A DNA stretch of 64,000 bases from Winogradskyella luteola. Its GTDB lineage: Bacteria > Bacteroidota > Bacteroidia > Flavobacteriales > Flavobacteriaceae. The stretch is taken from assembly GCF_019203985.1 (NCBI RefSeq), contig NZ_JAGSPD010000002.1:1-64000 (forward strand), given 5' to 3'. The notes beneath the pieces were generated by a model. The model searched no databases. It was not told the origin of the DNA and saw nothing but the letters and a program-made list of their open reading frames with translations. Position numbers and translations under genes: made by a program. Numbering within the stretch: position 1 is the first letter of the stretch; each line of letters opens with the position of its first letter. Shown here in pieces: positions 1-64,000 of this stretch.

Positions 1-3000
1 TGTGTCCTCAACGGTAATGGTTTGTATTGTTGTTGCAGTATTGCCACAATTGTCAGTTATTGTAAATGTTCTTGATACTGTGATTGGACAATCATTAACA
101 GACGTAATTACATCTACGTAAGTTATGCTTTCAATATTAAAGTCATCTGTTGCATTGTAATCAGGATTTAAATCAAAAACTGTTTTTACGTCATCAGATT
201 GTGTATTGCTGTATGCAAATACAGCATTAGAAGTTATAATATCTAAAACCGAGCAGCCTTCAATAGTTATAGTTGAGGGTACTGAAATTTCAGGACTTTC
301 AGTGTCATCTGTATCAATAGTTCCATCCACTCCAAAGGTACATCCGTTGGCATCAGTAATTAAGATCGTATAGTTTCCAGCGGCTAAGTTTTCAAAAAGT
401 CCACTAGCTTGAGACGTAGCTCCGTTATCAATAGAATAGGTGTAAGGCGGAATTCCACCTGAACCTTCTGCTGTTAAACTACCAGTACTTTCGCCTAAGC
501 ATTCAACATTTACTATACGTATCATTGATCCGGCTACTACTTCAGCAGGTTCTTGAACAGTAGATTGATTGGTTGCTGTACATCCATTTGCATCTGTTAT
601 TGTAACAGAATATGTACCTGCAACAACATCAATTAAATCTTCAGTTGTATCGCCAGTATTCCATAAATAAGTGTAAGGTGAAGTCCCTCCATTAACTGTT
701 AAATCGACAGAACCAGTACTGTCTCCTCTACATAAAATATTTGTCACTGCTATACCAGTGCTTAAGGCATTTGGTTCGTTTACAGTAATAGTTGTACTCT
801 GTGTGCATAATGTTGTTTGATCTGTAACTGTCACTGTATAGCTTCCTGCTGGCAGGTTAGAAACACTCGGAGTCGTATCCGATAAAGTATTCCAAGCATA
901 AGTGAATGGGCCAGTACCATTTGATACTACAGCTGTTACGCTACCATTACTTTCTCCATTACATATAACTGGAGTTGATGTACCTGAGATTGATAAATTG
1001 TTACATGTTCCAGGGTTAACCGTTACCGTAGCAGTATCTGTACATCCATTTGCATCTGTTACTGTTACCATGTATGTACCAGCCGATAGTCCGGATATGT
1101 TTTGAGTGGTTTCGCCATTCGGTGACCATAAGAACGTGTAAGGCTCTACGCCACCAGTAGCTGTAGCACTAGCAGTTCCGTCATTTGTATTTGGACCAAG
1201 TTCGTCTGTAGAAGTTGCTGTTATGTTTAAAGCATTGATTGGTTCTGTAATAGAAATTGTTTCTTCTACGGGTTGACATACCGTACCATCAATAGTTACA
1301 CTAACATCATAAACACCAGCAGTAACTCCAGATAAAGTACTAGATGTAACTCCAGTATCCACTTGACCATTACTCCATGTGAATGTAAATGTAGCACCAG
1401 GATTAGCATTAGAATTTGCCGATACGATACCAGAACCTGTTGCATCACCGACGCAAAGTACGTTAGTAATAGTTTCGATTGTAATTTCTGCATCACAAGT
1501 ATTTACACAGACGATTACAATGCTTTGAGTAAGCTGACAGCCATTTGCATCTGTTACAGTTACAGAATGAGAACCAACAGGAAGGTCGGTAGCTGTAGCT
1601 GCAGTTTGATTATTAGCAGAAGCACTCCATAAGTATGTGTAAGGAGCTGTTCCACCAGAAACATTTGCTGTTGCTTCACCATTTGTACAACCTTGGGCTG
1701 TGTTAGCATCAACTTTACTAATATTTAAGCTCAATGGACTAGCTGGCTCTGAAATTGTTGCATTTGCAGATACTGAACATCCATTGTCATCCGTAACCGT
1801 GACTGTATATGAACCAGCCAACACGTCAGTTAAATTCTGACTTGTAGCGGAATTACTCCAGGAGTAGCTGTAAGGTTCCGTACCGCCTGTAACGGTAATG
1901 GCAATATCTCCAGTAGCTTCACCAGAACAATCTACATTGTTCACATTTGCTATAGATACTCCAAGTGTATTAGGTTCTGTAACTGTTGCTTGTAACGTAG
2001 TTATACAATTATTATCATCAGTTACCAAAATATCATAAATACCTGCTGCTAAATTTTCGAACAGTCCAGCACCTTGATTTGTAGAGCCATTATCTAAAGA
2101 ATATTGATATGGACTGGTACCATTAGAAGCTTCTACTGTAATACTTCCTGAAGAGTTTCCGTTACAATCTACGTTAGTAATATTGGTAACATTTGCAGAT
2201 AAAGCTTCAGTAGGTTGATTTATAGTTGTTTGATTTGTTGTTGTACAGCCATTGGCATCTGTAATAGTGACATCGTAGTCTCCAGCAGCTAAATCTGATA
2301 AATCTTGATCAGATGAGCCGTTGCTCCATAATACTGTATAAGGTGCCGTACCACCAGAAATGGTTAGGTCTATAGCACCAGTATTCTCTCCATTACATAG
2401 TACATCTGTTGTTGCGCTAATTGTGGATGTTAATTCTTCTGAAGGTTGATTTATTGTAAAATCACGGGATATGCTACAACCATTAGCATCAGTAACAGTA
2501 ACAGTGTATGTCCCTGAAGCACTATTTGTTAAATCTTCATCAGTAGTTGAGTTACTCCATGTATAAGTGTAAGGAGGTTCACCACCAGATACTGTGATAT
2601 CAATAGACCCAGATTCATCAGGATTACATAAAACATCAGTAACATTTCCTGTTAACTCTAAATTATCTATAACAAACGCTGTTGGGTTTGTGTTTTCACA
2701 TCTGGTGAATGAACTTCTAACTGATAATATATAAGAACCTTCAGATAAATTATTAAAATCTGGTGAACTTTGGTAAGTACCATTATTAATGGAATATTCA
2801 AATTCTGCACCTAAAGGACTGGTTACAGATATGGTAAAATCATCGCTGTTTGAGTCACAACCAATGCTAGCTTCGGGTATAGATGGTAAATCCACAAAAC
2901 TTATGGTTGCAGTCGCTCTATCACACACAGAAGTGTTTGGTGCTGGTAAACAAACTTCATACTGAAATATTACATCACCAGTATAATCATCGGCTGGTAC

Positions 3001-3972
3001 GTAGCTATATGTTCCATCAGAGTTTAATGTAAAAGATTGCCCTGCTGGTGAAGGACCAGATACTAAACTATAAGTTGAACTGTCAGGGACATTATTGTTA
3101 ATGCTTAAATCTCCACTGTATTTTGTATCAACACAATTTAAGTTTTGTTGGTCTACAGCATATTTTTGAAGTATAAAAAATTTACCGTCACCATGATCTC
3201 TGGTAGCGGCAATAAATTCAATTCTGGTTATTTGTGAACCAGTTGGTGCAATATCATCCAAATAAAATAAACCAATAGCAATCGTTTGTCCATTTTCATT
3301 ACAACGTCCGGATTGCCAATAATCAGAACCAGCTACAGGAGGCGCAAAAACACAATTTCTGTAGTTACCAACGTTTCTAACAAAAGTTTCTCCCAACTTT
3401 TGTTCTGCACCACCACCAGCAGGTATTCCCCATACTTCAATATAGAAACAGTTGTTACCACCTCTTTCGGTAACCGCTAATACAGCACCTTCATTTGAAG
3501 GAATTGCAGGGCTATAAAAAATGGTTTGCTTTTGAGCATCAGTTGTTGATGCTGCACCAAAGTTTGAACAAATATTTCTACCATTAGGGTTAGCAGTGAA
3601 ATAATGATTTAAGTTTTTATCCTGAAAAGCCGCAGTGGCATTAGTAATCCAATTAGCTTGTCCGCTATTACCACCAACATTGCCTCCATTCTGACGAATT
3701 CTGTTTGGGGTATGGCCGTCTGGTCCCAAACGCGTCATCTCATAACTTGTAGGTACAACAAAAGTATTGTAAAGTGTCCCGCCTATAGTTACAGATTGAA
3801 TAGTTGCCGGCTGATTATTATTGGCTTGCGTATCTGACCACTGAAAAGTCACACCAGTTTGTATTGAAGGTGATTGCTGAGCCATTAGCATATTAGAAAG
3901 CATAACAAATAAAGCCATAACTATAGCTTTTGTTATTCTTACGACTGAAATACAATTGTATTTGTTTTTCAT
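1..3972 (-). CDS. SprB-repeat cell-surface protein, 3' end outside the window
   Basis: The reading frame stays open from the ATG at 3972 to the left edge (1324 codons, no stop), so the C-terminus is missing. A signal peptide spans about residues 1-31 (hydrophobic core, cut near MAQQ). Residues 40-300 form an unrecognised, probably carbohydrate-binding or adhesive head. A bacterial Ig/cadherin-like segment follows (about 320-380). Ten SprB-type repeats of about 65 residues then run from nt 2660 down to 340, most ending in a version of TVTVTDANGC. A HYR-like segment (TITDNCGN) starts at the edge. Proteins with SprB repeats are exported by the type IX system and act in gliding or adhesion; the missing end would be expected to carry the sorting domain. 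Role in gliding is inferred. Confidence 0.9.
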   Translation of the reverse strand, partial: MKNKYNCISVVRITKAIVMALFVMLSNMLMAQQSPSIQTGVTFQWSDTQANNNQPATIQSVTIGGTLYNTFVVPTSYEMTRLGPDGHTPNRIRQNGGNVGGNSGQANWITNATAAFQDKNLNHYFTANPNGRNICSNFGAASTTDAQKQTIFYSPAIPSNEGAVLAVTERGGNNCFYIEVWGIPAGGGAEQKLGETFVRNVGNYRNCVFAPPVAGSDYWQSGRCNENGQTIAIGLFYLDDIAPTGSQITRIEFIAATRDHGDGKFFILQKYAVDQQNLNCVDTKYSGDLSINNNVPDSSTYSLVSGPSPAGQSFTLNSDGTYSYVPADDYTGDVIFQYEVCLPAPNTSVCDRATATISFVDLPSIPEASIGCDSNSDDFTISVTSPLGAEFEYSINNGTYQSSPDFNNLSEGSYILSVRSSFTRCENTNPTAFVIDNLELTGNVTDVLCNPDESGSIDITVSGGEPPYTYTWSNSTTDEDLTNSASGTYTVTVTDANGCSISRDFTINQPSEELTSTISATTDVLCNGENTGAIDLTISGGTAPYTVLWSNGSSDQDLSDLAAGDYDVTITDANGCTTTNQTTINQPTEALSANVTNITNVDCNGNSSGSITVEASNGTSPYQYSLDNGSTNQGAGLFENLAAGIYDILVTDDNNCITTLQATVTEPNTLGVSIANVNNVDCSGEATGDIAITVTGGTEPYSYSWSNSATSQNLTDVLAGSYTVTVTDDNGCSVSANATISEPASPLSLNISKVDANTAQGCTNGEATANVSGGTAPYTYLWSASANNQTAATATDLPVGSHSVTVTDANGCQLTQSIVIVCVNTCDAEITIETITNVLCVGDATGSGIVSANSNANPGATFTFTWSNGQVDTGVTSSTLSGVTAGVYDVSVTIDGTVCQPVEETISITEPINALNITATSTDELGPNTNDGTASATATGGVEPYTFLWSPNGETTQNISGLSAGTYMVTVTDANGCTDTATVTVNPGTCNNLSISGTSTPVICNGESNGSVTAVVSNGTGPFTYAWNTLSDTTPSVSNLPAGSYTVTVTDQTTLCTQSTTITVNEPNALSTGIAVTNILCRGDSTGSVDLTVNGGTSPYTYLWNTGDTTEDLIDVVAGTYSVTITDANGCTATNQSTVQEPAEVVAGSMIRIVNVECLGESTGSLTAEGSGGIPPYTYSIDNGATSQASGLFENLAAGNYTILITDANGCTFGVDGTIDTDDTESPEISVPSTITIEGCSVLDIITSNAVFAYSNTQSDDVKTVFDLNPDYNATDDFNIESITYVDVITSVNDCPITVSRTFTITDNCGNTATTIQTITVEDT
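340..2660 (-). repeat. Ten tandem SprB-type protein repeats (diverged at DNA level)
   Basis: Translation of the minus strand gives ten consecutive units of about 190-210 bp. Each has the pattern: L-x-hydrophobic, a Cys, G-x-x-x-G, a GG-x-x-PY-x-Y core, LxxGxY and a closing T-D-x-x-x-C. Copies are clearly homologous but not identical. Units 3 and 10 share the variant FENLAAG in place of a shorter loop, which suggests block duplication. Confidence 0.85.
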
Positions 3973-4024
3973 ATTGTACATGATAACTTATAATATCTTC
4001 AATGCTGTTAAATCGTAAATGTTA

Positions 4025-4049
4025 CAATACCTTTAATTATATGGTATTG
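4025..4049. repeat. 7-11-7 inverted repeat upstream of the SprB-repeat gene
   Basis: CAATACC (4025-4031) and GGTATTG (4043-4049) are perfect inverted copies separated by 11 bases, 53-77 bases upstream of the start codon at 3972. The geometry (centres 18 bp apart) fits a dimeric regulator site. The rest of the gap 3973-4303 is AT-rich, and I saw no gene or terminator in it; the nearest -7-like box for the plus-strand operon is TATTTTTG at 4148-4155. Confidence 0.4.
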
Positions 4050-4303
4050 AGAATCATTTAGCACATAACAACATTTTATATTCGTTAATTGCAAAAAAAA
4101 TAGAGGGAAATATTATTAAAGTAAATGAAAAAATGGATGTCTTAATATATTTTTGATTTGGGGTCATTTACATTAATTTTACAAAAACAAAAGAACTTAT
4201 AACTAAAATTTTATACAAACATTAGAGTTAAAGTGGCAAAATAATCGTTAAAACGGAGATATGCAACATTTTATCGAAAAAAAATGTATTTAATCGAAAA
4301 AAT

Positions 4304-4792
4304 ATGAAAACAATTACACTCGTAAGACACGGAAAATCTTCATGGGAATATGATGTTTCAGACAGAGAAAGACCTTTAAAATCTAGAGGAAGAAATGATG
4401 CTAAATTAGTTGCAAATCAATTCATTAAGAGCAATACTGTGCCAAAGAGAATCTTTTCTAGTCCAGCTAGAAGAGCTTTTGAAACCTGTAAAATTTTTAT
4501 GGAAGTATTTGATTTATCAGAAAACGCTGTTGCAATTGAGGAGAGTTTATATGATTTTGGTGGTAATGATGTTATTAATTTCCTGAAAAATTTACCCGAT
4601 AAAATTAACGATGCAATGATTTTTGGACATAACCATGCATTTACTTCAATCACTAATATATTTGGTGATAAATTTATAGATAATCTTCCTACAAGTGGTT
4701 TAGTAAAGCTTAATTTTGACATTAAGAGTTGGCAAGATTTAAAACCAGGACAAACAGAACTTATAATTATTCCAAGAGAGCTAAAAAAATGA
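4304..4792 (+). CDS. sixA: SixA-like histidine phosphatase
   Basis: Histidine phosphatase (RHG) superfamily, 162 residues, the usual length for SixA. The phosphate-pocket motif LVRHGKS places Arg8 and catalytic His9 at the N-terminus. A second conserved His is at about 109 (FGHNHAF). SixA enzymes remove phosphate from phosphohistidine. Here the gene is first in an operon: its TGA overlaps the ATG of ppk1 (ATGA at 4789-4792), so the two are translationally coupled. PPK1 itself works through a phosphohistidine, which makes a regulatory link plausible but unproven. Cytoplasmic, no signal peptide. Confidence 0.88.
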   Translation: MKTITLVRHGKSSWEYDVSDRERPLKSRGRNDAKLVANQFIKSNTVPKRIFSSPARRAFETCKIFMEVFDLSENAVAIEESLYDFGGNDVINFLKNLPDKINDAMIFGHNHAFTSITNIFGDKFIDNLPTSGLVKLNFDIKSWQDLKPGQTELIIIPRELKK

Positions 4793-6837
4793 CCAAAGAA
4801 AAAAATGTATACATAAACAGGGAACTGAGCTGGTTACAATTTAATGCACGTGTATTGCAAGAAGCTGCAGATGAAAACGTTCCATTAATTGAGCGCTTAC
4901 GATTTTTAGGTATTTTCTCTAACAATTTAGATGAATTTTTTAAAGTTAGATATGCTACTATAAAGCGAATTTATGATGCTGGAAAAGGAGGTAAAAGTGA
5001 ATTGGGAGGTATAAAAGCTGGGGAATTGCTCGAAGAGATTACCAAGGTTGTTATTGACCAGCAGAGTGAAAGCGTAGATATTTTAAATGGTATTGAAAAC
5101 GAGCTGGAGAAAGAGAACATACATATCATTAACGAGACCGAAATAGATGAAGATCAGCATCATTTTATCAAAAATTATTTTTATCAGGAGGTCAGTCCGG
5201 CTTTGGTAGTCATTTTTCTAAGCGAAGATGTCGATCTACCCGAACTCAAGGATAGCTCTGGTTATTTAACTGTGAAGATGTCTAACTCTAATGGCTCAGA
5301 TCAATATGCGCTTATTGAAATATCCAAAGCCATGGATCGCTTTATCGTACTGCCCCAAAAAGGGGATGCTAGTTTTATCATTATGGTCGATGATCTTTTA
5401 CGATATTGTTTGGATGATATTTTTAACATTTTTAGTTATGACAGTATATCTGCTCACATGGTAAAGATTACAAGAGATGGTGAGCTCGATTTTGACAGTG
5501 ATTTAAGTAAGAGCTTTATAGATAAACTATCTGAAAGTGTAAAGGATAGAAAAAGTGGTGATCCGGTACGTTTTGTTTACGATAAGAGTATTGATGATGA
5601 TACTCTAAACTTTCTTTTAGAACGTATGGAAATTGATTCGAAAGATAGTATGATACCAGGAGGGCGCTATCATAACAGAAGAGATTATATGGATTTTCCA
5701 AGTTTGGGGCGTACTGACTTGTTATATAAAAAAATAAAACCATTAGCAGTAAAAGGTCTAAGTTTTGAAGAAAGTATATTCAAAACCATTGCTAAAAAAG
5801 ATTATTTGGTTTACACACCCTATCATGCATTTTCCTATATCGTAAAGTTCTTAAGAGAAGCTGCACTAGACCCAAGTGTAAAGACTATAAAAATTACGAT
5901 ATACCGACTGGCACAAATCTCGCACGTAGCCAGTTCATTAATAAATGCTGCTAAAAATGGTAAAAAGGTCACCGTGTCTATTGAGCTTAGAGCACGTTTT
6001 GATGAAGAAGCCAATATCAATTACGCAGAGCAAATGCAAGATGCCGGAGTAAATATGCTTTTTGGTGTGCCAGGTTTAAAAGTACATTGTAAAATGTGCG
6101 TTATCGAACGTGAGGAAAATGACAAATTAGTCCGCTATGGGTTTGTAAGCACTGGTAATTTTAATGAGTCTACTGCAAAAATTTATACAGATTTTACTTT
6201 ATTGACAGCAAATTCAAAAATCTTAAAAGATCTCAATAAGGTATTTAACTTTTTTGAAGTCAATTATAAGGTCAACAGATACAAGCATATCATTACTTCA
6301 CCTCATTATACCAAGACAAAACTTTTTTCATTGATCGATGATGAAATAGATAATGCCAAAAACGGAAGACCTGCTTATATTAAGTTAAAAATGAATAGTA
6401 TCAGCAGTTATAAAATGGTAGATAAACTCTACGAAGCCAGCAGAGCTGGTGTAAAAATACAAATGATAGTTAGAGGACTGTGCTGTTTGGTGCCAGGGGT
6501 TAAGGATATGAGCGAAAATATAGAAATTATAAGTATTATTGATAAGTTTTTAGAGCATACTAGGCTCTATATTTTCTGTAACAACGAAGATCCAAAAATT
6601 TATATTTCATCAGCAGATTGGATGACAAGAAACATTGATAATAGAGTAGAGGTAAGTTGCCCAATTTATGACAAGGATATAAAACAAGAGCTACAACGTT
6701 TGTATGATATTTGTTGGAACGATAACGTAAAAGCTCGGATAATTAATGAAACCCAAGATAATACCTATCGAAGGAATGATTTACCCAAAGTGAGAGCTCA
6801 ATTCGATACCTATAACTATTACGCAAATAAATTATAA
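4789..6837 (+). CDS. ppk1: Polyphosphate kinase 1
   Basis: Reversibly transfers the gamma phosphate of ATP to polyphosphate. The start chosen is the ATG at 4789 (682 residues) inside the ATGA overlap with sixA; the open frame runs further up only to a TTG. The N-terminal domain opens with RELSWLQFNARVLQEA, the PPK1 hallmark. The autophosphorylated His is His433 in GLKVHCKMC, matching E. coli His435. The second catalytic His is His590 in FLEHTRLYIF. Between them lie the ARFDEEANI and GTGNFNE motifs of the phospholipase-D-like fold. Expected length is about 690. The third gene, ppx, follows after 6 bases. Confidence 0.97.
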   Translation: MTKEKNVYINRELSWLQFNARVLQEAADENVPLIERLRFLGIFSNNLDEFFKVRYATIKRIYDAGKGGKSELGGIKAGELLEEITKVVIDQQSESVDILNGIENELEKENIHIINETEIDEDQHHFIKNYFYQEVSPALVVIFLSEDVDLPELKDSSGYLTVKMSNSNGSDQYALIEISKAMDRFIVLPQKGDASFIIMVDDLLRYCLDDIFNIFSYDSISAHMVKITRDGELDFDSDLSKSFIDKLSESVKDRKSGDPVRFVYDKSIDDDTLNFLLERMEIDSKDSMIPGGRYHNRRDYMDFPSLGRTDLLYKKIKPLAVKGLSFEESIFKTIAKKDYLVYTPYHAFSYIVKFLREAALDPSVKTIKITIYRLAQISHVASSLINAAKNGKKVTVSIELRARFDEEANINYAEQMQDAGVNMLFGVPGLKVHCKMCVIEREENDKLVRYGFVSTGNFNESTAKIYTDFTLLTANSKILKDLNKVFNFFEVNYKVNRYKHIITSPHYTKTKLFSLIDDEIDNAKNGRPAYIKLKMNSISSYKMVDKLYEASRAGVKIQMIVRGLCCLVPGVKDMSENIEIISIIDKFLEHTRLYIFCNNEDPKIYISSADWMTRNIDNRVEVSCPIYDKDIKQELQRLYDICWNDNVKARIINETQDNTYRRNDLPKVRAQFDTYNYYANKL

Positions 6838-6843
6838 AGATTC

Positions 6844-7749
6844 ATGCTGAAAATTCAGAAATATGCAGCCATAGATATTGGGTCTAATGCCGTTAGATTA
6901 TTAATATCCAATATTATAGAGCAAGATAACGAACCTGTAATTTTTAAGAAAAACTCTTTGGTTAGGGTTCCGATTAGATTAGGGGCAGATGTTTTTATTA
7001 ATGGGGATATATCTGAATATAATCAATTGCGAATGATAGATACTATGCAGGCATTTAGTTTGCTAATGAAATCCCATGGTGTAGTGCGTTACAAAGCTTG
7101 TGCCACTTCTGCAATGCGAGAAGCAAAGAATAGTCTGCCACTTGCCAAGAAAATACTGGACACTTGTGGAATAAATATCGACATTATTGATGGTGAGGAA
7201 GAAGCAGCAATAATTGCAGAAACAGATCTTCACCGGTTTATCGATCCCAATAAAACATATCTCTATGTAGATGTGGGTGGCGGCAGTACAGAATTTTCGA
7301 TTATTAACAATGGAAATAAAATTAAATCTAAATCCTTTAGAATAGGTACGGTAAGACTGCTTAATGATATTGTTAAAAATGAAACTTGGGTTGAACTCGA
7401 GCAGTGGATAAAAGAAAACACCAAGCAATATTATAAGATTGAGTTGATAGGTTCTGGTGGAAACATTAATAAGATCTTTAAAATATCTGGTAAGGATATA
7501 GGTAAGCCATTGACTTATTTTTACTTAACTAGCTATTATAAAATGCTGCAAAACTACTCGTACGAAGAGCGTATTACCAAATTAAACCTTAATCAAGATA
7601 GAGCAGATGTTATTATTCCTGCTACTCGAATATATTTATCGGCAATGAAATGGAGTGGTGCAAAAGATATATATGTTCCAAAAATTGGTTTGTCCGATGG
7701 CATTATAAAAAGTATCTACCATGAAACCGTTTCTAGCGTAATGGTATAA
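6844..7749 (+). CDS. ppx: Ppx/GppA family exopolyphosphatase
   Basis: Hydrolyses terminal phosphates of polyphosphate, or the pentaphosphate of pppGpp; the family cannot be split by sequence here. It has an ASKHA fold: phosphate loop 1 is AAIDIGSNAVRLLI at residues 8-21 and loop 2 is VDVGGGSTEFS near 140. At 301 residues it is the short form with domains I-II only, without the C-terminal HD domain of the roughly 500-residue E. coli enzymes; short forms are common in other phyla. It lies 6 bases after ppk1, so synthesis and degradation are co-transcribed. Confidence 0.92.
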   Translation: MLKIQKYAAIDIGSNAVRLLISNIIEQDNEPVIFKKNSLVRVPIRLGADVFINGDISEYNQLRMIDTMQAFSLLMKSHGVVRYKACATSAMREAKNSLPLAKKILDTCGINIDIIDGEEEAAIIAETDLHRFIDPNKTYLYVDVGGGSTEFSIINNGNKIKSKSFRIGTVRLLNDIVKNETWVELEQWIKENTKQYYKIELIGSGGNINKIFKISGKDIGKPLTYFYLTSYYKMLQNYSYEERITKLNLNQDRADVIIPATRIYLSAMKWSGAKDIYVPKIGLSDGIIKSIYHETVSSVMV

Positions 7750-7857
7750 CTATAACATATTAAAACTTTCGTTAATCGGGTTTTTTCGTACAAAAAACGG
7801 TAAATTAATGTTTAGTTTACAATTAAAAATTATATTCGCTATCTCAAATTTATGATT

Positions 7858-8388
7858 ATGAAAAAGTTTTTACTTGCTTCTGTATTTATTGCTATGGCCT
7901 TGGTTGGCTCGGCACAAGATATAAAATATGGTGTTAGAGGTGCACTGAATATTTCAAACCTAGATTTTGATCCAGATGCTACTTTTGAAAACAAGCATCG
8001 CAATGGTTTCGCTTTTGCAGGTTTTGTCGAATTTGGTTTTTCTGAAGAGCTATCGCTTCAAACCGAGCTACAATGGTCTGCTGAAGGTGGAAAAGATGAA
8101 AGTATTAGAGCAGATTATATTCATTTACCCATTATGCTTGAGTTATCTATATCTGACCGCTTATCCTTTGGTGCAGGACCACAAGTTTCATTAAAAACAT
8201 GGCAAAATGAAGATGCATTTTCAACCTTTGCTTTTTCTGGTGTGGTTGGTGCAGAATATATGATTACCAGTGAGTTGTTTGTTGATGCCAGATTCTCTTA
8301 TGGATTGACTAATATCTTAGATGAAGATTTAACCGATGTTGAAGCCAAAAACCATGTCTTGCAATTTGGTTTTGGTATTAAGATCTAA
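7858..8388 (+). CDS. Outer-membrane beta-barrel protein, porin family
   Basis: A small eight-strand-type barrel protein (about 176 residues) with a signal peptide (MKKFLLASVFIAMALVGSAQ). The alternating hydrophobic/polar strands end in GFGIKI, close to the usual C-terminal barrel signature. It resembles the outer membrane protein beta-barrel domain common in flavobacteria (OMP_b-brl_2/OmpW-like). The ATG at 7858 gives a clean signal peptide; the ATG at 7852 would add only two residues. It stands alone, about 100 bases after ppx, and ends in a strong bidirectional terminator. Substrate unknown. Confidence 0.8.
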   Translation: MKKFLLASVFIAMALVGSAQDIKYGVRGALNISNLDFDPDATFENKHRNGFAFAGFVEFGFSEELSLQTELQWSAEGGKDESIRADYIHLPIMLELSISDRLSFGAGPQVSLKTWQNEDAFSTFAFSGVVGAEYMITSELFVDARFSYGLTNILDEDLTDVEAKNHVLQFGFGIKI

Positions 8389-8410
8389 AAGAAAACTCTA
8401 TAATATATTA

Positions 8411-8444
8411 AAAGCTTCAACTCATGTTGGGGCTTTATTTTTTT
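8411..8444. terminator. Bidirectional intrinsic terminator between the barrel gene and miaE
   Basis: 8411-8421 pairs with 8426-8436 over 11 bp (two G-U pairs in the plus-strand RNA) around a TCAT loop, followed by a T-rich tail to 8444. The convergent miaE stop codon is at 8443-8445, and the A-rich left flank gives it a U tract as well. Confidence 0.85.
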
Positions 8445-9024
8445 AACCATGTACGGTTTCCTTATTCCCTAGTCCTTTAATTATTTCAGCTTCATAATCA
8501 AGGAGTTGCTGCCATTTTTTATCAACTTCTTTTCGTTCCCCATATTGGCGTGCAAAGTTTAAAAACATGGTGTAGTGGCTTGCTTCGCTAATCATTAGTT
8601 TTCTATAGAATTTGGCAAGTTTTTTATCTTCAAGCTCTTCAGAAAGCAGTCTAAAACGTTCACAACTTCTGGCTTCAATCAATGCTGCGTATAAAAGGCG
8701 ATGCACTAATTGTGTGGTTCTGCTGCCTCCTTTTGGAAAAAACTTCAATAATGCAATTACATAATCATCTTTGCGATCTCTGCCGAGTATCCAACCACGT
8801 TCAAGAATAAGATCGTGTACCATTTTAAAATGGCTCATTTCCTCGTTGACAAGCTCTATCATTTCCTCAACAAGTTCTGTGTACTCAGGGAAACTAACAA
8901 TTAGAGAAATTGCTGTACTGGCTGCTTTTTGCTCACAATACGCATGATCTGTGAGGATTTCTTCAATATTTTTTTCTACGATGTTTACCCATCTTGGGTC
9001 AGTAGGTAATTTTAATCCCAGCAT
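8443..9024 (-). CDS. miaE: tRNA-(ms2io6A)-hydroxylase
   Basis: Non-haem diiron monooxygenase that hydroxylates the isopentenyl chain of ms2i6A37 in tRNA. 193 residues, all-helical. The diiron ligands are readable: Glu31 (CEQKAA), Glu62 and His65 (EEMSHF), Glu117 (IEARS), Glu147 and His150 (SEASHY), in the order expected of MiaE. The start ATG sits 2 bases after the preceding lipoprotein gene's stop, so the two are probably co-transcribed. Hydroxylation needs O2, fitting an aerobic organism. Confidence 0.93.
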   Translation of the reverse strand: MLGLKLPTDPRWVNIVEKNIEEILTDHAYCEQKAASTAISLIVSFPEYTELVEEMIELVNEEMSHFKMVHDLILERGWILGRDRKDDYVIALLKFFPKGGSRTTQLVHRLLYAALIEARSCERFRLLSEELEDKKLAKFYRKLMISEASHYTMFLNFARQYGERKEVDKKWQQLLDYEAEIIKGLGNKETVHG

Positions 9025-9026
9025 AT

Positions 9027-9596
9027 TTAGTTGGTTTCTATACGTTCTACTTTTAAGGTTCCTTTATTGTCAATAGATAGCGAATGTAATGATGTTTTAT
9101 CTGTTTCGGGAATAGTATACATGACTTCTATTTTAACCCTATCAGAAAAAGATAGATCATCATTGATTTCTATTGATTTTAAAACTCCAAGTTCATCAAA
9201 ATTATAATCTTTTATAGTATAAAATTTAAAGAAAGAATTTACCTTGTCTTTATTAAAGTACTGATCAAAAATGCGCTTACCGTTTTTTTCTATGAGAATA
9301 TCAAACCTAAAGTTTCTATAGTAAGTTTGATAGTTAACTGTATCTTTAATTTTGGTGAAAAGTACAGCGTTATCCATGTCAGAGTAAGTTTTTATTTTTA
9401 CTCTGTAACCATTGTGCAATAACGTATCCACCTCACGTTCCATATAAGTTTCTGGCTCATAAACAATTTTTTCAACTTTAACTTCCTTTTTAAACTCTTC
9501 TATGTCCTCAGATAAAGCCTGACTTTGCGTTTTACGACCTTCGCAACTCGTAAAACCTATGATTAGAATAGCCAATAAGCACAACAGTTTTTTCAT
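9027..9596 (-). CDS. Lipoprotein of unknown function (DUF4738-like)
   Basis: 189 residues with a lipoprotein signal peptide: hydrophobic 4-15 and lipobox GFTSC with Cys18. The remainder is a charged, beta-rich domain containing GYRVKIKTYSDMDNA, which reminds me of the DUF4738 lipoproteins of Bacteroidota; that assignment is from memory and tentative. It lies directly upstream of miaE on the same strand, with a 2-base gap. No catalytic motif is visible. Confidence 0.7.
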   Translation of the reverse strand: MKKLLCLLAILIIGFTSCEGRKTQSQALSEDIEEFKKEVKVEKIVYEPETYMEREVDTLLHNGYRVKIKTYSDMDNAVLFTKIKDTVNYQTYYRNFRFDILIEKNGKRIFDQYFNKDKVNSFFKFYTIKDYNFDELGVLKSIEINDDLSFSDRVKIEVMYTIPETDKTSLHSLSIDNKGTLKVERIETN

Positions 9597-9697
9597 CTAT
9601 TTAACTTTTTTTTATTCATCCGTTTTTTTAATCATATTGTTATGTCAACTGGTTTTGACTATTGTCTGCCAAATGCTCAATATGGGCTTTCTTGATT

Positions 9698-11434
9698 TTA
9701 GATATCTAAGCCAAAGGTTTTTTTAAGTAATTCTATATTTGGATTTTTCTCTTTTAATTTTTCGTATTTCTCTTTAGGCGTAAATGCATACTTTTTTGCA
9801 ACTTCTTCATTTACTGTTATATCCAAGTGTAAGTCAAAATTTTTAAGTGCTTTACGCAGATACGCCAATAATGGATATTGGGCGCGCTCAAGTTCAATTT
9901 TATTAGTGTTGTTGGAGTAGGTGAGATGTATCGCTGTACCTCTTAATTTGGGTTTATCCATTTGCAATATGGAAGCCATTATTTTTTCGCCCTTTTTATC
10001 CATTGCATTGGTATAGGCATTCCAAGCTTCCGTTAAAGCTTCTTGTGTAACAGGTTCTTTTGGTAAGTCTTCTTCATCAATAACAACATCTAGTTGACGA
10101 ATTTGGTGTTCTTTTTTCTCTTTGATGCTTTTTAGAGATAAGCCAGAAGTTGATTTCTTTGCAGTGTCAATCGATATTTTTGGAATTCTTACCGGTTTAG
10201 GTTCAGCAACTGTACTAACAGTCTCTTTTTCTACAATAGTATTTGTTTTTTGGGTTGTAGCTTCTACTTGAGTTGCTTGTAGTTGTTCTTTAGGTTTTTC
10301 AACTGGAATAGGCGTAATACCTTTTGTTTTAAAGTAAGATGGTGGAATTATGAAGTGCTTACTGTTTTTTTTTTCTCCATCAAAAGTGATAGAGGCTAAT
10401 TGCATAAGTGTTAATTCAACAAGTAAGCGTTGATTTTTACTGGTTTTATACTTTAGATCACAGTCATTGGCAAGTTGAATGCCTTTCATTAAAAACGCAT
10501 TGGATGTTTTTAGGCATTGCTCAACATACTTCTGTTTCGTTTCTTCACCAACCTCTAGCAGTTCTATCGTCGCTTGGTTTTTACAGACCATTAAGTCTCT
10601 AAAATGAGATGCCAAACCAGCAATATAATGGTGGCCATCGAAACCTTTTGACAATATAGAATTGAATTGTACCAACAACTCAGGTATTTTATTCTCTAAG
10701 ATTAAATCCGTACTTTCAAAATAAGTTTCATAATCGAGGACATTAAGGTTTTCGGTAACAGCTTGCCGTGTTAGGTTTTTTCCAGAAAAGCTTACTACAC
10801 GATCAAAAATGGAAAGTGCATCACGCATGGCACCATCTGCTTTTTGTGCAATGATATGAAGTGCATCATCTTCAGCAGTAATACCTTGTTCTTCAGCAAT
10901 ATATTTTAAATACTCTTTGGCATCAGAAACAGTAATGCGCTTAAAGTCAAATATCTGACAGCGCGATAAAATTGTTGGAATAATTTTATGTTTTTCTGTA
11001 GTAGCCAGGATGAAAATACAATGTTTGGGTGGCTCTTCCAAGGTTTTGAGAAATGCATTAAAAGCCGCTTGCGATAGCATATGTACCTCATCTATAATAT
11101 AGACTTTATATTTGCCAACTTGAGGTGGAATTCTAACCTGATCGGTTAAATTTCTTATGTCATCAACAGAATTGTTTGATGCGGCATCTAGCTCAAAAAT
11201 ATTGAAGGCAAAGTCTTCGTCTTCACTTGTATTGCCATCGCTATTTATCATTTTAGCCAAAATACGAGCACATGTGGTTTTACCTACCCCGCGAGGCCCT
11301 GTAAACAACAAGGCTTGTGCCAAGTGATTATTTTCAATAGCATTAAGCAAAGTATTTGTAATGGCTTGTTGGCCTACAACATCCTTAAAGGTTTGTGGTC
11401 TGTATTTACGTGCCGATACTACGAAGTGTTCCAT
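9698..11434 (-). CDS. dnaX: DNA polymerase III subunit gamma/tau
   Basis: Clamp-loader ATPase, 578 residues. AAA+ core: Walker A GPRGVGKT at 46-53, Walker B YIIDEVH at 112-118, the ELDAASNNSVDDIR motif, and sensor/SRC motif ILSRCQIF. Between Walker A and ELDAAS there is only a short acidic linker, so the four-Cys zinc module found in most DnaX proteins is missing. Domain III ends near residue 350. Next come an A10 run (codons 354-357), a Thr/Lys/Pro-rich linker and a tau-type C-terminal domain. Nothing else is in the transcription unit; a TAAATTTG box lies 19 bases upstream. Confidence 0.96.
   Translation of the reverse strand: MEHFVVSARKYRPQTFKDVVGQQAITNTLLNAIENNHLAQALLFTGPRGVGKTTCARILAKMINSDGNTSEDEDFAFNIFELDAASNNSVDDIRNLTDQVRIPPQVGKYKVYIIDEVHMLSQAAFNAFLKTLEEPPKHCIFILATTEKHKIIPTILSRCQIFDFKRITVSDAKEYLKYIAEEQGITAEDDALHIIAQKADGAMRDALSIFDRVVSFSGKNLTRQAVTENLNVLDYETYFESTDLILENKIPELLVQFNSILSKGFDGHHYIAGLASHFRDLMVCKNQATIELLEVGEETKQKYVEQCLKTSNAFLMKGIQLANDCDLKYKTSKNQRLLVELTLMQLASITFDGEKKNSKHFIIPPSYFKTKGITPIPVEKPKEQLQATQVEATTQKTNTIVEKETVSTVAEPKPVRIPKISIDTAKKSTSGLSLKSIKEKKEHQIRQLDVVIDEEDLPKEPVTQEALTEAWNAYTNAMDKKGEKIMASILQMDKPKLRGTAIHLTYSNNTNKIELERAQYPLLAYLRKALKNFDLHLDITVNEEVAKKYAFTPKEKYEKLKEKNPNIELLKKTFGLDI
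10365..10374 (-). other. A10 homopolymer in dnaX, candidate slippage site for a gamma subunit
   Basis: The coding strand reads GGA GAA AAA AAA AAC AGT AAG. One extra A gives Glu-Lys-Lys-Lys-Gln then TAA (358-residue product). One A fewer gives Glu-Lys-Lys-Thr-Val-Ser-Thr-Ser then TAA (361 residues). The run also contains the heptamer A AAA AAC, a classic -1 ribosomal slip sequence. The position is just after clamp-loader domain III, where a gamma form would end. Confidence 0.5.
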
Positions 11435-11452
11435 TGAAAAATAACTGAATTA

Positions 11453-11460
11453 CAAATTTA
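11453..11460 (-). promoter_or_regulatory. Probable dnaX promoter, -7 box
   Basis: TAAATTTG on the minus strand matches the Bacteroidota -7 consensus TAnnTTTG and lies 19 bases from the dnaX ATG. No clear -33 TTG is visible. Confidence 0.4.
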
Positions 11461-11524
11461 ATAATAACCTCTAAATAGCCATTTGTGAAGCCTGAAATTT
11501 AATAGGAGTTATTAACAATTTGAT

Positions 11525-11532
11525 TACTTTTG
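11525..11532 (+). promoter_or_regulatory. rnpB promoter, -7 box
   Basis: TACTTTTG matches TAnnTTTG exactly and ends 4 bases before the first paired base of RNase P RNA helix P1 at 11537, the expected spacing to a transcription start. The -33 region is weak. Confidence 0.65.
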
Positions 11533-11536
11533 TCGA

Positions 11537-11868
11537 AAGTAAATCGCCTTATCGATTCTAATTTTAGAGTAGGAAAGTCCGAACACCATAGTGCAATCAT
11601 AGTGGTTAACAGCCACCAGTCGCAAGGCTAGGAAAAGTGCAACAGAAAGTATGTACAGGTAATGCTGTAGTGAAATCAGGTAAACTCTATGTGGTGCAAT
11701 GCCATGTAAACTAACGTTTGAGCGTGCACGCGCGATTGTTAGAGGGTAGGCAGCTAAAGTTTGCTGGTAACAGTAAACGCAGATAAATGATAAGGGTATT
11801 TTGTTCTTGTTATGAAGAGATTCTAAAACAAGTTCAGAATAAACAGAATTCGGCTTATAGATTTGCTT
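11537..11868 (+). ncRNA. rnpB: RNase P RNA, bacterial type A
   Basis: Catalytic RNA that removes the 5' leader of tRNA precursors. The universal blocks are present in order: GAGTAGGAAAGTCCG (11567 on), ACAGAAA (11643), AGGTAAAC near 11690, GAGGGTAGGC near 11742, GATAAATGAT and ACAGAATTCGGCTTA (11843 on). Ends are set by helix P1: AAGTAAATC (11537-11545) pairs with GATTTGCTT (11860-11868), nine pairs with one G-U. The length of about 332 is normal. It is divergent from dnaX and ends in a strong hairpin terminator. Confidence 0.95.
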
Positions 11869-11875
11869 AAATACA

Positions 11876-11908
11876 AAAAACCCTTTACAATTTCTGTAAA
11901 GGGTTTTT
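11876..11908. terminator. Strong terminator after rnpB (bidirectional)
   Basis: A perfect 14-bp stem, 11876-11889 with 11895-11908, closes a five-base loop and runs into T-rich sequence. Its A-rich left arm also supplies a U tract for the convergent gene ending at 11916. Confidence 0.92.
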
Positions 11909-11915
11909 ATTTTAT

Positions 11916-12686
11916 TTAGTTGGGATAGTAACTTAGGTCTGGTCTAACGCTGGCTTCTAACTGATCGTATTTTGTGGTCAGCTTAATGACATTCCAGAAT
12001 GTAGCATCTTTCTCATCGCCTAAGATTTTGTCATTTTCCTCACCGCCTTGAGCAATATCCATTTCGGATGATCCCGCTATGGATACCATATAGTAACTTT
12101 CTTCACTACCAAAGCCACTGTGATATACTTCGTAACCATTTTTGACACCTTTGGTTTTAAACATTTCTTTTACTTTGGCCATAGCTTCACCCATTTCTTT
12201 ACCATTTTTTGGCGAGTAATAAAGAAAATGGTATTCTCTTTTGTTTTTGCCTTGGGTACTATAGTCTTCTGGCATATAAGAAAGTTCTGGCATAAAATGA
12301 ACAATGGCATCGCTATGAGAATCATAACATTCATCCATGCCATCAAACATTTTGTTCATTTCTTCTTTACCTACTTTTTTAGCCAAAGATTCCATAGGAT
12401 TTTTATCTAAGTCTGCCATACTAGATATTGGGCTTACATAAACGTAGCGACCATCTTCCACACTAATAGTTGTCCAAGTCATATCTTTAATATCGTTCTC
12501 TTCACATACGGTTTTAAATTTCTTGCTTATCTCTTCGTACTTGGGCATCATTTCAAATTTTACATTGTCCGTATGTACAACAAACATTGTTGGTTGTGTC
12601 TCTTCTTCCTTTTCTTGTGAATTGGAAAAGTTGACAGCAAATAAAGAAGTTAATAGAATTAGAATTCCTTTTTTAAAAATTTTCAT
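11916..12686 (-). CDS. Secreted protein of unknown function, duplicated domain
   Basis: The start chosen is the ATG at 12686 (256 residues), which opens directly into a signal peptide (KIFKKGILILLTSLFAVNFSNSQ-like, 2-24). An upstream in-frame ATG at 12722 would place 12 polar residues in front of it. The mature part seems to have two similar halves: MFVVHTDNVKFEMMPKYEE and YHFLYYSPKNGKEMGEAM each start a strand-helix unit, and each is followed by a strand with a Y-(V/M)-V/S-(S/I) core. This resembles a duplicated dimeric alpha-beta barrel fold; that is inference. No catalytic residues identified. Confidence 0.75.
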   Translation of the reverse strand: MKIFKKGILILLTSLFAVNFSNSQEKEEETQPTMFVVHTDNVKFEMMPKYEEISKKFKTVCEENDIKDMTWTTISVEDGRYVYVSPISSMADLDKNPMESLAKKVGKEEMNKMFDGMDECYDSHSDAIVHFMPELSYMPEDYSTQGKNKREYHFLYYSPKNGKEMGEAMAKVKEMFKTKGVKNGYEVYHSGFGSEESYYMVSIAGSSEMDIAQGGEENDKILGDEKDATFWNVIKLTTKYDQLEASVRPDLSYYPN

Positions 12687-12700
12687 AATTGTTTGGTTTT

Positions 12701-12720
12701 GGTTAATAGCTTTATTAACC
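12701..12720. repeat. Perfect 8-4-8 inverted repeat in the leader of the secreted protein gene
   Basis: GGTTAATA (12701-12708) and TATTAACC (12713-12720) surround GCTT. The repeat lies between the predicted -7 box (12725-12732) and the start codon (12686), so it would sit at the 5' end of the transcript or act as an operator. Confidence 0.45.
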
Positions 12721-12724
12721 ATAT

Positions 12725-12732
12725 CAAAAATA
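12725..12732 (-). promoter_or_regulatory. Probable promoter of the secreted protein gene, -7 box
   Basis: The minus strand reads TATTTTTG, an exact TAnnTTTG match about 39 bases upstream of the chosen ATG at 12686. A transcript from it could not include the alternative ATG at 12722 with any useful leader, which supports the 12686 start. Confidence 0.4.
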
Positions 12733-12754
12733 GAAGTGCAAAACTTGTAGAAAT

Positions 12755-12771
12755 AAAACAGAGGAACTCTG
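12755..12771 (-). terminator. Short terminator downstream of rsmD
   Basis: On the minus strand CAGAG-TTC-CTCTG is followed by TTTTATTTC. The stem is only 5 bp, but placement after the rsmD operon and the T-rich tail support it. Confidence 0.45.
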
Positions 12772-12830
12772 CAAAGGCTTATAAAGATAGTGAAAATATT
12801 TTATTCGGAATTAACTTACAATACTGTTGA

Positions 12831-13370
12831 TCAGTTTTTTACAAAAAAACTAAATGCATTTCCTCCATAATTTTTTGAATATGAATAATATTCTAAATGA
12901 CTTAAGTCTGTATGCTTTGAGTGTTCGACTACAAGAGTTCCTTCCGCTTGCAATAGTTTGTTTTTAAACACTAACTCCGGAATCTTAGCAAATAGGCTCA
13001 CTTCAAAATTATAAGGCGGATCAGCAAAGATAATAGTATGTTGTTGTTTAGAATTTTCTAAAAACTTGAATACATCACTTTTAACGGTATTTATCGGCAT
13101 TTTAAAAGCTTCAGAGGTTTCGTTTATAAACTTAATGCAGCCATAATTGGCATCAACAGCAGTTATTTGTTCTGTACCCCTGGATGCGAATTCATAACTT
13201 ATGTTTCCGGTTCCAGAAAACAAGTCTAAGACCGAAATATCATCAAAATAATATTGATTATTAAGTATATTGAACAGGGCTTCTTTGGCCATATCTGTGG
13301 TTGGCCTTACAGGAAGCTTTTTTGGTGCCTGTATTTTTCTGCCTTTGTATACACCAGAAATAATACGCAT
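12831..13370 (-). CDS. rsmD: 16S rRNA (guanine(966)-N2)-methyltransferase
   Basis: SAM-dependent methyltransferase for G966 of 16S rRNA, 179 residues. It begins with the family signature MRIISGVYKGRKI. The SAM-binding motif DLFSGTG is at 49-55 and the catalytic DPPY at 117-120. The VRPTTDMAKEALFNIL segment at 21-36 is typical of RsmD. Its ATG overlaps the stop of the DUF3822 gene (TAATG), indicating coupled translation in a three-gene operon. Confidence 0.94.
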   Translation of the reverse strand: MRIISGVYKGRKIQAPKKLPVRPTTDMAKEALFNILNNQYYFDDISVLDLFSGTGNISYEFASRGTEQITAVDANYGCIKFINETSEAFKMPINTVKSDVFKFLENSKQQHTIIFADPPYNFEVSLFAKIPELVFKNKLLQAEGTLVVEHSKHTDLSHLEYYSYSKNYGGNAFSFFVKN

Positions 13371-14176
13371 TAAAATGAGTTTAAGATTAAAAAGTGATGA
13401 TGAAGGTTTTTGTCTTTAATGATTTCTGAAAACTTATAATTAAAATCTGTGCCGATGATATCTACATGTCTTACATAGGTATAAAGCATTTGGTACAACT
13501 CGTCGTCTTTTTCTATACGGCCACTTAGTTTAATTTCAGTAGTTTCTACATCTAATTTTAACTGCTCGAAAACAAATAGAACGTAATAGATAAAATCTTC
13601 TTTACTGCGATATTCAAAAACATTAAATAATTGTAATTGGCCTTTGTCTAAAACCAGTACTTCTATTGTAGAACTGTTGACTTGTACGTAAACTTTTGTC
13701 TTTTTATCGCTACCATTTTTTTGTAAAATAGTATCAATTAATAAGGTTGAGGAATGCTTGTATGTAAACTCACCAAAGGTTTCGAAAATATAGTTGTTGA
13801 TGTTTACATAAGGTATATAGACATTTACGCTATCGTTGATTAATATTTCATCGTGCGTAATAAAATCGGTCTTTAAAATTTTAGCATTAAACTTTAGGTA
13901 ATCTGCTTTTAGGTTTTCGCTATAGAGTGCTTTTGGAATAAGTGTAGCCAATTCGTTTTGATGAATAACTACAACAGAATTAAATTCGTCAGAAAAAACC
14001 GTATTACTGCTCATCTCGGCCTTGATACGGTTGAGCGTATCAAAAGGTGTGAGTTTTTGCTCAAAGGCAATATGCTTAAGAAACTCAATAGTATTCGAAG
14101 TTCTATTTAGAATACAAAAAGAAAGCCCATTCAAATTTACTTGAATGGACAATGCTTTAATATTGTTTTTGGTCAA
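13370..14176 (-). CDS. DUF3822 family protein
   Basis: 268 residues, conserved beside rsmD in flavobacteria and known as DUF3822. No ATG is available: the upstream gene's TAA is in the same frame only 3 bases before, so translation most likely starts at the TTG at 14176. The N-terminus (LSIQVNLNGLSFCILN) matches my memory of how the family begins. The sequence hints at an actin/ASKHA-like fold (a repeated LSIQ / YVQVNSSTIEVLVLDKGQ strand pattern), but no nucleotide motif is convincing. Function unknown. Confidence 0.8.
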   Translation of the reverse strand: MTKNNIKALSIQVNLNGLSFCILNRTSNTIEFLKHIAFEQKLTPFDTLNRIKAEMSSNTVFSDEFNSVVVIHQNELATLIPKALYSENLKADYLKFNAKILKTDFITHDEILINDSVNVYIPYVNINNYIFETFGEFTYKHSSTLLIDTILQKNGSDKKTKVYVQVNSSTIEVLVLDKGQLQLFNVFEYRSKEDFIYYVLFVFEQLKLDVETTEIKLSGRIEKDDELYQMLYTYVRHVDIIGTDFNYKFSEIIKDKNLHHHFLILNSF

Positions 14177-14179
14177 AAC

Positions 14180-14905
14180 TTACTCTTTTTTTGAATAGTT
14201 TTTAGGCCAGTTACCTGTAGTATTAACTTCTTCTAGAGAGCCCACTTTTAAAGTTGGTCCGTTAACACCGTCTACAGAAACAACTTGCTTTTCTTTTTTT
14301 ACTAAGTACTTATCTTGATCGTGTAAAATAACTTCCTTATCTACTGTGACTTCAAAAACTGATATATCATCTAATTTATCTGTCTTTAAAGAAAATTTCG
14401 CACCTTCTTCACCAATACCAACATCTGCCATATTTTTATAGCGATTATCACCTTTAAATATAGAATCCTTAACAGTATAATAACTTAAAGTATCAATAAG
14501 AGTAATGGTTTTCATGGTTTCAACACCCCCAAAAGCAAGTGTTCTTTCTTTATCCAATACCAATGTGTCACGTCTTTGTGTGATTGGTACTTGTCCATTT
14601 TCAACAAAGTCAATTAACTTGTCAAAATCACCTGCATATTCGCCGTGTACTTCTTTATATGCCAATTGCGAGTCTCTAATATCTATTAAACGATCAATAA
14701 CAACTTCATAACGTTTAACTTTTAGTTTGTTAAACTGAATTTCTTTATAAACAGACATAAACGTTATATAACCCAAATAAACAATCAATCCCCAAAGCAC
14801 AAGATGTATAACTGGCTTTAATTTCTTTGGTACAAATTTGTCAATTAACCAAACAATGGCTATGGTTAAGATAATAATAACTACAACTGCAATAATTATG
14901 TTCAT
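14180..14905 (-). CDS. Membrane-anchored protein of unknown function
   Basis: 241 residues. Two N-terminal membrane segments (about 3-24 and 32-52) are followed by a long soluble domain that, by the positive-inside pattern, may face the periplasm. That domain contains DRLIDIRDSQLAYKEVHGEYAGDFDKLIDF, a pseudopilin-like helical stretch, and then beta-rich sequence. It is the first gene of the unit with DUF3822 and rsmD (3-base gap). A TAGATTTG box lies 29 bases upstream. I do not recognise the family; a structural or envelope role is only inferred. Confidence 0.75.
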   Translation of the reverse strand: MNIIIAVVVIIILTIAIVWLIDKFVPKKLKPVIHLVLWGLIVYLGYITFMSVYKEIQFNKLKVKRYEVVIDRLIDIRDSQLAYKEVHGEYAGDFDKLIDFVENGQVPITQRRDTLVLDKERTLAFGGVETMKTITLIDTLSYYTVKDSIFKGDNRYKNMADVGIGEEGAKFSLKTDKLDDISVFEVTVDKEVILHDQDKYLVKKEKQVVSVDGVNGPTLKVGSLEEVNTTGNWPKNYSKKE

Positions 14906-14933
14906 ATCGATGATTTATTAATTAGGTCTCTCG

Positions 14934-14941
14934 CAAATCTA
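14934..14941 (-). promoter_or_regulatory. Probable promoter of the three-gene rsmD operon, -7 box
   Basis: The minus strand reads TAGATTTG, matching TAnnTTTG, 29 bases upstream of the ATG at 14905. No -33 box is evident. Confidence 0.35.
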
Positions 14942-15050
14942 CAATTTTTTTTTGTTGGTAAAAACTATCTAAATAAAAAATAAAGAAGCGAGTTAAATTA
15001 TCCATTACAAAATACAGAATAATGCTATATTGCTTCATATTTGTTTCTGT

Positions 15051-16493
15051 ATGATCACCAATGCTTCTGCATTCTATTCGTTATTAAAATCCAAGTTTCC
15101 GTTTCAGCCCACTTCTAAACAAGATATGGTGCTGATGCAGTTGTCGGAATTCATTTTCAATAAATCATCTAATTCTATTTATTTGCTTAGAGGTTACGCT
15201 GGTACTGGTAAAACTAGCATTATCGGAACCATAGTTTCTAATTTGTGGCAAGCTAAAAAAAGTGCCGTACTACTTGCACCAACAGGAAGGGCGGCTAAGG
15301 TAATTTCCAATTATTCAAAAAAAGAGGCTTTTACAATTCATAAGAAAATATACTTTCCAAAAAAGGATAGAGGAGGAGGTGTTAAGTTTGTGATGCAGCC
15401 CAATAAACATAAGAACACCATTTTTATAGTGGATGAAGCTTCTATGATACCAGACTTACCTTCAGATTCTAAACTATTTGAAAATGGCTCACTCTTAGAT
15501 GACTTAATGCAATATGTGTATTCTGGCCATAACTGCAAATTATTACTCATAGGTGATAAAGCGCAATTGCCACCTGTGAAGTCTGATTTAAGTCCTGCAT
15601 TGGACAAAGATAAACTCAGTTTAAACTATAATAAAGATGTTACAGGTATAGAACTTGATGAGGTGGTTCGCCAAGAACAAGACTCCGGCATCCTGGAAAA
15701 TGCTACAGAGCTGAGGGCCGTTTTAGAAACTAGCTTTTATGAGAGCTTTAAGTTCAATGTTGATGCCTATAAGGATATTGTAAGACTTGTTGATGGTTAT
15801 GAAATCATGGATGCAATAAACGATGCTTACAGTAATGAAGGTTATGAGGAAACAGCCATTATAGTGCGTAGTAATAAGCGTGCCAATCAATATAACAAGC
15901 AGATAAGACAGCGTATATTATTTAATGAAAGTGAATTGTCTTCCGGCGATTATTTAATGGTAGTTAAGAATAACTATTTTTGGGTAAAACCAACAACTGA
16001 AGCAGGTTTTATAGCTAATGGAGACATTATTGAAGTTCTGGAGATATTTAGCATAAAAGAGCTCTACGGTTTTAAATTTGCCGAAGTAAAAGTAAAAATG
16101 GTAGATTATCCTCGTATGCGACCTTTTGAAACCGTTTTGTTACTCGACACAATTGATGCAGAAAGTGCCTCTTTGAGCTACGAAGAATCTAACCGTTTAT
16201 ATCAAGAAGTATCTAAGGATTATGCAGATGAAACTTCAAACTACAAGCGTTTTTTAGGTGTAAAGAACAATACCTTTTTTAATGCACTACAAGTAAAGTT
16301 TTCGTATGCCATAACATGCCACAAATCGCAAGGTGGACAGTGGAATACTATTTTTGTAGAACAGCCTTACTTGCCAAATGGCATGGATAAAGATTATATA
16401 CGATGGCTTTATACGGCTGTGACTAGAGCCAAAGAAAAGTTATATTTAATAGGATTTAAAGATAATATGTTTACAGAAAATACTTTAAATTAG
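15051..16493 (+). CDS. RecD-like superfamily 1 DNA helicase
   Basis: Single-protein 5'-3' helicase-like ATPase, 480 residues from the ATG at 15051; the frame extends up to 15030 but adds a Cys-rich stretch unlike the family. Motif I GYAGTGKTS at 48-56, motif II FIVDEASMI, motif III LIGDKAQLPPV, and C-terminal motifs YAITCHKSQGGQW (V) and YTAVTRAKEKLYLIG (VI). These fit the ATP-dependent RecD-like (UvrD_C_2) helicases of Bacteroidota. No RecB or RecC partner is nearby. It is separate from the kdsB cluster, with a weak hairpin between. Confidence 0.88.
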   Translation: MITNASAFYSLLKSKFPFQPTSKQDMVLMQLSEFIFNKSSNSIYLLRGYAGTGKTSIIGTIVSNLWQAKKSAVLLAPTGRAAKVISNYSKKEAFTIHKKIYFPKKDRGGGVKFVMQPNKHKNTIFIVDEASMIPDLPSDSKLFENGSLLDDLMQYVYSGHNCKLLLIGDKAQLPPVKSDLSPALDKDKLSLNYNKDVTGIELDEVVRQEQDSGILENATELRAVLETSFYESFKFNVDAYKDIVRLVDGYEIMDAINDAYSNEGYEETAIIVRSNKRANQYNKQIRQRILFNESELSSGDYLMVVKNNYFWVKPTTEAGFIANGDIIEVLEIFSIKELYGFKFAEVKVKMVDYPRMRPFETVLLLDTIDAESASLSYEESNRLYQEVSKDYADETSNYKRFLGVKNNTFFNALQVKFSYAITCHKSQGGQWNTIFVEQPYLPNGMDKDYIRWLYTAVTRAKEKLYLIGFKDNMFTENTLN

Positions 16494-16530
16494 AAGCATC
16501 ACAATGAAACCAATTTCAGATAAATGCTTC
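16493..16530 (+). other. Nested inverted repeats after the helicase gene
   Basis: GAAGCAT (16493-16499) pairs with ATGCTTC (16524-16530), and inside it TGAAA (16505-16509) pairs with TTTCA (16514-16518). There is no T tract, so it is at best a weak or factor-assisted 3' end. Confidence 0.3.
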
Positions 16531-16577
16531 AGATATAAAAAACTGTAATCTAAAACCTATAAATCATCCTAAAACCG

Positions 16578-16585
16578 TATTTTTG
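16578..16585 (+). promoter_or_regulatory. Probable kdsB promoter, -7 box
   Basis: TATTTTTG, an exact TAnnTTTG match, lies 20 bases before the kdsB ATG. No -33 element was found. Confidence 0.4.
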
Positions 16586-16605
16586 AGATGGTCTAAACTA
16601 AATAC

Positions 16606-17334
16606 ATGAAGATTATATCCATGATACCTGCACGCTACAGTGCATCACGTTTTCCAGGTAAGCTCATGCAGAACCTAGCAGGTAAATCTGTTATTCTAAG
16701 GACTTACGAAGCCACCGTAGCCACAGAACTTTTCAGTGAAGTCTATGTGGTTACAGATAGTAAAATTATTTATGATGAAATTGCAAATAATGGAGGTAAG
16801 GCCATAATGAGTAAAACTGAACATGAATCGGGTAGTGATAGGATTGCTGAAGCCGTTGCCGATGTAGATTGTGATATTGTTGTAAATGTACAAGGTGATG
16901 AACCGTTTACAGAACGTGAAAGTTTATATAAAGTTTTGGAAGTCTTTAAGGATGATGTCAAAAAAGAAATCGATTTGGCTTCTTTAATGGTAGAAATTAC
17001 AGATTGGGAGGAAATCAACAATCCCAATACAGTTAAGGTCATTGTAGATCAAAATAATTTTGCGTTATACTTTTCACGCAGCCCAATTCCATTTCCAAGA
17101 GACAAGGAAGCTGGCGCACGTTATTTTAAGCACAAAGGCATATATGCTTTTAGAAAAGAAGCTTTGCTGGATTTTGCTGTATTGCCAATGCAGTTTATTG
17201 AAGCCACTGAGAAAATTGAATGTATTCGTTACTTAGAATATGGTAAACGTATAAAAATGGTGGAAACAGAAGTACAAGGTGTAGAAATAGACACGCCTGA
17301 AGATTTAGAAAGAGCAAAGCGTTTATGGAAGTGA
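16606..17334 (+). CDS. kdsB: CMP-Kdo synthetase (3-deoxy-manno-octulosonate cytidylyltransferase)
   Basis: Activates Kdo, or an 8-modified Kdo, with CTP for lipopolysaccharide inner-core assembly. 242 residues. Nucleotide-binding start [13 protein letters not shown] at 6-18, then [10 protein letters not shown] near 100 and the [12 protein letters not shown] segment near 150, all diagnostic. Its last 10 bases overlap the next gene. The presence of a kdnB-like oxidase two genes downstream matters: in Shewanella the kdsB homologue beside kdnA-kdnB uses 8-amino-Kdo. Confidence 0.95.
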
Positions 17335-18038
17335 ATTACAAAAATGTAAAGGTGATTGGCTTTGATGCAGACGATACGCTTTGGGTCAATGAAACCTATT
17401 TTCGTGAAGCAGAGGAGGAAGTAGGTCAACTATTGTCACATTATGAAACACCAAATAAAATAGACCAAGAGTTGTTTAGGATGGAAATAAAAAACCTACC
17501 AACTTATGGATATGGCGTTAAAGGGTTTGTACTTTCTATGGTAGAGTTGGCGTTAGAATTATCCAACGGAACAGTTTCCAATGCTATCATTGGAAAGATG
17601 CTTCAAATAGGTAAGGACATGATTAATAAGCCCATAGAGTTGCTCGATGGTGTAGAGGATGTCTTGAGTACTTTGTCAAAGGATTACAGATTAATAGTTG
17701 CGACCAAAGGAGATTTGTTGGATCAAGAACGGAAGTTAGAAAAATCGGGTTTATTACAGTATTTTCATCACATTGAGGTACTAAGTGAAAAACAAGAAGC
17801 CAATTACAAGAAGCTTCTAAAGCATTTAGATATAAAGCCATCAGAATTTTTAATGGTAGGTAACTCATTAAAATCCGATATTTTGCCATTAGTAAATATT
17901 GGTGCTAAAGCTATCCATGTGCCATTTCATACTACTTGGCAGCACGAAAGGGTGACTAAAAAAGATACAAATGGCGCAGAATATAGAACCGTAAAAAATT
18001 TAAATGAAATTTTAAATTATTTTAAAACTAATAAATAA
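17325..18038 (+). CDS. HAD-family hydrolase
   Basis: 237 residues. Motif I FDADDTLW (nucleophile Asp and second Asp) is at about 14-21, motif II VATKGD is near 125, Lys of motif III is in EKQEANYKK, and motif IV is [15 protein letters not shown]. The helical cap after motif I marks the phosphoglycolate-phosphatase-like branch. It overlaps kdsB by 10 bases. It could be the Kdo-8-phosphate phosphatase or a housekeeping phosphatase; it is longer than KdsC (about 180 residues, no cap), so the former is unlikely. Confidence 0.82.
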
Positions 18039-18048
18039 ACTAAGTTTT

Positions 18049-18056
18049 TATTTTTG
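18049..18056 (+). promoter_or_regulatory. Possible internal promoter before kdnB, -7 box
   Basis: TATTTTTG lies in the 36-base gap between the HAD gene and the kdnB-like gene, 19 bases before the ATG. T-rich context raises the chance of a random match. Confidence 0.3.
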
Positions 18057-18074
18057 TTAAAGATTACTGAGTAA

Positions 18075-19157
18075 ATGATATATAAGAATTATCCAATGGT
18101 GTCCAGAGTTGTATTCGGGCGCGGCAGTTTCAATCAATTAGATGAAATACTCGCACCTAAGCGTAAGGGACGTAATGCACCATTTATATTTTATGTTGAT
18201 GATGTTTTTAAGGGCAATCATTGGTTAACTTCGAGAATAACTTTGTCTTACAAGGATAAAATCATTTACGTGCCAACCAAGGAAGAACCAAAAACTTCAC
18301 AAATTGACCAATTGGTCGAAGATATTATACTAGAGCATAGCGAATTGCCATCTGGTATTATAGGTATTGGCGGAGGAATAGTTATGGATATTGCTAAGGC
18401 AGTATCGTTAATGTTGACCAATAAAGGTGAATCTAAGGATTATCAAGGTTGGGATTTAGTTAAACACCATGGTATATATCATGTGGGCATACCTACAATT
18501 TCTGGTACAGGGGCTGAAGTGTCTCGTACCACAATATTAACAGGGCCAGAACGTAAATTAGGAATCAATAGTGATTATACGCCTTTCGATCAGGTTATTC
18601 TGGATCCTGAATTGACTAAAGATGTGCCAAAAGATCAATGGTTTTATACTGGTATGGATTGTTTTGTACATTGTATAGAATCGCTTAATGGTACATTTTT
18701 AAATGCATTTAGTCAGAGTTATGGAGAAAAGGCATTTGAGCTGTGTAAAGAAATTTTTCTTGAAGATACCTTAACGAAAGAAGATGCGCAAGATAAATTG
18801 ATGATGGCATCTTGGCATGGTGGAATGAGTATAGCCTATTCGCAAGTAGGTGTTGCACATGCTATGAGTTATGGCTTAGGGTATTTATTGGGAATAAAAC
18901 ACGGTATTGGCAACTGTATTGTTTTTGATCATTTGGAAGAATATTATCCAGAGGGAGTAGCCATGTTTAAGGCAATGAAAGCTAAGCATAACATTCAGCT
19001 ACCTCAAGGCCTATGTGCAGATTTAGATGGCCATCAATTTGATGCTATGATAGATGTTGCCCTGAGCTTAGAGCCTCTGTGGGAAAATGCTATCGGAAAG
19101 AACTGGAAATCTGTAATTACACGTCAAAAATTGCTAGAGCTCTACCAAAAGATGTAA
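18075..19157 (+). CDS. kdnB: KdnB-like iron-dependent alcohol dehydrogenase (Kdo 8-oxidase)
   Basis: Type III iron alcohol dehydrogenase, 360 residues. NAD-binding loop GIGGGIVMDIAK at 97-108. Metal ligands Asp195, His199, His262 and His276 are in GMDCFVH, GVAHAMSYG and IKHGIGN. Overall it follows the Shewanella KdnB pattern closely (MFGRGSF-like start, YQGWDL, GIPTISGTGAE, NSDYT, DQWFYTGMDC). KdnB oxidises C8 of Kdo before KdnA aminates it to 8-amino-Kdo. It is placed just after kdsB and a phosphatase, which supports a Kdo substrate. No KdnA-type aminotransferase is in the window. Confidence 0.82.
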   Translation: MIYKNYPMVSRVVFGRGSFNQLDEILAPKRKGRNAPFIFYVDDVFKGNHWLTSRITLSYKDKIIYVPTKEEPKTSQIDQLVEDIILEHSELPSGIIGIGGGIVMDIAKAVSLMLTNKGESKDYQGWDLVKHHGIYHVGIPTISGTGAEVSRTTILTGPERKLGINSDYTPFDQVILDPELTKDVPKDQWFYTGMDCFVHCIESLNGTFLNAFSQSYGEKAFELCKEIFLEDTLTKEDAQDKLMMASWHGGMSIAYSQVGVAHAMSYGLGYLLGIKHGIGNCIVFDHLEEYYPEGVAMFKAMKAKHNIQLPQGLCADLDGHQFDAMIDVALSLEPLWENAIGKNWKSVITRQKLLELYQKM

Positions 19158-19158
19158 G

Positions 19159-19707
19159 ATGCACTGGTTAGCTAAATTCATTTACTTTAGACTTCTGGGT
19201 TGGAAAATTGTAGGAAATACAAATTTTTCAAAAGACACAATTAAAAAGGCTGTATTTATTGCTGTACCACACACGAGTTGGCACGATTTCTACATCGGTA
19301 TTCTATTGCGAAAAGTCACAAGAGTTAAAACTAATTTTGTCGGAAAAAAAGAATTATTTATCTGGCCTTTTGGCTATTATTTTAGGGCAGTGGGAGGAAA
19401 GTCTTTAGACAGAACCTCTGGGCAGAACAAAGTAGAAGCCATTGCTAAATTATTTGATGGTGAAGAAGAATTCAGACTTACCTTAGCGCCAGAAGGCACA
19501 CGTAAAAAGGTAGAAGAATGGAAAACGGGTTTTTACTATATTGCTAAAGCAGCCAATGTGCCTATTATTATGTTTACGCTAGATTTTAAGAATAAACAAA
19601 ATAAGGTATCCGAACCGTTTTATATAACGGATAATAAGGAAGCTGATTTTAAATTTATGAAAGCATTTTATAAAGGAGTAGAAGGCAAAGTGAAAGCTTA
19701 CAGTTGA
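19159..19707 (+). CDS. 1-acylglycerol-3-phosphate-type acyltransferase
   Basis: 182 residues, PlsC/lysophospholipid acyltransferase family. Motif I HTSWHD (H-x4-D) is near residue 38, motif II FVGKKELF, and motif III PEGTRKK near 114; the short length and lack of strong membrane helices suggest a peripheral inner-membrane enzyme. It starts one base after the kdnB-like gene ends, so they are co-transcribed and it may act in lipid A or phospholipid assembly. The exact acceptor cannot be read from sequence. Confidence 0.85.
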   Translation: MHWLAKFIYFRLLGWKIVGNTNFSKDTIKKAVFIAVPHTSWHDFYIGILLRKVTRVKTNFVGKKELFIWPFGYYFRAVGGKSLDRTSGQNKVEAIAKLFDGEEEFRLTLAPEGTRKKVEEWKTGFYYIAKAANVPIIMFTLDFKNKQNKVSEPFYITDNKEADFKFMKAFYKGVEGKVKAYS

Positions 19708-19907
19708 TTTAACCGATGGTTTTTTCCTGTTATAGTGTTTCCGCTTATCTCATCGTACTTTTTTGCGGATAAAGAGAATAAATTTTCCATCGCTTGCTAA
19801 TAGCTTAAATTTATAGAACAACTCTTGGCATAAGAATTGTATTTAATCTAAATGCAATGAAACATAAAGTAAACTTATAAGTCCCTAAAAAGAAACATTG
19901 CAATTAT

Positions 19908-19946
19908 AAAAAAAGCTATCTCAGCATTAACTAGATAGCTTTTTTT
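19908..19946. terminator. Bidirectional terminator between the acyltransferase and NTF2-like genes
   Basis: A 14-bp perfect stem (19908-19921 with 19933-19946), with an A run on the left and a T run on the right, surrounds an 11-base loop that contains the stop codon of the convergent gene. It works in both directions. Confidence 0.9.
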
Positions 19947-20400
19947 CTATGTACATGTTCAATAGTCTGTTGGTTTGTGACCTTAGTTTATTTTTAAAAT
20001 AACGTGTTCTGCCCAAAACCATGCCTTTAAAACCAAGAGCTTGTTTAGACCAGCTATGTAGATTGAAACTATCAATATGACTAATAATTAGACCATCTTT
20101 AAATTTAAATTCCGCATCGATTTTATTATGCACTTCCCTACCTGTTTTGCTGAAAGTATAAAAAGCTTCCCAGTGAGCAGAACCCTCATTTTCATTGGCT
20201 TCAATATTTGAAACCTCGATTTTAAAGTCTTTTCCATTTTGTGATTCGCAAAGCATTTGCCACATGGCTTTAGCTCTAATTCCCTTTAACACCCCAAACG
20301 CAGGATCCTCAAAGATTATATCATCATGGTAATAAGAAGTCATTGTATTGGCATCTAAATCATTAAATGCTTTGTAAAAATTGATAATAATATTCTTCAT
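19927..20400 (-). CDS. SnoaL/NTF2-like protein
   Basis: 157 residues with the cone-shaped NTF2-like fold pattern: N-terminal helix pair (IINFYKAFNDLDANTMTSYY), HDDIIFEDPAFG loop, and the strand series ending in HIDSFNLHSW. SnoaL-like members are often isomerases, hydrolases or ligand-binding proteins, and no catalytic residues decide here. The C-terminal 35 residues are basic and helical, an extension beyond the domain. Monocistronic between two terminators. Confidence 0.8.
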   Translation of the reverse strand: MKNIIINFYKAFNDLDANTMTSYYHDDIIFEDPAFGVLKGIRAKAMWQMLCESQNGKDFKIEVSNIEANENEGSAHWEAFYTFSKTGREVHNKIDAEFKFKDGLIISHIDSFNLHSWSKQALGFKGMVLGRTRYFKNKLRSQTNRLLNMYIEKKLSS

Positions 20401-20500
20401 CTTAAAATAAATTTGAAATTATAAAGTCATAGAGCAATGCAGATAATTTCTGTAATTCATCAATTATATTAGGGTTAAATCAGTGGTTAGCTATAAAAGC

Positions 20501-20528
20501 AAAAGACTTCCTTTGAGGGAAGCCTTTT
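20501..20528 (-). terminator. Terminator of the lipoprotein gene at 20529
   Basis: On the minus strand AAAAGGCTTCC pairs with GGAAGTCTTTT (one G-U) around a 6-base loop and is followed by a T-rich stretch. Confidence 0.8.
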
Positions 20529-20981
20529 TTATTCCAAAATAATTTTATTTCTAAAACCTATATCTGTACGATCATCAAATTTAAAATCAAAATAACCAGC
20601 ATCATCTTTTTTGCCACTAACATTTGCTTTTGCTCTACCGATTTCAAGACCGTTTTTGTTATAGGCTTTTGCTGTAACATCACTATCAAAATCTTCATTG
20701 AAGATAAGATATATTGTTAATTTATTGTTCTTTCCAATAGGTTGATTTTCAATATTGTAAATACCATTTTTCAAACCTTTGATTAAAAGGTTTTCGGACA
20801 GCACAATTTCACATTCAAGTGTTTTATCTACGCCTTCAGAAACACCTTCAAAAAATTCAGTAGCGGTTTCGCCTACAACTTCGCCACCTTTGTTAATACC
20901 TTCCTTGGTTTTATTGGCTACTCCATTGCATGATACCAATACTAAACATATCATGCACAGGATCCATATATTTAATTTCAT
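20529..20981 (-). CDS. Lipoprotein of unknown function
   Basis: 150 residues. Lipoprotein signal with lipobox LVLVSC (Cys18). A Gly/Lys/Glu-rich helical stretch (residues 25-50, NKTKEGINKGGEVVGETATE) resembles amphipathic helices of envelope stress proteins. The remaining beta-rich part ends in DIGFRNKIIL and may be a small ligand-free beta sandwich. No known family recognised. It is monocistronic with its own terminator. Confidence 0.72.
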   Translation of the reverse strand: MKLNIWILCMICLVLVSCNGVANKTKEGINKGGEVVGETATEFFEGVSEGVDKTLECEIVLSENLLIKGLKNGIYNIENQPIGKNNKLTIYLIFNEDFDSDVTAKAYNKNGLEIGRAKANVSGKKDDAGYFDFKFDDRTDIGFRNKIILE

Positions 20982-21032
20982 TTTTTAATATGCTAATAAT
21001 GCATTATAAAAATACATTAAAAATCAATAAGA

Positions 21033-21995
21033 TCAGCACATTTGAATGACACATAAATATAAGGGCATTCCCAGAGTAATGTTAAATGGAAACGTAATTG
21101 CCAATGCCATTGGCAAATACAAACTCGGATTCGCCTTTGGTACAGCCAGGCGCATTGCAGCCGGTACAGCGATGTAAGATGCACTAGCGGCTAATATGGC
21201 AAAAAGCAATCGATTACCAACACTTTCCGTAAATGTTGAGCTTATAAAAGCAACGGCAATACCGTTAATAATTGGTACCACTATGGCAAATACAAGTGCA
21301 AACCAACCTTTTTTGAGAAAGGCACCCAGCTTTTTTCCGCTAGTGATTCCCATATCCAGTAAGAAGACAGCCAAGAATCCTTTAAAGAGGTCGGTTGTAA
21401 ATGGCTTAATACCTTGCGCTTGTTCTTCACTTGCTAAAAAGCCAACAACTAAGCTCCCTAAAATTAGTAATACACTTCCGTTGGTGAGTGCGTGTTTGGC
21501 AACCTTGCCCATAGATATTTTAACAGGATTGTCTTTGTCGTATATTGATATTAAAAGTAGCCCAACGATAATAGATGGGGCTTCCATCAATGCCATAACA
21601 GCCACCATATGGCCACCAAACGTTATTTGCTCAATTTCTAAAAAGGAAATGGCCGTTACAAATGTTACAGCACTAACAGAACCGTAAGCCGCAGCAATGG
21701 CCCCTGCATTTGCGACACTAAATTTTCTTCTCAAAATGTAGTATGAATAAATCGGTACTACGACTGCCAGTAAAATCCCAAATAAAAGCGACCATAAAAT
21801 TTCTAAATTTAGGTCGCTATGAGAAAGCTCTTGCCCACCTTTAAATCCTATTGATAATAGTAGATAAAGGGAAATAAATTTTGAGGAATTGGGGGGGATT
21901 TCTAAATCACTCTTAAGTTGTACTGCGATAATACCCAGAAAAAAAAACAGGAGGGCTGGGTTAGTTAAATTATCAACTAACAAATGTAAATCCAT
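21033..21995 (-). CDS. sbtA: SbtA-type sodium-dependent bicarbonate permease
   Basis: 320 residues, about ten hydrophobic helices in two inverted halves; the start MDLHLLVDNLTNPALLFFFLG and the motifs KGGQEL and LLLSIGFKGG match the SbtA (formerly DUF897) family. It imports bicarbonate with Na+. It is last in a unit with two small genes (22053-22364 and 22392-22619) and is divergent from a LysR regulator, the usual arrangement for inducible carbon transport. In a heterotroph it would feed anaplerotic carboxylases. Confidence 0.88.
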   Translation of the reverse strand: MDLHLLVDNLTNPALLFFFLGIIAVQLKSDLEIPPNSSKFISLYLLLSIGFKGGQELSHSDLNLEILWSLLFGILLAVVVPIYSYYILRRKFSVANAGAIAAAYGSVSAVTFVTAISFLEIEQITFGGHMVAVMALMEAPSIIVGLLLISIYDKDNPVKISMGKVAKHALTNGSVLLILGSLVVGFLASEEQAQGIKPFTTDLFKGFLAVFLLDMGITSGKKLGAFLKKGWFALVFAIVVPIINGIAVAFISSTFTESVGNRLLFAILAASASYIAVPAAMRLAVPKANPSLYLPMALAITFPFNITLGMPLYLCVIQMC

Positions 21996-22052
21996 ATGTT
22001 ATAAGTCTAGATTGTAATAGGGTTGGTTAGATATTAAGTAAGCTTCTGATTC

Positions 22053-22364
22053 TTACTTTTTAATAAACGTAATGTCTAAAGTACCGTTAATAACGATTTC
22101 GTAGTTTTCACGTCGTGCAGTATCAATATACCCTTTGGCTACTTCTTTTTCCTGCTTTAATTCTTGTATACGTGAATTTTCGTAAGTAGTGTCACAGTTT
22201 TCATTACCTTCACACAGACTTAGACGCTGTATTTTGTGATAGTTTATTTTTTGATCTATCAGAGCATTTATAATGTGAGAGGCCTCAGAAGGCTTAAACA
22301 TACCCTCAACTAGATTAATTTTTTGTTCGGTCTTTTTTTCGACTTGCTTTACAGTATTTTTCAT
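22053..22364 (-). CDS. Small conserved protein, probable partner of SbtA
   Basis: 103 residues, soluble. The core FKPSEASHIINALIDQKINYHK, followed by a helical Lys/Glu segment and the ending YEIVINGTLDI, recalls small proteins I associate with bicarbonate transport genes in flavobacteria. It has the size of SbtB but not the PII T-loop or signature, so I do not call it SbtB. It lies 57 bases upstream of sbtA on the same strand. A regulatory role on the permease is inferred from position. Confidence 0.7.
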   Translation of the reverse strand: MKNTVKQVEKKTEQKINLVEGMFKPSEASHIINALIDQKINYHKIQRLSLCEGNENCDTTYENSRIQELKQEKEVAKGYIDTARRENYEIVINGTLDITFIKK

Positions 22365-22391
22365 AATTCTATAGTTTTAATAAATGTTGTT

Positions 22392-22619
22392 TTATCTTTG
22401 ATTAGTTTCCATTAGTTTAATGATTGCGATGCACATAATTATAAAAGCACATATAGCAATATGTTCTATAAAAACGTTGTCATTCATGTAAGAAAGTGTG
22501 AGTAAACCCGAAACTCCTAACAAAGTTAATGCTGCCCAAACCTTATTTCTTAAAGTAGATTGCTCAGAGTCTGTATCTCTTAATCTTTTGATTGTAGTAT
22601 TAGATTCTAATCTAGCCAT
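22392..22619 (-). CDS. Small two-TM membrane protein
   Basis: 75 residues: a charged N-terminus (about 25 residues) and two membrane helices (about 26-43 and 50-67), ending in METNQR. It is first in the unit leading to sbtA. Family not recognised. The start ATG at 22619 lies about 108 bases from the LysR start, so the shared control region is 22620-22726. Confidence 0.65.
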   Translation of the reverse strand: MARLESNTTIKRLRDTDSEQSTLRNKVWAALTLLGVSGLLTLSYMNDNVFIEHIAICAFIIMCIAIIKLMETNQR

Positions 22620-22726
22620 ATTTAAATTGTATTATTAATTATTATAATTTATTCACAGTGCAAAGTTGAAACAAAAAATTTATTTATTTTTATATATATT
22701 TTTTATCATACATATAAATATTATTT
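22620..22726. promoter_or_regulatory. Divergent control region between sbtA unit and lysR
   Basis: 107 bases, extremely AT-rich. LysR regulators normally bind between their own gene and the target. Imperfect dyads such as TATTATTAATTATTATAAT are present, but AT content makes them weak evidence. No perfect TAnnTTTG box found. Confidence 0.4.
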
Positions 22727-23650
22727 ATGAACTATACTTTGCATCAACTACAAATCTTCTTGAAAATCACGCAGTTAAAGAGTATTACCAAAGCATCGGA
22801 AGCGTTATTTTTGAGTCAACCTGCAGTTTCAATCCAGTTAAAAAAGTTTCAAGATCAGTTTTCAATACCATTGACCGAAGTTGTCGGCAGGCAGCTTTAC
22901 GTTACAGATTTTGGTTGGGAAATAGCAGAAGCGGCAGAGAAAATACTTAATGAAGTTCAGGCCATTAACTACAAAACGATGTCATTTAAAGGCCAGGTAG
23001 CAGGACGCTTAAAAATTTCGGTTGTTTCTACAGGAAAGTATGTTATGCCTTATTTTTTATCAGATTTTATAAATAAAAATAAAGGGGTTGATTTGGTAAT
23101 GGATGTTACTAACAAAGGAAGTGTTGTAAACAGCCTTGAGAAAAACGAAGTAGATTTTGCCTTAGTTTCTGTAGTGCCTAACCAATTGAATTTAGACCGC
23201 ATTGAGCTTATGGAAAATAAGTTATTTCTAGTGGGTGGTACCAATTTAAAACTAAATAAAAAGACATCTCCCAAGAAGCTATTTGAAACTTTTCCATTGA
23301 TTTATAGAGAAGACGGATCTGCAACCAGAAATGCCATGGAAGCTTATATTGCAAGTCACGATATTTCAACCCGAAAAAAAATGCAACTCACTTCCAACGA
23401 AGCTTTAAAACAAGCTATCGTAGCTGGACTTGGGCTTTCTATAATGCCGTTAATAGGTATTAAAAACGAACTTAAAAATAACGATCTGCAAATTATTCCG
23501 TTTAAAGATCTGCCAATAGTGACCAACTGGAATTTGGTATGGCAAAAATCAAAAAACCTCTCACCAGTTGCCATGGCTTATTTAGAGTTTTTAAAATTTG
23601 AAAAAGATAGGATTATTAAAGAAAATTTCGACTGGTATGAAGAGTATTAA
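22727..23650 (+). CDS. LysR-family transcriptional regulator
   Basis: 307 residues. Winged HTH at 1-60 (LHQLQIFLKITQLKSITKASEAL then LSQPAVSIQLKKFQ), and a periplasmic-binding-like effector domain from about 90. The CbbR/CmpR branch is likely: divergence from a bicarbonate permease and a sequence such as LNLDRIELMENKLFLVGG fit, but the effector is unknown. It ends by overlapping the convergent acyltransferase gene by 4 bases. Confidence 0.9.
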   Translation: MNYTLHQLQIFLKITQLKSITKASEALFLSQPAVSIQLKKFQDQFSIPLTEVVGRQLYVTDFGWEIAEAAEKILNEVQAINYKTMSFKGQVAGRLKISVVSTGKYVMPYFLSDFINKNKGVDLVMDVTNKGSVVNSLEKNEVDFALVSVVPNQLNLDRIELMENKLFLVGGTNLKLNKKTSPKKLFETFPLIYREDGSATRNAMEAYIASHDISTRKKMQLTSNEALKQAIVAGLGLSIMPLIGIKNELKNNDLQIIPFKDLPIVTNWNLVWQKSKNLSPVAMAYLEFLKFEKDRIIKENFDWYEEY

Positions 23651-24762
23651 ATACGCTTAATCTTATCTATAATTTTACGTATACCGGAATACACAAATGC
23701 ATTCGTCCTAGCATAGTAAAACGAAATAAAGCATACAGTTGTGAGAAATGTTAAAGCACCAATTAATGCCTGCCAAGGAGTAAGCGTTTTTCCTACAAGT
23801 TGATGCAAGCCAATACCAGTGAAACTGCCGTAGATGACTATGAAATGAATCACGTATATGGATAGCGTCTTTTGTCCTATCCGTAAGATTAAAGGTTGTT
23901 TGATGTACTTCTCCAGGAGATAGAATACAGAAAATAAGATTAAAACATTGCCAAGTCTAATAAATAGATAGTTGTAATAAGCAACATCCTCAAAAAGCTT
24001 AACATTAAGCAAATAATAGAGCTGATTAAATAGCCAAGACGATTTAAAAATTAAAAACAAACCACAGACAAAAAAACCAATGACAATAGCCAATTTAAAA
24101 CGTGGTCTCTCTAAATATCTATAAAATAAAGTAGATATAAACGCCCCAAAAGCCATATAGCCAAGCCATGGTAAAATGGTAAATACAGAACCGTTTGCTT
24201 TAGTTAAATAATTTGAAAACAACACTGGTACGTTTGGGTATTCTAAATATCTATATAATGGTTCGGTCAAAAAAATTGATAAACCAAGCACTAGCATTAA
24301 GATTGAAAACACCAAGGTTTTCTTTAATGTTAGTTTATAAATAATTACAATTATTATTAATGATATACCTATGCATTGTAGCACATCTACAATTAAGAAA
24401 TAGCTACTAAACTTTCCAATTAACCACTTAAAAATGGGCACACGCAATAAGTAACCTATGCCTATGAGCATTAAGCCTCTATTAAGACCTTTACGCATAC
24501 GTTGCTGTAGGTTTCCGTTATTTTTTGCACGTATTAATAAGTAAGAAAATATAAGTCCAGAAATAGTAAAAAATGTTGGAGCTGTAATTCCTCTAAAATA
24601 CTTCCATATCCAAAAAATAGTTTTGGATTCGTCTCTGTAAGATACATCCAATAAGGTATCTATAAAGTGCCCTTGCAGCATCATTAATATGGCAAATGCT
24701 CGGATTGCATCAATAAAATATAGACGTTTTTTATTCAATTTAGAGAATGGGTTGGTATACAA
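23647..24762 (-). CDS. Membrane acyltransferase, heparan-glucosaminide N-acetyltransferase-like (DUF1624)
   Basis: About 371 residues, ten or more membrane helices. The start RLYFIDAIRAFAILMMLQGH and the later SGLIFSYLL match the HGSNAT_cat/DUF1624 type of multi-pass acyltransferases, which acylate sugars across the inner membrane. There is no in-frame ATG before this conserved segment: TAA lies 4 codons upstream of the TTG at 24762, and a second TTG is at 24738. A minus-strand -7-like box (TACATTTG, 24760-24767) overlaps the first TTG, which favours the second. Substrate unknown. Confidence 0.78.
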   Translation of the reverse strand: MYTNPFSKLNKKRLYFIDAIRAFAILMMLQGHFIDTLLDVSYRDESKTIFWIWKYFRGITAPTFFTISGLIFSYLLIRAKNNGNLQQRMRKGLNRGLMLIGIGYLLRVPIFKWLIGKFSSYFLIVDVLQCIGISLIIIVIIYKLTLKKTLVFSILMLVLGLSIFLTEPLYRYLEYPNVPVLFSNYLTKANGSVFTILPWLGYMAFGAFISTLFYRYLERPRFKLAIVIGFFVCGLFLIFKSSWLFNQLYYLLNVKLFEDVAYYNYLFIRLGNVLILFSVFYLLEKYIKQPLILRIGQKTLSIYVIHFIVIYGSFTGIGLHQLVGKTLTPWQALIGALTFLTTVCFISFYYARTNAFVYSGIRKIIDKIKRI

Positions 24763-24927
24763 ATGTACTCTTTAGAGCATAAATATTTAGAAGAAGTCTT
24801 AATTCTATTTGTAAATACTAATGCTATTTTCATTAAAAAGGCATGTTATACTTCAATCTTTTTGCATAGACATCTATGGTTTTCTTTATCAAAATCTAAA
24901 AAAATGCATAACGATTATAAGAAAAAA

Positions 24928-24958
24928 TCTTAGTAATTATTACATATTCTTACTAAGA
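24928..24958. repeat. 9-13-9 inverted repeat in a gene-free stretch
   Basis: TCTTAGTAA (24928-24936) and TTACTAAGA (24950-24958) are perfect inverted copies. They lie in the 403-base gap 24763-25165 between divergent genes. The rest of this gap is AT-rich, with no gene, RNA or terminator that I can support. Confidence 0.4.
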
Positions 24959-25165
24959 ATATCGCCATATAGCTCTTAATCAATGACTTTAATCGAATAA
25001 ATAATGCTAACTGAGGTATTTTTAATTATTTGTCGGTCTATTATTGCAATTTGTATAATAGTGAATTCATTGTGTTATGTATTATTTGTATCAAAAATCT
25101 AAAACACCTACAGTACAATATAAGCATGCGCTGATAATGATAAAACAATTAAACCAAATCGAACC

Positions 25166-25990
25166 ATGACCATTTCTGATAAATTTAAATTCTCTTTGCT
25201 TAAAAGTCGCTTGGGCAGACTCATAAGGGATATTGAAAGTAGGCTAATAGTACTGAAAATGATGTTTTCTAATTCAAAAAAAGCCAACCGAAAGACTGTT
25301 TATTGTATTTCTCCCTACAAAACCGGCACTACGTATTTATCAAGTTCTTTTAACCCAGAAATATCTCAACACGAACCCATACATTATACATCTTACAAAG
25401 TCTTGGATAGGGATTTCGACAAGTATTTTGCCAAACGATTAAATTACTTGGACTTAAAACTAGAATGTTCTGGATCGTGGAGTGCTTATATTGAAGAGAT
25501 GGCAAACAATAAAGTTGCCAAGGATTTAGAATATATATGTGTTTTGAGATCTCCTTCATCATGGATAACTTCAGTAATTAACTATTGGAATAAAACCAAC
25601 ATGCTAAAGTTTCATTTCGATATACCTCTCGAATTCTTTTGGAAACATAAAGTAGGTGTAGATTTACGTGCTTTTGATTTTAAGAAGGACAATAAAGAGA
25701 ATCAAGAAATTATAGATAAACTGATTAAGTTTTATTTTGATTTTACTGAAAAAACTAAATTGCTAAAAAACGTAACCTACATTGATTTAAAAGATATCGG
25801 CGATAGTATACCCAAGGTAGAGGAATTAATAGACGAGAAAGCTGCCGTTAAGGATAGCTGGAAAAGAGAAAATAAAAAGAAGCAATTTATTTATAAAAAC
25901 GATTCTATAGACGAAGCTTATAATCAACTTACTGCTGGTCTTGTGGAGAAAAAAAAACATGAGCCAATGGTAAGACGGCTTGTGTCTTAG
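25166..25990 (+). CDS. Sulfotransferase-like protein
   Basis: 274 residues. The 5'-phosphosulfate loop is SPYKTGTTYL near 49-58, and the 3'-phosphate site is VLRSPSSWITS with Arg128 and Ser136; together these define the PAPS-dependent sulfotransferase fold. A central region rich in aromatic residues would form the acceptor pocket. No polysaccharide or PAPS synthesis gene is adjacent, so the acceptor is unknown. Monocistronic; separated from the symporter by 109 bases. Confidence 0.75.
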   Translation: MTISDKFKFSLLKSRLGRLIRDIESRLIVLKMMFSNSKKANRKTVYCISPYKTGTTYLSSSFNPEISQHEPIHYTSYKVLDRDFDKYFAKRLNYLDLKLECSGSWSAYIEEMANNKVAKDLEYICVLRSPSSWITSVINYWNKTNMLKFHFDIPLEFFWKHKVGVDLRAFDFKKDNKENQEIIDKLIKFYFDFTEKTKLLKNVTYIDLKDIGDSIPKVEELIDEKAAVKDSWKRENKKKQFIYKNDSIDEAYNQLTAGLVEKKKHEPMVRRLVS

Positions 25991-26099
25991 CTTAAATGAA
26001 CTAATGAAGACTAAATAGAAAGCTATAATTCACTTTTCAATTTTTTAAAACTGCTATAAAATTATCATAAGTTTCATGGGTTTAGTACATTTATAACCT

Positions 26100-27479
26100 A
26101 TGGAGTTTCTTAATCAACTGCTCAAAGACTTTTCTGCTTTAGCTTGGAGTTTCCCATTCATGATATTGTTCATTGGTGGTGGGTTATACTTACTTATTCG
26201 TTCTCGGTTTTTGCCATTTCGATATTTGGGGCACGCCATTTCTGTATTGAGAGGAAAATACGATGACCCAAATGATCCAGGGCAGATTTCACACTTTCAA
26301 GCTTTAACTACAGCTTTATCTGCAACTGTTGGCATGGGCAATATTGCTGGTGTGGCTGTGGCTATATCTATAGGTGGTCCTGGAGCGGTATTTTGGATGT
26401 GGATAAGTGCAGTCGTTGGTATGTCCACTAAATTTTTTACCTCCACATTAGCAATACTATACAGGGGAAAAGATAGTGCTGGTGAAATTCAAGGAGGACC
26501 AATGTATTTTATTACGGAAGGGTTGGGTAAAACATGGAAACCTTTAGCCATATGCTTTAGTATTTGTGGGTTAATTGGTGCGTTGCCTGTATTTAATGTT
26601 AATCAATTAACCCAAGCTTTAAATGATATTTTACTAATACCCAATGGTTTTGAAGTAAGCTTTACATCTAATCTTTGTATAGGTTTAGTATTGATAAGTG
26701 TAACGGCTATAGTTATTTTAGGCGGAATAAAACGTATTGGTAATGTAGCATCACGCTTAGTACCTAGTATGGTTGTTCTTTACTTTGTTTTGGTCATCAT
26801 AATTTTAGTGGCCCATAATGATGTTCTACTACATTATTTAGAACTTATAATTACGGATGCATTTGCGGCGAACTATTATCAAAAAGATGATACTATTTTT
26901 GGGGGAGTTCTTGGAGCCTTGATATTACATGGTGTAAAGCGTGGTGCGTTTTCTAACGAAGCTGGTATTGGCACCGCACCAATGGCACATGGTGCTGCAA
27001 AAACAGACGAACCCGTAAGAGAAGGTTTGGTGGCAATGTTGGGACCTGCGATAGATACTTTAATAGTATGTACATTAACGGCATTGGCTATTTTAGTTAC
27101 TGGTGTATGGGAAACTACTTCAGATAATGGTGTGAGTCTTACGGCTTCTGCATTCGGAAGCGTTATGCCTTCTTTTGGTAAATACGCTTTATTGATCTGC
27201 ATTGCGGTATTTAGTATGAGTTCTTTATTTTCATATTCGTATTATGGCACAAAATGCATGTCGTTCCTTTTTGGTGCAGATAAGAAGCACTACTATAACT
27301 ATTTCTATATTCTAAGTATTTTGATTGGTGCTACAACTAGCCTCAGCATGATGATTAATCTCATTGATGGTGTTTTTGCAATGATGGCAGTTCCAACAAT
27401 GACCGCTACAATAATTTTAGCTCCAAAAGTCATTAAAGTTTCTAGGATTTATTTTCAAAAGCTTAAAAACAATAACTAG
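26100..27479 (+). CDS. Alanine/glycine:cation symporter
   Basis: AGCS family, 459 residues, about eleven membrane helices. Family motifs: ATVGMGNIAGVAVAI near 77, GGPGAVFWMW near 91, GEIQGGPMYFI and the NEAGIGTAPMAHGAAKT signature near 286. Imports small neutral amino acids with Na+ or H+. It stands alone; no regulator is attached. The start is the ATG at 26100. Confidence 0.93.
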   Translation: MEFLNQLLKDFSALAWSFPFMILFIGGGLYLLIRSRFLPFRYLGHAISVLRGKYDDPNDPGQISHFQALTTALSATVGMGNIAGVAVAISIGGPGAVFWMWISAVVGMSTKFFTSTLAILYRGKDSAGEIQGGPMYFITEGLGKTWKPLAICFSICGLIGALPVFNVNQLTQALNDILLIPNGFEVSFTSNLCIGLVLISVTAIVILGGIKRIGNVASRLVPSMVVLYFVLVIIILVAHNDVLLHYLELIITDAFAANYYQKDDTIFGGVLGALILHGVKRGAFSNEAGIGTAPMAHGAAKTDEPVREGLVAMLGPAIDTLIVCTLTALAILVTGVWETTSDNGVSLTASAFGSVMPSFGKYALLICIAVFSMSSLFSYSYYGTKCMSFLFGADKKHYYNYFYILSILIGATTSLSMMINLIDGVFAMMAVPTMTATIILAPKVIKVSRIYFQKLKNNN

Positions 27480-27535
27480 ATTTTGTTTAGCAGGTTTTAA
27501 CTATTAATCAAACAAAACGACTTCATTTGTATATA

Positions 27536-27573
27536 TTATGCTAAATTGATATATTTATGCTAAATTAATATAT
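27536..27573 (+). repeat. Tandem 19-bp-period operator-like repeats abutting the HTH gene start
   Basis: TTATGCTAAATTGATATAT (27536-27554) is followed by TTATGCTAAATTAATATAT (27555-27573); they differ at one base, and the second ends directly at the ATG at 27574. The shared word TTATGCTAAA occurs again as an inverted pair at 39172-39204. Such placement suggests autoregulation. Confidence 0.6.
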
Positions 27574-27993
27574 ATGAAGATTGATCTTTGCCCTAATTGT
27601 AATTCAGAAGACTATATAAAGAGTGGTATAGTGAATGATAGGCAGCGTTACAAGTGTAAATCCTGTAACTATTATTTCACCGTTAACAAGCTGGGCAAGA
27701 AAATTGATGATTATTATGTTAATAAGGCTTTGCAGTTATATTTAGAAGGTCTAACCTATCGTGAGATTGAACGAATTCTGGGAGTCTCTCATGTTAGCAT
27801 TATGAACTGGGTGAAAAAATATAATATTAAGCGGCCATACAACTCAAAGTATCACCCCACGTATAAAATTTTAAATGCTGAAGAGCTTTCTCGTTTCTTT
27901 TCAAATGCTGAAAATTTATCAGGAGCTGGAGCTTTGGTTACAGAACTTGGCGATAAGTTCATGCTAATTAAATGGGAACGTTTTAGGGATTAG
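27574..27993 (+). CDS. Zinc-ribbon/helix-turn-helix protein, InsA-like, probable regulator
   Basis: 139 residues. A zinc ribbon with Cys6, Cys9, Cys28 and Cys31 (LCPNC and YKCKSC) is followed by an HTH at about 52-80 (LYLEGLTYREIERILGVSH, then SIMNWVKKY). This is the DNA-binding half of IS1-type transposases. There is no catalytic half, no terminal inverted repeats and no second frame, and a unique 45-residue C-terminus replaces it. It sits at the head of the acetate region behind two operator-like repeats. I infer a domesticated transcription factor. Confidence 0.78.
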   Translation: MKIDLCPNCNSEDYIKSGIVNDRQRYKCKSCNYYFTVNKLGKKIDDYYVNKALQLYLEGLTYREIERILGVSHVSIMNWVKKYNIKRPYNSKYHPTYKILNAEELSRFFSNAENLSGAGALVTELGDKFMLIKWERFRD

Positions 27994-28161
27994 TCATATT
28001 GGCTAATCACTGTTATTGCTTCTGTTACCTGCTTCATTTTACCTTGAGTTCTGCATCAGTTTTTAAATTGATTCTTTAGAGTTTATAGATCAAAACTATA
28101 ATAATTTAACAAAAAAATATATTAACTTTTTTTTAAGGCTTACTTTTTTAGAGTTTAGTAG

Positions 28162-28177
28162 TGCACACAAAACCAAT
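28162..28177 (+). repeat. 16-base word shared (inverted) with 34932-34947
   Basis: TGCACACAAAACCAAT precedes the porin gene by 27 bases; its exact reverse complement lies at 34932-34947 before the small membrane gene at 34979. Both are followed on the plus strand by a CAATGTTTAA-like word. Possible common regulator site. Confidence 0.4.
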
Positions 28178-28204
28178 GTTTAACTAACTAAATCTCTAAT
28201 TTTT

Positions 28205-29446
28205 ATGAAGAAAACAGGTCTCATGCTGATAGGATTATTCTTTTCTTGTCAGCTTTTTTTTGCCCAAGGTGCCCCTGATTACACAGGAGGTATGAAGGTA
28301 AAACTAAATGAAGACGGTACAAAGTATTTTCGTATCATCTCTTGGGCTCAATTTTGGGCACAACACAATTCTGACCGTCCTGCAGATGAAAACGGCAACG
28401 ATCAGAGCGACACTAACTTTAGTATAAGACGCGCTCGTGTTTTAATGTATGCGCAACTAAACAAAGATTTTTTAATCCTTACACATTTTGGACTCAACAG
28501 CTTAAATGCAGATAACATGTCTGCCATAGGAACTGGAGATAGATCACAATTGTTCTTTCATGATGTTTGGGGACAATACCGATTAAGTAACGACCACGCC
28601 ATAGGTGGTGGTTTGCACTATTGGAATGGTATATCTCGTGCCAACAACCAGAGTACACTTAATATGATGACCTTGGACAATACCCGTCAGGCTTGGGCTA
28701 CAATTGGTCTATCCGATCAGTTTGCACGTCACATGGGGGTTTATTTAAAAGGTAAATTCGGTAAACTTCAGTACAGAGTTTCTGTAAACGATGCCTTAAC
28801 TGATAATCTACAAAGTTCTGCAACACCAATTAATGGTGGGGCGGCTATTTATTCTGGTAGAAGATTGCTGGGTTCTAAAGATGCCGGTAGGGTTTATGCA
28901 GGTTACTTCGATTATAACTTCTTGGATCAAGAGTCAAACTTTTTACCTTATAAAGTCGGAACATACCTTGGTGGTAAAAAAGTGTTTAATGTGGGTGCTG
29001 GTTTCTTTTTGCATCCTAAAGGCTCTGTTTCAGCTGATAGCTCTGGTGAGCTTTCTGGAGAAGATGTTTCAATCTTTGCGGTAGACGCTTTTTATGATGC
29101 TCCACTTGGGGATAATGGATCTGCAATAACGGCTTATGCTTTAGCGCAGTTCAATGATTATGGCGAAGATTTTACACTGGGTCAAACCTATGAAACAGGT
29201 TCTATGCTACATGCACATGTAGGCTACGTGCTTCCAGGCGGAAACAAAACAAAGTTTCAACCTTATTTGCATTATACCAATAGAAGTATAGATGCTATAG
29301 ATGATAGTGCCAACCAATTCGGAATTGGTGGTAACGTTTACTTCAGTGGTCACCACTCAAAACTAACCTTGGAATATCAGAACACGAAATACGGCGACAA
29401 CGATGGTGTTGGAACTGTTACGCTTCAAGCGATGATATATCTGTAA
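28205..29446 (+). CDS. Outer-membrane porin
   Basis: 413 residues. Signal peptide MKKTGLMLIGLFFSCQLFFAQ; the rest is a long beta-barrel pattern resembling the phosphate-selective porin O/P class, ending in the aromatic-rich last strand LQAMIYL. FSIRRARVLMYAQLNKDF near residue 75 is typical of these barrels. It is first in an operon with the acetate-type symporter subunits, so it probably serves as entry pore for short-chain carboxylates. Substrate inferred from neighbours. Confidence 0.82.
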   Translation: MKKTGLMLIGLFFSCQLFFAQGAPDYTGGMKVKLNEDGTKYFRIISWAQFWAQHNSDRPADENGNDQSDTNFSIRRARVLMYAQLNKDFLILTHFGLNSLNADNMSAIGTGDRSQLFFHDVWGQYRLSNDHAIGGGLHYWNGISRANNQSTLNMMTLDNTRQAWATIGLSDQFARHMGVYLKGKFGKLQYRVSVNDALTDNLQSSATPINGGAAIYSGRRLLGSKDAGRVYAGYFDYNFLDQESNFLPYKVGTYLGGKKVFNVGAGFFLHPKGSVSADSSGELSGEDVSIFAVDAFYDAPLGDNGSAITAYALAQFNDYGEDFTLGQTYETGSMLHAHVGYVLPGGNKTKFQPYLHYTNRSIDAIDDSANQFGIGGNVYFSGHHSKLTLEYQNTKYGDNDGVGTVTLQAMIYL

Positions 29447-29458
29447 AAATTAATAATT

Positions 29459-29719
29459 ATGTCAGAAAAACAAAAACACGCATCAGCATATTGGAAAGAA
29501 AATGTCAAATACCTTTCCATCTTATTGACCATTTGGTTCATCGTATCCTATGGCTGTGGTATTCTTTTTAAAGATGCCTTAAATGAAATTAGACTTGGAG
29601 GCTTTAAGCTCGGCTTTTGGTTTGCGCAACAAGGCTCAATCTATGTATTCGTCATATTAATCTTCGTGTACGTACGCATTATGAACAAACTAGATAAAAA
29701 ATACGGTTTCGACGAATAG
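29459..29719 (+). CDS. DUF4212 small subunit of solute:sodium symporter
   Basis: 86 residues, two membrane helices (about 20-40 and 55-77), and the family pattern AYWKENVKYLSILLTIW followed by GFWFAQQGS and FVYVRIMNKLDKKYG. DUF4212 proteins are encoded immediately before ActP-like symporters and are thought to be accessory subunits. Here it lies 24 bases before the large subunit. Confidence 0.92.
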   Translation: MSEKQKHASAYWKENVKYLSILLTIWFIVSYGCGILFKDALNEIRLGGFKLGFWFAQQGSIYVFVILIFVYVRIMNKLDKKYGFDE

Positions 29720-29743
29720 TCAACCACTAAAATCAAAAATATT

Positions 29744-31510
29744 ATGAGTGTACAAGTATGGACATGGATATTAGTAGGTGTGACATTCGCACTATACTTC
29801 GGAATCGCAATTTGGGCTAGAGCAGGCTCAACAAAAGACTTTTATGTTGCTGGTGGTGGTGTTTCGCCATTAGCAAATGGTATGGCTACGGCTGCTGATT
29901 GGATGAGTGCCGCTTCATTTATATCAATGGCAGGTATCATTTCATTTACGGGTTATGATGGCTCGGTATATCTTATGGGCTGGACAGGCGGCTATGTACT
30001 TTTGGCATTGCTTTTAGCTCCTTATCTCAGAAAATTTGGAAAATTTACGGTGCCAGATTTTATAGGTGATCGTTATTATTCAAACGTCGCAAGAACCGTA
30101 GCGGTAATTTGTGCTTTAATCGTTTCATTTACATATGTGGCTGGCCAAATGCGTGGTGTTGGTGTGGTATTTTCACAATTTTTGCAAGTGGATATTACAT
30201 TAGGTGTTGTCATTGGGATGGCTGTTGTATTGGTATTTGCATTTTTAGGTGGTATGAAAGGCATCACATACACGCAAGTAGCGCAATATTGCGTATTGAT
30301 TTTTGCATTTATGGTACCAGCATTCTTTATCTCTATTCAAATGACAGGTAATGTTATCCCACAATTGGGAATGGGAGGTACCGTTGAAGATGGTACCTAT
30401 TTACTCGACAAGTTAGATCAGCTTCACACCCAACTGGGTTTTAAAGAATACACAGATGGCAGCAAATCTACTTGGGATGTGTTTGCCATAACACTTGCGT
30501 TAATGGTTGGAACTGCAGGGCTACCACATGTTATTGTACGTTTCTTTACGGTACCTAAGGTAAAAGATGCACGTAAATCTGCTGGCTATGCTTTATTGCT
30601 TATTGCAATTCTGTACACAACAGCTCCAGCAATTGCAGTTTTTGCAAGAACTAATTTAATCGAAACCGTAAGTGACACTAAGTACACAGATGTTCCTAGT
30701 TGGTTTAAAAATTGGGAAGATACAGGCTTAATTGCTTGGTCTGATAAAAATGGGGATGGCAAAATTCAGTATGTAGCGGGTAGTGCTATAGAAGGTAAAA
30801 AACCAGTGTATACAGACGTAAGAGGAGAATATGGCGAGCGCTTAATTTCTAACGCTAACTCAGCAACAAATGAGCTATATGTTGACAGAGATATAATGGT
30901 ATTGGCAAATCCTGAAATTGCAAAGCTGCCAAATTGGGTTATTGCACTTGTGGCTGCTGGTGGTTTAGCAGCAGCTTTATCTACTGCAGCAGGGTTGTTA
31001 TTGGTAATTTCTACTTCAATTTCCCATGATTTAATTAAGAAACAAATCAAACCAGACATTTCGGATAAGGGTGAATTGATGTGGGCACGTATTGCTATAG
31101 TTGGTGCGGTAATGATTGCTGGTTACTTTGGTATCAATCCGCCCGGATTTGTCGCCGCTGTAGTCGCGTTGGCCTTTGGATTGGCAGCAGCGTCCTTTTT
31201 CCCTGCAATTATTTTAGGAATCTTTGATAAGCGCATGAACAAAGAAGGAGCCATTGCAGGTATGGTAGTGGGCATAACGCTGATGCTATTTTACATGATG
31301 AAGTTTAAACTCGATTTCTTTGGAGGCGGAACACAAGAGGATTGGTGGTTTGGCACATCGCCCGAAGGTTTCGGCACCATAGCCATGTTGGTCAATGTTG
31401 TTATTTCTATGGTAGTTTCTAGGGTAACGGCTGCACCACCGCAACATGTTCAGGAAATTGTGGAAAATATCCGAATACCGTCCGGAGCAGGAGAAGCACA
31501 GTCGCACTAA
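29744..31510 (+). CDS. Sodium:solute symporter, acetate permease (ActP) type
   Basis: SSS family large subunit, 588 residues, 13 or so helices. Family motifs: FYVAGGGVSPLANGMATAADWMSAASF in the first helices (the SSS substrate-binding start) and GTAGLPHVIVRFFTVP near 262. A hydrophilic insert of about 80 residues between helices (about 305-385) is shared with VC_2705-type permeases paired with DUF4212. Imports acetate or related carboxylates with Na+. The operon ends in a hairpin at 31532-31565. Confidence 0.9.
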   Translation: MSVQVWTWILVGVTFALYFGIAIWARAGSTKDFYVAGGGVSPLANGMATAADWMSAASFISMAGIISFTGYDGSVYLMGWTGGYVLLALLLAPYLRKFGKFTVPDFIGDRYYSNVARTVAVICALIVSFTYVAGQMRGVGVVFSQFLQVDITLGVVIGMAVVLVFAFLGGMKGITYTQVAQYCVLIFAFMVPAFFISIQMTGNVIPQLGMGGTVEDGTYLLDKLDQLHTQLGFKEYTDGSKSTWDVFAITLALMVGTAGLPHVIVRFFTVPKVKDARKSAGYALLLIAILYTTAPAIAVFARTNLIETVSDTKYTDVPSWFKNWEDTGLIAWSDKNGDGKIQYVAGSAIEGKKPVYTDVRGEYGERLISNANSATNELYVDRDIMVLANPEIAKLPNWVIALVAAGGLAAALSTAAGLLLVISTSISHDLIKKQIKPDISDKGELMWARIAIVGAVMIAGYFGINPPGFVAAVVALAFGLAAASFFPAIILGIFDKRMNKEGAIAGMVVGITLMLFYMMKFKLDFFGGGTQEDWWFGTSPEGFGTIAMLVNVVISMVVSRVTAAPPQHVQEIVENIRIPSGAGEAQSH

Positions 31511-31531
31511 GTGTGATATGTTTTAGTTAGT

Positions 31532-31570
31532 AAAAACAGTGTTGTGTAAAAACAGCACTGTTTTTTGTAT
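31532..31570 (+). terminator. Terminator after the symporter operon
   Basis: 31532-31545 pairs with 31552-31565 (14 bp, one G-U) around a GTAAAA loop, ending in a T run. It separates the transporter operon from the sensor-synthetase operon. Confidence 0.85.
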
Positions 31571-31650
31571 TTTAGAATGCTTAAAATAATGCTGAGTGAT
31601 TCATTTATATATTAATCACGTTATTAGAAGAATATACATTTTGAACTAAA

Positions 31651-31845
31651 ATGAAAAAGAGACACGAACAGAAACTGATTATCCTTTCTATTGTAGCATT
31701 TATTGTTATGAATATTCCATTTTTATTGGTTTTCAATACAGAAGGTGCTGTCTTTGGAATCCCAACATTGTATTTCTCAATTTTTGGTATTTGGTTAGTT
31801 GTCATAATAATATCCTATGTAGTTTTAAAGCGCCATTATGAGTAA
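31651..31845 (+). CDS. Small membrane protein, DUF3311-like
   Basis: 64 residues with two membrane helices (about 9-29 and 38-58) and a basic, His-containing end (LKRHYE). Its final 8 bases overlap the start of the transporter-kinase gene. Small two-helix proteins of the DUF3311 type usually precede SSS-family proteins; the match is by pattern only. Confidence 0.68.
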   Translation: MKKRHEQKLIILSIVAFIVMNIPFLLVFNTEGAVFGIPTLYFSIFGIWLVVIIISYVVLKRHYE

Positions 31846-34528
31846 CTATGTTCTGTTTTTAATTATTATCTGCTATCTTATAGCCCTATTTTTCATTGCT
31901 TTTATTGCTGAAAAAAACTCAAAAAGCAAATGGGTAAACAATTCTGTAGTCTATACTTTATCACTTGCCGTATATTGCACAGCTTGGACGTATTATGGCA
32001 GTGTAGGAATTGCAGCTAATTCCGGAATTGATTTTTTGCCCATTTATCTCGGGCCAGTAATAGCTGCACCACTTTGGATAATATTACTAAAAAAGATAAT
32101 ACGTATATCGCGGCAACATAAGATCAGCTCTATTGCAGATTTTATTTCATTGCGATATGGCAACAACAGGTTTCTGGGAGCATTGGTTACTGTAGTCTGT
32201 TTATTGGGCATTGTGCCTTATATATCATTACAGTTAAAAGCAGTATCAGAAACATTTCAAATTTTATCAGATGACACAAGCTATGTGTCAACTTCCGTAT
32301 ATGATGATTCTACATTTTATATTGCCGTTTTATTGGCCATATTTGCGACTTTTTTCGGAACCCAAACAACTGACGCTTCCGAAAAGCACAAAGGTATAGT
32401 TGTGTCCGTGGCCATAGAATCTATTTTAAAACTGGTGTTTTTTCTTTTTGTTGGCATTTACGTTACTTATGTTTTATTTGATGGCACGGAGGATATTTAT
32501 TCCAAAATGTCACAATCTGCCAATTTTAAATCGTTGACCACAATCAGCGGGTTTGAAAAAGGTTTCAATTGGTTGTATACCATTATGTTGTCATTCATGG
32601 CTATCTTTTTATTGCCGCGTCAATTTCAAGTTTCAGTTGTGGAAAACGTTAGAGAAAAGCACTTAAAAAATGCCATTTGGATGTTTCCTTTGTACCTATT
32701 ACTGTTTAATATCTTTGTCATTTTTATAGCTTGGGCAGGTAACTTAACTATTGGCAATGCAGATCAAGCCGAATATTATGCATTGCTCTTACCATTGAAA
32801 AACGGCAATACGTTTTTATCGGTTTTAGTATTTCTTGGTGGATTTTCGGCTGTTATCTCCATGGTTGTTGTAGCCACTTTGGCACTCTCTACAATGGTAA
32901 GTAACAACTTAGTGATTCCGTACGGTTTTCTAGATCGTTTCGTAAAAAGCCATCCAGAGCGTAATGCTAAGTATATTAAAAATATCAGGCGGATTTCCAT
33001 ATTTTCCATCATTCTAATAGCTTATGCGTTTTATGTTAATTTTTCTTATGAGCTGTCATTATATTCTATTGGATTAATGGCATTTGTCATTATTGCACAG
33101 CTGGCACCATCATTTTTTATAGGGTTGTTTTGGAATCGTGGGTCGTCAAAGGCGACGATTATTGGAATTATAGCTGGGCTGAGCGTTGTTTTTTACACTT
33201 TGATATTGCCATTTTCCATTCAGGCATTTACAGGTTCCGCAGATTTTATGCAATATGGACTCAATGGCATTGAAGCTCTACGGCCACATGCACTTTTTGG
33301 CATTGATTTTTTAAGTCCGCCAACACATGCGTTCTTTTGGAGTTTGTTGGTGAATCTTATTTGTTATGTGACGTTTTCTGTTATTGTAAAAGGTAATTAC
33401 CGTGAACGTAATTATGCTGAAATGTACGTAGATAGTAAAAATTATACAGATTTACAAGATGGAGCTCTGGTCTGGAAAGGTGAAGCTTATGTTGCTGATA
33501 TTAAAAAAGTGCTTGTAAAGTTTCTAGGGGAAGCCAGAACGGAACGTGCATTAAATCTATTTTTCAGAAAGTACAACTTACCGTTAGACACACAAATGGC
33601 AGATGCCAGATTGATAAATTTTTCTGAAAAATTACTTACGGGAAGTATAGGTAGTGCCTCTGCTAAAATATTAATTTCTAGTGTGGTTAAAGAAGATGAA
33701 GTCAGCTTAGTTGAAGTTTTGAAAATTCTTGAAGAATCTAAAGAAACCATTGCTCGTAATAAACTGCTCAAAGAAAAATCTGAAGAGTTGACTAAATTAA
33801 CCGATCAGCTTCAAGAAGCCAATGAAGAACTTATAGAAAAGGATAAACAAAAGGATGAATTCCTAGATACTGTAGCTCACGAACTAAAAACACCAATCAC
33901 AGGAATAAGAGCAACAACAGAGTTATTAATGGATGATGAAGACGATATGCCAAGTGAAATAAAAACTCAGTTTTTAAAAAATATGTTGCAAGACAGTGAT
34001 CGCCTATCTAGATTGATTCATAATATTTTGGACTTTGAAAAGCTTTCTACGGGAAGAACACAGCTAAACATTTCTAAGTACAACATTAGAAAAACTATTA
34101 AAAAGACAATAGATAGCTTTAACCACATGGCTCAAAAAAGAGGAGTGAAAATAGTTCACTCTAATAAAAGTGATTTTTATGCTGAGTATGATGAAGACCG
34201 CATTGTACAGGTATTGACCAATCTAATTTCAAATGCCTTAAAATTCACTGAGCCAAAAAAAGGTAAGATTATTGCAGATTATAAGTACGACGAAGGCTTC
34301 TTGGAAATCTCAATAAAAGACAACGGTAAAGGAATTCCAGAAGAAGATATACCTTTTGTTTTTGATAAATTTTATCAATCAAAAAATCAAAATACCATAA
34401 AACCTGAGGGTAGCGGATTGGGTTTGGCCATTTCCAAGAAAATAGTAGAAAACCATAATGGTAAAATTTGGGTAAAAAATAATCAAAAAAGTGGTGTAAC
34501 CTTTGGTTTTAAGCTACCTTTTGAGTAA
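31838..34528 (+). CDS. CrbS/CbrA-like SSS-transporter sensor histidine kinase
   Basis: 896 residues. N-terminal SLC5/SSS transporter domain (about 1-520, 13 helices), then a STAC-like linker (about 560-630, with TGSIGSASAKILISS), a coiled coil, and a histidine kinase: phospho-acceptor His681 in VAHELKTP, N box LISNALKFT, G boxes KDNGKGIPEE and GSGLGLAISKK. No PAS domain. In Vibrio and Pseudomonas, CrbS and CbrA sense carbon supply, and CrbS drives acs expression. Here the gene is followed by a receiver and two acyl-CoA synthetases, a direct genomic link to the acetate switch. Confidence 0.92.
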   Translation: MSNYVLFLIIICYLIALFFIAFIAEKNSKSKWVNNSVVYTLSLAVYCTAWTYYGSVGIAANSGIDFLPIYLGPVIAAPLWIILLKKIIRISRQHKISSIADFISLRYGNNRFLGALVTVVCLLGIVPYISLQLKAVSETFQILSDDTSYVSTSVYDDSTFYIAVLLAIFATFFGTQTTDASEKHKGIVVSVAIESILKLVFFLFVGIYVTYVLFDGTEDIYSKMSQSANFKSLTTISGFEKGFNWLYTIMLSFMAIFLLPRQFQVSVVENVREKHLKNAIWMFPLYLLLFNIFVIFIAWAGNLTIGNADQAEYYALLLPLKNGNTFLSVLVFLGGFSAVISMVVVATLALSTMVSNNLVIPYGFLDRFVKSHPERNAKYIKNIRRISIFSIILIAYAFYVNFSYELSLYSIGLMAFVIIAQLAPSFFIGLFWNRGSSKATIIGIIAGLSVVFYTLILPFSIQAFTGSADFMQYGLNGIEALRPHALFGIDFLSPPTHAFFWSLLVNLICYVTFSVIVKGNYRERNYAEMYVDSKNYTDLQDGALVWKGEAYVADIKKVLVKFLGEARTERALNLFFRKYNLPLDTQMADARLINFSEKLLTGSIGSASAKILISSVVKEDEVSLVEVLKILEESKETIARNKLLKEKSEELTKLTDQLQEANEELIEKDKQKDEFLDTVAHELKTPITGIRATTELLMDDEDDMPSEIKTQFLKNMLQDSDRLSRLIHNILDFEKLSTGRTQLNISKYNIRKTIKKTIDSFNHMAQKRGVKIVHSNKSDFYAEYDEDRIVQVLTNLISNALKFTEPKKGKIIADYKYDEGFLEISIKDNGKGIPEEDIPFVFDKFYQSKNQNTIKPEGSGLGLAISKKIVENHNGKIWVKNNQKSGVTFGFKLPFE

Positions 34529-34548
34529 ATTGTAATTGTGTTTGAAAA

Positions 34549-34911
34549 ATGAAGAAAATTGTAATCGTCGATGACGAGCCCAACATAGTAATGACATTAG
34601 AATACACATTCAAAAAACATAATTTTGAAGTGTATATTGCAAGAGATGGAAGTGAGGCTCTAGAGATTTTAGAAGATGTTGTTCCAGATGTTGTAATGCT
34701 AGATGTTATGATGCCTAAAGTAGATGGTTATCAAACACTTAAATTAATTAAAGAAAACAATAAGTTAAAGAATACAAAAGTCGTATTCTTAACGGCAAAA
34801 AATAAAGCTTCAGATATTGAAAAAGGCTTAAAACTTGGAGCAGATAAATATTTAACCAAGCCGTTTTCAGTAAAAAAAATAGTTTCAGAAATTAAAGAGC
34901 TGATCGCTTAA
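34549..34911 (+). CDS. Single-domain response regulator (receiver only)
   Basis: 120 residues, a CheY-type receiver: acidic pair Asp8-Asp9, phospho-acceptor Asp52 (VVMLDVMMP), Thr in FLTAKN, and Lys in YLTKPF. There is no output domain. It directly follows the kinase gene (20 bases), so it is the expected partner, unlike CrbR of Vibrio, which carries a LuxR-type HTH. Output must pass through another protein. Confidence 0.93.
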   Translation: MKKIVIVDDEPNIVMTLEYTFKKHNFEVYIARDGSEALEILEDVVPDVVMLDVMMPKVDGYQTLKLIKENNKLKNTKVVFLTAKNKASDIEKGLKLGADKYLTKPFSVKKIVSEIKELIA

Positions 34912-34931
34912 TAATTTCAACTTTAATAAAT

Positions 34932-34947
34932 ATTGGTTTTGTGTGCA
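34932..34947 (-). repeat. Inverted partner of the 16-base word at 28162
   Basis: ATTGGTTTTGTGTGCA is the exact reverse complement of 28162-28177. It lies 32 bases before the ATG at 34979, in the 67-base gap after the receiver gene, the only sizeable gap within this operon. Confidence 0.4.
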
Positions 34948-34978
34948 AATAAACAATGTTTAATTAAAGTATATTAAA

Positions 34979-35206
34979 ATGAAACGTCTACAAATTAATG
35001 CATTAACGTCTGATATCATTATCAGTCTATACGTTATTGTTACCTTATATTTCCGTTTTAAATTAGAAAGTGAAACTGCAACAGGTGCATTAGAGTCTCT
35101 TGTTATTGGTGTATGCTTTGTTGTGATAATCTGGGCCTTGATAAAGCTCAAAATATTGAATCCGAATTGGTTTGGATTGTTTAATTCTAAAAAATCGAAG
35201 TCATGA
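34979..35206 (+). CDS. Small two-TM membrane protein
   Basis: 75 residues with two membrane helices (about 11-28 and 39-58) and a basic C-terminus. It overlaps the propionyl-CoA synthetase start by ATGA (35203-35206), which makes it a coupled member of the operon. No family recognised. Could be a membrane anchor or regulator for the synthetases or kinase; this is inference from position only. Confidence 0.65.
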   Translation: MKRLQINALTSDIIISLYVIVTLYFRFKLESETATGALESLVIGVCFVVIIWALIKLKILNPNWFGLFNSKKSKS

Positions 35207-37116
35207 ATTACCAAGGATTATATCAAAAAAGTATTACTGACCCAGAATCATTTTGGAAAGAGCAAGCGGAGAGATTAGCTTGGTATAAACAGCCATCAAC
35301 GATTTTAGGAGTTGACAAATACGATTACCCGCAATGGTTTCAGGACGGAAAACTAAATGTTAGCTATTTGTGTATAGACAAACACATAGAAGATGGTTTT
35401 GGCAACCAGAATGCTATAATTTACGATTCACCAGTTACCAATACAAAAGAGCATATCACATTTTATAAACTTCATGAAGAAGTTTCTAAACTTGCAGATG
35501 GTTTACAAACTTTGGGTTTAAAAAAGGGCGATACCTGTATCATCTATATGCCAATGATTCCACAGGCTTTATATGCAATGTTAGCTTGTGCAAGGCTAGG
35601 TGTTGTTCATTCCGTAGTGTTTGGTGGATTTGCTCCACACGAACTGGCAATTCGCATAAACGATTGCAAACCTAAAGCAATTATTACTGCGTCTAGTGGT
35701 ATAGAAATTCAACGTATTATTCCGTACAAACCATACGTAGATGAAGCGATTGCCTTGGCGAATCATAAACCAGAACATGTTATAGTTTTTGATAGAAATT
35801 TAGGTGTGGACATACCATATCAGTCTTACGATGTTGATTACACGGAATTGGTATCTAAATCAGTAGCTATTGAGCCTGTAGCTGTGACATCCAATCATCC
35901 ATTATATATTTTATACACATCAGGAACAACAGGAAAGCCAAAAGGTATTATTAGAGATTCTGGTGGTTATGCTACGGCATTGAAGTTTTCTATGAAACAT
36001 GTTTATGGTGTTGAAGAAGGGGATGTATATTGGGCTGCTAGTGACGTGGGTTGGGTCGTTGGGCACAGTTATATTGTGTACGGTCCACTTTTAAATAGAA
36101 ATACAACTGTGCTTTTTGAAGGTAAACCAATTAAAACACCCGATGCTTCCACATTTTGGCGTGTCATTAGTGAACATAAGGTCAAAGTAATGTTTACTGC
36201 GCCAACAGCGATTAGGGCTATTAAAAAGGAAGACCCAAATGGAGAATTCATTAAGGTGTACGATCTGTCATCACTCAAGTATCAGTTTTTAGCAGGTGAA
36301 CGTTGCGATGCCGCTACTTTGAGTTGGACAAAACAACATCTAAAAGTACCGGTTATTGACCATTGGTGGCAAACTGAAAGTGGCTGGCCAATGTTGGCCA
36401 ATATGGTAGGTGTTGAGCTTATGGAAGTAAAGCCGGGCTCAGCTTCCATGCCTGTTTGTGGTTACGATATTCAAATTTTAAACGAAGAAGGCATAGCGGT
36501 TAAAGCTGGAGTGGAAGGTTACGTTACCGTGAAATTGCCATTGCCACCAGGATGTCTACTAAATCTTTGGGGAAATCCAGAACGATTTAAATCGGGCTAC
36601 CTAAGCAAGTTTCCGGGATTTTATTTTTCAGGTGATGGAGGTTATAAAGATGAAGATGGTTATGTGTTTATTACAGGTCGTGTTGATGATATTATCAATG
36701 TTGCAGGGCATCGTTTGTCTACGGCAGAAATGGAGGAAGTCGTGGCATCTCATAAAGCAGTAGCAGAATGTGCTGTGTTTGGTGTGCATTGCGATCTAAA
36801 AGGTCAGAAACCCTTAGGGTTGGTGGTGTTAAAAACAGGTGAAAACCATGATGAATCCTTAATTTCAAAAGAAGTGATCAAGGATGTACGTCATGAAATT
36901 GGTGCAGTAGCTTCATTAAAAGATGTCCTCGTTGTGAAGCGTTTACCAAAAACACGTTCTGGAAAAATTTTGCGTAAATTACTGAGGAATATTTCAGATG
37001 AATTAGAATATAATGTGCCATCTACTATTGATGATGCTACCATTATTTCAGAAATTGAATCTGTCTATAAATCGAATCAAATAGGAATACATAAAAATAT
37101 AATCAATCATGAGTAA
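35203..37116 (+). CDS. prpE: Propionyl-CoA synthetase-like acyl-CoA synthetase
   Basis: Adenylate-forming enzyme, 637 residues. P-loop-like A3 motif LYTSGTTGKPKGI near 239, A5 motif DHWWQTESGWPM near 387, A8 hinge GRVDDIINVAGHRLS near 500 and A10 catalytic Lys in TRSGKILRKLL. The ESGWPM variant in place of ETGG, together with the N-terminal pattern, points to propionate rather than acetate as preferred substrate. The Lys in the A10 motif is the known acetylation site in this family. It overlaps the acs start by 8 bases. Confidence 0.85.
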   Translation: MNYQGLYQKSITDPESFWKEQAERLAWYKQPSTILGVDKYDYPQWFQDGKLNVSYLCIDKHIEDGFGNQNAIIYDSPVTNTKEHITFYKLHEEVSKLADGLQTLGLKKGDTCIIYMPMIPQALYAMLACARLGVVHSVVFGGFAPHELAIRINDCKPKAIITASSGIEIQRIIPYKPYVDEAIALANHKPEHVIVFDRNLGVDIPYQSYDVDYTELVSKSVAIEPVAVTSNHPLYILYTSGTTGKPKGIIRDSGGYATALKFSMKHVYGVEEGDVYWAASDVGWVVGHSYIVYGPLLNRNTTVLFEGKPIKTPDASTFWRVISEHKVKVMFTAPTAIRAIKKEDPNGEFIKVYDLSSLKYQFLAGERCDAATLSWTKQHLKVPVIDHWWQTESGWPMLANMVGVELMEVKPGSASMPVCGYDIQILNEEGIAVKAGVEGYVTVKLPLPPGCLLNLWGNPERFKSGYLSKFPGFYFSGDGGYKDEDGYVFITGRVDDIINVAGHRLSTAEMEEVVASHKAVAECAVFGVHCDLKGQKPLGLVVLKTGENHDESLISKEVIKDVRHEIGAVASLKDVLVVKRLPKTRSGKILRKLLRNISDELEYNVPSTIDDATIISEIESVYKSNQIGIHKNIINHE

Positions 37117-39016
37117 TTATCATATTAAACACTTTGAGGAATATTTTCAAGTGTACAGAAAATCAACATCTAATCCAGAAGTATTCTGGGAAGAAATTGC
37201 CGAAGAGCATTTTTATTGGCGAAAAAAATGGAATAAAGTTTTAAGCTGGGATTTTTCCAAGCCTGAGATCAAGTGGTTTGAAGGTGCTCAGCTTAACATT
37301 ACAGAAAATTGCTTGGATAGGCATATACATGCGCGCGGTGACAAAACAGCAATTCTTTTTGAACCTAACGACCCTAACGATCCTGCTCAACATATCACTT
37401 ACAAGCAATTGCACGAACGCGTGTGCAAGTTCGCAAATGTGTTACATGATAAAGGTATAAAGAAAGGAGATCGTGTCTGTATTTATTTGCCGATGATACC
37501 CGAATTGGCAGTGTCGGTATTGGCTTGTGCTAGAATTGGGGCGATACATTCGGTAGTCTTTGCTGGTTTTTCAGCAACAGCATTATCAACCCGAATTAAT
37601 GATTGTGATGCCAAAATGGTGATTACATCTGACGGCTCATATAGAGGTTCAAAAACTATTGATTTAAAAGGTATTGTAGATGAAGCATTACAGGATTGTC
37701 CTGGTGTGGAATCTGTATTAGTGGCTAAGCGCATTAATTCTGAGATTAATATGAAGAAAGGAAGAGACCATTGGTTGCAGCCTTTATTGGATGAGGCCTA
37801 TAAGGATTATAGTGCCGTCGTAATGGATGCAGAAGATCCCTTATTTATTTTATACACTTCAGGATCTACGGGGATGCCAAAAGGTATGATGCACACTACA
37901 GCAGGTTATATGGTCTACACGGCTTATACATTTAAAAATGTTTTTCAGTATAATGAAGACGATATTTATTGGTGTACTGCGGATATAGGTTGGATTACAG
38001 GGCATAGTTACATTGTTTATGGGCCGCTAATTAACGGTGCGACAACTGTAATGTTTGAAGGTGTGCCGAGTTATCCAGATTTTGGACGCTTTTGGGATAT
38101 TGTAGAAAAGCATAAGATCAATCAGTTTTATACAGCGCCAACAGCGATTAGAGCCTTGGCAAAGCATGGTACTGAATTAGTGGACAAATACGATTTATCG
38201 TCATTAAAGGTTTTAGGATCTGTTGGTGAGCCAATAAATGAAGAGGCTTGGCATTGGTATAATGATAATGTGGGGAAGAAGAGGAGTCCGATTGTAGATA
38301 CATGGTGGCAAACCGAAACAGGTGGTATTATGATAACACCAATACCATTTTCTACTCCGACAAAGCCCACTTATGCTACACTACCTTTTATCGGAATTCA
38401 GCCTGCATTAATGGACGAAAATGGACAAGAAATAAAAGGGAATCAGGTAGATGGTCGTTTATGCATTAAGTTTCCTTGGCCTTCTATGGCTAGAACAATT
38501 TGGGGCAATCATCAACGCTATAAAGACACATATTTTTCTGCCTATGAGAATATGTATTTTACTGGTGATGGTGCTTTGCGTGATGAAGTTGGTTATTATA
38601 GAATCACAGGTAGGGTGGACGATGTTATTATTGTTTCGGGTCATAATTTAGGGACTGCACCAATTGAAGATGCTATCAATGAGCATAATGCGGTTGCAGA
38701 ATCTGCCATTGTTGGCTTTCCACATGATGTTAAGGGAAATGCGTTGTACGGTTACATTACATTAAAAGATGTTGGTGAAACTAGGGATCATGATAATGTG
38801 AGGAAGGAAATCAATCAATTGATAACCGACCGTATAGGGCCCATTGCGAAACTTGATAAGATTCAATTTACAACAGGGCTGCCAAAAACACGATCTGGTA
38901 AAATAATGAGACGTATTTTAAGAAAAATAGCATCAAAAGATACCGGTAATCTAGGTGATACCAGTACATTGCTAAACCCAGAAGTGGTAAAGGAGATTAT
39001 GGATAACGTTTTGTAG
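37109..39016 (+). CDS. acs: Acetyl-CoA synthetase
   Basis: Converts acetate, ATP and CoA into acetyl-CoA. 635 residues. A3 motif LYTSGSTGMPKGM, A5 motif VDTWWQTETGG (Trp limits the pocket to acetate), A8 hinge GRVDDVIIVSGHNLGTAP, and A10 Lys in TRSGKIMRRIL, a target of acetylation control. It is last in the operon: small membrane protein, kinase, receiver, membrane protein, prpE, acs. The downstream glyoxylate genes would use its product. A stem-loop follows. Confidence 0.95.
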   Translation: MSNYHIKHFEEYFQVYRKSTSNPEVFWEEIAEEHFYWRKKWNKVLSWDFSKPEIKWFEGAQLNITENCLDRHIHARGDKTAILFEPNDPNDPAQHITYKQLHERVCKFANVLHDKGIKKGDRVCIYLPMIPELAVSVLACARIGAIHSVVFAGFSATALSTRINDCDAKMVITSDGSYRGSKTIDLKGIVDEALQDCPGVESVLVAKRINSEINMKKGRDHWLQPLLDEAYKDYSAVVMDAEDPLFILYTSGSTGMPKGMMHTTAGYMVYTAYTFKNVFQYNEDDIYWCTADIGWITGHSYIVYGPLINGATTVMFEGVPSYPDFGRFWDIVEKHKINQFYTAPTAIRALAKHGTELVDKYDLSSLKVLGSVGEPINEEAWHWYNDNVGKKRSPIVDTWWQTETGGIMITPIPFSTPTKPTYATLPFIGIQPALMDENGQEIKGNQVDGRLCIKFPWPSMARTIWGNHQRYKDTYFSAYENMYFTGDGALRDEVGYYRITGRVDDVIIVSGHNLGTAPIEDAINEHNAVAESAIVGFPHDVKGNALYGYITLKDVGETRDHDNVRKEINQLITDRIGPIAKLDKIQFTTGLPKTRSGKIMRRILRKIASKDTGNLGDTSTLLNPEVVKEIMDNVL

Positions 39017-39037
39017 TATTTTAACTCATATTTCAAC

Positions 39038-39082
39038 ATCGGAAGTTGATCTCTAGAACGCTATTGGATTTCAACTTCCGAT
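39038..39082 (+). terminator. Long-loop stem after acs
   Basis: ATCGGAAGTTGA (39038-39049) and TCAACTTCCGAT (39071-39082) form a perfect 12-bp stem with a 21-base loop, followed by TATTTATG. The T tract is poor, but position fits the operon end. Confidence 0.6.
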
Positions 39083-39171
39083 TATTTATGATTATTGGGA
39101 CTTCCTAATGTCAGCGTACAATAACCATAACTTTTATTGTATTTTCTAAGCACTTACGACTATAACACATA

Positions 39172-39204
39172 TTTTAGCATAAAATTCCAAGACTTATGCT
39201 AAAA
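39172..39204. repeat. 11-11-11 inverted repeat spanning the HAD gene start, same word as 27536-27573
   Basis: TTTTAGCATAA (39172-39182) and TTATGCTAAAA (39194-39204) are perfect inverted copies whose centres are 22 bp apart (two helical turns). The right arm contains the ATG of the HAD gene. TTATGCTAAA is also the core of both repeats before the HTH gene at 27574. Confidence 0.55.
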
Positions 39205-39852
39205 GCCGTTTTGTTTGATATGGATGGTGTTATTGTAGATACAGAGCCACTGCATCGAAAAGCCTACTTTAAGATGTTCCATGATGTGGATATCAGTGTA
39301 GATGAAGACCTTTACACGTCGTTTACTGGGCAATCAACGATCAATATTTGCAGACGAATTGTCAATCATTTCCAGTTAAATTACACACCAGAATATCTTG
39401 TAAAACAAAAACGATTGCATTTCAAATATTTATTTGATAACGATACAGACTTGCAGCTCATTGATGGGGTTTTGGATTTGATTAAGAATTATTTTAACAA
39501 TGGTTTAAAGCTTGTTGTGGCGTCTTCGGCATCCATGCCTAATATTGATCGTATTTTTGAGAGGTTTGATCTCAACCAATACTTTATGGGGAAATTCAGT
39601 GGGGCAGATCTAAAAGAATCAAAACCACATCCCGAAATTTTTGAAAAAGCATCGGAGCATACAGGGTTTTCTAAGTCTGAATGTATGGTGATTGAAGATT
39701 CCACCAATGGAATTTTAGCTTCGCACCGAGCAGGTATTTTTTGTGTGGGCTTTAAGAGTCCGCATTCGTCAAACCAGGATTATTCTAAAGCAGATATGGT
39801 GATTTTAAACTTTAATGATATTTATTTTAATGAGGCCTTGCATTTGGTTTAA
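39196..39852 (+). CDS. HAD-family phosphatase, beta-phosphoglucomutase-like
   Basis: 218 residues. Motif I FDMDGVIVDTEPLH at 7-20, motif II VVASSASM near 112, Lys of motif III in DLKESKPHPEIF, motif IV VIEDSTNGILASHRAG. The four-helix cap after motif I fits the PGM/phosphatase branch; DMDGVIVDTEP followed by cap sequence is close to beta-phosphoglucomutase and 2-deoxyglucose-6-phosphatase types. Substrate undecided. It follows acs but after a stem-loop and under its own inverted repeat. Confidence 0.88.
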   Translation: MLKAVLFDMDGVIVDTEPLHRKAYFKMFHDVDISVDEDLYTSFTGQSTINICRRIVNHFQLNYTPEYLVKQKRLHFKYLFDNDTDLQLIDGVLDLIKNYFNNGLKLVVASSASMPNIDRIFERFDLNQYFMGKFSGADLKESKPHPEIFEKASEHTGFSKSECMVIEDSTNGILASHRAGIFCVGFKSPHSSNQDYSKADMVILNFNDIYFNEALHLV

Positions 39853-39876
39853 TGTTCTACTCTGGTACACAATATA

Positions 39877-41355
39877 TTAAGAGCTATATTTTTTTGTAAT
39901 CCCTGCAACTACATTTGCGGTTTTATCCTCTTTTTGTTTGGCTTGCAATACTATGGGTTCTATTTTTCTTAATTCACAATCCAATATTGGGCAACGTTCA
40001 CAGGTGACGCCAACATCAATGGTTTTTATGCTTTTATGCTTTATGAAATTTACTTTACGCTCTAATTGCGAATTTAATTCAATACCGATCGAAATGCTTC
40101 TGTAGCGATTGTCTTTAAAAGGATCTTTTGTTGCTGACGCCAAGACTAAGTATTGCTTATGTTCTGAGGTGTAATTTGATATTTGAATACCAAACTCGTG
40201 CTCGGATTTGTGCTGGTCAATAGCTTCGAGGACTTTTACGGAAATCCATCTTCTACAATAAAATTCGTTGGTTTCACTAGCTCTCGGAGATTGCTGTTTG
40301 GTTAAATGCAATTCCTTGTTTAAAGAAAAATGATCTGTATCCGCCTTGTATGAGAATCTTAAAAAGAATAGATTTTTTAATTTGAAATCCTTAGGGAGAA
40401 TGTTGGTTAGTCGTTGATAAACACTTTCAGGCGAAGCGTTATATTTTTCCAATAAAGATTGAAAGCTCTTAGTTTCGAGACGCTTTTGGGAGAATAACTG
40501 TTTTAAATCTTTAACTAGGCTTTCCCTTGGTATAACCAGTGCGCCAGCAAAATAGGACGCATAAAAATTGTTCAGGACTTCGTCGAAACTATCAAACTTA
40601 ATCCATGAGAATGTATAGAGTCTCTCGGTTATTTTCAAATAATTGTAAGCCAGCTCTTTGGCGTAGATAAAGGCACGTTGCGAATCGTCAATGCTTTTTG
40701 TAATCAACAGTGTTCTTGATTTGGGAATGTAAATAGATCTAAGATTTTCCAACTCACTATGGAGTTCTAGCTCATCATTATTTATGGTGTAATTGTATTC
40801 TTCAATCAGGATATCCTCTAAATCTTGGGTTTTAATTTTCTGTGATAAATCGATTTGATACTCTTTTGCAAACGTTAGAACTGACGATTCCAAATCACTG
40901 AAATAATTATTGTTGGCTTCTTGAAAAGACCTTACAGATGCTAAATAAAAACTTTCTTTACTAAAGTTGTAGTTCTTGGCAATTTCTATGATCGTACTAA
41001 TAAAAGCTGTTACTTTCTGAGGTGCGTTAGAAATAATATCTATAAGGTTGCTTTCTTGAATACCAAATAACTCCAAGGGAATTTCCTTTAGTAATTTCGA
41101 TTGTAAAATTTCACCAATAGGAGCTAGGTTTTTATCTAATTTCAGAGATACCAAATCATCATATTCTACTTCTAGGTGCTCGGACAATGAAGCAATTTTA
41201 TCGGGTTTAGGATATTTTTTTCCCTTTTCAATTTCATTTAAATACGATTTAGATAATCCCGATAGCTTAGATAGCCCAAATAGTGATAGCCCACGATCTG
41301 TACGGATTTGCTTCAATTTTAAACCAAATATTAGCTTAATATAATCTTGTTCCAT
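39877..41355 (-). CDS. ScfR/RamB-type short-chain fatty acid regulator
   Basis: 492 residues from the ATG at 41355; the frame is open further up but runs through operator-like DNA. XRE HTH at about 10-65 (RGLSLFGLSKLSGLSKSYLNEIE), a middle IrrE-like segment (RAFIYAKELAYNYLK), and a C-terminal DUF2083-type part with a Cys cluster at 452, 455 and 460 (CERCPILDC). This layout is that of RamB, PccR and MccR, which bind acyl-CoA and control acetate, propionate and glyoxylate genes. It diverges from aceB-aceA, the expected targets. Confidence 0.88.
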   Translation of the reverse strand: MEQDYIKLIFGLKLKQIRTDRGLSLFGLSKLSGLSKSYLNEIEKGKKYPKPDKIASLSEHLEVEYDDLVSLKLDKNLAPIGEILQSKLLKEIPLELFGIQESNLIDIISNAPQKVTAFISTIIEIAKNYNFSKESFYLASVRSFQEANNNYFSDLESSVLTFAKEYQIDLSQKIKTQDLEDILIEEYNYTINNDELELHSELENLRSIYIPKSRTLLITKSIDDSQRAFIYAKELAYNYLKITERLYTFSWIKFDSFDEVLNNFYASYFAGALVIPRESLVKDLKQLFSQKRLETKSFQSLLEKYNASPESVYQRLTNILPKDFKLKNLFFLRFSYKADTDHFSLNKELHLTKQQSPRASETNEFYCRRWISVKVLEAIDQHKSEHEFGIQISNYTSEHKQYLVLASATKDPFKDNRYRSISIGIELNSQLERKVNFIKHKSIKTIDVGVTCERCPILDCELRKIEPIVLQAKQKEDKTANVVAGITKKYSS

Positions 41356-41360
41356 ATTTA

Positions 41361-41368
41361 CAAATATA
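41361..41368 (-). promoter_or_regulatory. Possible scfR promoter, -7 box
   Basis: The minus strand reads TATATTTG, an exact TAnnTTTG. It ends only 5 bases before the chosen ATG at 41355, which would give a nearly leaderless mRNA and rules out the upstream in-frame starts if real. Confidence 0.35.
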
Positions 41369-41374
41369 ACATTA

Positions 41375-41426
41375 TTTGCGAATAAGTGTATTTTGCGAAA
41401 AATAATATTTAGCGAACGTTCGCTTG
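41375..41426. promoter_or_regulatory. Operator array between scfR and aceB: three direct copies plus a palindrome
   Basis: TTTGCGAA at 41375-41382 and again at 41392-41399, TTAGCGAA at 41409-41416: a strict 17-bp period. The third copy is the left half of the perfect palindrome AGCGAACGTTCGCT (41411-41424), whose right half gives an inverted fourth copy. RamB-type proteins recognise TTTGCAAA-like words, so the divergent ScfR is the natural binder. Confidence 0.7.
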
Positions 41427-41454
41427 TTTTTTTTAAAAACTTGTTGTAATATTG
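41424..41454 (+). promoter_or_regulatory. Probable aceB promoter
   Basis: TTG at 41424-41426 (-33) and TAATATTG at 41447-41454 (-7, one mismatch to TAnnTTTG) are separated by 20 bases. The -33 element overlaps the operator palindrome, so a bound regulator would cover it. Start codon at 41475. Confidence 0.45.
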
Positions 41455-41474
41455 TTTCATCAAAATAAATTATT

Positions 41475-43073
41475 ATGGAATTCATTATCACAACACCAGA
41501 TCAAGTAACGTTTTCAAAAGAAGTTAATCGGTACTACCCAAATATTCTAACAGAAGATGCCTTACAGTTTATTAAAGAACTTCATATAAAGTTCAATGAA
41601 CAACGACTAGATTTATTAGACAGACGAAAAAAGCAACAGGCTTATTTTGATAAAGGTAACTTCCCTGAATTTTCTAGAGAAACTGCGGATGTGAGGATGG
41701 GTGATTGGTCTGTGGATAATATTCCTGAAGACCTGCTAGATAGAAGGGTGGAGATTACTGGTCCTGTGGATCGCAAAATGGTAATCAATGCTCTAAACTC
41801 AGGTGCCAAAACATTTATGGCCGATTTTGAGGATAGCAATGCGCCCAGTTGGTCTAATACTGTTGAAGGTCAACAGAATTTGTTGGATGCAAATGCCAAA
41901 AACATAGAATTAATTGACAAAAAAAGAGGAAAGCACTACAAGTTAAATGACGATACGGCAGTACTTTTAGTTAGACCCAGAGGGTTGCACTTAAATGAAA
42001 GACATGTTTTGGTAGATGGAGAGGAAGTTTCTGGTAGCCTTTTCGATTTTGGTCTGTACGTATTTCATAATACAAAAATTCTAATGGAAAACGGTACTGC
42101 ACCTTATTTCTATTTACCAAAATTAGAGCATTATCTGGAGGCAAGATGGTGGAATACCGTATTTGAATTTGCCCAATCATATCTCAAAGTGCCCAATGGT
42201 ACTTTTAAAGCCACATTATTGATTGAAACAATTACGGCGAGCTTTCAGTTAAACGAATTTATATATGAGCTTAAAGACCATATCGTTGGATTGAATTGTG
42301 GTCGATGGGATTACATCTTCTCTTACATTAAAAAGTTTAGAAATCATAAAGGGTTTATCGTGCCCAATAGAGATCAGGTGACGATGACGACACCTTTTAT
42401 GGCAGCATATTCAAACTTGGTTATTCAAGTGTGCCATAAGCGTGGAATCCATGCTATGGGAGGTATGGCCGCACAAATTCCAATAAAGCATAATCCCAAA
42501 GCAAATGAAGAGGCTTTGGAAAAAGTTCGCTTAGATAAGGAACGTGAGGCTAAAAATGGGCACGATGGTACTTGGGTTGCGCATCCTGCATTGGTGGAGG
42601 TCGCAATGAAAGAATTTGATAAGTACATGCCAACCCCAAATCAGATGTTTAGAAAGCGAGACGATGTTAATGTTACAGAAGCTGATTTGGTACGATTACC
42701 AAAAGGAACCATAACAGAAACGGGTATTAGAAAAAATATTAATGTGGGCATTCTGTATATAGAAGCTTGGCTGAGGGGTTATGGTGCTGTAGCACTTTAT
42801 AATCTTATGGAAGATGCGGCCACCGCAGAAATTTCGAGAACCCAGATATGGCAATGGTTAAAGAATGAGGCATCTTTGGAGGATGGTCGTGTTTTCAATA
42901 AAGCACTTTTTGATGAGCTGTTTAATGATGAGGTTGAAAAACTCATCACTGAAGTGGGAGAGGAGCGTATGGAAAGCACTAAATTTTCAGAAGCGATTGG
43001 TCTTTTCGAGCAATTGGTGACACAAACTGAGTTTGAAGAGTTTTTAACCACATCGGCGTATCGGCAATTATAA
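41475..43073 (+). CDS. aceB: Malate synthase A
   Basis: Condenses glyoxylate with acetyl-CoA, second step of the glyoxylate shunt. 532 residues, the usual size of form A. Motifs: VEITGPVDRKMVINALNSGA near 96, MADFEDSNAPSW (Mg and acyl binding), RPRGLHLNE, and the active-site stretch GLNCGRWDYIFS near 272. It is divergent from the ScfR-type gene and followed by aceA on the same strand after 128 bases. Confidence 0.96.
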   Translation: MEFIITTPDQVTFSKEVNRYYPNILTEDALQFIKELHIKFNEQRLDLLDRRKKQQAYFDKGNFPEFSRETADVRMGDWSVDNIPEDLLDRRVEITGPVDRKMVINALNSGAKTFMADFEDSNAPSWSNTVEGQQNLLDANAKNIELIDKKRGKHYKLNDDTAVLLVRPRGLHLNERHVLVDGEEVSGSLFDFGLYVFHNTKILMENGTAPYFYLPKLEHYLEARWWNTVFEFAQSYLKVPNGTFKATLLIETITASFQLNEFIYELKDHIVGLNCGRWDYIFSYIKKFRNHKGFIVPNRDQVTMTTPFMAAYSNLVIQVCHKRGIHAMGGMAAQIPIKHNPKANEEALEKVRLDKEREAKNGHDGTWVAHPALVEVAMKEFDKYMPTPNQMFRKRDDVNVTEADLVRLPKGTITETGIRKNINVGILYIEAWLRGYGAVALYNLMEDAATAEISRTQIWQWLKNEASLEDGRVFNKALFDELFNDEVEKLITEVGEERMESTKFSEAIGLFEQLVTQTEFEEFLTTSAYRQL

Positions 43074-43128
43074 GCTAGATCTTTTTTGAATACTCTCATT
43101 GTATTCAGATTGTAGAAATAAAACAAAA

Positions 43129-43161
43129 AATCCCGCTAATGCGGCAACATTATACGGGATT
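43129..43161 (+). other. Alternative hairpins in the aceB-aceA gap
   Basis: AATCCCG (43129-43135) can pair with CGGGATT (43155-43161), or CCGC (43133-43136) with GCGG (43141-43144). The two share bases and exclude each other. No T tract, so this is more likely an mRNA processing or folding element than a terminator. Confidence 0.35.
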
Positions 43162-43201
43162 CATATTAAATCTAATTACATCATTAATACATTTCAAAAT
43201 T

Positions 43202-44833
43202 ATGAAAAATTTACCACAAGGCAACTATGCCTCAGCTTTGCAAACTGTAAAAGATCTCAAGGCAAAATATGGTGACACTTGGGCAACCATCAATCCTCTA
43301 AACGCTGCAAGAATGGCGACCCAGAATCGTTTTAAAACAGGGTTGGATATTGCTAAATATACGGCAGCTATAATGCGTAGGGATATGGCAGAATACGATG
43401 CCGATAACTCAAAATACACACAATCTCTTGGGTGCTGGCATGGCTTTGTGGCACAACAAAAAATGATTGCCGTTAAAAAATACCACACCACCACAAGTAA
43501 ACGTTATTTGTACCTTTCGGGGTGGATGGTAGCAGCGCTACGCTCAGAATTCGGGCCATTACCAGATCAGTCCATGCACGAGAAGACTGCTGTACCTGCA
43601 TTAATTGAGGAAATTTATGATTTTTTACGTCAGGCTGATGCAACGGAATTGAATGATTTGTTTAGGAGATTAGAGAGTGGGGAAGATGTACAGGATCAAA
43701 TTGATAATTTTGAAACACACGTTGTTCCGATAATTGCAGATATAGATGCTGGTTTTGGAAATGAGGAAGCCACCTATTTATTGGCTAAAAAAATGATTCA
43801 GGCTGGTGCTTGTGCTATACAAATTGAAAATCAGGTCTCCGATGCCAAGCAATGTGGTCATCAAGACGGTAAAGTCACTGTTCCGCATGAAGATTTTATT
43901 GCAAAACTCAATGCTGTGCGTTATGCCTTTTTGGAATTGGGTATTGATGATGGAATTATTGTAGCACGTACAGATTCTGAAGGTGCAGGTTTAACCCAAA
44001 AATTACCAGTAAGCAAAACACCAGGTGATTTAGCTTCTCAGTATTTAGCATTTGTTGATGCGGAGGAAATTACTATTAATGAAGCCAGAGAAGATGATGT
44101 GTTATTAAAGCGCGATGGTAAATTAATGCGTCCAAAGCGTTTACCAAATGGTCTATATAAATTTAGAGATGGTACCAATATTGATCGTGTGGTGCTCGAC
44201 TGTATTACCAGTTTACAAAATGGTGCCGATTTACTCTGGATTGAAACACCAACACCAAACGTAAAGCAAATTGCACTTATGATGAATCGTGTAAAAGCTG
44301 TGGTGCCTCATGCCAAACTGGTTTATAATAATTCACCATCATTTAATTGGACCCTAAATTTCCGTAATCAGGCTTATGAAGAGATGCTTGCTGAAGGAGA
44401 AAATATGACGGCTTACGACAAAAATGATTTAATGAATGTATCTTACGATACTACGGAATTAAGCTTTCGTGCTGATGAAAAAATTAGAACCTTTCAGCTC
44501 GATGGTGCTAAGGAAGCTGGCATATTTCACCACTTGATTACTCTGCCAACATACCACACAACAGCATTACATATGAACGATTTAACCGAAGGTTATTTTG
44601 GTAAAGAAGGTATGCTGGCTTATGTAAAGGGTGTGCAGCGCCAAGAAATTCGAAAAAGTGTATCCTGTGTTAAACATCAGCGTATGGCGGGATCTGATTT
44701 GGGTGATGACCATAAAACCTTCTTTGCAGGTGAAAAAGCTTTAAAAGCCGGTGGTGCCAAAAACACATCAAATCAGTTTGATACAACATCAAAAAACAAT
44801 ACGGTAAAAAAGAAATTAAGCGTAGTGGCTTAA
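43202..44833 (+). CDS. aceA: Isocitrate lyase
   Basis: Splits isocitrate into succinate and glyoxylate. The start chosen is the ATG at 43202 (543 residues, MKNLPQGNYASAL); the open frame reaches 43139 through the hairpin region. The signature is KQCGHQDGKVTVPHEDF, the Pseudomonas-type variant of the K-K-C-G-H signature, with the catalytic Cys kept. Mg-binding DIDAGFGNEEAT near 182 and ARTDSEGAG near 256 are present. The acs product and aceB complete the shunt. A clear terminator follows. Confidence 0.95.
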   Translation: MKNLPQGNYASALQTVKDLKAKYGDTWATINPLNAARMATQNRFKTGLDIAKYTAAIMRRDMAEYDADNSKYTQSLGCWHGFVAQQKMIAVKKYHTTTSKRYLYLSGWMVAALRSEFGPLPDQSMHEKTAVPALIEEIYDFLRQADATELNDLFRRLESGEDVQDQIDNFETHVVPIIADIDAGFGNEEATYLLAKKMIQAGACAIQIENQVSDAKQCGHQDGKVTVPHEDFIAKLNAVRYAFLELGIDDGIIVARTDSEGAGLTQKLPVSKTPGDLASQYLAFVDAEEITINEAREDDVLLKRDGKLMRPKRLPNGLYKFRDGTNIDRVVLDCITSLQNGADLLWIETPTPNVKQIALMMNRVKAVVPHAKLVYNNSPSFNWTLNFRNQAYEEMLAEGENMTAYDKNDLMNVSYDTTELSFRADEKIRTFQLDGAKEAGIFHHLITLPTYHTTALHMNDLTEGYFGKEGMLAYVKGVQRQEIRKSVSCVKHQRMAGSDLGDDHKTFFAGEKALKAGGAKNTSNQFDTTSKNNTVKKKLSVVA

Positions 44834-44895
44834 TCGGATAACACGTCCGTTGCGATAGACAATAATCTGTTTTGTTTATTAATTTTAGTTAGTAG

Positions 44896-44926
44896 AAAAC
44901 ACACTCAAATTTGGGTGTGTTTTTTA
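44896..44926 (+). terminator. Terminator after aceA
   Basis: 44896-44906 pairs with 44913-44923 (11 bp, one G-U) around AAATTT, followed by more T. A second small AAAACCC/GGGTTTT dyad sits at 44931-44947. The gap 44834-45131 holds nothing else that I can support. Confidence 0.85.
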
Positions 44927-45100
44927 ATACAAAACCCCTTGGGTTTTAGATTTGTGTAAAAGTCTTTTTCCGTTCTCTTTCGGATAGACAATATATAAAA
45001 TAACTTTTGTTTTTCTGGCAGAAACACAACCGTTATGTGAGTTGGAGTGATTATAAAATACGAAAATTTTATTTCTGGCTATGGTTAAAATTAAAAACAG

Positions 45101-45121
45101 GAGTTAGCTGAAACGTAACTC
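45101..45121 (-). terminator. Probable terminator of the exonuclease gene
   Basis: On the minus strand GAGTTA pairs with TAACTC around a 9-base loop, followed by CCTGTTTTTAATTTT. The stem is short (6 bp). Confidence 0.5.
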
Positions 45122-45131
45122 AAGAATAATC

Positions 45132-45794
45132 TTATATCAACCCAACACGATTATTTGGACGTTCTAAATGTCTCAATGTTAATTCAGAGTTTGTATTTAA
45201 TTTAGATAATAACTTCAAAAATAATAACGCCGTAATATAAGCATCACCAGAAGCCGTATGCCTATCGTGCAGAGGAATATGAAAACGTTTTGAAAGTTCA
45301 TCTAAACTGAAATGTGATTTACTGGTGTCTAGCTTTGTTTTTTGAAATAAATGTCCTGTATCCAAGACTTTGTTTTTCAATTTTGGAAGATTCAATCTTT
45401 TTAAAGCATTATTAATCATAGCGATATCAAATGCCGCATGATGAGCAACTAAAACTGCATTTTCTATATAGGCTAGGAATCGTTCCATAGCTTCAGATTC
45501 TTCAATTTTAGTAAGCTTTCCTTGTTTAAGCAATCCATGAATTTTTACTGTTTCGGCATTAAACTGCTCTTGCTTTAAATAGCACTCTAATTGATCGGCT
45601 ACTTTTATTTGAAGATTTTCTATGGCTATACAGCCTATAGATAATATTCTATCATTTTTAATATGCAACCCTGTGGTTTCGGTGTCAAAAACCACAAATC
45701 TTATGGCTTTGGGGTTTTGCTCTTGTAACTTTGAAAAATGAGACATATATACATCCCAAAATCTTGGATATGATTTTTGTTTAAACCAGTTCAT
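45132..45794 (-). CDS. DnaQ-like 3'-5' exonuclease
   Basis: 220 residues. Exo I FDTETTG with Asp37 and Glu39, Exo II HHAAFD, Exo III HDRHTASGDA, the DEDDh pattern of the epsilon/DnaQ fold. It starts one base after the DUF294 gene ends. This pair (cNMP/CBS/DUF294 protein plus exonuclease) is often found with acetate permease genes, which agrees with the region, though the functional link is unknown. Replication proofreading is unlikely for this form. Confidence 0.85.
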   Translation of the reverse strand: MNWFKQKSYPRFWDVYMSHFSKLQEQNPKAIRFVVFDTETTGLHIKNDRILSIGCIAIENLQIKVADQLECYLKQEQFNAETVKIHGLLKQGKLTKIEESEAMERFLAYIENAVLVAHHAAFDIAMINNALKRLNLPKLKNKVLDTGHLFQKTKLDTSKSHFSLDELSKRFHIPLHDRHTASGDAYITALLFLKLLSKLNTNSELTLRHLERPNNRVGLI

Positions 45795-45795
45795 A

Positions 45796-47685
45796 CTATA
45801 GTAATTGAGATAGTTTAAAACGTGTTTTAATCAATTCTTGTACAGATTTAACCGCTTTAAAACTTCGCTTTAATCGTAGTCGGTCTCCTTTGTTCAAGGA
45901 TTCTAAATCTATAAACCTTCCTGAATCGTTAGTGGCCAAGCCCTGTTCCGTCCTAAATCTCAGCAAGTTTTTGAAGGATTCTATGCAAAACTGATAGATG
46001 TCTTTGTTTTGCGGTTCTAACTCCGCTAATTTTTCATAACGTCCCAAGGTGTTATTTACGGACTTTATATTGTGTGAAAGTATCAATAGCCTTGCCGCAT
46101 CTACTAAAGGCATCATGGCACGTGCTTTAATATCAAATTGGTCTTTGTGTTCGCCATTATCTTCCACCAAGAACTGTCTAAAGAAACTCAACGGAGGTGG
46201 ATTTTGAAGGGCGTTTCTACCCAAATAAGTTAAAAAGATGTCATGGGCATAAATGGTGTTAAAAATACTTTCTGAGAGTTGATTCACCAGATCTTTATCA
46301 CCATAGACGTGTTCATAATCAAAAAAAATAGTGCAAAGCATAAGATTGTCCTGATCTGGTGTTGTAATCCAACGCTTAAATTGTTGCGACCATTCCGATA
46401 CAGAAAGGCACCATTTGGGATTACTGCCCATCATTTCCGCTGGGCAAAGCTCAAAACCGACGGTTGCCAATGCCGAATTGATTTTCTTTGATAGATTTAA
46501 AAAATAGGTTTTGGTCTGTTCATGGTTTTCTTTTGGTACATCCTCAAATACCAAGGCATTATCTTGGTCGGTCAATAGCAATTGCTCTTGTCGTCCTTGG
46601 CTGCCAATGGCCAACCAGGCAAATCTAGTTGTAGTTGGTGTTGGCATTTGCAATAATTCGAGCGTAATGATTCTCTGTGCTATAGCATCATTGATGGCGG
46701 AGATAAGTCTTGATACAAAATCTATGGGAATATTTTGTTCGAGGTAACGCTGCAAGAGCTGTTCTGTACGCTGCCTTATAGCTTTTAGTTGCTTGGCAGA
46801 ATGACTGCGTTTAATTTCTTTAATCAGTGCAGAGGCATTGTTTTCCCGTAGGACAATAATATCGTGTTCTGATAAAATACCAGTCAGTTCAGAAGTATTG
46901 GTGCCATCTTTTGTAATGCATAGATGTGTGATTTTATTTTTGAGCATGGCAATTTGAGCTTCTGCAATGGTGATGTTTTCTGGAAACGTCTTTACGGGTG
47001 ACGACATAATGGATGATACCAAATCCTCGATGTGGTACTTTCCTGTGGCGATTTTGGTTCTAAGGTCCTTATCCGTTATAATGCCTATAGGTTTAGCCTT
47101 ATCAACAATGACGATAGAACCTACATGTTTGCCCGTCATAATATGTGCTGCCTCCTTAACTGTAGTGTTGGGAGTACAGGTTATGGGATTTTTAGAATAA
47201 TCAGCAGTTTGCAAATAAGTATATTCTGTTGAGCGATTAAGGGTATCGATAAAATCTTCATTGTCAGCGCTTTTTACCCTAGTATTGGAAGCAAAACTTG
47301 CCATTAAAAACTGACTGGCATCTGCATTTGTAGTGATGTAGGTGTCCAACAATTCTGAGGAAATACTATACACAATACTTTCTTCTATGGCTTTAGCATT
47401 GAGTTTATAGACACCTTGGCGGAGTAGGGCACGTAAGCCAAAAATATCGCCCTCGTCGCATTCATCCACTAAGCTTTCATTGGCTCTAAATAGCCCAATC
47501 GCACCATCGCGCACCACATAAAAATGATTTTCAACAGATTGGCCAATTTCAAAAAGGTATTGGTCTTGCTCTAAATATATGACATCCACAGCTTGAGAAA
47601 TTGCTAAGAGCTGTTCCCTATTAAGCAAGTTGAACGGAGGAAAGGCCTTTAAATAATCGTATATACGCTCTGCAATGGTATTCAT
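45796..47685 (-). CDS. cNMP-binding, CBS and DUF294 nucleotidyltransferase-like protein
   Basis: 629 residues. Cyclic-nucleotide-binding domain at about 15-130 (YLEQDQYLFEIGQ start), two CBS repeats at about 165-285 (GSIVIVDKAKPIGIITDKDL; HLCITKDG...GILSEHDI), a GlnD-like nucleotidyltransferase domain (DUF294) with AIGSQGRQEQLLLTDQDNAL near 355, and DUF294_C to the end. The GS-x-GR and TDQDN motifs keep the metal acidic residues, so catalysis is possible. Likely senses adenylates through CBS. Target protein unknown. First gene of the exonuclease unit. Confidence 0.9.
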   Translation of the reverse strand: MNTIAERIYDYLKAFPPFNLLNREQLLAISQAVDVIYLEQDQYLFEIGQSVENHFYVVRDGAIGLFRANESLVDECDEGDIFGLRALLRQGVYKLNAKAIEESIVYSISSELLDTYITTNADASQFLMASFASNTRVKSADNEDFIDTLNRSTEYTYLQTADYSKNPITCTPNTTVKEAAHIMTGKHVGSIVIVDKAKPIGIITDKDLRTKIATGKYHIEDLVSSIMSSPVKTFPENITIAEAQIAMLKNKITHLCITKDGTNTSELTGILSEHDIIVLRENNASALIKEIKRSHSAKQLKAIRQRTEQLLQRYLEQNIPIDFVSRLISAINDAIAQRIITLELLQMPTPTTTRFAWLAIGSQGRQEQLLLTDQDNALVFEDVPKENHEQTKTYFLNLSKKINSALATVGFELCPAEMMGSNPKWCLSVSEWSQQFKRWITTPDQDNLMLCTIFFDYEHVYGDKDLVNQLSESIFNTIYAHDIFLTYLGRNALQNPPPLSFFRQFLVEDNGEHKDQFDIKARAMMPLVDAARLLILSHNIKSVNNTLGRYEKLAELEPQNKDIYQFCIESFKNLLRFRTEQGLATNDSGRFIDLESLNKGDRLRLKRSFKAVKSVQELIKTRFKLSQLL

Positions 47686-47790
47686 TGTAGCAATTTAACT
47701 AAAAAATGATGGTGATTATATGAGAAAGGTCATATAGTTGGTAAAATGGTATAGTTATTTGTTTAGTTATAAAATTATAAGAACTATTTG

Positions 47791-48162
47791 TCAATGCTGA
47801 TAACATCGACCACTTGCATTTTTTGTTTTTCGTTTACATTGTTTGCCGGCTTTTGTTTTTCCAGTGCATTGACTTGCGACTACTTTTTTTGAAGTAGCGG
47901 TTTTGCTTTCTTTTTTTGAAGTTAAAGAGGTATTATTTGATTTCTTTTTTGTGTTACTCTCTGTTGGTTTACATACTTTGCAAGCGCTAAAGCCCAATGC
48001 TTTGGCTTTATCTAATTTGATTTCCTTCTTTGAATATTTTAGATAGTGGCAATTACTTTTATGGTATTTCTCACCAGTTTTAGTTGTGTAAACTGTTTGT
48101 GCAGATATACAGTATCCTAGAGAGAATATTATATACAGAACAACTATTTTAAGCGATTTCAT
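47791..48162 (-). CDS. Secreted Cys-rich protein with a C-terminal C-T-x-x-T-x-x-G-x-x-C motif
   Basis: 123 residues. Signal peptide about 1-22 (SLGYCISAQ). An Ada-like metal-binding pattern follows: HKSNCHYL and GFSACKVCKP (His, Cys, Cys, Cys). After a Ser/Thr/Lys linker, the end reads CTGKTKAGKQCKRKT...CYQH, a short motif common in small Bacteroidota and phage proteins (I think DUF5763-like). It overlaps the nuclease gene by 4 bases, so the two are coupled. Zinc binding is inferred. Confidence 0.72.
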   Translation of the reverse strand: MKSLKIVVLYIIFSLGYCISAQTVYTTKTGEKYHKSNCHYLKYSKKEIKLDKAKALGFSACKVCKPTESNTKKKSNNTSLTSKKESKTATSKKVVASQCTGKTKAGKQCKRKTKNASGRCYQH

Positions 48163-48662
48163 CCTTTAGATTTTTTCTTCTTTATATCTCGCCATTCCCA
48201 AGGTGCCACAGCATTTTTATCTTGCCAAAGTCCTAGCTTATTCTTTCTGGCATTATCTTCCAAAGCTTGTAAAATAGAATCCTTTGAATACTTTTTATAA
48301 TGCCAAGCCAAACCATTTTTTACAAGCTCATGACATAGGCTTAAAGAATCATCATATATAACGTTGCTGATATAACGTCTATACCTGTCCTTTTTTAGTA
48401 TATTTAATTTTACAATTTTACTGAAGATAGCTTTAGATACAAATTGCTTGGCTTTAGTTGAAAAGGGTTGCTTACGTTCTGGGCAGTCAATATTGGCTAA
48501 TCTTACTTTTATTAATATGGAGTCTTTAGTTAGAAGTTTGAAGGTATCACCATCTGTTATCCCAACCACTTTACCAATGATAGTTTCTTTTTTAGTTGAT
48601 TTATAAGTACTACTAAATGTGACAATTATTAGAAATAAGAAAACTAACCAGTATTTATACAT
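48159..48662 (-). CDS. Thermonuclease-family (SNase) nuclease
   Basis: 167 residues with an N-terminal hydrophobic anchor or signal (about 4-18). SNase fold: GITDGDTFKL at 34-43, catalytic Arg54 and Glu62 in VRLANIDCPE, and a second Arg in DRYRR at 93-97; these match staphylococcal nuclease Arg35, Glu43, Arg87. The ending NKLGLWQ...PWEWR is typical of the family. Calcium-dependent, exported. It heads a two-gene unit with a Cys-rich protein. Confidence 0.88.
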   Translation of the reverse strand: MYKYWLVFLFLIIVTFSSTYKSTKKETIIGKVVGITDGDTFKLLTKDSILIKVRLANIDCPERKQPFSTKAKQFVSKAIFSKIVKLNILKKDRYRRYISNVIYDDSLSLCHELVKNGLAWHYKKYSKDSILQALEDNARKNKLGLWQDKNAVAPWEWRDIKKKKSKG

Positions 48663-48755
48663 ACAATTACTCTACAGGAACTCGTATCTGAGTTTCATTA
48701 ATATTCATTCTTGTTTTTTGTAAAGTTACGTATTCTCTAATTTGCATCTATTTTA

Positions 48756-49673
48756 TTATTCTTTAAATATATACTCTTTTATTATTTTATCCATGTTCGC
48801 AGGTAAACTAGCAGTTTTGATTTCAAAATCTTTTACGTTCATTTTAGTTAACCAATCTGTCCAATATCGAAGTATAACATCTTGTTCGTATGGATTTTTT
48901 GAATCAGGATTAATTCCCAAAACTAAGACTTCTAATTCCTCTAAGTTGTCTCTTGTAGCTATAAAGCCAAAGTTTTTATTTTTTATTTTATCCTCCCAAT
49001 CAAGTTTGTTTAATTGAAAACTTCTAATATTCTGAGGAGTTAAATATGATGTTAGGTTACCTTCTTTTAGTTTAGAGTACTTGTGGTATAGATAGCCATC
49101 AGTTAATATTACTAGAATATTACGATAGTTTTCTTGTATACAGAAATCTTCCACATTTGTTTTAAAAAAGCCCCATATATCTGAGCCTACATAATTGTTG
49201 TCTTCAATTGCAGAATTATAAATTTGCTTTGAAATACTATCATATAAGGCTGAGGTTTTCATTATTAGTTCTCGCTTAGCATTGTTTTTTGTGAAAGTTA
49301 TATTTAAGGAATTAATCTTTTCGTTAAGATTACTATCAGATGGTTCAGGATCTATGTAAAGTTGAATATGGTCATTGATTTTTATGCTTCTCTTATTCCT
49401 AACATGCCATTCAAAGCTTTTAGCAATAGAATGTATATAACCTAGATCTCTTTCAAAATATTCCATAGCTGGATTGGGATACTTTTTTGGATTGATTCTA
49501 TCTGATAAATCTAGTAGAATACTAATGTTTAAGTTAGGCCTTTTGGGTGAGAGTTTTATTGTTTCTTCTTCAATGGTTATTGATTTACCCTTTGTTTCGT
49601 CTTCGTCACTTTTGCAAGAAGTGAGTATTAGAGTTAATGATATTAATAAGTGGAAAAATTTCATAATTTTCAA
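48756..49673 (-). CDS. VWA-like lipoprotein of a three-gene set
   Basis: 305 residues. Lipoprotein signal with lipobox ILTSC (Cys20). The mature part looks like a von Willebrand A domain: metal-site-like ISILLDLSDR near 50-60 (D-x-S kept, third residue of DxSxS replaced by Arg), a helix-rich middle, and ILVILTDGYL with the TDG strand near 190. The imperfect metal motif makes binding uncertain. It overlaps the upstream membrane gene by 4 bases. The combination with TerB-like and coiled-coil proteins is discussed in the findings. Confidence 0.72.
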   Translation of the reverse strand: MKIMKFFHLLISLTLILTSCKSDEDETKGKSITIEEETIKLSPKRPNLNISILLDLSDRINPKKYPNPAMEYFERDLGYIHSIAKSFEWHVRNKRSIKINDHIQLYIDPEPSDSNLNEKINSLNITFTKNNAKRELIMKTSALYDSISKQIYNSAIEDNNYVGSDIWGFFKTNVEDFCIQENYRNILVILTDGYLYHKYSKLKEGNLTSYLTPQNIRSFQLNKLDWEDKIKNKNFGFIATRDNLEELEVLVLGINPDSKNPYEQDVILRYWTDWLTKMNVKDFEIKTASLPANMDKIIKEYIFKE

Positions 49674-50932
49674 TTTACAAGTTTGTATAATCTGCCTTCG
49701 TAATCTTCATTATCAATATTATGTTCTTGTAAATGTTTTAGTTCCACTTCTTGGCATTTTGACAACAATTCCTCTCGTCTTTTTAATGCATCAAAATTAT
49801 CAGTAATAGCTAAAAACCATCCTTTTACATATTCTGCATGGTAGGTTAGGTAATGCTTATTTGAAAATACGAAACCATCAATCGTTCTTTGTAAATCGTC
49901 AATTTTGCCTTCAATGCCTGAAATTTCTTCCTTTAATGGACTAAGTTTTTGAGTTATTTTTGAAATATTAGATTGACTATTCATAATATCTTCACGTTTG
50001 GTTTTTATAAAAGACTTTATTTTATCAAAATTATCATACTCTTTCATAATGAAGTCAAATACTAATCCCCAGATTATATAAACAATAAAACCCGCAAAAA
50101 TGATTCCCCAAAACTCGACTGATGAAAAAGCTATAGATAAGTTAAACGCTGGCGAGTCAGGTGTTTTTTGAATTTCATAAATTTTCTTTTCTATTTGATA
50201 TGCTAGAATTGCATCAAATATGAATGTGACAATAAATAGCGTAGCAATTTTGAAATAAGAAAGCCAATTTTTATGCTTTTGAAACATATGAATTAAGTAA
50301 CCTAACCCCATAAAAGCAAAAGGAATTGTAGCTACAAACACACCTTCTAACCAACCATCTTGAATTGCCTTTGAAAGTGCATGCCCATCAAATATAGCAG
50401 ACGTTAATTCGTCAGTATCGAAGTTCTTAAAGAAAGCGGAAAATGATGCAGATATATAAAAAACTAAAAGATAAAATGTAATTGGCACTAGTACTATTAA
50501 CCCTAAATAGAATTGTGCTTTTGGTTTTTTATCAACTTCAAGCCCATATTTTTCAGGATTTCTTTTTACTTCTACCATATCATTTTTAAGCGATATTATT
50601 TTTTGTTCTTTTTTAGTCAACGACTCTTCAAATAGGGCTAGAGCGGTTTTACGTTTTTTTAATTCTATCTCTTGTTTTCCTTTTTCTTCAACATAAGGTG
50701 ATTTTAACTCATTCTGAAGTTTTTCATTTTCTCGACACTTGCCTTTGTAATCCATGTATACATCTTGAAGACATGCTTTAAATACTCTATGATTACCTTC
50801 GGCTTGTTTAGATGAACCATAACCACTTTCAAAAAAAGTGAGTTTTATCTTTTTGATATCTTCTTCAGATTCTTTTTCGATATTCTGTGGCTTTTTGTTT
50901 TTTAGCTTGAAGATTTTTTTTAATGGGCTCAT
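49670..50932 (-). CDS. Four-helix membrane protein with N- and C-terminal coiled coils
   Basis: 420 residues. Soluble N-terminus with a coiled coil at about 65-125 (charged, Lys/Glu-rich), membrane helices at about 141-163, 197-217, 227-247 and 273-296, and a C-terminal coiled coil at 300-400. I do not recognise the family. Its start is 2 bases after the TerB-like gene and its end overlaps the VWA lipoprotein gene, so all three are a tight unit. A scaffold joining cytoplasmic TerB-like and periplasmic VWA parts is my inference. Confidence 0.75.
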   Translation of the reverse strand: MSPLKKIFKLKNKKPQNIEKESEEDIKKIKLTFFESGYGSSKQAEGNHRVFKACLQDVYMDYKGKCRENEKLQNELKSPYVEEKGKQEIELKKRKTALALFEESLTKKEQKIISLKNDMVEVKRNPEKYGLEVDKKPKAQFYLGLIVLVPITFYLLVFYISASFSAFFKNFDTDELTSAIFDGHALSKAIQDGWLEGVFVATIPFAFMGLGYLIHMFQKHKNWLSYFKIATLFIVTFIFDAILAYQIEKKIYEIQKTPDSPAFNLSIAFSSVEFWGIIFAGFIVYIIWGLVFDFIMKEYDNFDKIKSFIKTKREDIMNSQSNISKITQKLSPLKEEISGIEGKIDDLQRTIDGFVFSNKHYLTYHAEYVKGWFLAITDNFDALKRREELLSKCQEVELKHLQEHNIDNEDYEGRLYKLVN

Positions 50933-50934
50933 GA

Positions 50935-51327
50935 CTATTCTTTTAAGAGTTCAAGTAGTTTTTCTTTTGGTAATTTTTCCTTGGCATTATCTAAAAGGAA
51001 TTGACATAGTTCCTCTATGTTTTCTTCTATAAAACCAAATTTCAGACAGTACTTTTTAAGTGTAACCTTTTCATCATCTGTAACTACACTATCTGCCCAA
51101 ATCATAAGTGCTAAATCATATAGGTACTCTATTTTTTCTTCAAGTGTTTCAGGTATACTTGGCTTATGAGAAGGGTTTAAAAGTATATTGTCAAGTTGTT
51201 CTTTGGTAACACCACGCTCTTGTGCAAACCTATAAAGCATCTGCATTTCTAGAACATCAAAATTGTCATCTGAAAACGCGATTATATATAGTCTTAAAAA
51301 ATGACTTTTTAATTCAGTAGAGATCAT
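50935..51327 (-). CDS. TerB-like protein
   Basis: 130 residues, all helical. The pattern LRLYIIAFSDDNFDVLEMQMLYRFA and the matching second half ALMIWADSVVTDDEKVTLKKYCLKFG repeat an acidic D-D/E motif, as in the TerB/DjlA N-terminal fold that binds metal. It lies 2 bases upstream of the membrane coiled-coil gene and 6 bases downstream of the Excalibur gene. TerB-fold proteins occur in membrane-linked stress and phage-response systems. Confidence 0.8.
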   Translation of the reverse strand: MISTELKSHFLRLYIIAFSDDNFDVLEMQMLYRFAQERGVTKEQLDNILLNPSHKPSIPETLEEKIEYLYDLALMIWADSVVTDDEKVTLKKYCLKFGFIEENIEELCQFLLDNAKEKLPKEKLLELLKE

Positions 51328-51333
51328 AGGGAT

Positions 51334-51636
51334 TTAATTTGATAAATTTTCGCAAGCAATATTATCATTGTCAGCATCTAGGTTTTCGTAGCAACTTCTA
51401 TCACTATCAAATAATGATTGGGCTTCTGATTGGGTTGTAAAATCAGAGCATGTTTTACTACTACAGTCAGAGTCATCATCTGTACATGAAATAAAAACAA
51501 ATAATATTAATAGCAACATGGTGGTTAAGCATCCTCCTTTACTTTTTTTACTGTAAAATTTTTTACTTCTTGAATCAACATAGTGACCTTGAACATATGT
51601 TCCATCTTTTTTATAATATCCTTTTCTGTAGCCCAT
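51334..51636 (-). CDS. Excalibur-domain membrane-anchored protein
   Basis: 100 residues. N-terminal YRKGYYKKDGTYVQGHY (a short repeat-like motif of envelope proteins) and a basic linker, one membrane helix at about 37-50, then a Cys-rich Excalibur calcium-binding domain ending in DADNDNIACE with spaced Asp residues. The TM is followed by SC, which looks like a lipobox but comes too late to be a signal peptide. It lies 6 bases upstream of the TerB-like gene. Confidence 0.78.
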   Translation of the reverse strand: MGYRKGYYKKDGTYVQGHYVDSRSKKFYSKKSKGGCLTTMLLLILFVFISCTDDDSDCSSKTCSDFTTQSEAQSLFDSDRSCYENLDADNDNIACENLSN

Positions 51637-51640
51637 ATAT

Positions 51641-51889
51641 TTAAATTTTAATTATCAATAGTATTATTGTAGAACTCATTGCTATTAGTACAAAAATTGA
51701 ACAACCACTTTTAGACGATTTAGAAAATGTTTTTCTATAATTTAATCCAGGTATCCCAGTATTTATAGAATAGCCTTTAGAACTCAATGACCCCTTTTTG
51801 GTTCTGTAACTCGGTGTAATACCAGATTTGCTAATGTTAATGCCAAACCGTTTTCCTAGCTTTATTCGTTTTTGAAACCTAAAGCCCAT
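51641..51889 (-). CDS. DUF4236 protein with C-terminal membrane helix
   Basis: 82 residues. The start MGFRFQKRIKLGKRFGINISK and the later NTGIPGLNYRK are the DUF4236 pattern. A C-terminal hydrophobic helix (about 64-81) is added. DUF4236 is widespread in small envelope and mobile-element proteins, and its role is unknown. Four bases before the Excalibur gene, so probably co-transcribed. Confidence 0.8.
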   Translation of the reverse strand: MGFRFQKRIKLGKRFGINISKSGITPSYRTKKGSLSSKGYSINTGIPGLNYRKTFSKSSKSGCSIFVLIAMSSTIILLIIKI

Positions 51890-51890
51890 A

Positions 51891-52349
51891 TTAGTTTAAT
51901 CTTAAGTATTTTGCATATACATATCCAATAGCTTTTGAAGTTTTAACTTTCACTTTTAGCCAAGAACCTTTGATTACTAATAATTCCACTTCTGAGTGCT
52001 TTTTTAATTTTTCTATAATTTTATACTGAGTACCTGGTCCTTCTCGAAGATTCAATGAGTTAGACATTGCATATAGAGCATCTCCCTTTTTAAAATTGAG
52101 TTTTGTATTTGTTGATGATTTATATGAGCTTCTTTTTTTTGTATTACTAGAACTACACACTCCACAAGTTCCACCATTTTTTGCACAATGCTTGCACCCT
52201 GTACAGTTTTTACACGCTGTAGAGTATGCAGAACCTTTGCATCCTCGACCTTCTTCACAACAAGAGGCAATTAATTCGGTTTTATTTGATTGACTATAAC
52301 AATTTGAGTAACCTATAATTAGTAACAAAGCAAAAAAGTAGACTTTCAT
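51891..52349 (-). CDS. Secreted bacterial SH3-domain protein with a Cys-rich segment
   Basis: 152 residues. Signal peptide (about 1-19). A very Cys-rich segment follows at 28-65 (CKNCTGCKHCAKNGGTC), perhaps metal binding. A bacterial SH3 domain fills the C-terminus (about 88-152: LNLREGPGTQYKIIEKL, then WLKVKVKTSKAIGYVY). SH3b domains bind cell-wall peptides. It starts the cluster of small envelope genes; the next gene begins one base after it ends. Confidence 0.8.
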   Translation of the reverse strand: MKVYFFALLLIIGYSNCYSQSNKTELIASCCEEGRGCKGSAYSTACKNCTGCKHCAKNGGTCGVCSSSNTKKRSSYKSSTNTKLNFKKGDALYAMSNSLNLREGPGTQYKIIEKLKKHSEVELLVIKGSWLKVKVKTSKAIGYVYAKYLRLN

Positions 52350-52380
52350 AATAGTTTGTTTTAGATTTCAAACATAAACT

Positions 52381-52416
52381 CAATAAAAAACAATGCCTCA
52401 CGGAATTCCGTAAGGC
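52381..52416 (-). terminator. Terminator of the DUF1508 gene
   Basis: On the minus strand GCCTTACGG pairs with CCGTGAGGC (one G-U) around AATT, followed by ATTGTTTTTTATT. The DUF1508 gene ends 24 bases before. Confidence 0.85.
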
Positions 52417-52439
52417 TTGAAACTTCGAAGAAAATATCA

Positions 52440-52622
52440 TTATGACTGATCATCAGTTTCTGCAATCGGGGCATTAGTTTTGACTGAGTCGATTCCATTC
52501 TCACATGCACCTTTAGATTCATACATTTCACTTGTTGCAATAACCTTTGTGTTTACTGCATGTAGATTGAAATAAAATTTTCCATTACTACTTTTTCTAA
52601 TTACAAATTTCGGGTATCCCAT
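52440..52622 (-). CDS. DUF1508 (YegP-type) protein
   Basis: 60 residues. Single DUF1508 unit: FVIRKSSNGKFYFNLHAVN, then a Ser-Glu turn (IATSEMYESKGACENGI). YegP proteins have two copies; this has one and an acidic tail. DUF1508 is found in stress-associated proteins; function is not established. Monocistronic with its own terminator. Confidence 0.85.
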   Translation of the reverse strand: MGYPKFVIRKSSNGKFYFNLHAVNTKVIATSEMYESKGACENGIDSVKTNAPIAETDDQS

Positions 52623-52719
52623 TGTTATAAATTTTTTTATTAATAATACCCAAATCTAAAACCATAGCACTGCTATTCCTTACGGTATACCACAGTTCAA
52701 TAAAATAATAGTTAATAAA

Positions 52720-53388
52720 TTAGATTAAACCTCTGTCAATGGCAATAGCAACAAGCTGTTCGGAAGTATGTGCGTCAAAAAGTACTTTGAGCTTATTAAT
52801 ACGTTTTTCAATACTACTAAGGCTACGTGCAGGGAAGTCTTTTTCCTGAAAGTAATTGGCAATTTGCTCTCTTTTTAGACCTTTGGCTAAGAGTTGTAAT
52901 AATAGTTCATCATATTGATCGGTCTGTGAAATATCATCAACATTACGAAGTAGCTGTTCAACATTGTAAGAGCAATATCTATTACCTTCCAATACAGCTC
53001 GAATCGCTTTTTTTAAATCATTTGATTCCTCACGTCCTTTTTCAACATAAGCATCTACATTGTGGGTGTCTATAAGGTTCTTGATTTTGCCAATACGATG
53101 CTCTACGGAAAACACAATAATCTTTAAGTTGGGTTGGATAGTTTTTACAGCCTTTATTAATTCCTCGCCAGAGGTTAATTGCCTCTCTCTATGATCGGCC
53201 TTAAAGGATAGATCTGTAATTAAAAGATCAAATGGAATATCTGAATTTATAGCTGATCTTATTTTTAGAAGTGCATCATCACAATATTGTGTGGTAACAA
53301 TATTTGGAATGCTTAATTCATTTAGTGTACGTTCTACACCTTTATTGATTGTATTCTGATCTTCAGCAATTAAAACGTTTTGAAACAT
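52720..53388 (-). CDS. Response regulator with C-terminal HTH
   Basis: 222 residues. Receiver domain at about 1-125 (acidic pair in LIAEDQNT, phospho-acceptor Asp in LLITDLSF near 61) and a helical C-terminal region about 155-220 (LLAKGLKREQIANYF, SLSSIEKRINKLK) compatible with a LuxR-type HTH, though weakly conserved. It lies 9 bases after its kinase gene. Confidence 0.85.
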   Translation of the reverse strand: MFQNVLIAEDQNTINKGVERTLNELSIPNIVTTQYCDDALLKIRSAINSDIPFDLLITDLSFKADHRERQLTSGEELIKAVKTIQPNLKIIVFSVEHRIGKIKNLIDTHNVDAYVEKGREESNDLKKAIRAVLEGNRYCSYNVEQLLRNVDDISQTDQYDELLLQLLAKGLKREQIANYFQEKDFPARSLSSIEKRINKLKVLFDAHTSEQLVAIAIDRGLI

Positions 53389-53397
53389 AAGAAGTAT

Positions 53398-55083
53398 TTA
53401 ACTATTAAACTCTAAAGTGGCTTTAAAGCCATTTCCTTTTGAAGTTGTGAAATTAAAACTACCTCCTATACCTTTTATACGGGATTCCACATTTAGCAAA
53501 CCATTACGTTTAGATTTTTCCCTATCAAAACCCACACCATCATCTACATAGCGAATCTCATTTTTTTTATTACGATTCTTAAAAACAACACTAACCACTT
53601 TGGCTTTACTATGTTTTTTCATGTTTACAAGTAGTTCTTGTAGACACCTATAAATAACTACTTTTTTATATTCAGATACGTTTTGCCAATCTATTGCATT
53701 AATATCGTTGGTAACCACTTTTGTATCTTTTTTGTTATGTTGCATCAAAAGATGCTTAATGCTGTCAGGAAAATTTAACAAATCGATACTCCCAGTTTCT
53801 GTTGAGATATCTCTTGTGCGCAAATAAATATCTTCGATGTTGTCTAAAAGTAATGCTTTTTTGGTTTCAGTAACCTCAATATCCTTTTCTACAAAATTCA
53901 TAAGATCGGACATGTCGTTTGCTAGCTCATCATGTACCTTTTTAGACAATTCTGTTTCTTTTTGATAAGCTTCTTTGATTTTGTCTTTTTTATGTTTGGA
54001 TTTTAACCATAGCACAACAAATATCATAAGCATCAAAACAATTAAAGCAATTGATTGAGATATAATTTTTTTTGACCTCTCTTTTTCTTTTAAAATTTCG
54101 TTTCTATCTGCACGTTTTTTTTCTTTGGCAACTTCGTACTTGTCTGAGGCGAATTGATTTTTAAACTGTTGTTGTGCACTTTGAATACTATCATTTAATA
54201 TTTTATATCTTACGATTTCCTTATCGTTGTTTAATGTCATTTTAAAAGCAAGGGCATTCATCTCATAGTATTCATTTTTGATAGTTTGGGATAGTTCTAC
54301 AGCTTTATCGGCAAAATCTAACGCTTTTGCAATATTACCTCTATTTTTATTGTACTCGGCTAAATGTAAATAACTGGTTATTATTCCAGAAAAATGGTTG
54401 GCTTCTATTCTTATTTTTAATGCTTCGTTTAGGTTTAATATCGCATGCGGGTTATCAATTTTTGACTGTGCAGAACCTAAATTATCTAATAATCTAGCCA
54501 ATTTAATTTGAGATTCATTCTCTTTGGTGTATTCTATAATACTTAAATAACCTTTTATAGCTTTTTTATATTGCCTATTTTTGGAATAGACCATTGCAAG
54601 ATTTTTAATTCCGGTATTCTTATTCTCGGTTTCTTTTGCATAGGCAATTACTTTTTTGAAATAGTCAATAGCGTTATCATAATTTTCCAATTCCTTATTT
54701 ATTAATCCTAAGTGATTGTTTAATCCAACATAAGCTTCATTTGCAATGGAGTCTTTTCGATTATACTTATCTAATAATTCTAAAGCTTCAATGGCATATT
54801 CTTCACTTTCGGATAGTATTCCTCTCTTTTTAAGTGCTATTGAAATTAGACGAAGATCATACACAGCTTTTATTGTATCAAACTTTTTTAGATTGTCTTC
54901 TTTTGCGTTTAAAAAGTGTCTATAACCTTTAATTAAATCTGAAGCATTTTTTGGATTTAAAATTAATTCACGATAATTAATATCATTTAACTCATCTTGA
55001 GAATGAACCTCTTGAAAGCATAGACTAAACATTGTCATTGAACAAGATAAAAAAAAGAGGAATGAAGTTTTGATTGGTTTCAT
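53398..55083 (-). CDS. TPR sensor histidine kinase
   Basis: 561 residues. Signal peptide (about 1-28), a periplasmic TPR array at about 60-320 (about seven helical pairs), one membrane helix near 327-346, then a dimerisation segment KVHDELANDMSDLM with phospho-acceptor His and an ATPase domain (VSEYKKVVIYRCLQELLVN, DDGVGFD, NGLLNVESRIKGIGG). This is the NarL-partner (HPK7) class common in Bacteroidota. It follows a small lipoprotein gene after 26 bases and precedes the regulator, forming a three-gene unit. Signal unknown. Confidence 0.9.
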   Translation of the reverse strand: MKPIKTSFLFFLSCSMTMFSLCFQEVHSQDELNDINYRELILNPKNASDLIKGYRHFLNAKEDNLKKFDTIKAVYDLRLISIALKKRGILSESEEYAIEALELLDKYNRKDSIANEAYVGLNNHLGLINKELENYDNAIDYFKKVIAYAKETENKNTGIKNLAMVYSKNRQYKKAIKGYLSIIEYTKENESQIKLARLLDNLGSAQSKIDNPHAILNLNEALKIRIEANHFSGIITSYLHLAEYNKNRGNIAKALDFADKAVELSQTIKNEYYEMNALAFKMTLNNDKEIVRYKILNDSIQSAQQQFKNQFASDKYEVAKEKKRADRNEILKEKERSKKIISQSIALIVLMLMIFVVLWLKSKHKKDKIKEAYQKETELSKKVHDELANDMSDLMNFVEKDIEVTETKKALLLDNIEDIYLRTRDISTETGSIDLLNFPDSIKHLLMQHNKKDTKVVTNDINAIDWQNVSEYKKVVIYRCLQELLVNMKKHSKAKVVSVVFKNRNKKNEIRYVDDGVGFDREKSKRNGLLNVESRIKGIGGSFNFTTSKGNGFKATLEFNS

Positions 55084-55109
55084 TCCTCTAAAATAATAAC
55101 TAATTTTTA

Positions 55110-55304
55110 TTAACCGCCTGTTCCGCCTTGTGGATCTTGCGGATCTTGTAGATCTGGATCAGGTGGAGGTGGAGGTGGCGGAATATCTTCGCCCTCATCA
55201 CAACAGGCTTGTGGTACAACTTCATCGGTTAAACTCTCAGGATTGCATGAAAAGAATGCTGTATTGAGGAAAACCGTAAACAGAATTATAAATAATTTCT
55301 TCAT
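55110..55304 (-). CDS. Small proline-rich lipoprotein
   Basis: 64 residues. Lipoprotein signal with lipobox FFSC (Cys20). The mature peptide of about 45 residues is acidic: a Cys-Cys pair with DEGED, seven prolines in a row, and short Asp-Pro repeats ending in Gly. It is the first gene of the kinase operon. Possible surface ligand, decoy or sensor input; nothing proves any of these. Could also be a minimal anchor. Confidence 0.7.
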   Translation of the reverse strand: MKKLFIILFTVFLNTAFFSCNPESLTDEVVPQACCDEGEDIPPPPPPPDPDLQDPQDPQGGTGG

Positions 55305-55331
55305 TTTATATGTTTTTAGAATTGAACAATA

Positions 55332-55378
55332 GTGTTGCTGTCCGAGATTATCTCAGATGCTTTGTTGCTTAGCAACAC
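55332..55378. repeat. Nested inverted repeats upstream of the kinase operon
   Basis: GTGTTGCT (55332-55339) pairs with AGCAACAC (55371-55378), while GTTGCT at 55364-55369 can instead pair with the same right arm, giving competing structures. They sit 28-74 bases upstream of the small lipoprotein start on the minus strand. The rest of 55305-55658 is AT-rich with no supported gene. Confidence 0.4.
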
Positions 55379-55658
55379 CAACTATGTTTGAAGAGATTGC
55401 TCCTCGCTGGGAAGTGTTGAGTACAGAAGTAAAAGTGAATTATTACTTCCCAATTGGTAAAATCATTTTACACTGTAACTCAATTTTAGAATTGATTTCG
55501 TAACCCTTATTACGCCTAAGGTGGTTAACAATTCTGAAACAAATGAAGGAAGATTGTTTTGGAAATTATGGAAATAATGAGGAAAGGTTTTGGAAAAGAA
55601 TTTCCAAACTATTTCCAAAAATGATTTAGTAACTTTAAGATGTATTAATCCTAATAAA

Positions 55659-56345
55659 ATGCATAACGAACTACTTAAAAAAGCTTTTGAGAAAGCTGAA
55701 AAAGAAACAGAGACAAATAGAGTTTCACCTAGGGCAAAGCTGCTTTCAGATTTTATTTTTGAAGATAGTAGAGAACAATATGGAGAAAAAAGCCTTAGGG
55801 ATAAATACGCAGTTGCAACTAATAACCCTGAAAGTAAAATTCGATTAAAAAAGCATGCGAAAGAAGCATTAAGCCACTATTTGGGTTATGAAGATTATAA
55901 AGATTTTTTAAATGCCAATAGTGAAAGAGAAATAGTTAGCGGAAGTCAAGTGAAGTTGTTTGTAAGCAAAAACAAGATTACAATCATGATTTCTTTAGTC
56001 ATTATAACAGGGTTGTTGATATATAATTCCGTAACAAGACAGCGTTGGATGGTTTGGCAAAAAGACCATTATATAGAAGTTAAGTTTGACTTAGAAAATT
56101 ATGATATTATACAGCTTAAGTTATATAAAGAAGAAAGAATAAAAAATTTTAAAAAAATAAAGCCAAACTGTGATTATGAATTTTTTAACGCAGATGGAAG
56201 TGTAAGAGTTTGGTATGGTAAAAATATTAAAAGAGAGCTCGAATTCTTTACGGATCATGGTTTACACCCAGAAACAGGTAAAACACTTAAGCCCATTACA
56301 CAGTACATGATTAATAAATATATTTGTAATAATGAATACAATTAA
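55659..56345 (+). CDS. Single-pass membrane protein of unknown function
   Basis: 228 residues from the ATG at 55659; the frame is open to a TTG at 55590 (251 residues), but the ATG gives a start (MHNELLKKAFEKAE) like others I have seen in flavobacteria. A cytoplasmic helical domain (about 1-100, with KALSHYLG-like and YKDFLN stretches) precedes a membrane helix near 108-124, then a C-terminal domain rich in Lys and aromatic residues. Not recognised. It ends 12 bases before the convergent receptor gene. Confidence 0.7.
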   Translation: MHNELLKKAFEKAEKETETNRVSPRAKLLSDFIFEDSREQYGEKSLRDKYAVATNNPESKIRLKKHAKEALSHYLGYEDYKDFLNANSEREIVSGSQVKLFVSKNKITIMISLVIITGLLIYNSVTRQRWMVWQKDHYIEVKFDLENYDIIQLKLYKEERIKNFKKIKPNCDYEFFNADGSVRVWYGKNIKRELEFFTDHGLHPETGKTLKPITQYMINKYICNNEYN

Positions 56346-56357
56346 AAGCAAATTGAA

Positions 56358-58841
56358 TTACCCCTCAAAATCAAAATCACCACTACCATTAGAACGGCCA
56401 TCACGATCGCGTTGTTTTTGTTGATTAAAACGGTAGGTAAAGGCTAAATTAAAGGAGCGGACGCGCCATTGGAACTCACTATAGTTATCAAAGGTATCCG
56501 TAAAGTTATCACTACGACGTATACGGGAGTTAAACACATCGCGTATATTAAAGGCGATGGAGGCTTTATCATTAAACAAATCCTTACTAAAGGCTAAGTC
56601 CGTAGAAAAAATGCCTTGGTTTCGGCTTTGGGCAGTTTCACTAGGGCCACGATAAAACAAACGGGTTTGCCAATCGATATTACCCGGAAGTGTGTATTTA
56701 TTATTTAAGCGTACAAACCAACTGAGGTTGTCGGCATCAAAATTCTGACCTTCAAAATCACCTCTGGTGCTAGAGTTAAAGAGGTTGAAATTACCGTTAA
56801 GATTCCACTTTTTGGTAGGTCGGTAGGTTAGGGTAAACTCCACGCCAAAACGGTCATTGGTGGCAAGGTTAATGGGTGTTCGTCTTATGACTGGAACCAA
56901 ATCTAAATCTTCATTAAGCTGATCAAAATTAGGGTCGTTAATATTAATGGTTTGCAAGGTTTCAAAACTATAAAAATCATCAGTTGCCAATGCCACAAAA
57001 TTGAAGGCATCTTTAGCACGTTGAAAGTATATGGAGGTGTTTAGGGATAACTTTCCAAACTTTTTAAAATAACCAATGTCAAAAGCATTAGACGTGGTTG
57101 GATCTAAATCTGGATTTCCTTGAAATAGGTTAACAGGACTGCTTCGAGACGGAAACGGATTTATAAAACGCGATCGTGGTCGTCTTACACGCCTGTTATA
57201 ACCTAGGGTGATGTTTTCATCTTCAGACAGCTCAAAAGCTAAATTTACCGTTGGAAATAACTGATGGTATTCCTTTTTGTCAAAATCACCGCTTGTTACT
57301 TGGTCAATCGTAATTCTTGTGCCTTCGTAACGCAGGCCTAATAAATAGGAGAATTTTTCTCCGATTTTATTGCCGTATTGGGAGTAAAACGCATTGACCT
57401 GCTGTTTAAAATCAAGCGTATTACTTAGATCGGTATTCACTTCAAAGGTTTCACCTTGATCAAAGCTCGTTTCCACTAAATAATCGGTGAGCAAATCGAA
57501 AAACTCACCACGATATCCAAACTCAAACTGACCAGTGTCTTTTATAGGTTGTACATAGTCTGCCTGTAATAACAGCCTATTCTGGTTTTCATCTGTCATT
57601 ACATTTTCTGCATCAAAACCATCTTGGTTAATCATGGACCGTTCTAGCTCAGAACTATCTTCGTATTGAAAATCGAAGGTTAACTTGTGTTGGCTATCGC
57701 CATTAAATTGTTTGTCGTAGCTTAATGCATACTGTATGGTTTTATCGTCTTCGAGTTCTGGGTCTCTCCGAATAGTGGTCTCTAAAAGATTATTGTTAAT
57801 ATCAAATCGTTCGGTACGATTAAAGGTATTACGTTCATTGTCACTATCTCTATAGACTAAACTTGCGGTTAATGAACTCGTTTCATTGATGTACCATTCA
57901 ATTCCGGTATTTGTACTGTAGCCTTTTCGCACACGATCAAATTCACGCTTTTCAAAACTAAAGGCTGTGTTGCCAGGATCTGGATCGAAAAATTCAGTTT
58001 CGTTAAGGGCATTTCCTGGGGATTCTCTGTAATCGTAGTTTGTGGTATTAAAGATATTGATATCACCAGTTCTGTAATTGATATTTCCAGAGATACCAGC
58101 TTGTGATGGGTAACCACCATTCACCGTTATAGCACCGTTAAGCCCCTGTAACTTACTGCGTCTAAGTATTATGTTTAAAATTCCTGCAGATCCTTCGGCA
58201 TCATATCTTGCAGATGGAGAAGTTATGACTTCGACACGTTCTATGGCTTCGGCAGGCAATTGGCGTAAGGCATCAGTTGAATTTAGACCTACGAGACCAG
58301 AAGGTTTTCCATTAATAAGAATCCTAACATCGTCATTACCTCTCAACGATACAGCACCTTCTACATCTACCGAAACTGAGGGTACATTATCTAGAACATC
58401 ACTAACGGTACCACCTCTTACAGTTAAATCCTTACCAACGTTATAGATTTTTTTATCGAGTTTTATATCTACCGTAGTAGTTTCTGCTACTATGGTAACT
58501 TCACCCAAAGCTTCTATATCTAGCGATAAGCCAACGGTGCCTAAATTTATGGGTTTGGTTAATGTTTTGTTTAAGTACTCTTTGGTCTTGTAGGAGATAT
58601 ATTCGACATATATATTATAAGTACCAGCGACAATCTCAACACTAAATTTTCCCTTACCGTCAGTTATTCCACCAGTTATAATGCTATTATCTGTTGTGGT
58701 ATTAAAAGTTATTGTAGCATATTCTAGAGGAATGTTTGTACCATCTTCAACAACAGTGCCTTCTATCTTAACTTTTTTTTGGGCAGAGACTATAGAGATT
58801 GTAAAGCATACAAATAGTAGGGAGAGCAGATTTAATTTCAT
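56358..58841 (-). CDS. TonB-dependent-receptor-like outer membrane protein
   Basis: 827 residues. Signal peptide (1-20), a carboxypeptidase-regulatory-like beta sandwich (about 22-105; KIEGTVVEDGTNIPLEYATI), a plug domain (VSDVLDNVPSVSVDVEGAVSLRGN and IERVEVITSPSARYDAEGSAGI), and a 22-strand barrel of the OMP_b-brl_3 (outer membrane beta-barrel family) type. No SusD homologue is adjacent, so it is not a glycan utilisation pair; the ligand is unknown. Monocistronic. Confidence 0.9.
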   Translation of the reverse strand: MKLNLLSLLFVCFTISIVSAQKKVKIEGTVVEDGTNIPLEYATITFNTTTDNSIITGGITDGKGKFSVEIVAGTYNIYVEYISYKTKEYLNKTLTKPINLGTVGLSLDIEALGEVTIVAETTTVDIKLDKKIYNVGKDLTVRGGTVSDVLDNVPSVSVDVEGAVSLRGNDDVRILINGKPSGLVGLNSTDALRQLPAEAIERVEVITSPSARYDAEGSAGILNIILRRSKLQGLNGAITVNGGYPSQAGISGNINYRTGDINIFNTTNYDYRESPGNALNETEFFDPDPGNTAFSFEKREFDRVRKGYSTNTGIEWYINETSSLTASLVYRDSDNERNTFNRTERFDINNNLLETTIRRDPELEDDKTIQYALSYDKQFNGDSQHKLTFDFQYEDSSELERSMINQDGFDAENVMTDENQNRLLLQADYVQPIKDTGQFEFGYRGEFFDLLTDYLVETSFDQGETFEVNTDLSNTLDFKQQVNAFYSQYGNKIGEKFSYLLGLRYEGTRITIDQVTSGDFDKKEYHQLFPTVNLAFELSEDENITLGYNRRVRRPRSRFINPFPSRSSPVNLFQGNPDLDPTTSNAFDIGYFKKFGKLSLNTSIYFQRAKDAFNFVALATDDFYSFETLQTININDPNFDQLNEDLDLVPVIRRTPINLATNDRFGVEFTLTYRPTKKWNLNGNFNLFNSSTRGDFEGQNFDADNLSWFVRLNNKYTLPGNIDWQTRLFYRGPSETAQSRNQGIFSTDLAFSKDLFNDKASIAFNIRDVFNSRIRRSDNFTDTFDNYSEFQWRVRSFNLAFTYRFNQQKQRDRDGRSNGSGDFDFEG

Positions 58842-58957
58842 TACAAGTAATTAGTATTTTGATGCTTTTTAGATGCGCAAAAATACTTTTGCTTGTCCTG
58901 TTTATGGTTAATCTTATGTTAAAGCACAACGCAGAGAAATCTTAAGTGGATTGTTGA

Positions 58958-59410
58958 TTAGCCTTTATCTTTATTTCGCTTTTTGCGTTTTTTCTTTTTA
59001 ACTTCTTTTTCGTCAAAATCACCTTGTATCAACTCTTTTATCTTTTTCATATCGTTTTCTGATATAAGTTCTTCGAGTTCAACAAAATGCGTGTCTTCGA
59101 GTTTTTTTATAGCTTCTTGACGTTCAATGATTCTATCAAATCTTGTCTTTAAAATCGCCAACTTCTCATCAAAAAAACTATTAACTTTTTGTTTAATAAT
59201 CTCTTTTTGAAAATCATCAGCTTCTAAAGTGGTAAGAAAATTGGTTATATATTCTTTTCTGCGATCTTCAATCATTTGCTTACGTTTAGCAATTTCTTTT
59301 TCTGTAGGTTCTCTTGGAACTACAGGGTTGCCCATACGATCTCTACGGGTTTGTGCGTAGGTATTAAAACCTAGCAATAGCGCGAATGCGATTAATACAG
59401 CTTTTTTCAT
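58958..59410 (-). CDS. Secreted helical protein (Spy-like)
   Basis: 150 residues. Signal peptide (MKKAVLIAFALLLGFNTYAQ). The mature part is charged and helical (about 40-130) with a Lys-rich tail (KKKKRKKRNK). The pattern resembles periplasmic Spy/CpxP-type proteins in shape, but the LTxxQ motifs are not seen, so this is only a suggestion. It lies one base after the ArsC-like gene and is probably co-transcribed with it and prfB. Confidence 0.7.
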   Translation of the reverse strand: MKKAVLIAFALLLGFNTYAQTRRDRMGNPVVPREPTEKEIAKRKQMIEDRRKEYITNFLTTLEADDFQKEIIKQKVNSFFDEKLAILKTRFDRIIERQEAIKKLEDTHFVELEELISENDMKKIKELIQGDFDEKEVKKKKRKKRNKDKG

Positions 59411-59411
59411 T

Positions 59412-59753
59412 TTAAATAATGTTTAATATCGATTCTGGTGGCCTGCCGACTACGGCTTTTTTTTTATTAATTACTATTGGTCGTTCTATCAGTTTGGGAT
59501 GTGCAACCATAGCATCAATAATCTGTTTATCACTAAGTGTTTTTCCTTTATAATCTGATTTCCAAATGGCTTCGTTTTTTCTAACCAAGTCAATTGGTTT
59601 TATATTTAATTTTGATAAGACTTCCCTTAACTGCTCGGCAGTGAGTTGATCATCTAAATATTTGATGATTTCAAACTCTTTGCCAGATGCTTCCAGTATA
59701 GCTAGTCCTTCTCTTGATTTTCTGCACCTTGGGTTGTGGTATATTCTAATCAT
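59412..59753 (-). CDS. ArsC/Spx-family arsenate reductase-like protein
   Basis: 113 residues, glutaredoxin-type ArsC. Active site HNPRCRKSR with Cys9 (C-x3-R); the later RPIVINKKKAVVGRPPE is the family's Pro-containing loop near 92-108. The lack of arsenical transporter or ArsR genes suggests a housekeeping role (YffB/ArsC-like) rather than resistance. It starts right where the HAD gene stops (59753/59754). Confidence 0.85.
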   Translation of the reverse strand: MIRIYHNPRCRKSREGLAILEASGKEFEIIKYLDDQLTAEQLREVLSKLNIKPIDLVRKNEAIWKSDYKGKTLSDKQIIDAMVAHPKLIERPIVINKKKAVVGRPPESILNII

Positions 59754-60371
59754 TTAGATATTAATTGAATAATGTTTTAGTTGTTCTCTTAATGTTTTTG
59801 GTGATTCAAAATGTATGCCATTTATCCCCAGTTCTCTTGAAGCTTCTATATTTCTTAGATTATCATCTATAAATATGGATTCTTCAGGATTAATATTGTA
59901 GCGTTTTAAAGTCAGTTCGTATATATCTTTAAAAGGTTTTCTTGTTTTTTCTTCACCAGATACTACAATACCTTCAAACCAATGCAAAAAATCAAATCGT
60001 TTTAATGCAATAGGAAACGTTTCGTGACTCCAGTTGGTCAATGCAATAACTTTATAGCTTGTATTACCAATTAAGCTTTTTAAAATGTCTACAGTACCTT
60101 CAATCGCATTACCCAACATTTCTTCCCATCTATCGTAATAAATACGTATAAGGTCTTCGTGCTCTGGGAATAATGCTATTCTTTCTGATGTTGCTTTTTG
60201 TAAAGGATAGCCAGCATCTTGATTTTCGTTCCAATCTTGAGTGCAGATGGTTTTAAAAAACCAATCCATTTTTTCTCTGTTTCCTTCGAATACTTCTAAA
60301 TAGACATATTCTGGATTCCAGTCTATTAACACACCACCTAAATCAAATATAACGGTATTAATTGTTTTCAT
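59754..60371 (-). CDS. HAD-family phosphatase (YihX-like)
   Basis: 205 residues. Motif I FDLGGVLIDWNPEYV near 9-23, motif II ALTNWSHE near 114, Lys in GEEKTRKPFKDIY, motif IV FIDDNLRNIEASRELG. DLGG in place of DxDGT marks the YihX/alpha-D-glucose-1-phosphate phosphatase subgroup. It directly abuts prfB and the ArsC-like gene, suggesting one transcript of four genes. Substrate not decidable. Confidence 0.88.
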   Translation of the reverse strand: MKTINTVIFDLGGVLIDWNPEYVYLEVFEGNREKMDWFFKTICTQDWNENQDAGYPLQKATSERIALFPEHEDLIRIYYDRWEEMLGNAIEGTVDILKSLIGNTSYKVIALTNWSHETFPIALKRFDFLHWFEGIVVSGEEKTRKPFKDIYELTLKRYNINPEESIFIDDNLRNIEASRELGINGIHFESPKTLREQLKHYSINI

Positions 60372-61482
60372 TTATATGGCATTTGCATTATCTTCTTTTT
60401 GTCCCATCATCATTAAATAAGCTTTTAAAAAGGGCTCAATATCTCCATCCATAACAGCATCTACATTTCCTGTTTCGTGGGCGGAACGCACATCTTTTAC
60501 CAACTTATAAGGATGCATTACATAATTGCGTATCTGGCTTCCCCATTCAATTTTCATTTTACTGGCTTCAATATCATCGCGCTGTGCCATTTGCTTTTGC
60601 AGTTCTATTTCATACAATTGTGACTTTAGCATTTGAAGCGCTCTGGCACGATTATCGTGTTGCGAACGTGTCTCAGAACATTGAATCTGTATACCAGTTG
60701 GCTTATGCAACAACTGTACTTTGGTTTCAACCTTGTTTACGTTTTGTCCACCTGCGCCACTAGAGCGTGCTGTAGTGATTTCTAGGTCGGAAGGATTAAT
60801 GTCTATTTCTATGGAATCATCTACCAAAGGGTATACATATACTGATGCAAAACTTGTGTGTCGCTTGGCATTGCTGTCAAAAGGTGAAATACGAACCAAA
60901 CGATGTACGCCATTTTCTCCCTTTAGCCAACCAAAGGCGTAATCACCTTCAATCTCTAGAGTTACGGTTTTTATACCAGCAACATCTCCTTCTTGGTGGT
61001 TGAGCTCTTTCACTTTAAATCCACTTTTTTCAGCGTACATTAAGTACATGCGCATTAGCATACTTGCCCAATCGCAAGATTCTGTTCCGCCGGCACCTGC
61101 GGTAATTTGCAGTACAGCACTTAAACTGTCACCTTCCTCAGAGAGCATATTCTTAAATTCTAGTTTCTCTATAGCATTTAGGGCCTTTTCAAAACGTGCT
61201 TCAACATTTGCCATTGGAGCTTCATCTTCCTTATAAAATTCGTAAATAACTTCTAAGTCTTCAAAAAGTGTCTTGGCAGCATTATAGTCGTTAACCCAGC
61301 TTTTTTTCTCACGGATGGACCGCATTACTTGTTCGGCTTTTTTAGAGTCGTTCCAAAAATTGGGGTCAAAGGTTTGTTCTTCTTCGTTAGCTATTTCAAC
61401 GAGTTTGGCATCTAAGTCAAAGATACTGTCTAAGTATGTCTAGACGGGAATTAAGGTTTTTTATTTGATCTGATGTTATCAT
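60372..61482 (-). CDS. prfB: Peptide chain release factor 2, made by programmed +1 frameshift
   Basis: Recognises UGA and UAA. Translation starts at the ATG at 61482 ([15 protein letters not shown]), meets an in-frame TGA at 61419-61417 (codon 22) and continues in the +1 frame to 60372, giving 369 residues, close to the E. coli 365. The SPF anticodon-like tripeptide is in [12 protein letters not shown] and the catalytic GGQ in [10 protein letters not shown]. Without the frameshift only 21 residues are made. Regulation by its own stop codon is the known autoregulation of RF2. Confidence 0.96.
61416..61425 (-). promoter_or_regulatory. prfB +1 frameshift site, without internal Shine-Dalgarno
   Basis: TAT CTT TGA C on the minus strand is identical to the E. 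coli slip site. Just before it, at 61426-61431, the sequence is AGACAG instead of AGGGGG, so no anti-SD pairing is expected. Flanking codons retain coding sense in both frames. Confidence 0.85.
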
Positions 61483-61500
61483 ATTTTGAAGTAATTTCTA

Positions 61501-61508
61501 CAAATATA
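61501..61508 (-). promoter_or_regulatory. Probable prfB promoter, -7 box
   Basis: The minus strand reads TATATTTG (exact TAnnTTTG), 19 bases upstream of the prfB ATG. Confidence 0.4.
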
Positions 61509-61529
61509 AGATGCGATATTAAAGTGCCA

Positions 61530-61537
61530 TAATTTTG
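61530..61537 (+). promoter_or_regulatory. Probable threonine aldolase promoter, -7 box
   Basis: TAATTTTG matches TAnnTTTG and lies 48 bases upstream of the ATG at 61586, divergent from the prfB box. Confidence 0.4.
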
Positions 61538-61585
61538 AATTGCTTTTTTAGAAATTCCGTAGTTTTATATCTCAGTATTATACAT

Positions 61586-62605
61586 ATGACTATAGACCTA
61601 AGAAGCGATACCGTAACCAAACCAACAAAAGGGATGTTGAATGCAATGTTGACTGCAAAAGTTGGTGACGATGTTTATAAGGAAGACCCAACGGTTAATG
61701 CCTTAGAAAAACGACTGGCCAATATGTTCGGTAAGGACGATGCCTTGTTTTTCCCTACCGGAAGTATGGCCAATCAAGCAGCCCTAAAGTTGCATACCAA
61801 TCCTGGTGAACAAGTGATATGCGATACGTATGCACACATTTATAACTATGAAGGTGGAGGAGCATCTTTTAATAGTGGTATTTCGTGTAAGCTAATTGAT
61901 GGACATAGAGGTATGTTTACAGCAGAACAGGCAGAAGCATCTATAAATCCACCAGATTTTTATCATAGTCCACTAACATCATTGATTGCCATAGAAAATA
62001 CTACCAATAAAGGAGGTGGAGCATGCTGGGATTTTGAAGAACTGAAACGTATTAAAAATGTTGCGGATAATTATAATTTAGGGTACCACTTAGATGGTGC
62101 ACGACTTTGGAATGCATTGGTCGCTAAAGGTGAAAATCCAAAGCATTATGGTGAGCTCTTCGATACCATTTCTGTATGTTTGAGTAAAGGTTTGGGATGC
62201 CCAATAGGCTCAGTACTAATTGGAAACAAAGATATAATGAAAGGGGCCATAAGGATAAGGAAGATTCTCGGAGGAGGTATGCGACAAGTAGGATATTTGG
62301 CCGCTGCTGGTTTATACGCTTTGGACCATCACTTAGAGCGCTTACGAGAAGATCATATTAAAGCTAAGGAAGTAGGAGAGGTGCTTCAAAATTTGGCATC
62401 GATTAAAAAAGTTGAGCCTATCGAAACCAATATCATAATTTTTGAATTAAACGACGATGTGGATGAGGCTAAGTTTTTAAGCAAGCTGAATGAAAAGAAT
62501 ATACATATCATTGGAATGGGAAGCAACAAACTACGAATGGTAACACACTTGGACTATTCAGATGCAATGCACAATACACTTATTGAAACATTAAGAGCTT
62601 TGTGA
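61586..62605 (+). CDS. Low-specificity L-threonine aldolase
   Basis: PLP-dependent cleavage of threonine or allo-threonine to glycine and acetaldehyde. 339 residues from the ATG at 61586 (MTIDLRSDTVTKPTKGM); the open frame from 61535 starts at TTG and adds a non-homologous leader. Motifs: LRSDTVT at the start, DDALFFPTGSMANQAAL near 48, YHLDGARLWNA near 164, and the PLP Lys in VCLSKGLGCPIGS near 200. Divergent from prfB. Confidence 0.9.
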   Translation: MTIDLRSDTVTKPTKGMLNAMLTAKVGDDVYKEDPTVNALEKRLANMFGKDDALFFPTGSMANQAALKLHTNPGEQVICDTYAHIYNYEGGGASFNSGISCKLIDGHRGMFTAEQAEASINPPDFYHSPLTSLIAIENTTNKGGGACWDFEELKRIKNVADNYNLGYHLDGARLWNALVAKGENPKHYGELFDTISVCLSKGLGCPIGSVLIGNKDIMKGAIRIRKILGGGMRQVGYLAAAGLYALDHHLERLREDHIKAKEVGEVLQNLASIKKVEPIETNIIIFELNDDVDEAKFLSKLNEKNIHIIGMGSNKLRMVTHLDYSDAMHNTLIETLRAL

Positions 62606-62691
62606 TGTTAAGAGTATATCTTTAGCATGTTAACGAGTATTTTTAATTGTAAGGCATAATAGGTATATTTTCGTTTCGACCTAAATTTATA

Positions 62692-63726
62692 ATGATGAAA
62701 CTCAGCATATTGATTCCTATGTACAATGTCGAAGATCATATTGATAATTGTTTAAATAGTGTCATTAACCAAGATATTCCTACCGAAGATTACGAAATAA
62801 TTATAATCAATGATGGTTCTACCGACAGTTCGTATAAGATTGCTAAGCGTTATGCGGATAAGTACAATAACATAAGACTCTACTCGCATGAGAATATTGG
62901 TTTGTACGCTACTCGTAATAAATTGTTGGAGTTAGCAACAGGCAAGTACATTTACAACCTTGATTCTGATGATTATATCGTTCATAATTCATTTGGCAAA
63001 GTAATAAATACAGCACTAGAAAATGATATAGATGTTTTGGGTTTTGATCACATCTCTACACCAAAAAAGGATATGCATGCATCGACTAAGACAAATCAAA
63101 AGCTAGATATAAAAGTAGAAAGTGGTAATGATTTTTTGGTAAACAATGCCTACCATGCCAATACTGTATGGTGGTACATCATAAAAAGAGAGTTTATGAA
63201 TAAACATGCATTGCGCTTTGATGAAAACAATCCATTGGGTGATGGACCATTTACGCTTAGATTGCTCCATATGGCTGAACGTATGCTATATCTGCCACTA
63301 GATATTCACAGGTATGTAATAGTTCCTACTTCTATTATGAATAGTAATGAAAGAAAGCACCTTACAAAAATGATTGATAACTATATGGAGATTTTTGATC
63401 GTTACAATCTATTGGCTTCTGATATTGCTAAAAAGAATAACCCGAAATTAACTGGTGTGATTAATAGAGTGGAGCATTGGCGCGATGTTAATGTCTATGT
63501 TATGTTTTATACATTAATAAAATCTGGAATACCTATAAATGAAATAAATGAAATTCTACGAAAGCTTAAAGCAATTGGAGCCTATCCAATCAGAAATTTC
63601 ATAGGGGAACGTTATAGTTCTCTAAAGCACAGGGTATTGATTTATATTTTTAATCATAAATTTTTATTTTATACTATATTGTTTCCTTGTAGGTTACTTT
63701 ATAGGCTTAGACTATTAAATTTTTAA
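62692..63726 (+). CDS. Family 2 glycosyltransferase
   Basis: 344 residues, GT-A fold. LSILIPMYNVEDHIDNC at the start, IINDGSTDSS at about 39-48, and the metal motif DSDD (YNLDSDDYI) near 90. The C-terminal part, with basic segments and a few hydrophobic stretches near the end (IYIFNHKFLFYTILF), may associate with the membrane. Two ATGs in a row (62692, 62695) are equally possible. It is followed by a second GT2 after 9 bases. Likely surface polysaccharide or LPS synthesis; linkage unknown. Confidence 0.88.
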   Translation: MMKLSILIPMYNVEDHIDNCLNSVINQDIPTEDYEIIIINDGSTDSSYKIAKRYADKYNNIRLYSHENIGLYATRNKLLELATGKYIYNLDSDDYIVHNSFGKVINTALENDIDVLGFDHISTPKKDMHASTKTNQKLDIKVESGNDFLVNNAYHANTVWWYIIKREFMNKHALRFDENNPLGDGPFTLRLLHMAERMLYLPLDIHRYVIVPTSIMNSNERKHLTKMIDNYMEIFDRYNLLASDIAKKNNPKLTGVINRVEHWRDVNVYVMFYTLIKSGIPINEINEILRKLKAIGAYPIRNFIGERYSSLKHRVLIYIFNHKFLFYTILFPCRLLYRLRLLNF

Positions 63727-63735
63727 GAAATATTA

Positions 63736-64000
63736 ATGAAGCTAAGCATCATCATCCCGCTTTATAATTCTGGACATTTTCTCCACAAGTGTGTAGATAG
63801 TCTACTCAATCAAGATATTCAATTGGATGAGTATGAGATTCTAATCATTAATGATGGCTCCACGGATAATAGTTTAGAAGTTGCAATTACGCTTGAAGAA
63901 AAACACTCTAACATAGCAGTTCATACTAAAGCGAATGGAGGTGTTGGCAGTGCTAGAAACTTAGGGCTATCATTATCTAAAGGCGACTATGTTTATTTTA
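63736..64000 (+). CDS. Family 2 glycosyltransferase, cut by the window end
   Basis: Only the first 88 codons are visible. They carry the same start as the upstream gene (MKLSIIIPLYNSGHFLHKC) and the nucleotide motif LIINDGSTDNS near 38-48, so it is a GT-A family 2 enzyme. It lies 9 bases after the previous glycosyltransferase, so this is probably the beginning of a polysaccharide locus that continues to the right. No stop or C-terminus in view. Confidence 0.88.
   Translation, partial: MKLSIIIPLYNSGHFLHKCVDSLLNQDIQLDEYEILIINDGSTDNSLEVAITLEEKHSNIAVHTKANGGVGSARNLGLSLSKGDYVYF

Follow-up and report, generated by a model that had tools for sequence, protein, structure and literature searches.

A conserved A10 run with an abutting 5' hairpin as a candidate transcriptional slippage site in dnaX of Winogradskyella luteola and other Bacteroidota

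Introduction

RNA polymerase holds an RNA:DNA hybrid of 9-10 bp and slips efficiently at runs of nine A or T residues, and in Thermus thermophilus both tau and gamma are obtained from dnaX messages with a mixed number of A residues, a mechanism that has been linked to two lysine tRNAs (PMC5009743). The same review describes a Roseiflexus IS in which slippage is enabled by an inverted repeat placed immediately 5' of the motif (PMC5009743). In 2013, a GeneTack survey reported 17 split dnaX genes from 12 genera, nine of them with an A10 run, for which transcriptional realignment was proposed; Chlorobi are named in this account (PMC3711429). A different dnaX frameshift, located downstream of the gamma site, is described for Blochmannia (PMC3017870). 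Slippage that leads to a truncated product has been considered hard to judge by sequence comparison (PMC1088944), an obstacle that is lessened in the present case, as split relatives of the gene exist. Here we describe an A10 run and an associated hairpin in dnaX of Winogradskyella luteola, found in a 64,000-nucleotide stretch of DNA (referred to as the window), and compare the site across the Bacteroidota.

Methods

The search for DnaX covered 40 genomes of relatives, that of W. luteola among them (38 matched, with no match at the cut-off for G001 and G027), as well as 199 genomes of the family (193 matched) and 148 genomes of the phylum (146 matched). Named loci were taken from genome contigs and represent the best 80 of 593 matches. 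G009 matched over residues 318-577 only and was left out, as were the order-level matches from G029, G030, G032, G036, G038 and G039. The family sample consists of the 28 best matches, 60 further loci (approximately every second of those listed) and 13 loci from the phylum draw, and includes two split loci that were picked by hand (L231 and L232); from the phylum draw itself, all 20 loci of the same class and 53 loci of other classes were used. Of the 292 loci collected, four without a dnaX N-terminus and two duplicates were dropped. The 286 loci analysed comprise 23 from the genus, 101 from the family, 9 from other families of the order, 80 named loci, 20 from the class and 53 from other classes of the phylum. 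The run was scored as at least nine sense A residues within a 330-base stretch starting at the end of domain III.

Results

The dnaX gene of the window

In a profile search, the protein encoded by the window dnaX scored 699.7 bits against NF011531 (cut-off 685) and 384.7 bits against TIGR02397 (cut-off 250), the latter match ending at residue 346. Domain III (PF12169) is matched up to residue 348 with 23.6 bits (E 4.9e-5), a score slightly below the Pfam cut-off of 24.4 bits. The sense context of the A10 run that follows is GGA GAA AAA AAA AAC AGT. The gene is fused and does not belong to the split type, in which frame 0 stops at the run and the tau C-terminus lies in another frame. Scripted translation of messages with A8, A9, A10, A11, A12 and A13 yielded products of 357, 361, 578, 358, 362 and 579 residues, respectively. 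Stops are thus located near the run in both non-zero frames, with the A11 product ending in ...EKKKQ and the A9 product in ...EKKTVSTS. A first-pass annotation of this DNA had located the run just after domain III, had given 361 and 358 residues as the outcome of losing or gaining a single A, and had pointed to an A AAA AAC heptamer within the run. The domain match and the translations bear out each of these statements, and the heptamer is in frame. The coordinates of all features are collected in Table 1. The divergent neighbour of dnaX is the RNase P RNA (RF00010, 180.7 bits) at 11536-11873 on the (+) strand.

Table 1. Features of the dnaX locus, in window positions.
Feature	Position	Strand	Basis
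dnaX, tau in template frame; gamma/tau protein of 578 aa	9698-11434	(-)	NF011531, TIGR02397, Pfam
A10 run (candidate slippage site), codons 354-357 (E354-N357)	10365-10374	(-)	T10 on (+) strand; conserved
tau-only C-terminal region, downstream of the run	9698-10364	(-)	reading frame and translation of length variants
TAA stop of the 358-aa product read from A11 (-1 frame)	10359-10361	(-)	scripted translation; place read off the sequence
TAA stop of the 361-aa product read from A9 (+1 frame)	10348-10350	(-)	within ATA ATT; scripted translation; place read off the sequence
A AAA AAC heptamer, in frame; possible ribosomal -1 site (rival reading)	10364-10370	(-)	sequence
Hairpin, 8 bp: CTCTATCA (10394-10387), loop CTTT, TGATGGAG (10382-10375)	10375-10394	(-)	folding, position peak, family covariation

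Words of nine A residues are not over-represented in the window, with 6 matches found against a shuffle mean of 15.8. Arguments from chance in the window alone were therefore dropped, and the case rests on conservation. In the W. luteola genome, A10 or longer occurs at 15 places including the dnaX run (16 overlapping matches). Other internal A10 runs of the genome were considered as slippage sites and rejected, as no hairpin was found at either L303 or L306. The former (G000:C47:184886-184895) is a sense A10 at codon 145 of a 313-codon ORF, with no hairpin upstream and with a stretch just after the run that we take to resemble dihydrofolate reductase; the latter (G000:C50:108385-108394) is a sense A10 at codon 86 of a 423-codon open stretch.

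Conservation of the run across the phylum

Of the 286 dnaX loci sampled, 257 have a sense run of at least nine A residues close to the domain III end. Control stretches of equal length from the same loci contain such a run in 0/286 cases upstream and in 1/281 downstream, which demonstrates that the run occurs more often than expected by chance. It is found in all loci of the genus (23/23), the family (101/101) and other families of the order (9/9), as well as in 71/80 named loci, 19/20 loci of the class and 34/53 loci of other classes of the phylum. The length of the run is A10 in 201 of the 257 loci, with A9 in 33, A11 in 18, A12 in 3 and A13 in 2; exactly ten A residues are present in 91/101 family loci and 21/23 genus loci. 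The distance between the run and the domain III end is about 70 bases or less in most loci and larger in a few (139 bases for L033 and 229 for L108). Codon phases 0, 1 and 2 are all represented at the start of the run, by 22, 184 and 51 of the 257 loci, respectively; hence it is not the protein sequence that is conserved.

No run was detected in 29 of the 286 loci, corresponding to 9/80 named loci, 1/20 loci of the class and 19/53 loci of other classes. Gamma is therefore probably dispensable in some of them. The nine named loci include the three assigned to Bacteroidaceae (L064, L065 and L071); slippage appears to have been lost there, and these loci would offer a natural control group.

Fused and split genes

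With the exception of L027, whose locus ends in the run, all loci with a run could be assigned to a frame class. Tau is fused in 196 of these 256 loci and split at the run in the remaining 60, in which tau itself would need slippage. The frame of the tau C-terminus requires one additional A (or a -1 shift) in 55 of the split loci and one A less in five. In 59/60 split loci the slipped-frame ORF matches the tau C-termini of fused genes; in the other one, L104, a 65-residue stretch is cut by the locus end. The split state is found in every named locus of Flavobacterium (five) and of Weeksellaceae (three), in 6/6 loci of the coded genus g143 and in 8/13 loci of g238 and g243 taken together, two groups that may be Chlorobi-like, going by their group codes. 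These counts make sequencing error an unlikely cause. Both states are found within Aquimarina and within three coded genera. Parsimony on one quick tree, where tree error may inflate either count, gives at least 30 changes of the fused/split state (54.6 with shuffled labels) and 31 changes in the codon phase of the run.

Two cases of close relatives illustrate individual changes. In the coded genus g147, one of L149 and L151 has a fused and the other a split dnaX; L149 contains an extra C between hairpin and run when compared with the common family sequence, shifting the frame while both the hairpin and A10 are kept. The run of Flavobacterium sp. YO12 (L048) is A9, as opposed to A10 in two close congeners, which places tau in the other slipped frame; this A9 could be natural or an assembly error.

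Stops and codon choice around the run

Both non-tau frames stop within five codons in 211/256 loci, as compared with 9.5-12.5% of control positions, and within ten codons in 238/256 loci (28-32% of control positions). In four loci, the more distant of these two stops lies beyond 20 codons. For the fused genes, a -1 stop is located within five codons in 192/196 cases (control 46.6%) and a +1 stop in 166/196 (control 31.3%). The +1 frame is hence guarded too, which goes beyond a ribosomal -1 site, for which the -1 stop alone would be needed. Codon choice follows a similar pattern in the 109 fused genes of genus and family. Lysine codons inside the run are AAA in 226/226 cases, compared with 4445/5862 (76%) elsewhere in these genes, and the IIP motif following the run has ATA as its first Ile codon in 83/83 (the 83 genes with the motif at that place), compared with 1191/4952 (24%) elsewhere; the genes are related, and neither count is made up of independent cases. 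It is this ATA that supplies the TAA of the +1 frame.

A hairpin abutting the run on its 5' side

The hairpin of the window ends directly at the run (gap 0). The 26 bases upstream of the run fold with -8.1 kcal/mol (z -3.4 relative to mononucleotide shuffles), and the downstream side shows a weak fold only (-1.9 kcal/mol, z -0.6). As bulged hairpins outside the family had escaped a search restricted to unbroken stems, the energies of 26-base windows were used instead. In the family (96 coded genera), the mean MFE reaches its minimum at the run start, with -7.5 versus -0.1 to -3.7 for other upstream windows. The corresponding value is -5.2 both for 59 named genera and for 17 genera from the class; for the 21 genera from other classes, it is -3.0 and does not form the minimum. 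The abutting 26-base window belongs to the lowest 10% of the same gene in 98/113 Flavobacteriaceae genera, in 27/67 other Bacteroidia genera and in 3/21 genera outside class Bacteroidia (mean percentile 0.39); named and coded genera may overlap in all of these counts. The idea of the hairpin as a phylum-wide feature was rejected on this basis, the signal being clear in class Bacteroidia only and weak in other classes. Even some Flavobacteriaceae lack the hairpin or have a different one, and distant relatives may retain one made up of different letters, such as the 10 bp hairpin (gap 0) of Rufibacter L110. The site has no match in Rfam at E<=5.

Covariation was analysed for 46 of the 61 unique hairpin 20-mers, which share one register; the 15 in another register were left out. 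A total of 25 cells are changed on both sides of the stem, compared with 9.6 (sd 2.4) in shuffles that ignore relatedness and 4-10 with slid partners. The number of pairs with any two-sided change is 4, which is not above the shuffles (231/500 as high). When all 61 unique 20-mers are considered, 70.7% of cells pair, versus 42-48% when slid.

Probable transcriptional slippage and its alternatives

From the sequences and their comparative analysis, we consider it highly probable that the site represents a cassette for programmed transcriptional slippage as in Thermus dnaX, with the 5' hairpin acting as a stimulator in the manner of the Roseiflexus IS. Once the ten A residues have been copied, the 9-10 bp hybrid would consist entirely of rA:dT and could re-pair shifted by one or more bases. 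The nascent hairpin would fold at the RNA exit and pull at the upstream end of the hybrid, favouring realignment. Messages with 10 or 10+3n A residues would lead to tau, while any other number would lead to an early stop and gamma-like proteins of about 357-362 aa. The reverse would apply to the split relatives, where unslipped mRNA would give gamma and slipped mRNA tau. That the run equals the hybrid in length would account for the conservation of 9-11 A residues in place of seven.

The first-pass annotation had likened the site to Thermus slippage and had also mentioned a ribosomal -1 slip; it looked to relatives for a run kept as a homopolymer, which is what the genus and family loci contain without exception. 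The sequence comparisons favour transcriptional slippage on several grounds: the runs are mostly 9-11 A residues long and begin in any of the codon phases, stop codons are over-represented in both the -1 and the +1 frame, tau C-termini are located in either slipped frame and the structure abuts the run on its 5' side. The hairpin, and relatives that would need a slip in order to make tau, are additions to that earlier account.

We regard programmed -1 ribosomal frameshifting at A_AAA_AAC/AAA, the mechanism of E. coli dnaX, as a possibility that is unlikely and fits less well than transcriptional slippage; both mechanisms may operate at one site. Every A10 holds a -1 heptamer, and the one of the window is in frame. 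With tau in the -1 frame in 55/60 split genes, a ribosomal shift could in principle serve these, and the very close -1 stops of the fused genes are likewise compatible with it. A Chlorobium candidate with E. coli-like stimulators is mentioned in a 2016 review (PMC5009743). However, a -1 heptamer accounts for neither the length of the run, which is mostly 9-11 and not 7, nor the enrichment of +1 stops, and five split loci need a shift in the opposite direction. Furthermore, a hairpin that touches the run would be unwound by a ribosome positioned on the run. A downstream stem-loop as ribosomal stimulator was looked for in the window fold and in the genus survey and was not found: windows downstream of the run show no more folding than other parts of the gene (mean percentile 0.56-0.68), and they fall in the lowest tenth in 3/113 Flavobacteriaceae, 10/67 other Bacteroidia and 3/21 other genera. 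The same measurement applied to E. coli dnaX revealed the reverse arrangement, with no structure upstream (-2.7 kcal/mol, z 0.6) and a stem-loop downstream (-19.4 kcal/mol, z -1.8). The GGAG of the window touches the run and is located 4 nt before the heptamer; a spacing of about 10 nt is usual for Shine-Dalgarno-like stimulators.

It is very improbable that the run represents a neutral A-rich lysine linker, as might arise in AT-rich genomes, with no role in slippage. AAA is indeed the commoner Lys codon, and when the codons of fused linkers are reordered, A>=9 is still obtained in 1265/9800 shuffles (12.9%), a proportion that reflects the presence of the run's own Lys codons in the pool. A neutral linker is nevertheless at odds with the near absence of such runs from the control stretches, with their occurrence in all codon phases and with the split genes, which need recoding. 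The run is also found, if less often, in high-GC loci (17/29 at 55-70% GC). DNA-level phase variation, whereby replication slippage would switch tau on and off at a coding homopolymer whose length differs between some relatives, is hardly credible given the constancy of A10 in family and genus, a hairpin covariation without evident role at the level of DNA, and the implausibility of tau loss in part of a population for a replicase subunit.

Discussion

Returning to transcriptional slippage, the sequences as a whole make it likely that Bacteroidota and Chlorobi-like relatives inherit a dnaX slippage cassette (mostly A9-11 and, in Bacteroidia, often with an abutting nascent hairpin) that would set the tau:gamma ratio, and we infer that gamma has a function. 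As slipped and unslipped messages would both always be made, the template frame would hardly matter, and the gene could repeatedly switch between gamma-by-slippage and tau-by-slippage, as in the at least 30 changes counted by parsimony on one quick tree. To our knowledge, no replication gene of a cellular genome has so far been assigned a slippage stimulator; the hairpin would be the first.

If this is correct, polymerase slippage provides two clamp-loader subunits across much of a large phylum, and Flavobacterium, Chryseobacterium and others would obtain the long replicase subunit only through inaccurate transcription at one spot. The 257 candidate slippage sites, fused or split and with or without a hairpin, would provide a comparative set for establishing how slippage is driven by structure in the nascent RNA. 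Whether gamma is needed, a debated question, could be tested through synonymous edits. Split dnaX genes may get annotated as broken, or as two separate genes.

Split dnaX genes with A10 are already known from the 2013 study; the hairpin, the spread of the run and the repeated switching between fused and split genes appear to be new. The available part of the 2013 GeneTack account contains neither the fused A10 relatives nor the hairpin (PMC3711429), and a literature search, mostly of papers outside subscription and in part of their text, did not bring up the hairpin, a fused A10 dnaX from Bacteroidota or repeated fused/split switching. In contrast to the split GeneTack genes, the window gene is fused.

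The E. coli system concerns the same gene, with gamma made through a recoding event. Its heptamer is A6G (A_AAA_AAG) where the window has A_AAA_AAC, and its stem-loop is 3' of the site, whereas the structure of the window is 5' of the run and none was found 3'. E. coli dnaX additionally has an upstream Shine-Dalgarno-like stimulator, as described in the GeneTack paper (PMC3711429). In the Roseiflexus IS630, as in the window, an inverted repeat immediately precedes the slippery motif on its 5' side and adjoins the hybrid (PMC5009743). The IS differs in having a T5C5 motif and a one-base deletion, where the window has a homopolymeric A10 at which insertion and deletion would each give a product. 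A further system close to that of the window is dnaX of T. thermophilus, compared here by its published description: both are fused tau genes with a sense A run and stops in both other frames. The run is A9 in T. thermophilus and A10 in the window, and the gamma-like product, made by slippage in the former, is a candidate in the latter. The window run has an abutting hairpin, it belongs to another phylum, and the relatives of its gene switch between fused and split forms.
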